64,000 nt of DNA from Rhizophagus irregularis (Eukaryota > Glomeromycota > Glomeromycetes > Glomerales > Glomeraceae), in NCBI RefSeq assembly GCF_026210795.1, contig NC_089436.1, positions 2,852,001-2,916,000 of the forward strand, given 5' to 3'. Positions within the stretch are counted from its first letter, which is position 1. The number at the start of each line of letters is the position of its first letter. The notes beneath the pieces are model-generated. The model was not told the DNA's origin and made no database searches. It worked only from the letters and a program-made list of their open reading frames with translations. This document shows, piece after piece, positions 1 through 64,000 of the stretch. Both the position numbers and the translations under genes were made by a program.

Positions 1-12348: not shown

Positions 12349-14225
12349 ATATTTATAATATAAATTTTATATTATATAAGATTATAGTTTATTTATTTAT
12401 TTTATTAAAAATTTTATATATTTCATATTTTTTATGTATTATTAAACATTTTATTAATAAATAAATTTTTTTATATTAAATATTATATAATTATATAATA
12501 AATTTTAATTATTAAAATTTTACCAATAATATAACTTTTAAAACCAAAAATTGTATGTATTTTTATATACTTTACAAGTTTACTTAAAATATTAAAATAA
12601 GTTTTAAAGTAAATTTTAAGAAAAATTAACTTTTTTGATTTTTTTTTCTTTATATAGATAAAATCAAATTTTGGATTTATAACCTTTTTTGGTGCCTTAA
12701 ATAAACTTGTAGAGCATATAAAAATACATATAAATAATGTGAAAAAAGGTGAAAATATATAAAAAAATATGATAATAATCACATATCTGTATTTAAAAAA
12801 TATTATTTATATATAAAAAACAATTATTTATCATTTTTAACAGTTAATTTCTAATTAACTACTGGCTTAATTTTTATAAAATTTGATTTATTTAAATCTT
12901 TTTAATTCTTGAGAATATTCCTTTCATATTAAGTACATATGATATTAATTATTATTTACGGTATACAAAAATGTGGATTTAATAACAACAATTGAAGAAT
13001 TGAAGATTTGACATGAAAAAAAAGAAAACATTCTTTATTGTTTTACTAACCTCCATTTTGTATTATTTTGTATTGTTTAAGAAATAAACCATATATAACT
13101 ATAAGTAATTGGAAATTTATAATGAATAAAATGAACAAGAGGTGACATTTTCTAAGTAAAAAAATATAATCATTAAAATCATTTTACCAATTTTAACTCA
13201 CGAACACGCTTAAAATATAAAGAAATATCAATAGAATGGATTCTAAAATGATCGTTTGACACATTTTAACATAAAATAAAGACTAAAAAAGTAAAAATAT
13301 TGAAAAATTCAATCTTACATATATCTTTGAGATTAACAATTTACACTAATTTAAAGAACTTTTATATGTTCACTTTTTTTATCATTTGAACTTACCTAAT
13401 CAATAATACTCCTTTACTCCTTTGCGTAATATTATGCTATAAGCTATTACAAAAAAAGCACCAATAACAAAACGATTTCAAAAGATATTTAAAAAACCTT
13501 TTAAAAAAAATTGTATTGAAAATGACCCCAATTATATTCCAATAATATTTAGTTAAAAATTTGAAATTTTTTTAAAAGTTTGTCTTGTATTCATATTGAA
13601 ATACTCAAATTATTATTAAGCCCATATGGTATGATATGGTTTTTAATCTATAGCGTACAGACTTGTAAAAAAACCATATGTAAGTAGATTTTCAGTATAC
13701 AAATAAATAACAATAAGATAAAATATAATCAAAATACAAATAAAAAAAATTTTAATTTCTAATTCTATATTAAAGAGAAATTTACTTTTACACGTTTGCA
13801 TTTTAATTTGTATATTGCTAATATAAATACTTTTATACCAGTTCTTTCAGGTTTATTAAGAATAAATAATTGCAAAAAGAACATAAGCAGAAGGTTATAG
13901 TTACATAATTTATAATAATCTAATTAATTATGAAAGAAACAGCACTAGAATGTTGGCTTCTCTATTCTTAGTCTGTATCAAGGCAGAGCTTTATTTATAA
14001 TAAACAGAATTACAATAAATTGTTTCTAAATACATATCAAAAATTATTTAATATAAAAATAACTTAAAATATATCAATAATACAAAATAAATTAATAATA
14101 AAACATAAAGTCTATAATAAATTTAGGGTGGTCTCTTCACATGTGTTTTATTGAGTTAAAGTAATAACAAGTTTTGCTGAGGATGTATTTTCATGTCATC
14201 AGTCTTTTTCACTTTTTTGCATGTG
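12349..14225. other. Extremely AT-rich intergenic stretch
   Basis: No gene supported. A 99-codon minus-strand ORF at 12483-12782 is Lys/Ile/Phe low-complexity translation of AT-rich DNA. Confidence 0.5.
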
Positions 14226-15020
14226 TTTTTTACACTTTATGCATTCCATTTTTCTCATCACTTTACTAAAAGCAGTCATATCAGTTTTTTTTATTCTGAC
14301 ACCCTCTGATAAAGCGTTCCACTTTTCTAACATCATTTTACTAAAAGCAGTCATAAATTTTTTTTATTCTGACACCCTCTGGTAAAGCATTCCATTTCTC
14401 TAACATCATTTTACTAAAAGCAGTCATATAAGTTTTTTTATTCTGACACCCTCTGGTAAAGCATTCCATTTTTCTAACATCATTTTACTAAAAGCAGTCA
14501 AATAAGTTTTTTTTATTCTGACACCCTCTGATAAAGCGTTCCACTTTTCTAACATCATTTTACTAAAAGCAGTTATATAAATTTTTTTTATTCTGATACC
14601 CTCTGGTAAAGCATTCCACTTTTCTAACATCATTTTACTAAAAGCAGTCATATAAGTTTGTTTTATTCTGACACCCTCTGATAAAGCGTTCCATTTTTCT
14701 AACATCATTTCACTAAAAGCAGTCATATCAGTTTTTTTATTCTGATAAGGCATTCCATTTTTCTAACCATTCTATATTATATTGAATAGTTAGATCCCAT
14801 TGAGTCTGGAGGTTATCCTTGTCATTTTCGTCAAGGTCTGGGTTGGCTAAAGCATGTTCGCGGTCTTTTCGTTTTCTGGTAAGGCATTCCATTTCTCTCT
14901 TATCATCTTGCTAAAAATGAACATATCAGTCTTTTTCGCCCTCTGGTGATGCATTTTTTAACACCCTCTGGCAAGGCGTTCCACTTTTCTGACATCATTT
15001 TACTAAAGGCGGACATCTTA
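14226..15020 (-). repeat. 75-bp coding-phase tandem repeat, seven units plus degenerate edge units
   Basis: The phrase ACTAAAAGCAGTCAT recurs at 14266, 14341, 14414, 14488, 14563, 14638 and 14713, giving spacings of 75, 73, 74, 75, 75 and 75. On the minus strand the four upstream units stay open (14753-14424) and each encodes TAFSKMMLEKWNALPEGVRI plus about five residues, with L/S and G/I variants. Single-copy, more divergent versions lie just upstream on the minus strand: MSAFSKMMSEKWNALPEGVK near 15015 and FSKMIREKWNALPENEK near 14930, along with ALANPDLDENDKDNLQTQWD near 14830. This looks like amplification of one exon-sized helix from a larger gene now broken. The helix resembles the second helix of an HMG box (EKWNALPE), but that is a weak guess. 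Confidence 0.75.
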
Positions 15021-17510
15021 ATGTATAGTTTTAAAACTTTATAAAATAATAAAATAGCAATAACTCCTATAATCATTTTAAGATCTTTATCTGTATCCTT
15101 CCAGATTTTAGCACATCCTAAAAAAAAAATATTATAAAATTAGTTTATTAAAAGAAGAAAACAACAAATAAAAAAATTAAATAAATAATTTTAAAAATAA
15201 ATATAAAACATATATTAATCAAACATCTTATTAATTTATAGTATAATCTATTATAAACTCAATAAATTACATTTAAAGCTATTAACTAGGTTTCTTATTT
15301 CTATTGAGTAATAAGTTTTTTTTCTCAGTTTTTTTTTAAAAAATTTCAAAGAATAAAAAAAAAAGACTACTGCTTGTATTTAAGTAAAATAATTGCCAAA
15401 TATTCTTTTAAAAATTCTCTTACCTAACTTAAAATCTTGGTGCAAAACTGATAGGGAGCTGATGGGAGTTTAAAATGAAAATAGTTTTTCGTTATTTGGT
15501 CCAAGTAAATTCTTTTATATTTGTATCCATATGGTCATGTAACACAACATTATTTAGTGTGCATTACGATTGTAAAATTTCCTAATTTAGGCTGATTTTG
15601 TAATTAATTCCGCATATCCAATCACTCAATTTTGTATCACAGGTGACTAGACTCTGATTTTTCATTGGTTATTATAATGATTTAATATATCAACTATGAA
15701 AGCATTTTTTTACATCTTCAATGTTAATTATCATCTCTATAGAATTGATATGAATCCAAACAGATATTTTACAATAAAAATTAAATATTTTCAGCACTAT
15801 AGCAAAAGTTTTTCAACTATAGTAATTGTAAAAATATATGTTTACCAGTATCCGTTTGAAAATAAGGCATTTATTATCACCAGAACCAGTCATTTTTGCT
15901 TTATTAATCTAGCATCTACAACTTATATATAAATTCAGGATAGGAGTTGAAAGCAGCTGCAGTTTGGTATATAATGTGAGAGTTCATTATTATTATAATA
16001 AAATTATCATTTATTCATATATTATTATGCATTATGTGTTTTTCCAAGTAAATTGTTAATTGGTTATTTGCATGATACTATGCAAAGATAGCAAGGTGAG
16101 GAATATAGGTAGATATTTTGAATTAAATTTGAATTTGAGAAGATTGCCTATTATGATTTTTATTTTTAGCTTTTTTCTAATTTCATTTTTAGGTTTAACA
16201 ACATCAATTTTTTACAAAGATTTATATTATTTTAAAAGTTATAAACTAATAAATGAAAAAAGGAAATTGTATAATAATCTTTCATATTTTATTGTATGTA
16301 GGGAAATGTCTTTAAGAATCAAAGTCTAATCTTCATCATTTCATTCCTCCTTGAATTCAATGATAGAATGTTCATATATAATGTACTTTGGCAGGTTCAT
16401 TTACATTTGTTTTATATTGGAAATATTCGTGGCTTGAAATTTTATTTTGGTATTTTAAAAGGCACAAAAATATTTTGGGCAATGTAGAGTGATGTACATT
16501 TATAAGCCCCATTTTATTGAAAAAGCCACTGCAAAGCAATGTAACGTTCCTGAAACTTTGTGTGGTATTTAAAGTTCTAGGACTGATGATTATATTTGAA
16601 ATATGAATTCAGTTATAAGAGGCTTTTTAGTCAAGTGCTTGAGCGCTTGTTATAAAAATACAAATAAAAAGCCTTATGTTATACCAATAACAATATCTTA
16701 CATAAACACAATTGTTTAAGATGATAATTGAATGGCGCAATATGGCTTTTAAAGTGGCTTAATGTTTTATTAAGAATTAATAAAATTTCAGTAATTTTAT
16801 TGGATGTTCTATTTCTGTAGAATGAACTTAATTTTGATTGATACACTGTGCTTATTTAGAAACTAAATCTATGAAAAATATATATACTTAAATGTACTAA
16901 AATAGACTTAAAATACAATTAAAACTATCTGATGAAAAGATAGGAACCAAACATAATGAGTAATATGAGTAATAATAACTTGTAATTAGATAATTAAATA
17001 ATATTTATTTGTAATAATGTGATATAAAAGATATATGATATAATATACCTATAAGTAATTATTATATATATAATATAATAAGTGTTGAAGAATTTTATAT
17101 TTTTTAATGTTTTTAATAGAAAGTTTTAAAAACATTTCTAGATATTTTCTTTTTTGTAAATTTCGGGTTCAAGAGCGGAATGCAAAAATACATGGTACAT
17201 TTCACAATAGGTGTTGTCCTACCATCAAAGTTTTTTTTGATAGATGTATAATAGAATAAGCATAATTCGCATAATAATACAATATGAGTCAAATTGTAGT
17301 ATCACCAAATTTCAGATTTTTTGATTGATAAAATCATTGATCATCAACAATCAATAAATGTATATTTTATTTAGATTGAGTAAATTTACAAGCAACTTCA
17401 TATAAAATACTACTTAATGATTAACCAATTGTCCTTATAATATAATCATACGTGGTAATCTTTAATCTATCAAAATTTTGCACTTTTAATATTATACAAC
17501 CCAAATCACT
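15021..17510. other. Intergenic, no gene seen
   Basis: Two short plus-strand ORFs (15696-15932, 16060-16329) are hydrophobic and have no recognisable domain or splice context. I treat the stretch as noncoding. Confidence 0.45.
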
Positions 17511-17527
17511 TCACTTCATCTTTAAAA

Positions 17528-18723
17528 TCAAAACAATTCATCATCATAAGTTTTCGCAAAATTAAATTTTTTAATAGCCAAATACTTAACGGTCTTAACC
17601 CTTTTCTTTTTCATAATATATTCATTTATAGAGGGTAAATCACTTTGGTCATTAAATATCAATAATTTCTTAATAAAGGTATTTTGAGAATTCTTTAGAA
17701 GCACTTTCAATGTGGTAAAGTTTAAAATGTAAATATTTTAATTTAGAAGGAAGAATTTGTCCTAAATTTTGTATTATTATTGAACTACATTCAGTTCGAA
17801 TCACCATGGGCTGTACATTAACATTTTCAATTAAATATAATTTTGATAAGTAAACTGACTTCCAATTGTATAAAAATCAAAACTAATTTTATATTTTTAC
17901 AATATTTCAAATAATAATATTTTTGATGCTTCATAACTGGAATTAAACCTAAAGTTATTGTATTTAAAGTATTTGAACAATTGTATATATTTGATGATAA
18001 TAATGATTTAAATAAAGATAAATAATTTTTATTTATTAAAATTTTCTTAAGATTTTGACGTAAATGAACTATTGATTGTAATATGGAATTTTTAATTATC
18101 CTACATTGATACTATAAAATTTCAAATTTCTAATATTGTGAATTAATTCAAGAATATTATTGATAAATTCGTTACAAAAAATCATTGTATCCTCAATTTC
18201 GAGGGTATGTAAATTTACTTCATTTTCAAAAAATATTGTTAATAGTGGTACATATATATTTAACCTATTAATATGACATAGTGAATAAAATAAAATTATA
18301 TGTATTTAAATATTTTAAAAAACTAAGATAATTGAATAGCGTATTTGAAGGTATGTAATGAATTATCAATAATTTTATATCTATTTAATATCATCATTTA
18401 AGTATTAGTTATTTACTAATCTAGTAGTATATAAATGGGTTATCATCCAAAGGATGATGACCCATTTATATACTAAACTAGATCAGTAAATTACTTTTTT
18501 ATCATCCTAGATATACTAATTGGTCCGCCAGTTTATAACTGGCGGAAAAAATCCTAAATACCAGGTGATTAGTAAATATTAATAACACGATATTTTGATT
18601 TTCCCATAATAACGGAATCGTTAAACGACACCATAATCTGTTAACTAAAATGCATGAATGTAAAGTTGAATAATCCTTTTGGAAATATTTTATAATTTTA
18701 TATGTTAAAAGGGGAGGTATCAA
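17528..18723 (-). pseudogene. F-box/LRR-like protein pseudogene
   Basis: The N-terminal piece reads PPLLTYKIIKYFQ, then STLHSCILVNRLWCRLTIPL, the F-box signature of the large F-box family in these fungi (substrate adaptors of SCF ubiquitin ligases). Foreign hairpin sequence begins shortly after. Further down the minus strand, family-like sense appears in several frames: FFENEVNLHTLEIEDTMIF, IHNIRNLKFYSIN, SNIYNCSNTLNTITLG. The end is intact from 17710: LLIFNDQSDLPSINEYIMKK, with a TGA at 17528. Stops and frameshifts plus the insertion make it a dead copy. Length of the original would have been roughly 400-450 residues. Confidence 0.75.
18395..18548. mobile_element. Hairpin insertion (MITE-like) inside the F-box pseudogene
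   Basis: Arms centred at 18449-18451 pair TAGTATATAAATGGGTTATC with its inverted copy (one mismatch over 24 bases). Weaker pairing extends through ATCTAG and AGTAATTTACT on both sides. A second perfect hairpin, CCGCCAGTT-TAT-AACTGGCGG, lies at 18525-18545. F-box sense stops just before this block. No clear target duplication was found. Confidence 0.6.
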
Positions 18724-19029
18724 ATTGTTGTTATTACGCCGATCTTAGTAAATTTATATTCATTTTCGGGAGTGATTGATTCCGATATTGTCGCACAATT
18801 CGTCATATTTTAATATTGTTATGAAGTCGCAGTAACTGATCGATCAAATTCATAAATTCATGGCATAATTGATATTTACAACTGGTGCTCAAGCACAGGT
18901 GTCACGTAATAATATATATCACGTAACTTCGAAACTTTTGGTTATTACCTTTGATATTACTATTATGAAAAAAAAAACTCTTTCCGCTTTCCATCATTTT
19001 TATTAAATTTCCGCAGTAACTCACCAAAA

Positions 19030-20080
19030 ATAAATAAATAAATAAATATCTACGAGGAGAGAGGATCACGGGGTGGCCTCTGATGGAAAGTACTCCTCTA
19101 ACTTACCCTCCGACTTTCAGGAAAGATGGACATAATATATCCAGACCTAGACGCTCTCGCCATGTCTGAAAGTCTAAGTTCTGGCCACGGCCTTATTTCT
19201 GCTCCGACTTGTAGCCTCTGGATTCCTCAAAAAGAACGTGAAAACCATCGCAATACACCACGCACAATTTTACTACTTAAACCCTGATGGGTTCCCTAAA
19301 AAAGGCAGTATATACAAACTTAAACCGCAATATATTGACTTGTGGATTATACAAACTTTTGCCCATACCTTAGACCAGGCCTCTTTGGATCGGCTTAGTC
19401 ACATGCACAACAACTCAACAAGATAACTTACCCCTTATGAAAATGTACCACGAACATTTTGATACATCATAGCTCGAAATCGAACCGATACATTTACACG
19501 CTAACATCGCTGAAATTTCCTATTTGGGGAAATTTTTATACAAAGAAACTTACTTATATTGATTTTATATATAAAAAGCAAAACCTTCCAGAACTTTTCT
19601 GTAAACAACCACGTGATAAGTATCATACGAAGATCTCCTCACTATTCGTTGACAGCTCTTACTGAGAAAATCCAACCTAGAATCTAACTACAACCCCATC
19701 ACAGAGTCACTTACGAAACATCGGTGGCTCTCAGAATACACCCTCTTTCTGTTCCCAGCTTTTTCATTTTATTTCGTGGTGGAAGTTAGTGGGCTTTATA
19801 TAGCTCTTTTACGTACAATAGCAGTTATAAATGATAGAAAATTTTTTCAGCGTCCGGGTTTATCGTGTCGAGGGTTTTTTTCTTTCTTTTTTTATTTTTT
19901 TTCTCTTATGTACAATGCAGGTCATGCCTAGCGTTTGTTTTTTATAAATAACAGGCAATACGATCACTTTTTCGGAGGAGGTTGGGTTTTAACGTTCAGA
20001 TAGGTATTGTAGTTTAACCTTTTGTAAGGGCTCTATCCTTCAGGCTCGTTGGACCTCCGTCATTGTCTACATGTAAAAAA
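19030..20080 (+). other. GC-richer retroelement-like debris
   Basis: Composition rises sharply against the flanks. Coding sense appears in shifting frames: MKTIAIHHAQFYYLNPDGFP (19238 on), KMYHEHFDTS followed by LEIEPIHLHANIAEISYLGK (about 19440-19540), and KQPRDKYHTKISSLFVDSSY (ends 19665). A noncoding tail with long T-runs follows, ending in AAATCAAATAAAATAAAA at about 20078. That layout (broken ORF, GC-richer 3' tail, A-rich end) suggests the 3' end of a non-LTR retroelement on the plus strand. No diagnostic RT or endonuclease motif is visible, so the class is uncertain. Confidence 0.4.
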
Positions 20081-20089
20081 TCAAATAAA

Positions 20090-20950
20090 ATAAAAACATA
20101 AATAATATTTAATATTATTCGAAACTTATTGTTATTATAAACTGAGAATCTTTATAATACAATAGACTAATCTTTATTGTTTTGAGTACAACTATTTAAC
20201 TACATAACTTTACAACCTTGCTAATCTATACAAAGCTAAACTAATACATAACTATCCCAAGTATTCATTTTCTTTGTAACTCAACGAGTTTTATTACGAC
20301 TGTAAATGGTCAATTATGGTTAAAAAATATTCATTATAATTCGAATGTCGTGATTTGTTAGAAATGAACAAGTTCAAAATAAATCACATTTAATATATTT
20401 TACATTTTATAGTGTTAACTCCCCTTTAATCATGAACTCTTGTTGCTTAATAATGTTTATTTGTCATATTTTGTTAGTATTTTGTATATCAATCAATAAC
20501 AAAAATCAATACTTAAAATAAAAAAATTTTTTTTATTATTATTTTGTAAACAATTAATTCCTCTCTAAAAGGAAATTTATTGAAATTTAAATTTGTAAGT
20601 GAAATGAATTGTCTTACACGTACTTTATTATTAAAAAAAGGGTAATAAAAAGGAAAACAACAGATAAAAAAGGAGAATAAGGATTAAGATTATGAAGTTA
20701 TAGACTTCTAGGATTTGATGGAGTTAATGAAGTATTTAGTAAATCTTATAATTATAATAGGAGACAGACACAAACTAACACAAACCACCGATTTTATTAA
20801 GTTGTTAAAAGTTAATTATAATTATTCATATGAATAAAAAGATGTATATAAAGGTAAATACGTCATGATTAGGTAAATAAAAGCTACAATATAACCATAC
20901 GTATTGATATTGTTGAGTAATTGATTTAATTGATTGCAGATATTGATATC
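20090..20950. other. Intergenic, no gene seen
   Basis: AT-rich sequence without supported features. Confidence 0.45.
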
Positions 20951-21084
20951 ATTTGATCATTGTACAACAAAAAAAATAATATTTATACAGTTCTTTTCTT
21001 TTTCTTAATACATATCTCTCCTCCATCTCTTTCATTCCTCCTTCAAACACAACTAAATATTTTTTTTATAAATATTTTCTTTTC

Positions 21085-21395
21085 AAATAAATATCTAACA
21101 AATACCTTTTTTTCACACGCAAATAAATACCTTTTTTTTCACGCGCAAATAAATACAATAAATACCTTTTTTTACGCGCAAGTGAATACCTTTTTTTCAC
21201 GCGTAAGTAAATATCTTTTTTTCACGCGCAAGAGAAATACCTTTGTTTTCACGCGCAAATAAATACAATAAATACCTTTTTTTTCACGCGAAAGTGAATA
21301 CCTTTTTTCACGCGTAAGTAAATATCTTTTTTTCACGCGCAAGTAAATACCTTTTTTTTCAAGTACCTTTTTTCACGCGCAAGTAAATACTAAAA
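21085..21395 (+). repeat. Minisatellite of CACGCGCAAGTAAATACCTTTTTT type
   Basis: About eleven units of 25-35 bp alternate a GC-rich block (CACGCGCAA or CACGCGTAA), AATAAATACC or GTAAATACC, and a T-run of 6-8. Some units carry an extra AATACAATAAATACC. Any reading frame through it is a by-product (KYLFFHAQ-type repeats). The regular CACGCG boxes in otherwise AT-rich DNA are striking. Confidence 0.85.
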
Positions 21396-21479
21396 CGGAA
21401 AAAAAGATAGATCAACATCAAGAACTGTATTTACTGCCTTTGGACAACATATGGGTAATGAGTTTCATTAGCTATTAAA

Positions 21480-22350
21480 AACTTGTTTGTAAGTTTAGAC
21501 GTTTTGTGGTTCTTGCCAAATTTGGTACCTACTATATTTACGATACTGCAGTTTTATTACTGTTATCATTCTTCCTTTGGTTACGCATCGCGAATATTCA
21601 CTTGTTTTTCCTTCTCAATAGAGCTTGTATAGGAAGTAATGAATATTCAAAATACCGCCGAACTTACCGCTCTGGAAAACTCTTCTCTTAAAGCCTCTAT
21701 TCACGCTCCAGCTTCTGGTTCCGTTCTTCTCATTCTCCTGCGGATCCTCTTCTACTACTAGAGCTCCTTCGATAGGGGACTAGCTAACACTAAACGAGGC
21801 TAGGTTGAATCATTAAGTGGTAAGTATAATTATAATAGTTCGCCGGATGGACGTATGTGTAGGTGTAACACTGCAGGGTTCACTGAAAGTCTTCCGGATG
21901 GTGAACTGTTATGATTGACATAGGGGTTTATGTGCTCGTAGTACGTACCATTTGCTACAGGCTAGTAGCTATCTGCTTCTGTGCACGAAGCCATAGCTAC
22001 AATGATGCCATATAGGTGATCCCCAAGCTGATCCATATGGAAGGGAAGGCCAGGTTCCCGTTTGAAATGACACATATCTCCTATGCCATGTCACTTACTT
22101 AATTATTGTTATTGAATATTATATGAGTCCATTTACCATAGATCCTATGATGGCCACATGGGTGTCCTGGGGTTCCCTGCTTAGGCATAATTAACAGGGT
22201 GGTAAACCTCATATGGTATGAGGTGATAGTGACTAAAAAATTTGTAAATTTTGTTCTTTAAAATAGGTGTCTTAACGTTGGCGCCAGTGAAATTCTTACT
22301 TCTTATGCAATTATGGCTATTAATCAGGGTAATTCTGAAGGGCAGTTGAA
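21480..22350 (+). other. GC-richer LTR-retroelement-like debris
   Basis: A short frame near 21640 reads MNIQNTAELTALENSSLKAS, then continues with frame slips as serine-rich sequence and LLLLELL. This coiled, gag-like start is suggestive only. A TTGGCGCC motif at 22279 precedes ATGGCTATTAATCAGGG; a TGGCGCC box is what a primer-binding site of an LTR retrotransposon can look like, with the following ATG as a gag start (soon stopped by TGA). No paired LTR was found in the window. Confidence 0.3.
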
Positions 22351-22359
22351 GATGTGAGC

Positions 22360-23860
22360 TGGGATATAGATTTTTACTCCCATAGACAAATAGAACTTTT
22401 CAATTATAGAGTTTTTCTTTTTTTTTTAGTTTTATTTTTGGTTATTTTTCTTTTTATTCTTGTTGTTTTCTTTTTTCTTTTAATTATATATGTAGCTATT
22501 TTTTCTTATTCGTTTCTCATTCTGTTTGAGGTTACATTTAATATTGACTTAGTAATATTATGTTATTTGTTAAATATATAGCTTTTTATTTAAATTAATA
22601 CGTTTTTTACATTCATGATATCTTTATAATTAATTGGATTTGGGGAAAATTTTGTGTATAAATGTATATGAGCGTATGAAGTTATATAGTACGTATATAT
22701 GATAATAAAGTACACAGACATAATTGTATTTAGTGTAAAAAATATATAAAATTATGATGATCTACTAGCATTAAAAAATATAGTGCCAGTAAAATTTGAT
22801 AATTCCGGCCAACGGTGATAATCACCCCCGGTGATTTGAAGTAAAAATCTTATTTTTTATCCCACGGTTCCTAATAATAATTCATGATACTTTTTTCTTG
22901 ATATTCTCACAATGTTTATTAAAAGGTGGATAAAAAGTTTAGTATTGGACAAGAAAATTATTAGTTAAAAAGGTATATTAAAGATTTTTATGGTCGGAAC
23001 TGTGATATAAAATAGTTATTTCACGGAGTCACTGGAGTATCATGATTTCACAATTCCGCTATAAAATAACTATACTATCCATCAGTATATATTTTTTATG
23101 TACATAAGATAATGTATTTTATATTATGAAATATACAATAAAACATGCTAAAGAAAAATATGTTTTGGTTGAACTATGTAAACTTACATTTTTATTTTGA
23201 ATATTTTCGCTAACAGGGCGTTTTCATTTAACAATTTTATTAAATGCTAGTTAAAACCATAAAAACTTTTAAAAAATGATTATTATTACAAAAATACTAT
23301 TATTAGAGTTTTCTTAGTCTATAAAAAACTTCTTATCATTAATAAGCTACTAATATATTCCTGTTTAAATTAATTTTAATCGCTATATTTTGAAGCACAA
23401 CAATCACAAACGAAATTAGAAATGAGACATTAAATCCATCCTTATATAATTTGACAATTTAACAGTAAATAATAATAAATTTAAGTGTAACAAAGACATT
23501 TTTTGCATACACAGCGAACATTTGTATTTGCCTTTCAATTTAGATAATACTTTTGCATAATACTTACGATATAGATAGCTATGAGAAATTCTTTGAAATG
23601 TTTCTTGTTTTCTGACTTGCTTCTTCAACCACTTTTTCATAATTTGAGGTTATAAATTTCGTAAATACAGAACCTTGATCATGTGAATCAAAGTAATTCA
23701 TTCAATTTCCTTTCACTGTCATATTGTCTAATGTATCATATAATGTGAACTGGAATCCAAACAGGTACCATCCATCTAAAGAAATTTGATAGTGCAGGCT
23801 ATGCTTTAATATTTATATTTGTTTATTAGTTGTAGTGATTTTGATTTATTTTTTATTTTT
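22360..23860. other. Intergenic, no gene seen
   Basis: AT-rich. A GGCCAACGGTGATAATCACC patch at 22808 resembles motifs in the inverted-repeat elements at 40.7 kb and 46.8 kb. The small ORFs here are hydrophobic or basic and unsupported. Confidence 0.4.
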
Positions 23861-23875
23861 ATTTTTATGTTTCAG

Positions 23876-23994
23876 ATGTAACCCAATTGAAGTACAAATT
23901 ACAAGGACAACATATAAATGAGCCGAAAGTAATTCTATCGCTAACAATCAAACCGCCTACGGAGGCGATGTCTCCTGACCTTGAAGATAAATGA
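23876..23994 (+). pseudogene. Orphan exon, unknown protein
   Basis: After a T-rich tract and a TTTCAG acceptor, an open segment reads DVTQLKYKLQGQHINEP, then VILSLTIKPPTEAMSPDLED, and stops at TGA (23992-23994). The composition is protein-like and less AT-rich. No upstream exon could be joined. It may be the last exon of a dead gene. Confidence 0.3.
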
Positions 23995-24077
23995 GAAATG
24001 GATCAGATCCAAGATCGTCACCAGAACTCACGTGCCAGCCCGGAAAAAAATAAAATATGAGAGCACACATAACAATA

Positions 24078-25550
24078 CTATCTAGTATTTATATAATTTC
24101 CTATAATATTATAATTAAAAGAAGAAAATAAATCTATATTATCAAACCAAAAATTATCACGATGAGTGGTCCAAGGCCTTGAATGTAAAAAATTACTGGA
24201 AGTCCATCTAATATGGACTTCATTATTATAAAATTCACCCGTGCGACTATACGGGATGGTAGGAATTTGTCTATGAGTATAGGTACGACGCAAGGTTGAA
24301 TCAGATTGGATGTTATCAGGCGGAGAAGAGTTATCGTTTGAATGGTAACGTCGTCTATAAAATTTCTTTTTGACTTTCGTAATAGAGAGATTCCGTTCCC
24401 ATTCCTTGACGTGAGCGTTACGACAATTCCAAATTGATAAATCAATTTTTTCCATAATAATGTTCATAAATTTGATAAAAATCGAAAATCGTGATTTTTT
24501 ATCCGTTATATAATTGTAAAAAATTAACGTTAGGTCACTTGACACCAAATGATGAATTAATAGGTAACAAGGATGGTCGGTAGGTAACGATCCGACAAAA
24601 TTTACGTCAAATAATCGAGAACTATTAATAGTCTCTTCCAAAGCGTGGTCCTTTTCATTAACATGTTCTTTAATCAAGATTAATATAAAGTTTTTCTTTG
24701 TTCACTCAAAATGTGATGTATGTCATCGGTGTGTGCCGGGCATAAGCCCACATGTTCATTGTTATCCTTCATATTTTGCATTCAATACAGGGAATTTTTC
24801 CTAAAGGATATAAGCGGGGATAATTACGTTGTTGAATATCAATCGTCGGATATATAAAATTACATTTTTTCAACCTTGCACCTTGTCGTTTTGATAATTT
24901 AGCACTACAAGGAGCATCAGTAGGATTGTGGTTTAACCATTCTTTAGTAAAAGTCCAATCGATATCACCATCAATAATCTGTTGTTTTATAGGTGTTAAC
25001 GAAGTGTTGTTGACCATGGAATTAAAGATCAGTGGTTGAATAACATTTTGGGACCATTTTCTTACGTTGCGACCGATCACGTGCTTATTATTCCACGAGA
25101 CGATCCCAGGAATTTGTTGATAAAAAAATTTATGGTTAACTATGATGGATCTTTAATATGAGCCCCTGCCTTTGCGAGTGTATCGGCTATGTGCCTATGT
25201 TATTATTATCATCATCGCCATGTCCTTTCACTTTGCGTAAGGTGATTAATAAATGTTTTTCCTTAATTAAGAAAAATATTAAATCCCAAATAAGAAAATT
25301 AGTTTGTTTCAATTTTTGTCTAGGGCTGATAATTGGTGAATTAAGGAGAGTTTCAAAAACGTTAATACAACTAGCAGAATCCGTATAAATGTTTAAACTA
25401 CAGTTATATGGTGAAACGATAATAGCTGTTGAAATTCCCATCGCTTCACTTTTCGTAGACGACGGGAAGAAAACGGTTGAACCTTTAAAAGACAATCGTG
25501 GCGTATTCGGTTGTAGTGATTTTGATTCATTCAAGTATATTCTCTAGAGA
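24078..25550 (-). pseudogene. 5'-truncated LINE with RNase H and zinc knuckle
   Basis: The 5' piece (25534-25187) is an RNase H domain: KSEAMGISTAIIV, then IYTDSASCINVF with a catalytic Asp, IKEKHLLITLRKVKGHGDD, and after a one-base slip the final ADTLAKAGAH. The middle piece (25080-24769) reads GRNVRKWSQNVIQPLIFN, FTKEWLNHNPTDAPCS and PRLYPLGKIPCIECK. After another slip NNEHVGLCPAH follows, completing a C-x2-C...H-x3-C knuckle typical of LINE C-termini. The last piece (24677-24078) holds ERNLSITKVKKKFY and the C-terminal tail. The RT domain is absent, as expected from 5' truncation during target-primed insertion. Two frameshifts make it inactive. Confidence 0.82.
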
Positions 25551-25882
25551 CGTTTATCATGTATCACGTGAAATTTAAATATTTATTAAGCAAGGGAGTC
25601 GCATAATTTTAATTCAACAGTAAAAAAATTGATTTATTATTAACTTTTAAGTATATAAAATGATGGAAGTTGAAACGAAAAATAATAGATCTTTTACACT
25701 AGTCATATTGAATATATAAATAAGTATAATTTATTAACTATGAAAGTTAAAATTATGAATAATTTACAATTGATAAACATCAATACTAGCAACAAACCAA
25801 ATTAATAAATTACTATATTAATTTTAGTCTTTAATTTAAATCATTTGTTTTAAAGAAATTTCCAATCTTTGACCTCTAAATA

Positions 25883-28800
25883 TTAACCTTCATTCAAACA
25901 TTCTTGTACTTCTTGTACTTCTTGTACTTCACTTTGTTCGTGCAATAATAATGCAAGACATTTTTCTGCGTCACAATTTCCTCCTTCAGCTGCTGCTTTA
26001 TATAAATCAAATGCCTTTTCTTTATTAACGTCAACTATAATTCCGTGACAAAAATAATTTCCAATTTTATATTTTCCATTTATACATCCTCTTTCAGCTG
26101 CTTGATTATAATAATCAAATGCTCTAGCTTCATTTTTATTAACACTTTTTCCTAATTCATAAATCTCTCCTAATTTAAATAATGCTGATTTATTATCATT
26201 TTCTGCTGATTTTTGATACCAATATTTGACTTCATTTAAATCTTTTACTAATTCTTCTTCATTTTCGTAAAATGACTTAAGTAATTCACTATTATTTCCC
26301 TTCTCAGTTGCTTCATTATATAACTCAAACCCTTTTTTCTTATTAATTATTGTTCCAATTCCATTTACATAACAATATCCAAGATGAAATAATGCATTTA
26401 CATATCCTTTTTCAGCTGATTTATTATATAATTCGAATGCTTTGACTTCATTTTTATCAGCGCCTACTCCTAATTCATAACATATAGCTAAGTTGTCACA
26501 TGCAACTTCATCACCATTTTCTGCCGATTTTTGAAACCAATAAATAGCTCTTTCCAAATTCTTTTCAAATCCCTCGCCCTTTATATATAAATATCCAAGG
26601 TTATTTTGAGCAGTTCCATGTCCTTTTTCAGCAGCCATCTCATACAGCTCAAATGCTTTTATTTTATTAACTTCAACTCCAATTCCTTTAAAATAACAAT
26701 ATCCAAGTGCAAATTGAGCATTTAAAAATCCTTTATCAGCTGATTTTTTATAATATTCAAATGCTTTACTTTCATCTTTTTCAACACCTTCTCCATTTTG
26801 ATAACATCTTCCTAGACTATAGGTTGCTACTTCATTTCCATTTTCTACAGCTCTCATATACCAGTAAATAGCTTTATCTAAATCAATTTTTGTACCTTCA
26901 CCATATTTATATAAGTTACCAAGATTGTTTTGTGCGTGATTGTTTCCTTTTTCTGCAACAATTTTATATAATTCAAATGCTTTTGCTTTATCAATATCAA
27001 TTCCAATTCCTTTATCATAACAATATCCGAGTTCAAATTGAGCATATAGATATCCTTGATCAGCTGATTTCTTGTAATACTCAAAAGCTTTTATTTCGTT
27101 TTTTTCTATACCATTTCCATTTTGATAACATCTACCTAGATTATATTGTGCTTCCTTGCATTTATTTTCTGCTGCCTTGTCATACCAGTAGATAGCTTTT
27201 CCTATATTCTTTTCAGTTCCTTCACCATTCTCATATAACAATCCTAAATTATTTTGTCCTATGATATGTCCTTTTTCAGCAGCTATATTATATAGCTCAA
27301 ATGCTTTTTCCTTATTAATTTCAATTCCAATTCCATTACTATAACTATATCCAAGTTCAAATTGAGCATCTAAATGTCCTTGATCAGCTGATTTTTCATA
27401 ATACTCAATTGCTTTTTTTTCATCTTTCTCTACACCATTTCCATCTTGGTAACATCTACCTAAATTATATTGTGCTTCTTTACATTCATTTTCTGCTGCT
27501 TTGTCATACCAGTAGATAGCTTTTTCTAAATTCTTTTCAGTTCCTTCACCATATTCAAATAATAATCCTAAATTATTTTGTGCAATAATGGATCCCTTTT
27601 CAGCAAGAATATTATATATCTCTAATGCTTTTACTTTATTAACTTCAATTCCAATTCCATTGATATAACAGTATCCTAACTTAAGTTGTGCACTTAAATA
27701 ATTTTGATCAGCCGATTTTTTATAATATTCAAAAGCTTGTCTTTCATCTTTCTCTACACCATTTCCACCTTGATAACATCTGCCTAAATTATATTGTGCT
27801 TCTTTACATTTATTTTTTGCTGCTCTATCATACCAGTAAACAGCTTTTTCTAAATTCTTTTCAGTTCCTTCACCATCTTCATATAATAATCCTAAATTAT
27901 TTTGTGCTGAATTATTCTCTTTTTCAGCAGCAATCTTATATAATTCAAATGCTTTTGTTTTATTAACTTCTATTCCGATCCCTTTGTCATAACAATAACC
28001 AAGTTCAAACTGAGCATCTAAATATCCTTGATCAGCTGATTTTTTATAATATTCAATTGCTTTAACTACATCTTTTTCAACTCCTATTCCAAATTGATAA
28101 TGACGTCCTAAGTCGTATTGTGCGATTTTATATCCATTTTCTGCAGCTTTGTTAAACCAATAAACTGATTTTTCTAAATCTATTCCTGTACCTTCACCAT
28201 TTTTATATAAAATTCCAAGATTATATTGAGCAATAGTATGCTCTTTTTTAGCTGCTATATTATATAATTTAAATGCTTTAATTTTATTAATTTCAATACC
28301 AATTCCATTATCATAACAACATCCTAATTCAAATTGAGCTTCTAAATATTCTTGATCAGCTGATTTTTTATAGTATTCAAAAGCTTTTTTACTATAATTT
28401 TCTACACTTTTATTACTTTTATAATAATTACCTAAATTAAATTGTGCGAATTTATTTCCATTATCTGCTGCTTTACTGTACCAATAAATAGCTTTTTTTA
28501 AATCTTTTTTTATTTCAATCTCGTTTTGGTAATAATTACCTAATATATATTGTGCTGGTGAATATTCTCCTTTAGCTGATTTAAGATACCATTCAAAGGC
28601 TAATATGTTATCTTTATTGACTCCCATTCCATTTTGATAACAAACACCCAAATTATATTGTGCATGTAAATCACCTTTATTAGCAGCTTTTAAGTACAAT
28701 TCAAATGCTTTTTTCTCATCTTTTGTTATACCAATTCCATTTTGATAACAATAACCTAAATTATTTTGAGCATCAGAATTTCCACCTTCTGCAGATTTTA

Positions 28801-29479
28801 AATAAAATTCAAATGCTTTAAATTCATCTTTCTTTTTTCCTACACCATGTTGATAACAATAACCTAAATTATTTAATTCTATTATTAACTTTTTCTTTTC
28901 TATTTGAATTTCATTTAAACCTTTATCTTGTGATTGAAAATATTTTTCCATAGTACTTATTTCATCTTTACATATATTTATTTCTAAACCATTAAAATTT
29001 TCAACTTGATTATGTGACATTACATGATGTACATTATCAAAATAATCAAAATCTTTTATAATTAAATCTCTCTTATTTAAAATAATATCTTTATAATAAT
29101 AAAATGATAATAAATATTTTGAAATAATAATATTTAATAATTGATACATAGAAATTAATTTTTTATTCTTATAATAATTATTAATTGATAATAAATATAA
29201 TTTTAATGATTTATTTTTATCAATGATGATCGTTTCACCTATACCATATTCATAAAAAAATCCTATTAAACTTGTGAACCAATTATTTTCTTTATCTTTA
29301 TTATGATTTTCCATTAATTTTAGAATTTTTTCAATATTTTTTTCATTAATATTAAAAAAATCTTTTATCCATTCTTTTAAAATATTTTCGAAATTTTTAT
29401 AATTATTTATTTTTATTATTTGATGATAAAAACCTTTTAAAAATTCTTTTAAAAAAGTTTCGTCATTATTTAATGTCAT
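25883..29479 (-). CDS. Large Sel1-like repeat protein, 1198 residues
   Basis: One uninterrupted exon. Residues 1-160 form a family-specific N-terminal region (TFLKEFLKGFYHQIIKI, WFTSLIGFFYEYGIG, YYYKDIIL), followed by GLEINICKDEIS. From about residue 195 to 1190 there are roughly 27 Sel1 repeats of 36 residues, with the usual AQNNLGYCYQNGIGITKDE and KAFELYLKAAxxG pattern. Sel1/TPR-like solenoids are protein-interaction scaffolds. There is no signal peptide and no kinase domain, although in these fungi such solenoids are often fused to kinases. The N-terminus matches that of the gene at 60318, which supports the ATG at 29479. The tail has a short EVQ repeat from a 9-bp DNA repeat. Within 27.1-27.9 kb the repeats recur in blocks of three (324 bp). 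It appears intact; the role is unknown. Confidence 0.92.
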   Translation of the reverse strand: MTLNNDETFLKEFLKGFYHQIIKINNYKNFENILKEWIKDFFNINEKNIEKILKLMENHNKDKENNWFTSLIGFFYEYGIGETIIIDKNKSLKLYLLSINNYYKNKKLISMYQLLNIIISKYLLSFYYYKDIILNKRDLIIKDFDYFDNVHHVMSHNQVENFNGLEINICKDEISTMEKYFQSQDKGLNEIQIEKKKLIIELNNLGYCYQHGVGKKKDEFKAFEFYLKSAEGGNSDAQNNLGYCYQNGIGITKDEKKAFELYLKAANKGDLHAQYNLGVCYQNGMGVNKDNILAFEWYLKSAKGEYSPAQYILGNYYQNEIEIKKDLKKAIYWYSKAADNGNKFAQFNLGNYYKSNKSVENYSKKAFEYYKKSADQEYLEAQFELGCCYDNGIGIEINKIKAFKLYNIAAKKEHTIAQYNLGILYKNGEGTGIDLEKSVYWFNKAAENGYKIAQYDLGRHYQFGIGVEKDVVKAIEYYKKSADQGYLDAQFELGYCYDKGIGIEVNKTKAFELYKIAAEKENNSAQNNLGLLYEDGEGTEKNLEKAVYWYDRAAKNKCKEAQYNLGRCYQGGNGVEKDERQAFEYYKKSADQNYLSAQLKLGYCYINGIGIEVNKVKALEIYNILAEKGSIIAQNNLGLLFEYGEGTEKNLEKAIYWYDKAAENECKEAQYNLGRCYQDGNGVEKDEKKAIEYYEKSADQGHLDAQFELGYSYSNGIGIEINKEKAFELYNIAAEKGHIIGQNNLGLLYENGEGTEKNIGKAIYWYDKAAENKCKEAQYNLGRCYQNGNGIEKNEIKAFEYYKKSADQGYLYAQFELGYCYDKGIGIDIDKAKAFELYKIVAEKGNNHAQNNLGNLYKYGEGTKIDLDKAIYWYMRAVENGNEVATYSLGRCYQNGEGVEKDESKAFEYYKKSADKGFLNAQFALGYCYFKGIGVEVNKIKAFELYEMAAEKGHGTAQNNLGYLYIKGEGFEKNLERAIYWFQKSAENGDEVACDNLAICYELGVGADKNEVKAFELYNKSAEKGYVNALFHLGYCYVNGIGTIINKKKGFELYNEATEKGNNSELLKSFYENEEELVKDLNEVKYWYQKSAENDNKSALFKLGEIYELGKSVNKNEARAFDYYNQAAERGCINGKYKIGNYFCHGIIVDVNKEKAFDLYKAAAEGGNCDAEKCLALLLHEQSEVQEVQEVQECLNEG

Positions 29480-29740
29480 GATTGTGTTTTTTTTTGAGAA
29501 AAATCTTTATGAATAATATATATATATATATTTTTTTTTTGAAAAAAAAAAAATTTGTTAATAATAAAGTCCAGAACTATTTTAAATATTGCGTCATGGG
29601 TTATGGGTACACTACATTATCGTATTACGATTACAAAGCAACTTTCAAAAAAGGCACAAATACAATAAAAATGTAGTGTAACAATAGACAGATTCACATA
29701 AATTATGCAAACAAACGCAAGCAATCTTTTACTGCTTACT
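29480..29740. promoter_or_regulatory. Upstream region of the Sel1 gene
   Basis: This contains a (TA)n stretch followed by T-runs near 29518-29550, read as A-tracts on the gene's strand, within 60 bp of the start codon. No specific factor site can be named. Confidence 0.3.
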
Positions 29741-30350
29741 TGCGTCATCTATATAATCTATCTATATAATTAAAAAAAAAGTGTTTGTGTGACTAACGTT
29801 TAGATTAGCCTGTATAAATTAATTTTGAATTGCTGATCCATGTTCTTTATAGTTAAGACTCGCTTGATCGGCAAGTCATGTTGTACATCTAATCCAATTC
29901 CGGTTAATGAAATTTTAATCGGAATTTTTTAAATACTTTTTTTTTTGGTTTTTTTCCAACCGATCTAAATTTTTTTTCCCTTTTCCTTTTTCGGTTTGGT
30001 TTTTTTCTTTCAAACCGAATTTTTTTTCCCGAATACATTCTTTCACTATTTAGGTTTGGATCGATGATCAGATCAATGTTGCGGCGCCATAGCAATTACC
30101 TTTTTATTATTAATATCATAATATCATTTTTTTTGTATCAAACTCAATAATAGACTAACATCTATATAATTAAAAAAAAAATTGTCTGACGTTTGGATTA
30201 GTCTCTGTATAAATAATTTGAATTGTGTAACTTGAAATCCCATGCCATATAATTAAAACCCGAGACATGCCTCCACCTGATCTATTTATGATCAAAAACT
30301 ATTCGATTCCAATCAATTAATCCAATTTCAGTTAAATTATTAATTTTTTT
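29741..30350 (+). repeat. Two diverged direct copies, possible Helitron 5' ends
   Basis: Copies begin at about 29757 and 30161 with TCTATATAATTAAAAAAAA and continue with a related GTTTG/TCTGAC-ACGTTTRGATTAG block, CTGTATAAAT and AATTTGAATTG. A TC start followed by TATATAA and A-runs is what many Helitron 5' termini look like. I saw no matching CTRR hairpin 3' end and no Rep/helicase frame, so the class is a guess. Confidence 0.35.
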
Positions 30351-30770
30351 TGTCCGATTTTTTTTTTCAAATATTTTTAACTTTTTTTGGTTCCTTTTTT
30401 TATAGTAGTTTAGTTTTTTTTTCAATCTGAAAAATTTGGTTTTTCTCATTTTTTTCCCGTTTAGGTTTAATTTTTTTCTCAAACTGAAAAAATTATATTA
30501 AATAATTTGGTCTTTTAAGACCAATTTATTTTATTTTTTTTTTCGATCTTTTTTTTTAGACCGTATTGTTATTTTTTTTAAAAAAAATTTTTTTTTTCAC
30601 TCTTTTGGATCGGATTATTGTCATTTTTTTTCAGAATTTTTTTCGTACTTATTTTTTTTTTTTCGGATTCCTTTTTTTTCAGAAATTTCCCTTTTTTTTA
30701 AACTGATTTCTTTCTTTATCCTTTTTCTTCCCCAAATTTTTTTAAATTTTTTTTTTATTATTAAATAAAA
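29920..30770 (+). repeat. Pyrimidine-rich (T-rich) tract
   Basis: About 850 bp is dominated by T with scattered C, punctuated by GG or CGG-containing words such as CGGTTTGG, AACCGA and GGATCGG. It is interrupted by the less biased second direct copy at 30150-30350. Lys-rich minus-strand ORFs here are compositional artefacts. Confidence 0.7.
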
Positions 30771-31254
30771 AATAAAATATTATATTAAATATATTTACTA
30801 AATTATTATTTTTTTAAAAAAAATCAATATAACATATCATCAGATATAGGAAAATTGACCGACGTTGATAGAAAGATGAGTAAGATTTTTTTCAATTAAA
30901 TTGAACGCTGGATAAATAGTTTGATTTTTCAAATTCATAAAAATCAATCAATTAATTTAATTAATTATAAAATATGTAAAAATATCAATATTTTTTTTGA
31001 AGAAATTGTTGATTTAATAATAGATTATTATAACCAAATCCATATCCGAAATTCTCTAAATAACTACCAGATTTTTGAATAAAGATTTTAATTCTGGTTT
31101 AGTTAAATTAAGTACCAAAAGAATAATAATAAATGAAATGAATAGATTCTATAAATACATTTAATTATTCAAATATTTTTTTTTAAGTTGGTTATAAGTG
31201 CAATATAAAATAAGAAATAATTATTAAGTTAATAATTAATAAAAAAATTAATCA

Positions 31255-31680
31255 AAAAAATGAGGGTGAATGAAAAAATAAGGAGAGTAAAAGGGAATAA
31301 AAGAAACAAAGGGGGAGTGAAAGAAACAAAAGGAACGAAAAAGATCAAGTGGGAATGAAAAAAATGAAAAGAATGGAGGGGAACGAAATGGAGCAAAGGG
31401 AATAAAAAAATGAAAGGAACAAAGGGTAGTGTAAAGAGAAGTGGGAATGGAAAATGACAAAGGATAGTGTAAAGGAACGAAAAAGATGAAGTGGGAATGG
31501 AATAAAAATGAAAGAAACAAAGGGTAGTGTAAAGAAATGAAAAAGACGAAGGAACGAAGAGGAAATGAAAAACAATGGAAAAAATGAAGGAAGGGAAGAA
31601 TAAAAAGGGCAAAAGAGATGAAGAGACAAAAAGAAAACAAAAAAATGGAGAAGGGACAAAATGAGATAAAGTAGATTTTT
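31255..31680 (+). repeat. Purine-rich tract with minisatellite structure
   Basis: About 425 bp is almost entirely A and G on the plus strand, with recurring words GGGAATGGAA, AAAGGGTAGTGTAAAG and GAACGAAAAAGATGAAGTGG. The overlapping Phe/Ser/His-rich minus-strand ORFs of 104-166 codons in three frames follow from the base bias and are not genes. Confidence 0.8.
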
Positions 31681-32009
31681 CCCATGTATTCAGGTTAAAC
31701 CTTATTGACTTCAATTTGAACCTTCTCATACTCTTTCATTATTCTAAAAATTTCAATTTGCTGATCAAAGGTGCGTTGTACATTATACAGTAGTACGACA
31801 GTCTCAAAAATAATTATCCAAATTCAGTTAGTTACATAGTAACTAGTGTACATTTGGATCTGTGAGTTTTAATGCTGAAAATAAAATTTATGCTAAAAAT
31901 TAGAGGTTAATTCAATAATAATATTAATAATCTTACTGATTATAACTGATTAATTAATTTGGTTAATATAAAAAAAAAAATATTAAAAATTTTTTACTCA
32001 TATGTTTAG

Positions 32010-32164
32010 GAGTATATCTTTATTCAGTCAAGTCTGGTCGCCTACCTGAGTACAGTCATGTGCATTTTACTGCAGACTCTACAGATTTTGCAGATCCTCA
32101 GTCCGGTAAAATTCCAGGAGTCAAGAGTCACATGAATCATCAAATTAATCATAGATTAGATTAA
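32010..32164 (+). pseudogene. Orphan terminal exon, unknown protein
   Basis: Behind an acceptor (CATATGTTTAG), the frame reads VYLYSVKSGRLPEYSHVHF, then TADSTDFADPQSGKIPG, and ends at TAA (32162-32164). The composition is protein-like. A GTGAGT donor lies near 31860, but the sequence before it gives no obvious exon. It is upstream of, and separate from, the transposase pseudogene. Confidence 0.35.
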
Positions 32165-32312
32165 TAACATAGCCACATTTTTATTTGCATAATTTTTTAT
32201 ATTTTTTCGCGTTTTCTTCTTTCCTTTTGCGCTATTTTCGTGTTGTTTTCTTTTTTTTCGTGTCTTTTTTCTGAATTTTTTTACACTACCTTTCTACCTT
32301 TTCTTAACAAAA

Positions 32313-35170
32313 ATGAGCTGCTCTACACCTCAAATATTAGATGATGTTAGTTATATTTCTTTACCTAATTAAAAGTGTCATGAAATGTTAAACAATAATA
32401 AATTTGTTATTATTTTTTTTTTTAGATATCTGCTGAATTGCCTGAATATAGTGGAGATTTTGATCTTGACAAAGAAAATGAAAATATAAATTTAATAACA
32501 GATAAAATGAGAGTTGGCGAAATCAGATATTCTGTATTGCCAATGGAATATCCATCAACTTCTGCTGAAGGAATTGCAATAGTATATAACATTGAAACTT
32601 GGGATAATTATGAACAAGCATTTAATAATGTAAGCAGTATATTTAAATTGTAATATTATATTTTAAGAAATTGGTAATCATTTGTATTTTTTTTATGCAG
32701 ATGCAGTACTTTCAAGGTCGTCCCTCTGGAGGAGGTGATACATCTATATGGATGGTGTCCTTTTCTAGGATGCCATGTTAAAAAGTATATTCGTACATGC
32801 CAAGGTATAAAGGCATGTGAACATCTTAATGAAGATCTTAGAAATAAAGTTCATACAGAGGTTGATATGGATCAAGACTTTTACCAAACTCCTAGTGAAG
32901 CAGCATTAGAACAAAGGACAAAGGAAGCCAAAACATATACGTAAGTATGGATTAATAAAATACATTAGTTAATATAAATGCAAAAATACTTATTTTTACT
33001 TTTTTTTATTAGAAAATACCTTGCTACAACTGCTATACATTGTCCATATGATAATGGAAACTGTAAAGGTCATTTTGTTTCTCGAAAACAAACAAGGCAG
33101 ATATCTTCTGCTACTGAGGAATGGTTTATAGGTTGTAGTAATTGGTGTGATAAGGGTAAGAAAGGTAAACATTATTTTGAAAGACTAAAAAATGATGTTG
33201 ATCCAGAACTCTTGGGAAGGTTATTTAATGGTGAGAATATAAGTATATCAATATTTCATAAGTTATAATTTTAGTATGCATATTATTTATTTAAATTGCT
33301 AATATATATCACTACTAGCTTGTATCTATTGGAGAGATTGGAGAAGCAAATTCATGTAATGTTATTCTTTCGTCCAATTCAAGAAGAAAAACTTGTGGTA
33401 AATAAATGTTTTATCAAATATTAAATTTTTTTATTTGATATAATTAAAATTTTCAAATTTTTATTTTTTAGGATTTTTACATCAGCATTCTGATGATAGA
33501 ATTAAAGAAGGCAGAATTGTTGAACACAAGTGTAAAAATAAATTTTACAAAATTATACCATTGGATTTGAAAAAAACACCATATGTTATACTTATATCAA
33601 AAGGTATTCATACTCATCATCCTCCTCCACCAAGTAATGTTCCTTCTGATATTACTGAGAAATTAAAAAAGATGATTGAGGTGGAAAGTGAAGAACTTGT
33701 AAATATTACAGCTAGGAAACTTATTTCAGGTAATTCCTAATTATTTTATTATTAATATGATTAACTGTTAATAATATTTAATTTATTTATTAAAGGCAAT
33801 TTAATAAAAGCTACCTTTGGTAAGGAATATTTACCTCAGGTTCATGCCTCATTGAATAACATGGATAAGTTACGAAGACTTGTGGCAAAGGTTCAAAAAG
33901 CACATCATCTATATGGTCAAGGTATTCTTGGCCTTACTTATAACATTTGGAAATGTGAAGAAAATATCTTGGATATGTTCAACAATCAGGTACTATCAAT
34001 TTTATTTAGTTTTTTTATTAATTATTTGATTAAAAGTTACATTATTTTTTATAGCAACTTTTTCAAATGGGCATATAATGGTTATCTGTATGTCTGAAGT
34101 TATGGCACATGCTTGGACAAAACTATAATATTTTGAAATTGATCTTTCATTTAAAAGAGTTCAAGGAGACATCAATGAATTTGAAGTTAATTGCTATGAT
34201 TCACAACATAATATGAGTAAGTTTAAAAAATTATTTCAAATTAAATATAATTTCTAAGCTAATTGATTATTAATTTTATAGGTTTAACTTATGCACATGT
34301 TTTTACTAATATTGCTGATGCAATTGCTTATGAAAGAATGTTTAATGCACTCTTTGATTGGATATATCAGCTAACTGGCAATAAACCACAAATTTATCAC
34401 ATTCATCAAAAAGGATGGAAATGCATTTTGGGTGACTTAGACCAAGCACAAGCCAAAGGACTTGGAATGGCTTTACACAAAATACATAACTCTCTCACAT
34501 GGGAAGAGCACTTGCTCCATATTTTTAAAAGTTGTCATATTCATTACAATAGGTAAAGTTAATATATTGTATTTATATTTTTATAAACTTATAATATACT
34601 GTATTATTTTATTTATAAACTTTATTTTTTTATTTTAGAAATGTAAAAAATAACAAATATTCTTATCAACTTAAGAAATTAATGTATGAATTTCCCAATG
34701 CAAGCACTACTGAACGTGTCAATCAAATCTTTGAAGAATTAGAAGCATCAGATGAATCTACTATTAAAGGTTTATAAAGTTTTGAATTGATTAAAATCAT
34801 CTTGTAATATTAAAAAAAATATAATTCTCTTTTTAGATTGGATTGCATTCTATTCAAAACCTTGGGTACGTGCATCCTTAAATCCTATATATTCATTTAT
34901 AGCTTTAGATATTTGGCAAAATGCACCAGACAATACCAATGTGGCAGAATCTTGTCATGCCAATTGTAATCGGGATGGAAAAGCATTACCTTTAGAAGCT
35001 GCAATATTAAAGTAAGTAATAAATTTATTATACAATAGTTTATTACATATGTAAAGTTGGCTAATTAAACTCATTATTAGAGCTAAAAATTCAATTTATA
35101 TCTTGTGATATTCACAATTGTTATGGAGTTGCAAAATCTGGTAAAGACCAAGGAGTTGTAGCATGAAGCA
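32313..35170 (+). pseudogene. Multi-exon MULE-like transposase with GCM/WRKY-type zinc finger, disrupted
   Basis: Exons with good GT-AG sites: 32313-32345, 32426-32629, 32701-32940, 33013-33230, 33319-33397, 33472-33729, 33796-33989, 34055-34216, 34282-34552, 34639-34769, 34837-35011. Cys/His-rich segments come first (HCPYDNGNCKGHF, GCSNWCDKG). Then CNVILSSNSRRKTC-GFLHQH, HKCKNKFYKI and SKGIHTHHPPPPS suggest a WRKY-GCM1-class finger. The core has YFEIDLSFKRVQGDINEF (first Asp) and CILGDLDQAQAKGLGMAL (second Asp). It ends with NVAESCHANCNRDGKALPL, placing a His/Asn-rich motif after the core as in Mutator-like transposases. Breaks: a frameshift near 32730, a phase clash between exons 4 and 5, a frameshift and TAA in exon 8, and loss of frame after 35040. 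TIRs were not found. Confidence 0.75.
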
Positions 35171-35189
35171 AACAATCTGACGAGCTGGT

Positions 35190-35700
35190 AAAAAATCATT
35201 TAGTCTTTCATAATAAAGTATTTTTTGTTATTTTATTTAAATTATAAAATTAATATAAAAAATTCTCTTCCCATCACTTCTTTTCGTCTCCCATCACTCC
35301 TCTTCATCTTCTCATCATGCCATATTTCTCCTTTTTGTTAAGGGAGAGATCAACAATTTATATATTTATAAATTGAAGTCGTTTTTTTTTTTTACAATAA
35401 CTTTCACTTAAAAGATCTTTTTAAAAGTATGTCAAACTCCCCCATGAAAATGACCTCTTGTTTATAATAAAGACTACTATAATCAATTTAAAACATTTAA
35501 ATTTTAATATATTAATTTATTTTCATTTAGTAATAAAATAATAAAAACATAAGAGAATCTCAATGTTTAATTTTTAGAGAATTAAAAAATTCAAAGAATT
35601 AATGAGACTGATTTTGCACGTTGGGTGTGAAAAAAATGATATAACGTTTTTTATCATAAAAAATAAACAAATCTTATATTAATAGTGTCTTTTCTCTCAT
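35190..35700. other. Intergenic with a CCCATCAC microsatellite-like patch
   Basis: Repeated TCCCATCACTYCTCTTC-like words occur at 35265-35335. Otherwise this is AT-rich and gene-free. Confidence 0.5.
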
Positions 35701-35719
35701 TTTTCTTTCTCCCTATCAT

Positions 35720-36080
35720 CTTCTCCCCTTCTAATATTTTTAGCTTGATTAGAAAAATATTATTGGAAGTAGCAGTTATACATGATCATGGATACATACA
35801 CCACAATTTTCATAGTGGGAAACGTTTTATAAGAATTTTTCAGAATCTTTTTGGAAGATTCAAATTATAGTGTTATACCAAAATATGATATATTATTATT
35901 ACATAATAAATTTTTCGATATTAAAGGAACTCCAAAATCTTATTTGGATTTAATGATAAATGTTGGGATAATTCGCCTATTAATGAAATTATTAATATTA
36001 TTGAAATTGAAGTGAAGCATTTTATTGTAGCTAAAAGCCTTTATCTGTTATACTGTATATGAATTTTGAAGTTATCTTAA
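35720..36080 (+). pseudogene. Protein kinase remnant (catalytic loop only)
   Basis: The open segment reads LIRKILLEVAVIHDHGYIHH, then NFHSG, matching the catalytic-loop region of the kinase family common in these fungi (IH-x-DFHSGN), with the catalytic Asp position now Asn. Sense decays within 30 codons. SPINEIINIIEIE near 35980 resembles the later C-lobe of the same family. N-lobe and activation segment are absent. Confidence 0.55.
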
Positions 36081-36216
36081 TTTGGGTAGGCTAAAAGCCA
36101 TGTTCGGTCTATGGGAGTATGACAAATAAATTTATTTATTTTTTCTAGTAAAGATTAAAATAAAAATATACATTTTATAATTCGTTAAATAAAATTTATT
36201 ATACCAAATACTATAT

Positions 36217-36323
36217 ACTTATTGTATAGTATTTAGGCAATAACGTGCTGTTTTCGATTGAGGCCATTTGATTGGCTCAGATTGTGCCACGAAGGGATAA
36301 TCTTACCACACCACCTCGCGTGT
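36217..36323 (+). repeat. Left terminal inverted repeat of the 36.2-41.0 kb element
   Basis: It pairs with the inverse of 40907-41007 joined to 39793-39808. The innermost part, CTTACCACACCACCTCGCG, is perfectly matched once the nested insertion is removed. Confidence 0.75.
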
Positions 36324-36616
36324 TACAAATATTAATAGTGTTGGTTACACTGCATAAAGGATGTGACATTTTATGCAGGTGACAAATAGAGATCAGGCCA
36401 CAAAAATTTTCTATTTATTTTATTACTAGAAGAGTAGTATGCTAAAACTATTACAAATAAGAGAAAAAACAACATTTACATGTTCATTAACTAATATACG
36501 TGTATAGAATTTTAGACATTAATCCCCTACGGGACCTCACCCTTCGAACTATCTATTCAAAAAGCTAGGACTATGCTAACTTTCTAAATGGAAAAAAGAA
36601 AAACTAAAAGTAAAAC

Positions 36617-36760
36617 CCGTCCATCCGAAAGTTGAAGAAACCTAAAAAACAATCCAGAAAAAAATTTAAGAATCCGTATTTTTCTTTCGACAAAGTCGCC
36701 ACTTGTAAATACTGTAAGAAGTGGAATATTTCACACTATTTTAAGTTGTTTTTTGAGTAA
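36617..36760 (+). other. Short basic Cys-containing frame near the left TIR
   Basis: A plus-strand open segment reads IRKLKKPKKQSRKKF, then FSFDKVATCKYCKKWNISHY. The C-x2-C-x6-H spacing with a basic lead looks like half of a zinc-binding exon, perhaps a DNA-binding part of the element. It has no ATG and no second half that I could find. Confidence 0.25.
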
Positions 36761-36837
36761 AATATATAAAATTGAATGAATAAAAATGTAGATTAAACTA
36801 CTCGATAAAGGGTATTTGACTCCTAAGGTATAAAAAT

Positions 36838-38727
36838 TTACATATGAATAAAAAATTTATTAGTATTAGTTGACGGTCCAACTACTGAGGAGTCATCAAC
36901 ATTTTCAGTAGAAGGGCGAGGACGTTTATGAGGATGTAAAGAAATGTTTGTTGATGAATTATCAAAACGAGTTGAATTGTGTTTGTTAGGTCAGCGTTCT
37001 ATGGCTTTAGTATCATCTGATATCCCGTAATGAGTATCGGGAGCTACTTTTTTTAAATTGCTCAAAATTTTATTTAAATTTCTATTGAGATTTTTCTGTT
37101 TACGATCATTATTAATGTGGTCAGGATGATTCTTGTTTGCAATATGATGACGTATATATTCATCATATGTATTCTGTATGTGTGTTAAGCACTCTTGATG
37201 ATGTAAGCGTGAACATAAATGTTTAAAAGTGGTGCCATGATAAGTAGCCTCTGCTGTGTTTCGTTCAATTTTAGCTTTGTATTCAGCATCAACCTCAGCC
37301 TGTTATCTACGAGCAATTTCATCAAAGCGTTGTTGTCTTCTGATTCTTCGTTCTAAATTATACATATAGGTGAACCATTCTCGAGATCCAGGTGGGATGT
37401 AAATTTCACCTTCAGTGGTAAAAATGTAAATAGGATCTTTTGGGATAATATCACAGTATTTCACTGGTATAAACATATTAGGAATCAGATTATATGTTTC
37501 AACCCAAGGGATTGTATCATCAGGAATTTGTGAGGTCAGAGCAATGTGAAGACAGGCATTAAGAAAATTCACGTTCTCCTTAATTATTTTTGAATGTTGA
37601 TCATTAGTTACGTAGAAAGGTATATGGAATTTGTAGTTGTCTGTGTTCGGCATAACATTAGCCTTCTTGTATAATAAGTGTTTGATGGGTTTGTTGATAT
37701 ACTGTGATTTAACGAATAGGAATCAATATTTTCAGCCTATAGCCAAATAATCTAAGTGTTGAGCAGTACGTTCACGAGGTAATTTCATCTTACTAAAGAC
37801 GTGATGACAAGCGCGATCAAAACGGTTTTCTTGCCATTTCCACGTGCGGAGATTAGGACTTGGTATCTTTTCAAGATTTGATAATCTTTTTTTGTACATG
37901 TGTTTGTTGTGAAATTTGAGGACAGATGAATTGTCCTGAGCATGGTAAGAGGAAATATAGGATATACCTAATCTTTTGGAGAAAATATGTTTTGGTCGTC
38001 CAGATAACCATCTAAAATATAACAGGTTAGCATGTGAAGTTTTACTATTTGTAAAATCAGGAGTAGTATCTTTATCTATGTATTCAATTTTAGGTTTGAT
38101 ATTATGAAAAATATTGGTTTTAAAAAATTGTGATTGGTGATTGACGCAAGCACGTCTATCACGTGACATAATAAAAGGAGAAGGAATGTTACATGTATCA
38201 GACTTAGAAAAATTGTCTGAATCTAAATGAATATGAGAACAAGGTGTAAAAATTCCAAAATAAAATCTATATTTTTTGTAACTAAAATTAAAAAAAGTTC
38301 TAGTGTAAATATTTCTGGTCGTCATCAACGAGCCACGTGATTCAATGATATTAATTCGGTCCAATAATTTGTTTTGAAGCATATTAAAATATTTTTGTTG
38401 GACACAGCGGGGTATAACTCTTTGTAGGGAAAAAAAGTGTGTGAGAATACAACTAATTTGGTATTTGTTATTCGGAAAGCCACTCATGTTATTGTAACTA
38501 ATAGGTTTTGTGTTCATTTGATAATCATTTGTGTGTATCGTTAAGTGAATATTATTGGTGTTCGGGTTATGATCGGCGAGCTCAAAAAAGAAGCTCCTCG
38601 ATCGACGAATTTCGTATATCTTGTTATAACCTGTTCTATTTGGTTTGGTCACGTGAAATTTTTTCAGGGAGACCTGTAAGGGAGTTTTTGAGAATTTTTT
38701 TTCCAAAAAAAAATTTTTGGAAGACAT
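36838..38727 (-). pseudogene. 630-codon ORF of the TIR element, four in-frame stops, unknown family
   Basis: The frame opens at an ATG at 38727 and keeps register to a TAA at 36838. It is interrupted only by TGA at 37734 and 37725, TAA at 37305 and TGA at 36993; there is no frameshift. Visible landmarks are a basic N-terminus (LKKFHVTKPNRTGYNKIYEI), then FRWLSGRPKHIFSKRLGISY, LRTWKWQENRFDRACHHVF, PPGSREWFTYMYNLERRIRR and the His-rich HHQECLTHIQNTYDEYIRHH. The end is a basic/Ser-rich tail. Sole ORF between long TIRs, it is the best candidate for the element's transposase, yet I see no familiar DDE, HUH, YR or RT motif. Opal-type stops fit CGA-to-TGA decay of methylated DNA. Confidence 0.6.
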
Positions 38728-38949
38728 TTATAATAAAATATGGTATTAAAGGATAGTAAAATATTATATTATATTTAAAATATAAAAGTGTAAAAGAAAC
38801 AAAGGTTTCAAGGGTATAATAGGATGACAGAAGAAATAAAAAAAAAACTCTTGTATAACTACTGGGTTGTATATTACGTTAGGGATGAAAAAAGACGTTG
38901 TAACTTGACTGTATAATTCTATTAAAAGTATAAACTTTTACCATATGTA

Positions 38950-39534
38950 CACTACTTGGACAAAAGTAGCAGGAATTCATCATATTTTATTAATTACTCA
39001 AAAACATACATATTAATAATACTTGAAATTTTAATATGTAATAACATAGATAATAAAGAATATATATTCAAAATTTCATAGTTCTAGCCTTCATACAACT
39101 ATGTTAATTAAAAAAAGAAATTTAGTAATTAGCAACAGTATTATTGTTTTTAAAATTTAATTTTCTTTCAATTTTTTATACAATCCATATAAAAACAAAA
39201 ACTAGAAAAAAGTAATTTGATGTATATATATTAATTAAGAACCTGTACTGCCACATATTAAAATTTCTGGTCTCATTATTATGTATAATTCCAAATAAAC
39301 TGACAGTATCAGACTATTTGTTTATTTTTATTATATAATATATAGATAATTATTAAAATTTCTTTCTGAGTTTTCTTTAATTAATGTAGTTGTATGAATG
39401 CTAGAATAATGAAATTTTGAATATATATTCTGCATTGTCTACGTCATCACATATAAAAATTTCAGGTATTATTATTATGTACATTTTCAAGTAATTAATA
39501 AATATGAATTCCCGTTACTTTTGTCCAAGTAGTG
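38950..39534. mobile_element. Tc1/mariner-like foldback MITE, 585 bp, TA target
   Basis: Both ends are CACTACTTGGACAAAAGTA inverted, flanked by TA at 38948-38949 and 39535-39536, the hallmark of Tc1/mariner insertion. The arms keep pairing inwards for about 150-200 bp (GAATATATATTCAAAATTTC, CATACAACTA). No coding capacity. Confidence 0.88.
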
Positions 39535-39808
39535 TATATACTAGAAGATATGGAGTGACTTATATATATTCACGAGTTGTTGTAAGTTAAAAAAAAAGTA
39601 CTAGCTAGCAAAAAAAAGTGTAAAAATAACGTCTATTTTGTAATAATAAAAATATTCTACTGCGCCATTTTAATAGAAATTGGGTTTATCGGAAAGAGTT
39701 TTTTCACAAAAATTTTCAAGTCGCTGAGATAAATATAAACAACGCGGCCACTGCCATCACGTGACCATGTGACAAATTCATCACCTGTACTACGCGAGGT
39801 GGTGTGGT

Positions 39809-40906
39809 TAGTGTCTCGACCCGTATCCGGATCAATCCGGATTGATCCGGATTTTTTTTTTTTCGGATATCCGGATTTTCACGGTTTTCATCCGGATTAT
39901 AAACCGGATGAAAAATATCCGGTTTGACCCGAAATCCGGATGAAATTTTTATTATTTTTTTTTTTAATTAATAATGATTTTGCTGATCCATAAAGATCTA
40001 TATCTAAATTATATTATGGCTAATTATTTTTGCGCCTAATACCAATTTTTTTATTAAAATTTATTAAATTTATATTTGTTATATTAAACTTTTTAATACA
40101 GTAAGTTTAAGAAGATTTTTCAATTATAATTTATTTATTGAAGTTTGTATCAGATTTGTTTATTTAAATTTATACATTAACAAATAACAAATAATTTTAG
40201 ATTTCACATTCAAACGTTCAAAAGAAAAAAAACTTTATATTATTTTTGTTACAACAAAATAATAATTATTGTTTTAAATGAACAATTGTTCAATATTATA
40301 AATTTATATAATTATAACAACTTTTTTTAAAAATTAAAACTAGTGTTATATAATTTGATTCAAATGATTCTTTAATTTTTGAAAGAAGAAACAAATCCTT
40401 AAAAAATTGCCTTACTAACCCAACACATCTATTTATAGTAATCTTTAGCTGTATATAAAAATATCTTGTTTAAAATTTCATAATTAGTTAATTTACAAAG
40501 AAATGTTAAACAATATTCTGAGACAATGCTGAAATAATATGAAATTGTTTTAAAAAAAAGTATTTAATGAAATTGGAATTATGTAAATTTCGTGGTCTTG
40601 AATAATTTTGGCCAAATTTGTAATTCTGGCCGAAATTAACATCACGTGACACCAGAAAATAGTTTAGCCACCGGGCAAAAAATTTTTTATCGGCTGGCAT
40701 GAAATTTAGAGTTACACAATTTGTAATTCTGGCCGGCGTTATGAATTCTGGCCAGAATTATTGCCGATCATTTGTAAATCCAATCCGGTTTCCGGTTTCT
40801 ATCCAGATTATCTGATCCGGATTCAAAATCCGGGTCAATCCGGATATAATCCGGATTTTTTTTTTGTGTAATCCGAATGACGGTTTTCATCCGGGTCGAA
40901 GCACTA
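39809..40906. mobile_element. hAT-like non-autonomous element, 1,098 bp, in the host TIR
   Basis: The ends are TAGTGTCTCGACCCG and TAGTGCTTCGACCCG (inverted), matching the YARNG start of hAT TIRs. A perfect 8-bp target duplication GGTGTGGT flanks it at 39801-39808 and 40907-40914. Both subterminal regions are packed with ATCCGG and CCGGAT words in both orientations (39820-39955 and 40780-40890), as expected for hAT transposase subterminal binding sites. The interior is AT-rich with two GGCCAGAATT-type patches (40605-40775). It has no transposase frame; a 64-codon minus ORF is incidental. Because it splits the right TIR of the larger element, it is younger than that element. Confidence 0.88.
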
Positions 40907-41007
40907 GGTGTGGTAAGATTTACCGCCACGAAGTGGTACAATATGACCGATCAAAATGGTTGAGATTGAAAACAGCAAAGTATTGCCTAAAGGCCTATAC
41001 AATAAGT

Positions 41008-41570
41008 GTTTTATTATATAGACTCTCACGATCACACTATTCACACTATTAAATCAGTCACGAGTTAATTTATAGTCTATTTGTATAAAAATCTAATTTT
41101 ATTATGTATTTGTAATGATTTAAACAGTATTCATTTATTATATATATCATCAATAAAGCTATTCAATAAATGTAAAAAAAAATACAGTGTGATCCTATAA
41201 GGATATATAATAAAATAATATACAAAACCTTTTGTTTTAGTGATGTTTGTTGTAAATAATAAAACATCTGTTAGATTTAACTAATAAACTTGTTATATTT
41301 TAGTTAAAATTTAAATAAACGTTTTACATAATATTCTCACTTGCTATAAAATGGGGTTACTAACATTTTATGAAGTATTTTATACAAATTTTTTTGTATA
41401 TTTTCCCAGGAGTAAATAGTAAATTTAAAACATGTATCAATTTTAATTTTTTTCAATAAAAAAATTTCCGAAATGAAAGATTTCTTTTATAGATAAAATG
41501 GCTCAATTTTAAAAAATTTTCAAAGTATATTGAATAAAACAAAAATGGTAATATTAAGAAAAGTAAATAA
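41008..41570. terminator. 3' flank of the RING-like/TPR gene
   Basis: AT-rich and gene-free. Several AATAAA/TTTATT words occur here; on the gene's strand these would serve as polyadenylation signals, but I cannot pick one. Confidence 0.3.
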
Positions 41571-44500
41571 TTATAAGCTGTTAAGGATAACTTTTAAATC
41601 AAGTAAATTTTCCATTTCTTTTCTTGAAAGATACTTGTCTTTGAAAGTTTCTGGAACATTTGAGAAAAATTTACGATAATCTGGTAACAAATAACCCATT
41701 AATCTTATGTTGTGAATGTAAGTTATTTTGTCTCGATTATAATTAAATTCTCCAAATCGAACATATTCTATTTGCTATGTGAATAAAAAATAATATTATA
41801 TTTTGTTCTGAAAGGAAATTAATCTGAATAAGTAATTAAGGAACATACCATTTCAACAGAATTTGTTACAATTTCAATTGAAAGTTTATCATCATAATGT
41901 AACGGGCTATGTATTGAAGTCCGATATTCTATCCAACCTAACCCCTCAAGATTTGATACATCTTTATGTCTTAACATATGGACGTCTCGATAGAAAACCT
42001 ATGATTAAGTTAATATTAATTTAAAATTAAATAAAATAATAGAGATTTTAATTCATTAACTTACGCCATTGGGTGTAAATTTTATAAAGCAATCCTTAGA
42101 TAATATTTTTTTAACATTCATTTTACAAATGAGTTGATTATTTTTACAAACTTTTAGTATAGGCAAAAACAAATAAAGATTTTCATCTTTAGAAGACAAT
42201 ACCGGACCTGATAAACTTTAATTTTAAAATTATGATTAATTTGTATTCAAGACAATTTGACTTAAAGTATTATTATGAGTAGACTTTACCTGCTTTTATC
42301 ACCTTCTCGAATTCGATAAAGTCCGGGATACAAATTTGTAAGATTTGAAACAAAATATACTCCATGATCTAATGAGTTTAAGATATTAATTATCATTAAC
42401 TTAACTAGAAGTTAATAAATAATTTGAATATTTTCTTACTTATATACATATATCTACTAAATACATGGTCAATTCCTAATCTGGTAAGTTCGGATTCAAC
42501 ATAATCTGTATAAACTTGATTACATGACAAAAAATCTGGATGTTCTTCCATAAAATAATCAATAAATTCTATTCCAATATGTTTTAAAAGTGATCTTGCT
42601 TCACTATACTTTTTTAATTCAATATAAATTTTGCATCTAATAAACTGTAGAAATTTATCTTCATAAATATTATAGTATTTATCGATTTTTGCTAATATAT
42701 CGTCTAAATCTTTAGAACTATTTTTATTTAGTAAGTATTCTAGATAAAATAACTGAATCTTTGCTAAAATATTATCAGAATTCAGTAATAATTCTTCATA
42801 CTTTTTAAATGATATTTTAGCATTGTTATTATCATTCTTTGTATAATACGTAAAACATTTAAGATAATATGCTGAACTATTTAATGGATCTAATTGTATA
42901 ATTTTATCAAGATCTGATAATACTTTATCATATTCCTCAATAATACAGTATGTAATAGCTCTCCTATTCAAGTTATGAATGTTTTCTGGATCTATAGTAT
43001 AAGCTTTTGTAAAGTATGATATAGCTTTTCTATATTGTGTCATATTATATAAAATTTCTCCACAATAACATAAAACCAAAGAATCCTCCTTATTGATATT
43101 TAATAATTTATTTAATAATCTTGATGTACTTAAATAATCTCCTTCTATTTCATAAGCGTATGCACAATATTTAAGACATAAATAATTATTTGGATCATTT
43201 TTTAATGCAATATTATAATTTTTTATAGCTGCTCCTCTATATTCATAATAACCATCATAATAACCATCATTTAATTTATTACGTAATAAGTGACTATTTC
43301 CGAGTAATATATATGAGTTATTTATTTTTCTTTTATATCTCATTGACTTATTTAAATAAATTATTGCTTTATCATATTCATTTTGTCTAAAAAATATTTC
43401 TCCACAAATAAAATAAGCAACTGGTCTTTTTGGATTTAAATAAATAGCTTCTTTTAAAAATATGTGTGCTTGTTCGTAATTGTTAAGACATCTATAAATA
43501 TACGCTAAAATACATCTTAAAGAATAACTTTTAGGAAAAAAAATTATAAATTCTTTGCATAAAGATTCAGCTTTTTCATAATTTTTTTCAATTATTTCTT
43601 TTATAATATTTTGGTATGTTGGATGTTGTTTTTTTGTAATTCTTGAAAGTACTGGGGATGATATTTTTGAATTTAATTTAGTAATTGAATTCATAAATTT
43701 CTTTTTTTTAGTTAATATAAGTTCAGCTTCCGAATTATCTGAATCATCACTATCATATAATTGATCAGAATTTTCTAATTCAATTGAAGGTAAAATATGT
43801 CCAGATTCAAAAAATTTTGTATATAAATTTTTATAAATAGAATTTTGCGGTAAATATCTAATATCATTATCTTCAATTTCTTCTCGACAATTAGGACATA
43901 TTTTTTGCTTCAATTTTTTTAAATTGTTTAATGCTAATATATGTTGGCATTTTAAAATACATAATTGATCTGTTGGTTCACTATTAATTGGACAAGTAAT
44001 TTCATCTGCTATAACATCTAAAATGTTAGAATTTGATATTTGTTCTTTCTTTAAATATAAATTTTGATTTGAGTTTTTTCCTTTTCCCTCTTTTCCTTTT
44101 CCAGTATCATTACTTAGAATTTTTAAATCTTCAAGGTATTTTTCTTTAACAAAAGTTAATAAATTTCTAAATTTTTCTAAAGACTCTTCCAAATTATTTT
44201 CACTTAATTTTTGCGTGTATTGATCAAAATCAATTTCAATCATTGAAAAAATTTTATTATCAATATCATATAAATGTAATAATAATTCAATAGATTTAAA
44301 CTGAATAAAACTGCTTGGTGCTTTATTAAGTGATTCAATTGCTAAATAATAACAAAGACCATATGTTGCTATTCGAGATGATCTTTGAATAAGATTTTGT
44401 GCAAGATCTAATATTCCAAACCACAAACTATGTGGTAGTGCTATAGGTTCATTTCCAGCAAGTTCATTTAAAAAGCCTCCAGTATTTTTCAAAGCTTTAA

Positions 44501-45589
44501 CGACTTTATTTGATACTTCATCAAATTTTGTTTGAGAATCTAAAATAGATTTGTCCACAGCATTAACCCATTCTCTTTCCAAAAAGCTCCAAATATATTC
44601 CATTAATACTAATTCTCCAAATTTTTTACTTATAATCTTTTCACTTTCAAACCAAATGAAAAGATTATGTTGAATTATTAACATTATTCTCCAATCTACA
44701 TAATAAGATGCTACTGGATTTTTAAAACTTAAACTCTGACGTACTTGATTAAGCAATGATAAGATTGAACAATTATCATTTGGAAGAGAAACTCCTGTTA
44801 TTGATAAAATTCCTGGTGTAATATTTAATGCAGCTTTAAGAAAATCTTTAGTCCTTCGTATAATTTCTTGAAACCAAGTCTCATCATCACGTAGACTATG
44901 AAGAGTATCTCGCAAATGGATTAATAAAAAATCAATATTATAATTGCGCTTTTTAATAATTTGTTCATCTTGATTATTGTTTTGTTGATTGAATTGATTG
45001 AAATTTGGTCTAAAATTATTATCAAGTCCTATTTCGATAACCTGAGTTGTTTTACGGTGAATTTCTGCAAATTTTGCTAAAGAATTATAAACTTTATCTC
45101 AAAGTTCTTTACTAAGTACTATTGGTGAAAAACAAATACGTTCTAAGACTGTCACCCAAGTCCTTAAATGTAACTCTAGTCTAGCCATGCTTTCTTTTGA
45201 ATAATAATTAAAAGAGGTGGAATCAATTAGAGCTTCTAACGAGTTTATTAATGATTGAGATGAAAACTCATTTTGTAAATTTCCAAAAAGTAATTTAAGT
45301 GCATACAAATAACTTGGTTTAGTTAGATTTTTTAAAAGTTCTTCTACTTTATCATCTGACGTAGTGAATCCATCCTCTTCTAATTTGAGAAGGATATGAT
45401 TATTGAGTATATTTTCATGCAAAATCGTTTTATATGAAACAGGGTCATTATTTTCTAAGCTACCAGAAGCAGTATTAGTAGAAGAATTTCCACTCTATTA
45501 TTATATAAAGTTAGTTTTAATGATATACAATCAATCAAATTTTAATATTGTTTAAAATAATAATTTACCTGACTTGAACTTCCTTCCAT
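41571..45589 (-). CDS. RING-like plus TPR protein, six exons, one in-frame TGA
   Basis: Exons: 45589-45569, 45494-42440, 42368-42290, 42215-42065, 41998-41849 and 41774-41571. All have GT-AG introns and phases that close exactly to 3,660 nt, 1,219 codons plus TAA. The product starts MEGSSSQ-SGNSSTNTASG. A helical region covers about 40-420. A modified RING/U-box lies at about 508-545 (CPINSEPTDQLCILKCQH ... CPNCREEI; one usual Cys pair is missing). An acidic linker (YDSDDSDNSEAE) and about eight TPRs (roughly 632-910, such as YEQAHIFLKEAIYLNPKRPV) follow. The C-terminal module is spread over small exons. Likely role: E3-like ubiquitin ligase scaffold. Codon 139 (45101-45099) is TGA; nothing else is broken, so this may be a null allele, recent pseudogene or sequence error. 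Confidence 0.85.
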
Positions 45590-45812
45590 ATTTTTTTATT
45601 ACAAAAAAAAGCAAGAAAAAATTTTATTATACTGACCGAATTAAGTAAAATTATAATTAAAATGCAGTACCATCAAGATCTGCATAAACATAATATAAAC
45701 AGTACCATATTTTTTATTACAAGAAAAAAATTTATTACACCGACCGAATTAAGTAAATTATAATCAAAATATAGTACCATCAAGATCTGCATAAACATAA
45801 CCTAAACAGTAA
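45587..45812. promoter_or_regulatory. Tandem duplication of the RING-like/TPR gene's start region
   Basis: Two copies of about 110-117 bp (45587-45703 and 45704-45812) share CCATATTTTTTTATTAC, GACCGAATTAAGTAAA and TACCATCAAGATCTGCATAA, ending in AAACAGTA. The copy boundary includes the ATG context, so the outer copy brings its own upstream ATG at 45708 opening an 11-codon frame (MVLFILCLCRS) that stops before the real start. Confidence 0.75.
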
Positions 45813-45848
45813 TGATTATGTATTTGTGTGATTTAAACTAAAACGAAC

Positions 45849-46274
45849 CCCTTTTTTGTATGCCAGGTTCGTGACGCAGAAAATTTTTAAAAAACATCAT
45901 TAAGGATTTTTTCTTCGACATAAAGTTTTTAAACTTATATTGTAGATGTAATTTCACCTGCTCTGCAAGTTTAATTAGGATTCGGAAGAAGGTTATGAAT
46001 GCCGATTTTGACTTTATATATAAATGATTGATTCTACCGTCTTTGTCGATCGTTTCCAAAAATGGATTTCGTGAAAGAAAAACTTTTGTTAAATAAGTCA
46101 ATAATGATATTTAAAATCGCTTTTGTCGCTCTAAGTAAACTTGAAGAGCAGCCAAAATTACAACTCTCTAGTAAATTTTGAAGTTATATGTTATTAAAAA
46201 AAAATTTTTCCTTTATGATTTTTGTTGCGCCACAATCTGCTGGCTGCGCCACGAACCTTACACACAAAAAAGGG
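45849..46274. mobile_element. Foldback element, 426 bp
   Basis: The ends pair CCCTTTTTTGTATG with CCCTTTTTTGTGTG (inverted), then AGGTTCGTGACGCAG with AGGTTCGTGGCGCAG. Inner pairing (CTGCTCTGCAAGTTTAATTAG against CTGCTCTTCAAGTTTACTTAG) shows the arms span most of the element. The 87-codon minus ORF is incidental. No clear target duplication. Confidence 0.7.
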
Positions 46275-46396
46275 ATGCAATTGTCACTACCGATTTTATA
46301 CGACTCGTCAAGTAGTAACAGAAATAAAAATGGATAATAATCGATAAAGAAAGATAGGGTAATATTTGATAATGGTGTAAATATAGGTTTATGGTT

Positions 46397-47894
46397 ATGG
46401 CGCGCCGATGTGGACAGATTGGTATTTTTTTAATACCAACTCCCGCTATTTAAATAATATCAGCTCATGTATTTTAATATTACTGCAAATGGCAGATTTT
46501 TGTCTAAAATGGCAATTTCTTTTTGCATTATTAGACAGATTCATATTTATTTATTACGAACTTTCTCTAATTAAATATTACCAACTCTTGTAATTTTAAA
46601 ATTGGCAGATATTTTTTCTTCAATAGACAGATTTATATTTTTTATTATCCCCTTTTTTTATTAGCAGATCTTTTTTCTTTACCAGACAGATTTATATTTT
46701 TTTATTATTAGCTCTGACGATCATTTATATTCATTAGCAGATCTACTAAATCTCACCGCAGGTGATTTCACCGGTCAAATTATAATTCCAGCCAAATTCA
46801 ATTGTGTAAGCTAATAAAAAGTTTTTGATTTTTTTTAGTTACAATGTGGTATAAATATTGCACTAATGGATCCGGAAGATATCCGTTTATAAGTAAATAT
46901 GCAGTTAAATTTGTGTAGCCTCACTGAATAAATCATTTTACTTAAGAAATCTATTTCGTAATGGTCAAAAGTGGTCTATTTGACCTTAAAAGTGGCAAAA
47001 GTGACCATCAGCTACCTTAATTGATGGTCAAAAGTGGTCTATTTGACCCTAGAAAGTGGTCATATAGCACAGGAATTTTTCGAAAATTTTCTGTTTGGTT
47101 ATACTAATAATTGGTAGTTAAAGGCGAGGGCATATTTGACCATCAATTAAGGCAGCTGAAGGTCACGTTTGACCACTTTTAACCATCAATTAAGGTAGCT
47201 GATGGTTACATTTGACCACTTTTAAGGCCAAATAGACTACTTTTGACCACCAATTAAGGCAACTGATGGTTATTTGACCATCAATAAGGTCAAGTTTGAC
47301 CACTTTTAAGGTCAAATAGACCACTTTTGACCATTACGAAATAGATTTCTTAAGTAAAGTGATTTATGCAGTGAGGCTACATAAAATTTAACTGCATATT
47401 TGATTATAAATGGGTATCTTCTGAACTCATTGGTGCAATTTTTATACCACATTGTTACTAAAAAAGTCAAAACTTTTTATTAGGTTGCACAATTAACTCC
47501 AGCTGGAATTATAATTTGGCCAGAATAAAATCACCTGCGGTAAGGATCACCTGCGGTGAGATTTAGCGAATAAAAATGATCATCAGAGCTAATAATAAAA
47601 AAATACAAATGTGTCTATTAAAGAAAAAAGATCTTCTAATGAAAAAAAGGAGGCAATAAAAAAATATAAATCTGTCTATTGAAGAAAAAAGATCTGCCAA
47701 TTTTAAAATTACAAGAGTTGGTAATATTTAATTAGAGAAATTTGGTATTAAATAAATACAAATCTGTCTAATAATATAAAAAGGAATTGCCATTTTAGGC
47801 AAAATCAGTAATTTTAAAATACAAGAGCTAGTATTATTTAAATAGCAGGAGTTGGTATTAATAAAATACCAATCTGTCCACATCGGCGCGCCAT
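46397..47894. mobile_element. Large foldback element with GGCGCGCC ends, 1,498 bp
   Basis: Ends are ATGGCGCGCCGATGTGGACA inverted. The arms of about 600-700 bp remain recognisable throughout: ACCAACTCCCGCTATTTAAA, GGCAGATTTT, CACCGCAGGTGATTTCACC and TTACTTAAGAAATCTATTTC all recur inverted on the right. The centre holds short tandem blocks of TGACCATCAATTAAGG and GACCACTTTTAAGGTC in both orientations. No coding capacity. Target duplication is not clear (TATGGT-like words lie near both sides). Confidence 0.85.
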
Positions 47895-48303
47895 ATATGG
47901 TGTGCAATCGATAATGATCAACAAATATTTATCAATATATCGTGTTTATTAATCAACTAATAACCTCAAGAATAAATAAACTGTATATAACTAAATGATA
48001 ATAAACGATAAATAATAAAATAGATAGTTAGGAATCGTAAGAAATGGTGTATCTTTATTAATAATTGACAAAAATCGGTAAGAAATCGACCATATTACTG
48101 CCTCACTTGGCGCTCTGCTGTAATATTCGTTATTCCTTTACAAGGGTTAATTATCACTAATTATCACTTAACTATTCATCTCCAAAATCGCTCATTCTCC
48201 TTTTCTTTAAATCTCTCAAAATTCAGTACATTTTTGTCTATCGTTCAACTCGTCCTTTTGCCAATTAGTCCGCAGTACAAATCGTCCTTTGTACACCTTG
48301 TCC

Positions 48304-48550
48304 CAGTGATGTGGCGGGACAGTGTCCCACAAAATTTCGATGTCCTGTCCAAGTCCAATTTCATTTGTCCCGTCCTGTCCTGTCCAAAATATTGTCCAAT
48401 TTATTAATATTATATATAAATCATATATATAAATCATATATCCTCTTATAATGAATTTTTGTCCTGGACATCAACAACATCTTGTCCAAGTCCTGGACTG
48501 TCCCGTCCTGTCCCATCCAAGGACATGTCCCAGTCCCAGTCACAACACTG
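48304..48550. mobile_element. hAT MITE, 247 bp, perfect 8-bp target duplication
   Basis: The ends are CAGTGATGTGGCGGGAC and CAGTGTTGTGACTGGGAC (inverted), fitting the CAGNG start of hAT TIRs. CCTTGTCC is duplicated at 48296-48303 and 48551-48558. Subterminal GGACA/TGTCC words occur about 20 times. The 73-codon minus ORF across it is incidental. Confidence 0.9.
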
Positions 48551-48559
48551 CCTTGTCCA

Positions 48560-49010
48560 AAGTACAAATTGTACTACTAAGCCTCCGATGATCATCCTTC
48601 AGCCACTAATTATCTAATCTTCCGATTCCGTTACTTAATCCATTAAGTATATAAATCAAAATAAACTAAAAATAATATAAATAAATAAAAATAAACAATA
48701 TCTAAACTATATAATAAAATAACCTAAATTAATATAAAAAATTAAACTAAAAAAAATTTTGTAACGCAACTAAAACCATTTGGTAAAAGGGTAGTCCAAC
48801 ATATAACCATAAATTAGTCAAATCTTACCCGAGGTAATGTAGCCCTGACCCAAACGAAAAAGAAGAATATAAGCTGGATCAAGGTTGCCTTCATTGTCCA
48901 ATATTCCTCACTGCTACCGAACCCTTATTTCAGTGCCACTGTGATGATGTCATAGATTAGTAATGTTTATTACACAAAGTTTTGGCTTTTTTTTTCATTT
49001 TAAACGCAAG
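48560..49010. other. Intergenic, no gene seen
   Basis: AT-rich, no supported frame. Confidence 0.45.
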
Positions 49011-49155
49011 ATGATTAGAAAAAGAGAACTAACGGATTTTGAGCGTGGAAAAGTTATTAGTTTTTACGAAACTGGTGACTCTGTACGAAGTACGAACCAT
49101 TTCAAAAGAAACAGGCTATGGTAAAACTACTATACATAACATAATAACAAAATAT
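49011..49155 (+). pseudogene. Tc1/mariner transposase N-terminal fragment
   Basis: It reads IRKRELTDFERGKVISFYET, then GDSVR, and after a slip ISKETGYGKTTIHNIITKYH. This is the first helix-turn-helix of a Tc1-like transposase. The second HTH and the DDE catalytic core are not recognisable downstream. It may be a relative of the enzyme that mobilised the TA-target MITE at 38950. Confidence 0.7.
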
Positions 49156-49159
49156 CATA

Positions 49160-50320
49160 TCGGCAGATTTGGCTACTTTGCGTTTAATGCTTAATCTGAA
49201 AAATTTTCATAATTTTCGTTGCCCAAAATTGTGTTTGTAATACCAAAAATCACCTGATAGACTATCATTTGACTAAATAATAAGTTGAATGAAATAACTA
49301 ATACATGTCACGATACAGATATGGGCAAACAAATAGTCCATGAAAAACAGTTGGTCATTTCAATCCAATCGGGTGATTATCTTATGGCATCAAAAAATAA
49401 ATCATCACTTCGTGAGTACAGCTCAGAAATGGAGAATGATTCATGATAATCGAAATCAAAGAAGAAGATACCCAAAAATACTCCACCCATTTTTTACGAT
49501 TCTAGTTACATTACTTTTGTTTTCACAGCTATCTTCGGTGAACAAAGAAGATTACTTTGTTTTCGTTACAGATTCTTTACTGTGCAAATTTCTTCATTTA
49601 TGCCGATATTTACACTAAAAAGAAAAAAGTCTGGTTCACATTGTGCGTAGCATTAGTGGTGTTACATAGAACTAACCTAGTATACGCTTCCAGTGAAGTA
49701 ACCATTATGTACAGTATTATATAAATTAATTACATATGTTGACTTATTGTTGTACGTAGAAAGTTGTGGTCGCTTCCTTTGAAGAGGAAATCAGGCTGAT
49801 TAAAGTCTGACATTTCTTGCCTAAGTCAATCTCTTTAAAATGAAAATAAAATCACGTGGTCGTGAAGAATTGAGTTTGCAAATAAAATCGTCGAATGGAT
49901 ATTACATTATTTTTTTTGTAAATGAACACTTTAAAAAATCACGTGAACATTATCGATAGAAAAAACCATTATACGGTTAAAAATAAAGCAATTTAATTTA
50001 TCAATTATCGTTATGCAAAGATTGATTTTTGTCAAAAAACAAGAATACTACACAAAATATACATTATTAAAAAATAAAACTGTAATGAGTTTATATTACT
50101 AGTTAATTTTCACACTGAAATAATACTTAAAGATTTGTTAACAGAAAAAATTATTAGTCAAACCTATTTAGCGAAAGATCCATTCAAAAAATTAGAGAAG
50201 TATGTTTAAGAAAAAAGCATATTAATTTATTCAATGTAAGTAATGAAAGAGGGTTCTAAAAGTTCCGTATTAATCAATTGCCACATGGTGATGAAGGCAT
50301 ATAGATATCCCTCAAAAAAC
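49160..50320. other. Intergenic, no gene seen
   Basis: A 92-codon plus ORF at 49340 could be frame-shifted transposase residue but shows no motif. Confidence 0.4.
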
Positions 50321-50324
50321 GTTC

Positions 50325-50488
50325 TATCATTTACTGCTTGAGTTCCATTTCGGTCATCTTGTTTGCTAAATCGTTAAAATTAGCAACATTATCAAATACT
50401 ATTGTAGATGTATTCAAATTTTTCTTTTTGAAGGTGGATAATCATCATCAAATTCATCATTTCTTTGGTGTACGTTATTATTTTTCAT
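50325..50488 (-). pseudogene. Short coding fragment, unknown
   Basis: It starts MKNNNVHQRNDEFDDDYPPS. After a one-base slip it continues STIVFDNVANFNDLANKMTE, then MELKQ and TAA. The acidic, polar composition is protein-like. No family recognised. Confidence 0.25.
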
Positions 50489-50489
50489 T

Positions 50490-51865
50490 ATTGATATGTT
50501 CTTGAATAATTTTAATTAAATCTTAAGTTGTGTTACGCGATTTCTTGTGTATGTGATTTCCGATGTTGTATGATGATCCGATGAGATTTCAGTACATTTG
50601 TGCACATGTCGATTTCTGACGTTCGTGCCGATTTACGCCGATATACAACTGCAGATTTGTGTACATTAGATTAACTTAATAAATGATATTGGTTTTTTTA
50701 ATTATATTTACATATGTAGTAGTAGTATAGTTATTTTATTATTGTTTATATTATTTTATGTTATTTATTGTAGGATAATTAGCTCAATAGTAATTAACCG
50801 ATAGAATTTGTCATTTTGTGCTTTATTAAAGTGGCTTATAATGAACACTTTTTATAATTTAATGCCAATATAACAATATATATACAAACGTAAAATTCTT
50901 TTTCACAAATTTGAAAATAATCTTTCTTCTACATACAAAATATAAAAATGAGTTTTAATAGTTAAACTCGAGTAGTATCTGAATTTAACATTTCCGATAA
51001 AGATTCTAGTTCCGTAATAATAATTGTTATGACCCAGATAATGGTAAATTTTGGTATAAAGAATGTGTTCCTCGTTGTGTTCTATATTCCAAATGTATGT
51101 ATAATAAATTATTAAGAAAATGGAGACCGTTAAAATCCATTTGATAACAACACATTCTAAAATTGTTTTCCTAATAAAATACAGAAATTTTTAGATAAAA
51201 GATCTCTGTGTAACAAAATAAATTTTTTATTGTTAAATTTATTATTAAAATTTTTTTTTTATATTTAACAGAGCTTTTTAAATAGTTATTATTGTCCAGA
51301 GCGAAGCGTAGAGCTATCTCTGGTACGTTCATACACAAATTTGTGTTATCTTTCTTATAAATTATTTCCTTCTTTCCTCTGCACTTTTACGGTCTCCCTC
51401 TAAACATAGAAAATATAGATGATCCTACTTTTGCTAAATATATTAAGATTTGTCATTTAAGCAATAATATTTTTTTTTTTAAAAAAAAAGTTTTATTTAA
51501 TGTAAGGCAAGTATTTTACAGAATTATAGTGATGCCGTTTTACTAAGACCTACGCACAGTAATCGTGATTTGGTAATATTAATTTTGTAAATTTTACTTA
51601 AATTTAATCAAATCTTTTTTATGCAATTAAAGCATGGAAGTATTATACTTATATTTGTAGCCGAAACCTTTTCACGTGAGTTTCTCAAACTTAATTTAAG
51701 CAAAATCATGATACATAAGAAACTATGAATAGTTTCTAATATAATTAAAGTGCCCGAAACCTCAATCAGACGTCAGAAAAATATTAATTGATGAATTCTG
51801 GATTATAAAAGCGTCATTAAGTAATACATCAAAAATACTAGGCGTAACCTTATATTATTAATTCT
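50490..51865. other. Intergenic, no gene seen
   Basis: AT-rich. A short frame near 51025 (DNGKFWYKECVPRCVLYSKC) is Cys-containing but isolated. Nothing else is supported. Confidence 0.4.
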
Positions 51866-51869
51866 AATA

Positions 51870-52136
51870 TTTAATTAATACTATTATTGCAAATTACCTA
51901 TTATCATTAAAAATATTATTGTAGATAAAAAAATCAGTTGGAAAATAGTATGTCACAAGATCACTTTGAATATTATAATGAACTAGAAATAAATTTATGT
52001 GAAAACGAGATAAATAAAAGAAATATATTGAATTACCAGATATTAAATTTAATAAAATTCAAATAAATCATGATAAAAAGAAAAGAATTAGGAGAACTAA
52101 ATAGTTTAGGTTATCATTATTATCAATTTAGTATAG
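51870..52136 (+). pseudogene. Sel1-repeat pseudogene, left fragment
   Basis: It reads INTIIANYLLSLKNIIV, DKK, QLENSMSQDHFEYYNELEIN and LCENEIN, then GELNSLGYHYYQFSI. This lines up with residues about 120-215 of the intact protein encoded at 60318 (NNIISKYFLSFYYYKDIILD, YDHFENFNGLEINLCKDEIN, IELNNLGYCYQFGIG). It contains stops and shifts. The match ends abruptly at TATAG (52132-52136), and the next residues of the family appear at 58525. Confidence 0.7.
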
Positions 52137-52819
52137 AAACTAGTATAAAAAAAAGTTGTAACTAAAACCAAGAGATTCAAAGTTATTCATCCAAACAAAT
52201 CCTCATCGTAATGTGTGAGAAAACGGTGTATACATGTGTGATTTGTGTTTACTTGTGTACATGTTTTGGCGAATAATCAAAGATGATACCAAGTGCTTTA
52301 AAGGTGAGGCCATTCCAAAAAAATCTGAGTGGAGGAAAATTAAAGAAATGATGGCATATTTACTATCATTCCACACCAGATACTAAAAGTAAAGCGATAA
52401 CTGGCACGATAAACTGAACGAAAAAAAATATAAAAACTTTTCTAAATATCTTGGTGAATGTTTACTACTGATGATATTGATCTCTGGGTACATTATAATT
52501 ATTATTTCCCTCAATAAATAATATTTATCGTTCGAGATCAAGTATACTTGAATGAATTTACTGAATTACCGCACCTCAGCGACTGGCCATGACCAATTAA
52601 TTAGTTGTACAATGTCGAGTTAATTTTAAGATATAATAGGACCGTTATTCCTGAAGAATGAGTCAATATGTTTAATTAATAATATCAAGTTTTGAAATTA
52701 TGTAAATTAAATATTGACCTTCCGATATCTATCCCCCAATAAAAATAAATACATTTAAAGAACTTGCAAAAGCTCTTAAAACCCATTTCACTTTAAAATA
52801 TTGCAAGTATATATTATAT

Positions 52820-53023
52820 CAAATGAGTTTCCAATGAAGATAATGCCACCAAATTTATTGCTGACTTTCGTTCACCTTGTCTTAAAGCGATAATTACTAA
52901 TCTACAAGAAATTAAAAAACATCTTTTGGAAACATATTCATTGAATAAATTCTTTAAACATGAATTTCCAAAGAAAATATCTGGCGTCATATCAATTAAT
53001 GAATTATACAGTGAGGTCATTTA
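52820..53023 (+). pseudogene. Unrecognised coding fragment
   Basis: An open segment reads NEDNATKFIADFRSPCLKAI, ITNLQEIKKHLLETYSLNKF and FKHEFPKKISGVISINEL, then TAG. It has real protein-like amphipathic character, with related debris upstream from about 52450 (DIDLWVHYNYYFP). Family unknown; a transposon origin is likely from context. Confidence 0.3.
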
Positions 53024-53827
53024 GATAGTTCAAAGGTAGTCATACATGTAAATTTAATATAAAATTAAAATCTCATAAACTGATAACTTTTTTAATTTAG
53101 GAGTAGGTATTAATATAATATCTTTTTATCAAATAATTTTATTCATTAATTAGTTTTATTCATATGACATACAAAAAATTTTTTTTATTATGGAAAGAAT
53201 TAATAAAATTATGTGAGAACGTATTATAAACTACATTTTTTAGTAATATAGAATGGTTTAACTTACTCAAAAGTATTTCTTTTGATCTCAATCCACAGCA
53301 CTTGTTTTTTCTATAAATATGACTCATTATTAATTATATGTATATTGTTATGTAATAAAGTATTATGGCAATAAAGTTATCTATTGTTTTATTAGATCTA
53401 AAAAAAAAGCCAAAATGACGTCATCTTTCCATAAAAAAAAATGAATAATATTGCCAAACAATTGTATTATGCAAGATATTATTGTAATAAATCTTACTGA
53501 TACTACTGATGCTGGTTGATATTAAGCTATCAGATAATCAGAACAAAGTATTAAAATAAGCTCAAAAAGAGGCCAGCCAATAGTATCTTGCGTAATAATA
53601 TAATACAATTTTGAAGTCTATTTTTATTGATCATCATGCAAGTATAAAATTATAAGCTCCGACAACAAAATGATTTTTACAGTAATAGTCAAAAATCATG
53701 TAAACAAAGTTTATGGGAAAAAATGATGTAATATTGTAACCAAACTCCCTAAAGAAGTATAACAAGATTATTAGTCACTATGTATCCAAAAGGGTTTTTT
53801 AAAAGTATATATATACCCTCAAAATCT

Positions 53828-53990
53828 CAAACTTCTTTTTTTTTAAAAAAATACACCCTTCTTTCTTTCTTTAAAAAATACACCTTTCTTTTTTTTTTAT
53901 AAAATACACCTTCTCTTTCTTTTTTTTTAAAAATATACACTTCTCTTTCTTTAAAAATTACACACTTCTTTCCTTCTCTAAAAATACACA
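53828..53990 (+). repeat. Short tandem repeat, pyrimidine-rich
   Basis: About five units of 28-38 bp with AAAATACACCTTCTTTCTTT and variable T/A runs. Confidence 0.7.
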
Positions 53991-54345
53991 TTATATTACA
54001 TATTTTATTATTTTACTCTTAAAAATTATTTTTAAGCAAGACTTTCTGACAGTACAGTCTGAAACTTTGGGAGTTTAGTGTTACTGAAGTTATAAATAAA
54101 TAAAATAATCTTTATTTATTAAGGTAAGCTTGCGCTCACTGCTTGCATAGTTTTAATGATACTGGTTTACGGATAAAAAAAGCTGAGGAGTAAGATATAA
54201 GAGAAACTGGCTTTCTCTTAAGAGGGTTAGCCTATGTACCTGGCTCTTATGGTTGGTGTCATGATATCAGTGGTTTGCCATAGGATTATACAGTGTATTG
54301 TACTAGTTCTGGGGTGAACCACTGGTAGCATGATATTAACACTTT

Positions 54346-55023
54346 CCCTATAAAAAATAAATGTCCGGAAAATGTCTACGAAAATGTCCGGAAATTGTCC
54401 AGAATAAATCTGGCATGTCCAGAAATTGTCCGGAAAATGTCTATTTTTTGCTACAAATTTGATACCTAAAATTTTGACATATCCGGACTTTGTCCAGAAT
54501 ATATCCAGAATTTGTCCAGTATAAAAATTTTGGACAAATTCCGGACAGATAAACCTGGACAAATTCCGGACATAGTAAAAATTCAGATAATTTGAACTGG
54601 ACAAATTCCGGACATGAAAAAATCCTGGACAAATTCTGGACGCTACTTCCAAAAAAGGATAAATTAATTTTGTAAAAAAATGCAAAAAGCACAAGACTGA
54701 CATTCATAACCTTCTTTGTCATACTAATTAAATTTGCTGAGCAGGCAAAAATACTATATAACTATGATATAAAACTTTAAGTTAAAAGCAATTATAATGA
54801 TGGTCACCTGTTGATCATCTTTTTGTGCCAAATTTTATGAAAAAATATTTCAGGTCAATTTCCGGACAAATTCTGGACAAAATGAGTGTCCGGAAACGAG
54901 TGTGTTTTCGGAACAATTTCCGGACATGGTACCTGGCATTTTCTGGACATTTTCTGGACAATTATTTAGACAAATTTTCCGGACAATTTCTGGACAATTT
55001 CCGGACACTTATTTTTTATAGGG
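54346..55023. mobile_element. Foldback element with a TGTCCGGAAA array, 678 bp
   Basis: Ends are CCCTATAAAAAATAAATGTC and, inverted, CCCTATAAAAAATAAGTGTC. From both ends inwards run many copies of TGTCCGGAAA, TGTCCAGAA and their inverse TTCCGGACA (well over 20 in total), leaving only about 170 bp of unique interior (54660-54835). No transposase frame; the 91-158 codon ORFs are translations of the array. Target duplication unclear, at most TTT. Confidence 0.85.
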
Positions 55024-55024
55024 T

Positions 55025-55800
55025 TTTCTGGAAGCTTTTTTTTATGGAGTATGGTGCAAATCATACTAATGTTTTTTTTATCTTGCTTAGATTATCTTAG
55101 GTTTACTACAGCATGAATGTATAATATACACAGTACTTCAAAATCTGATGTCTCAAATCTTCAATTCCTCTGGCTCAAAAAATAGGATACTGAGATAGGC
55201 ATTCCACTAATTTTTTAATTTAACAGCTGAATAATACGAAGAGTATCAAAAATTTTGCTAATAAACAAAAAAGCTAGGTTTGTGAAACTTCAACGTAACA
55301 CAATGCAAGTCCCATTTTGATAAGTTCTAAGAATTCTGTACAGAATGTACAATAAAAATTGAAATGTCATTTGGAAACATACTTTAACCATATTAGGCAT
55401 TAAAAAAATCAATTTTATAAACAATGTAGGATCCATTTTGTATCAAACATTAGAAACTTCTATCGGGTATTATATGCAGATTTTTTTTTAATTTTGTAAA
55501 AGAATTCATTGTTCAATAAATAAACCATTTTTTATTATAAAAACGTATATATATATAAGCTGTTTCTTTTAAATATATTCAAAAATGAACAAATAAATTA
55601 ATAGATAAATAATTATGAACCAATTAACAAATCATAATCATAAAATTGACTTTTAACATCAAATGATACATCTTCATTTCAACCAACGCAAACCATAGTC
55701 AAATCAAACCATAGTCAAATCAAAGTATAAAAAAGAGAAATGAATGTAATAAAAGAAGGTCACGATTAGATGAAACTCACCAGATTTGTCACGTTTGTTA
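55025..55800. other. Intergenic, no gene seen
   Basis: AT-rich, no supported frame. Confidence 0.45.
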
Positions 55801-55804
55801 CAAA

Positions 55805-57114
55805 ATGAAGACATTATTTAAACCGAGTGGAAACAAAATTATCGATGATTTCATTAGATTTACACATGTCAACTTAAATTGGAGTTTGTTCCCTATGAAC
55901 AATTCAAAAATATAGAATTTATTGTTGAGGGAGGATTTAGCAAAATTTATAAAGCAACTTGGGTTGATGGTCCGATTAATTGGGATAATATTGAACGTAA
56001 GAGTGATAATATTTCTCGTAAACCTAATTATACAGTAGTTCTCAAAAAAATCAATGATTCTAAAAACATCACGTCTAAGGAATTGAATGAGGTAATGTAA
56101 AATAATATGTTTAAATAAATCGTAGATAATTAATAACATAACCTTTTTTATTCTAGCTTAAGATATAGTATGATTTTTACACAAATTGGAATTCACAGCA
56201 TAATAATTATCAGGTTAAGCGTAGAAGTAATAAGATATCTTACCAAGAAACTCCGCTTAATAGTTACATTTGTAATTATTTTGGTATTACTCAAGACGTA
56301 AATACACAAGATTTTATGATTATTATGCAAAATTATGAATTTGGTAATTTAATACATTACCTAAGTAATGATTTTTATAACATTAGATGGTCTAATAAAT
56401 TGCATAATTTAACATGTATCGCGAATGGACACCAATCATAACAAATGCACCCGAAGGATATATTGAATTAATGAAAGAATGTTGGGATTCTGATCATGTA
56501 AAAGACCTACAGCCAATGATATATATAAAAGAATTTGTATATTGGTTAGAAACTAATGAAGAACAAAATAGTAAAAATCAGAATCCAACTAAAATTATAG
56601 AATCATCAGATATTGGACTTGTACCAAAAAATAATCCAGGTGCCATTGGCCTTTAAGTAGTATGATTAATTCTGCAATGTCTTTAAGGAGTTCGAGAAGT
56701 CAATCTATTAACTTAGAAAAAGTCAAACGAAAATAACGAAAATTTGAAGATAATAATGATGATGGTATGATTTTATTTACAATTTTATAATAAGATTTTA
56801 GGGTGTCAATATTTATTAATTAAAATTTATTTAGGTCAAAGCATTAAAAGAAAAAAATTGTATGAAAATGAAAATAATGGTAAAAATTTTTTTATAAATA
56901 TCAATTTCATAACTTGATTAATTAAAATTAACGTATAATTTTTCTTTAGATTATTTTACAAAATTCATCAAATTAGATATTGATATGAAATTAAGTACTG
57001 ATGGTATGTAAATATATACTGACTATAATAATTTTTTAATATTAAATTCTAATCTAACGTTCTTAATTTATATTTGCAGAATATATTACCCAGGAATATG
57101 ATTTTGATATCTAA
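55805..57114 (+). pseudogene. Protein kinase pseudogene lacking its catalytic core
   Basis: It starts MKTLFKPSGNKIIDDFIRFT. A frameshift near 55877 leads into FVPYEQFKNIEFIVEGGFSK and IYKATW (glycine loop), then TVVLKKI (the lysine) and SKNITSKELNE. After an intron, YFGITQDVNTQDFMIIMQNY and FGNLIHYLSNDF give the hinge region. The sequence then jumps directly to MYREWTPIITNAPEGYIELM and KECWDSD, the end of the C-lobe. The catalytic loop, DFG and APE segments are missing. The tail NNPGAIGL, SAMSLRSSRSQSINLEKVKR, and small exons ending YITQEYDFDI with TAA at 57112-57114 are preserved. The internal deletion plus the frameshift argue for a dead gene. Confidence 0.8.
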
Positions 57115-58524
57115 TTTTAATTTTTTAAATGTTTATAGAAAGTTTAATTTTTATTTATCATAAATAATGGATCAGAAACATATTATATTATCAATAAATT
57201 ATTTTTTTTTTACTCTGTGAAAATATCATTTAGTCTTATTTAGTGTATAATTACTAAATTTTTAGGAAAAGCGTGTCAATTCATTTGACGCTACTTCCAA
57301 ATGACTAAGGCATATGAGGGAGAATCTATATATTATAAACTGTGAAATCGTTAAAATCCCACCTTCTCGTTGATATTTGAAGAAACATTATGTAAAATTT
57401 TCTTTATTCTAGACAGATTCTGAAATCACTGATTTATCTGTATTATAGAAACGTCATGGCAATTTGGATTCATTTATTTTATATTTATTTTATTTATTTT
57501 ATTTTATGTAAAGCAGGAGAATTACAATGAAAGTCACTACACAATTTTAAAGAATAAAAGAAGCGGACAACATAAAACTTCATCAGAGCGGACCCTCACT
57601 AGAGAAATCCATCTGTCCAGCGGGGAACAACTTATATTATTTGCGTCGCCGTTTTATAATAAAACCGTATCGTTATAAATCACGTGGACGCGTGACTTTG
57701 GTCACGCACTTATTGTTTGATTCAGAAAAGTTGAACAGATGTAATATTTCAATAAATTTTATTGGTCCGTATATCCTTGAAAAATTTCTCAATGTTTTTC
57801 AAAAAAGAAAGAGCAAGATTTTATCTTATAACAAATCGAAGAAATATTTAAAAACTTGAAATTTTTTATAAAAAGTAAAATATTTCATCATCGCATGTAT
57901 AATTGGGCGTTTCTTTTTTTTGCTGTCCCTTTTGATACTTAAATTCGATTTATACTTAAAATAGAAAATAGATTCATTTGGTTCATATAATGAAATATAT
58001 TTAATTTTTAACACTTGTAAATACTCAATTTAGAATGATATTTGGCGTTATCGAAATTTACTGCAAGCGCAGCACCTGACTTGTCTTTATTCACTTAAAT
58101 ATAAACGTAACTACATGCCATTATTTTATTAATAATGAAAATAATAAAAAGTAAAATAAAATACAATAAAAAATAAAGGTATAAAATATAAGCAATATAG
58201 TGAACTACAAATAAGAAAAAAAAATAAATGTTAATAACATACAGTATATTGAAATTTACAAATTTTCTAGATTTCATGAACATTATAATTATTGTCATAA
58301 AATTCAAAATTTTGAGGACTAGATAAAATTTCACTATGTTCAGAAAAGCTAACTGCAGCAGGAACATTCACTTGTTGAGGACAAAAACTATTTGATAAAA
58401 TATTTTGTTCATTCATAAAATTTAATTCATTATTATCATAATGACAGTCAATTTCTGTAGCAGTTGATATGTGAAAAAATACATTTTTAAGGTAACACAA
58501 TTTTTTTATCTGACCGTCCTTTAT
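57115..58524. other. Intergenic, no gene seen
   Basis: AT-rich. Small ORFs at 57641, 58095 and 58267 show no domain. This is the right part of the interval that separates the two Sel1 fragments. Confidence 0.4.
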
Positions 58525-58930
58525 TATAGTAAAATAAAGATGAATTTGAAGCATTTGTATTTTATTTAAATCCAACAGAAGGTGAAATTCTGGTGCACAA
58601 AATAGTTTAGGATATTGTTATCTAAATAGAATACCATTTGGATTACTATATTTAAAAGCTGTTGATAAAGGAAATATTAGCAACATGGAATGGAAATAAA
58701 TAAGAAATTCTCGTATACTATATTAAAAGGCGACAGAAATTAAATAGAATGATAAGAAGCTAGACTACTTAACCCATCCAAGCAATTAAAGCAAATCTAG
58801 GAAAGGCCTATCTGCTAAAAGAGAATATTCACCTGTACAAAGTGCATTTGATGACTATTTCCGAGATGGTATTAAAATAGAAAAATTTTGGAAAAGTCTA
58901 TTTACTGGCATAAAAATCTGTAATACTGTT
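58525..58930 (+). pseudogene. Sel1-repeat pseudogene, right fragment
   Basis: It reads KDEFEAFVFYLNPTEGE, then NSGAQNSLGYCYLNRI and LKAVDKGN, and later AKREYSPVQSAFDDYFRDGI followed by KIEKF. These match residues about 217-330 of the neighbouring intact Sel1 proteins (KDEFKAFECYLKSAEEGN, NSSAQNNLGYCYQNGIG, AKGEYPIAQNLLGNYYQNGI), in the same order and orientation. Several stops and one-base slips. It picks up exactly where the fragment at 51870-52136 ends. Confidence 0.7.
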
Positions 58931-59780
58931 TTGGTGTAGACTCAATTAAGAAATACTGAAAATAATATAAATGGTTTTTTATTTTTTGTATCAATAAACA
59001 ATTTTTAAAAATGTTTATTCAGAGTTTCTGAAATTTTACGTTAATATTAAAATTTAATTCTGGTGTAACGTAAAATTTAATTCGGTGGAACTAAAAATTA
59101 TTTAATAATACTTAAAAAATATTAAAATATATTTATCATTTAAATTATTATTTATAAATACTGTAGAAAATACTTCTTTTTTTATTAAAAAATCCAAATT
59201 ACTAAATTTAGTTAATGCCAAAATGGTTAATATTTGTACTAAGTCGAGACGACATTGATCGCAAAATGTGATCTTAATCCATTGGTTGCTGAAACGATCA
59301 AAAGTCAGCCATACCAATTTACCAATTCATTAAAATCAGCTATAACTGATCAAATTCAAACTATAAAAGTTGTACTCTATTGCAAATAGGTTAATTCACT
59401 TTTCGATCCGACCAAATCTTGATCTAGAACTGAACGATGGGCTTCTTTTTTTGTAAATGTCTACGTGATGCATAGACTAATTAGAGAAAACCAGGATTTA
59501 AGTCACTTATATTAAATGTTATTTTTTATGGTTAATTCATAACTAAATATTTAGATCGCTTTCACGAATTAATTAATTTACAGATCCATTTGGGCGAGGT
59601 CGGCGATTTGAAATAATTATTATCAAAGTGAAAGTTAATAAATAAATTAAGCTCTGATTATCGCTAAATACAGTTATATTAAGACACCATTTACAAATTT
59701 TATACGTATTTATTTATATATTAGTATAGTATAGTTTTACTCGTGTGATACTATGATTTATATTTTTATCGAACTTTCAT
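58931..59780. other. Intergenic, no gene seen
   Basis: AT-rich; no further Sel1 repeat could be traced here. Confidence 0.4.
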
Positions 59781-59790
59781 GGATGAGCAC

Positions 59791-60125
59791 TAGGAATGGA
59801 ATCGGTTCAAAATGAGTCGACTCGAATCGATTCTGGAACCGATCTTAAATCTAAAAGATTCTGGATCTCTTGGGCTTAAAACTACTTTTAACCATAAAAA
59901 CCGTTCTGAACTTCGAACTGACTTCAAGAATACAAGAACCAACTCAAATTGAGTCATCTGACGATCACACACCAACTATCATTTGAAGGCCAATCAAAAT
60001 TTTCTGATTGATCATCATCACATGCTCTACTTGTGTCTCCGAACATAGATGACATAGCTCATATTTTTATTTATGTGGAATAATTAGAACCGAGCGACGA
60101 ACCGATTTCCAGGGTACCATCCCTA
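59791..60125. mobile_element. hAT MITE, 335 bp, perfect 8-bp target duplication
   Basis: The ends are TAGGAATGG and TAGGGATGG (inverted), with ATCGGTTC following on both sides. ATGAGCAC is duplicated at 59783-59790 and 60126-60133. Interior words CGAACCGA, GAACCGAT and ATCGATTC recur. It lies about 190-530 bp upstream of the Sel1 start at 60318, so it may affect that promoter. Confidence 0.88.
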
Positions 60126-60317
60126 ATGAGCACATTTCAATCGTTGATTTAATACGTCAAATTTTGGATTGACAATGACCATCTTGTGTAGTACAGATTA
60201 GAGGAAGGCGTAATCTAACTTAAATTGTGAAACAATGTACAATTTCCAAACAAATAAAATAATTAAATTTTTCAGGCCGATTCACAAAGACTTTTAAAAC
60301 TTTTCTAACAAATAATC

Positions 60318-62843
60318 ATGTCTTTAAATAATAATATTATTTCGAAAGAGGATGAAAATTTCTTGAAAGAATTTTTAAAAGATTTTTATCGTCAAGTTAT
60401 AAGAATAGAATATTTTTTAAAATATGAACATATTTTAAAGGAATGGTTAAAAGATTATTTTAATGATAATAAAAAAAATCCTGAAATAATTTTAAATTTA
60501 ATGAAAAATCATGAAGAAAGTGAAAATTGGTTTTCAAGTTTAATAGGATTTTTTTATGATCATAATATAGGACATAATAATACCAATTTTATTGATATTG
60601 ATAAAAATTATTCTTTGAAATTAAATTTGTTATCAATTAATAATAAAGATGGTATTAATTCTATGTATCATTTACTTAATAATATTATTTCAAAATATTT
60701 TTTATCATTTTATTATTATAAAGATATTATTTTAGATAAAAAGAATACAATCACGAAGAGGTTGGAAAATCTTTCATATGATCATTTTGAAAATTTTAAT
60801 GGACTAGAAATAAACTTATGTAAAGATGAAATAAATACTATAGAGAAGTATTATGAATCATTGGCGGATAAAGGTTTTAAACAAAATAAAACGGAATATG
60901 ATAAAAAGAAAAAATTAATAGAACTAAATAATTTAGGTTACTGCTATCAATTTGGAATAGGAAAAAATAAGGATGAGTTTAAAGCATTTGAATGTTATTT
61001 AAAATCGGCAGAAGAGGGAAATTCTAGTGCACAAAATAATTTAGGTTATTGTTATCAAAATGGAATAGGAATAATAAAAAATGAAAATAAATCATTTGAA
61101 TGGTATTTAAAAGCTGCTGATAAAGAAAATATAAATGCACAATATAATTTGGGCATTTGTTATCAAAATGGAATAGGAACAAACAAAGATGATAAGAAAG
61201 CTCTTGAATACTATATTAAATCTGCTAAAGGAGAATATCCAATTGCACAAAATTTGTTGGGTAATTATTATCAAAACGGAATTGGAATGGAAAAAGATTT
61301 AGAACAATCTATTTACTGGTATGAAAAAGCAGCAGAAAATGGAAATAAATTCGCACAATATAATTTGGCCAAAATTTATGTAAATGGAGAGAATGGCATA
61401 GAAAGAGATGAAAATAAAGCTTTTAAATATTATAAAAAATCAGCTAATCAAGAATATCTGGATGCCCAATTTGAACTTGGATACTGCTATGATGTAGGAA
61501 TTGGATTTCTTAACAAAATGAAAGCATTTGAACTATATGAAATTGCTGCTAAAAAAGAACACAAAATTGCACAACATAATCTTGGAAATTTGTATAAAAA
61601 AATGTTTGACTCAAAAGAAGCAATTTACTGGTATACCAAGGCAGCAGAAAATGGATATAAAATAGCGCAGTATGATTTAGCTTATTGCTATAAACGTGGG
61701 ATTGGGGTTGCAAAAGATAAAGTTAAGGCATTTCAATATTATAAAAAATCAGCTGATAATGATTATCTAAAGGCCCAATTTGAACTTGGATACTGTTATG
61801 ATGTAGGAATTGGGACGGAAATTAATAAAATAAAAGCATTTGAATTGTACGAAGTAGCAGCAAAAAAAGGACATACGATTGCACAATATAAACTTGGAGC
61901 TTTATATGAAGATGGAAAAAATTTAGAAAAGGCTTTTTACTGGTATAACAAAGCAGCAGAAAAAAGATTTAGTGTAGCACAATATAACTTGGGAAGGTGT
62001 TATAAACGTGGAAAAGGAGTTAAAAAGGATGAAAATAAAGCATTTGAATATTACAAGAAATCAGCTGATCAAGGATATCTAAATGCTCAATTTAAGCTTG
62101 GATATTGCTACAGCAAGGGAATTGGTACTGAAATTAATAAAACAAAGGCATTTGAGTTATATAAAATAGCAGTTGAGAAAGGATGTAAAACAGCATTATA
62201 TAATTTAGGCGAATGTTATGAATTAGGAAATGGTGTGAATAAAGATCCGGTTAAAGCATTTGAATGTTTTAAGAAATCAGCTGGAAATGGAAATGTTTAT
62301 TCGAAATTTCAGCTTGGATATTTTTATGTGAATGGTATTGGTACTGTAGTTAATAAAGAAAAGGGATTTGAATTATATAATGAAGCAGCCGGTAGTAATA
62401 TTCAAGTTGATTTTATTGAAAATGTTGAAGAATTAGTGAATGATTTAGATAAAGTTAATTATTGGTACCATAAAGCTGCAGAAAATAATAATGGACTTGC
62501 ATTATATAAGTTGGGCGAATTTCATGAATTAGGAATGGGTGTTTATGAAAATAAAGTTAGAGCATTTGAATTTTATAAAAAATCAGCTGATCAAGGATTT
62601 ATTGATGCTCAATATAAACTTGGATATTTTTATGAAAAAGGAATTGGTACCGATATTGATATAGCGAGGGCATTTGAATTGTACAGAATAGCCGCAGAAG
62701 GAGGAAATGTTGATGCACAAAAAAGTCTTGCATATTTATATGAACAAGACGAAGGGACTGATAAAAATATAGAAAATGCTGTTTATTGGTATAAGAAAGT
62801 TGTAGAAGATGTTCAAGAGAAGTTAGATGCTCTTTTAAAGTAA
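60318..62843 (+). CDS. Sel1-like repeat protein, 841 residues
   Basis: Single exon, intact. The N-terminal region (about 1-165) matches the other Sel1 gene of the window: FLKEFLKDFYRQVIRI, WFSSLIGFFYDHNIG, KYFLSFYYYKDIILD and GLEINLCKDEIN. From about residue 200 to 830 there are roughly 17 Sel1 repeats (AQNNLGYCYQNGIGIIKNE, AFEYYKKSADQGYLNAQFKL, AIYWYTKAAENGYKIAQYDL). The ATG follows a short AT-rich leader and aligns with the paralogue's start (MSLNN against MTLNN). Two repeats have lost their loop (KKMFDSKEAIYW, EDGKNLEKAFYW), so the solenoid is irregular. No signal peptide, membrane segment or kinase. Likely a cytosolic interaction scaffold of unknown partner. Decayed paralogue pieces lie upstream at 51.9 and 58.5 kb. 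Confidence 0.92.
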   Translation: MSLNNNIISKEDENFLKEFLKDFYRQVIRIEYFLKYEHILKEWLKDYFNDNKKNPEIILNLMKNHEESENWFSSLIGFFYDHNIGHNNTNFIDIDKNYSLKLNLLSINNKDGINSMYHLLNNIISKYFLSFYYYKDIILDKKNTITKRLENLSYDHFENFNGLEINLCKDEINTIEKYYESLADKGFKQNKTEYDKKKKLIELNNLGYCYQFGIGKNKDEFKAFECYLKSAEEGNSSAQNNLGYCYQNGIGIIKNENKSFEWYLKAADKENINAQYNLGICYQNGIGTNKDDKKALEYYIKSAKGEYPIAQNLLGNYYQNGIGMEKDLEQSIYWYEKAAENGNKFAQYNLAKIYVNGENGIERDENKAFKYYKKSANQEYLDAQFELGYCYDVGIGFLNKMKAFELYEIAAKKEHKIAQHNLGNLYKKMFDSKEAIYWYTKAAENGYKIAQYDLAYCYKRGIGVAKDKVKAFQYYKKSADNDYLKAQFELGYCYDVGIGTEINKIKAFELYEVAAKKGHTIAQYKLGALYEDGKNLEKAFYWYNKAAEKRFSVAQYNLGRCYKRGKGVKKDENKAFEYYKKSADQGYLNAQFKLGYCYSKGIGTEINKTKAFELYKIAVEKGCKTALYNLGECYELGNGVNKDPVKAFECFKKSAGNGNVYSKFQLGYFYVNGIGTVVNKEKGFELYNEAAGSNIQVDFIENVEELVNDLDKVNYWYHKAAENNNGLALYKLGEFHELGMGVYENKVRAFEFYKKSADQGFIDAQYKLGYFYEKGIGTDIDIARAFELYRIAAEGGNVDAQKSLAYLYEQDEGTDKNIENAVYWYKKVVEDVQEKLDALLK

Positions 62844-63337
62844 GACGGAATTCAAAATTGATCAAAATAATTTATTTTCTTTAAATTTTGAAATTTTCAT
62901 TGTAAACTGTAATTTTTTCACTGTCGCTTTTTTATTATTTAAATCCATCATCATTTATAAATTTATGCTATCAAGAAATTAATAAATTAAAAATTTTTTT
63001 TTGATTTCTAATTAGAATATTCTAAATATGATTATAGATATAAACCATTTGACCTGTAAATATTATGTTGGCATATGTTAGTATCGTCCACCAAGATATC
63101 AGTTATAAATGGTCTACAAATTGAAGATCATGAAAATCATTCCTTTTTGGATAATTCCGGTGGAAAATCTGTTACTTTTTTTTTGGAATTATCGATAACT
63201 CAGGCCCTGAATTCAATAATGCGTAATAAATATGAATCATACATAGTACTACTTTAACCATACATAATCATACACATCAACACTATTGCGAATTTATTAA
63301 TTGTGCCACTTTTGTGACTGTGACTATAAAGTCAGGA
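62844..63337. other. 3' flank of the Sel1 gene, no gene seen
   Basis: AT-rich. A 60-codon ORF at 63075 (TTG start) has no support beyond length. Confidence 0.4.
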
Positions 63338-63606
63338 TTATTTACATCAATGTGTCAGCCTAAGTCATGCTGCCTACAATAAAATATATTACATGTTCTT
63401 CATAAATTACTGACAAGTGCATGGTAATATTGACTCATATTAACAAAGAATATGTAATATAGTATTTAATTGTGCATTATTTAATTTGACTAATAATGTA
63501 CTTCTTATTCACATCAATGTGTCAGTTCAAGTCATGCTGCCTACAATAAAATATATTACATGTTCTTAATTAATTACTGACAAATGCATGGTAATATTGA
63601 CTCATA
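63338..63606 (+). repeat. Direct repeat, two 102-bp copies 167 bp apart
   Basis: Copies at 63338-63439 and 63505-63606 share ACATCAATGTGTCAG, AAGTCATGCTGCCTACAATA and TGCATGGTAATATTGACTCA. They lie 130-400 bp upstream of the gene starting at 63736, a position suited to a duplicated promoter block. Confidence 0.8.
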
Positions 63607-63735
63607 CAAAAAATACATATATATATAACTAAAATACCCATCAAATTCTTTATTTCTTTACCATTTTAAATATCTTTACCATTTTAAATAATTCATTATT
63701 TATCCTACTTTTTTAGTAATTTGAATCTAATCAAT

Positions 63736-64000
63736 ATGAGCAACTATCCTGGTCAAAATAGTAAGTCCAATGAAACGTACTTAATTTGTAATATTTACTT
63801 TCAAAGATACTTAGTTATTAACCAACTTCTATTTAGTTCTAATTGAATATTTAAAAGAACAAGGTAGTAAATCATCATATTGTGGATTTTTGAAATTTAG
63901 CAGTAAATTCATCACTGCTTTGATATCACCTACAGATACATGTGATAGGCTTGATACTATTTGGTTTTATCACTTTCTTTGGGAGGCAAAATCTCTGTTT
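63736..64000 (+). CDS. Start of a spliced gene, cut by the window edge
   Basis: Exon 1 (63736-63760) encodes MSNYPGQN and one base. The intron has donor GTAAGT and acceptor CTTCTATTTAG; exon 2 from 63837 restores the frame as ILIEYLKEQGSKSSYCGFL and stays open to the last base (LDTIWFYHFLWEAKSLF). A TATATATATAA stretch at about 63616 and the duplicated block upstream are plausible promoter parts. Family not recognised. Confidence 0.6.

Follow-up and report, generated by a model that had tools for sequence, protein, structure and literature searches.

Long terminal inverted repeats (TIRs) are usual for MULEs, and HUH elements (Helitron, Rep-like) possess a catalytic tyrosine with an HUH motif and are without long terminal inverted repeats. 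CMC, MULE, Sola-2, Tc1-Mariner, Plavaka, Transib, hAT and Crypton elements are reported in Rhizophagus irregularis in PMC11075540, where own profiles had to be made for Academ, Novosib, Sola, Zator and other superfamilies. According to PMC8647823, unclassified repeats account for 24% of the R. irregularis genome, with expanded gene families set aside, and this gap is also discussed in PMC11075540; considering such a large unclassified share, unnamed elements like the one described here are therefore to be expected in this genome.

We have analysed a 64-kb stretch of R. irregularis DNA (the window), in which a relic resembling a TIR DNA transposon surrounds a long, broken minus-strand open reading frame (ORF). 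The relic resembles MULEs in its long TIRs, its one main gene and its length of a few kb, and differs from them in matching neither the MULE nor any other transposase profile and in having no in-register target-site duplication of 9-11 bp. With the class II TIR transposons of the DDE/D superfamilies it has in common that its terminal repeats are inverted and enclose one long frame, whereas the catalytic domain is unrecognised in the ORF and the structure models are too poor for judging the fold. It is also similar to the unclassified repeats of R. irregularis, since it is mobile-looking and without a recognisable domain. In our judgement the ORF is most likely, with a probability of about 0.55, the transposase of a decayed TIR DNA transposon.

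Table 1. Features of the relic, its nested inserts and the adjacent broken frames (positions in the window)
Feature	Position	Strand	Basis or remark
TIR DNA-transposon-like relic, 4791 bp	36217..41007		inverted repeats; outer ends uncertain by several bases
Left TIR	36217..36348	+	local alignment with right arm, aligned stretch out to 36207
Right TIR, outer part	40915..41007	-	local alignment, aligned stretch out to 41015
Right TIR, inner part, severed by hAT-like insert	39761..39808	-	local alignment
Candidate transposase pseudogene	36838..38727	-	stop-depleted frame, 630 codons, four in-frame internal stops
Longest open piece, 331 aa	37735..38727	-	open-run listing; contains FRWLSGRPKHIFSKRLGISY
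hAT-like insert, 1098 bp	39809..40906		ends TAGTGTCTCGACCC / GGGTCGAAGCACTA; splits right TIR
Tc1/mariner-like palindrome, 585 bp	38950..39534		flanked by TA, with CACTACTTGGACAAAAGTA at its ends; located between ORF and right TIR
Broken frames directly outside the element	32978-35012	+	contain GIHTHHPPPP, GDLDQAQAKGLG, NTNVAESCHANCNRDGKALPLEAAI

The sequence-only reading had placed a 630-codon ORF on the minus strand, running from 38727 down to 36838; both its position and its strand were found again, and the motif quoted there is present in the translation. The frame is indeed coding-like over 630 codons, but it is not intact. Against its five stops, the remaining frames have 39, 41, 53, 27 and 83, while 30 and 41 stops would be expected by chance under two composition models (binomial P approximately 1e-8 and 8e-13, respectively). 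Since only 5 stops stand against these expectations, the frame must formerly have been coding and is now broken. Additionally, the open run of 331 codons is longer than the maximum of 194 obtained in 500 first-order Markov sequences modelled on the ORF region, and longer than the maximum of 146 in 20 simulated first-order Markov sequences of the size of the window. The frame is thus more than a product of chance, and with its internal stops it is a pseudogene in pieces. The internal stops (three TGA and one TAA) lie at 37732-37734, 37723-37725, 37303-37305 and 36991-36993, the terminal one at 36838-36840, and they leave pieces of 331, 139, 103 and 50 aa together with two residues which separate the first two stops. 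A code in which TGA stands for Trp was considered because of the TGA-heavy stops and was rejected, since one internal stop is TAA and all four can be accounted for by ordinary decay; the plus strand as the coding strand was ruled out by its 39-53 stops per frame.

Inverted repeats of 105 bp had been proposed around the ORF. Real long inverted repeats do flank it, but they are longer than that: in local alignment, from which the coordinates of the right arm were derived by hand, the arms cover 137 aligned positions, of which 113 are identical and 17 are gaps, and the score is 128, whereas none of 1000 first-order Markov pairs scored above 57. The pairing joins 36207-36348 with 41015-40915 and continues beyond an insert at 39808-39761. 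By blastn the left arm matched 41007-40907 (74.5% over 102, E 1.7e-10), and the inner piece of the right TIR was detected at 39811-39786 (E 5e-4). For neither the ORF nor the TIR was a second copy found within the 64-kb window. No target-site duplication beyond chance was seen at the flanks of the element: the best match, 10/11, lies outside the register of the repeats, in the control 16 matches of 11 or 12 arose among 300 position pairs drawn at random, and a duplication of 9-11 bp in register with the TIRs was not found there.

Two inserts are nested in the relic. The one splitting the right TIR is bounded by the 8-bp direct repeat GGTGTGGT (39801-39808 and 40907-40914) and is without a long ORF, its longest open run being 83 aa; we take it to be hAT-like on account of the 8-bp duplication and of end sequences typical of hAT elements. 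Many TCCGGAT repeats are situated near its ends. The palindrome folds far better than its shuffles (z -14.1, 0 of 20 shuffles equal) and presumably represents a Tc1/mariner MITE, which it resembles. The observed/expected ratio of CpG is 0.32 in the palindrome and 1.74 in the hAT-like insert. The in-frame stops and the nested inserts together are consistent with an old copy of the element. By arithmetic, about 3.1 kb remain of the relic without its two inserts and their duplications, and the 1890-bp ORF occupies about 61% of this length. The earlier claim that the element has no long frame besides the ORF holds for this one copy in this window, since all other open runs of at least 50 aa in 36201-41000 reach at most 83 aa. 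One of the short runs, 36614-36757 on the plus strand, contains a lysine-rich stretch and CKYCKKWNISH, which is faintly reminiscent of a zinc-binding motif; it gave no Pfam match.

The assignment of the ORF as a transposase is based on arms far above chance, on a sole long coding-like frame which takes up about 61% of the 3.1 kb, and on a deviating codon usage. The ORF is richer in C-ending codons than a pool of three further long ORFs in this window; the share of CGC among Arg codons is 0.17 versus 0.00, and that of TAC among Tyr codons is 0.50 versus 0.13. Its CpG observed/expected ratio is 0.96, the three other ORFs ranging from 0.44 to 0.61 and the whole window having 0.81, while the GC content is 32.8% in the ORF and 27.0% in the window. 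Such a codon usage is what would be expected of a mobile gene. Against this assignment stand the missing transposase profile match, the lack of a recognised catalytic motif, the missing target-site duplication, the single copy in the window and the unusual composition of the protein. The relic would be classified as a decayed class II (TIR) DNA transposon with a single minus-strand gene, which most likely encoded the transposase. This protein may have bound the terminal repeats of approximately 130 bp, and it would have excised the element and pasted it elsewhere; its catalytic core was probably of the RNase H-fold DDE/D type that most known TIR elements have. Later this copy received four in-frame stops and two insertions, and intact copies may exist.

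A strong profile match to a known transposase family was looked for as the result that would speak against a new family, and none was seen in Pfam, PHROGs, NCBIfam or PDB. All Pfam matches of the four pieces were under the curated cut-offs (DUF7298 E 0.14, Adeno_E4 E 0.078), with none for the 50-aa piece. The lowest E-value across the sequence searches, DUF2031 at 0.00038 (20.5 bits, cut-off 27), came from the 103-aa helical piece alone and was absent for the read-through protein; further sub-cut-off matches of this piece were HTH_Mga (0.023), DUF3819 (0.076) and OKR_DC_1_C (0.095). With the read-through protein only Adeno_E4 was left, at E 0.032 and under the cut-off. Transposase profiles, the MULE transposase domain included, were lacking among the Pfam matches up to E 10, although a diverged and decayed domain could escape such a scan. 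The NCBIfam profile search gave zero matches, and the best E-value in PHROGs was 0.099 for three of the four pieces. By sequence the PDB returned nothing for the 331-aa piece and three weak matches for the read-through protein, located on its helical C-terminal part (best E 0.046). In tblastn the 331-aa piece found one phage record at E 4 and zero plasmids. In IMG/VR 18, 7 and 20 stretches fitted the peptide patterns of three pieces and 0 were confirmed, and three DNA patterns had zero matches; in the GTDB genomes 0 of 7 stretches were confirmed and the 22-base TIR pattern remained unmatched. Rfam had no match at the gathering threshold. What was searched is prokaryotic or viral in content or consists of profile libraries, and scans of contigs detect close relatives only; a mobile gene of a fungus would for this reason be expected to look like an orphan, and the orphan status of the ORF is of little weight for its novelty.

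The alternative that survives best places the ORF in a described superfamily (e.g. MULE-, Sola-, CMC- or Academ-like), as a diverged and decayed transposase which was missed by single-sequence profile scans. This is in fact a sub-case of our explanation, differing in the placement of the element and not in the function of the protein, and we regard it as a real possibility, if somewhat short of an even chance. Long TIRs as in MULEs, the range of superfamilies reported in this species and the profiles which had to be made for several of them are in agreement with it. The broken frames directly outside the element, which to our reading look like a decayed transposase gene, were likewise without a Pfam match above cut-off in the four pieces searched (to 34553); the best one, 7tm_7 at E 0.00046, was under the cut-off and was judged compositional. 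If the frames at 32978-35012 are indeed a transposase relic, decayed transposases of this genome commonly go unmatched in Pfam. Opposed to this placement are the lack of any known transposase profile at any E-value in Pfam and NCBIfam and the lack of a target-site duplication by which the superfamily could be named. A diverged member of a known superfamily is nevertheless the likelier home compared with a new superfamily: that the ORF is the founding, broken member of an undescribed eukaryotic long-TIR transposase superfamily, with a core possibly outside the RNase H fold, appears improbable. Rejected was also the reading of HIHLD as an HUH/Rep signature (Helitron, Rep-like), since there is one HIH triplet (residues 165-167), and one or two are estimated to occur by chance at 5.6% His, long TIRs are present, and no such profile was matched in Pfam.

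It is rather unlikely that the ORF was captured by, or was accessory to, a non-autonomous TIR copy whose transposase gene lay elsewhere or has been lost. Such an origin would suit the absence of an enzyme signature in the Pfam scans, the codon usage and the composition of the protein, which is odd for an enzyme: it contains 1.9% Gly, 3.0% Ala and 2.9% Val, being poor in these residues relative to typical enzymes, with 9.4% Asn and 5.6% His. The C-terminal part, modelled as long helices and the sole stretch with pLDDT >70, points in the same direction. The two single-sequence structure models are poor (mean pLDDT 36.7 and 32.1); both predict strands around residues 44-66, a pair of helices within 86-132 and a hairpin around 141-162, at a confidence too low for inference. 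Foldseek compared the model of the 331-aa piece with the PDB (146 matches at E <=10, best 0.18, CD1/EPCR-like chains on top) and with BFVD (127 matches, best 0.15), with zero matches at 0.001 or better in either; at a predicted pLDDT of 32 these matches carry no meaning. Against an accessory gene, the ORF occupies most of the element, the other open runs being 83 aa or shorter, and the two flanking runs tested had no Pfam match. Still less probable is a remnant of a host or viral gene lying by chance between two unrelated repeat arms, for which the single copy in the window and the missing target-site duplication could be cited, but the arms are inverted, alike over more than 100 bp and each present once in the window, and no host or viral family was found at a usable score in Pfam, PHROGs or BFVD.

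The surroundings of the relic include long genes of the Sel1-repeat and TPR types (26 stretches of Pfam Sel1; TPR_2). This gene content and the AT-rich composition of the window are suggestive of an arbuscular mycorrhizal fungus of the Rhizophagus kind. A second pair of inverted arms, 46498-46659 and 47643-47804, each of 162 nt, 90% complementary and 983 nt apart, is probably a further TIR element. Tandem-like repeats of approximately 75 bp, several copies of which are >90% alike, lie at 14208-15022, and a 199-aa ORF at 24078-24677 on the minus strand gave no Pfam match up to E 10.

Represented by one broken copy, the relic described here is mainly a lead. Should there be intact relatives that carry these repeats, a part of the unclassified repeats of R. 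irregularis would gain a named element family, and the element might add a transposase family as well.
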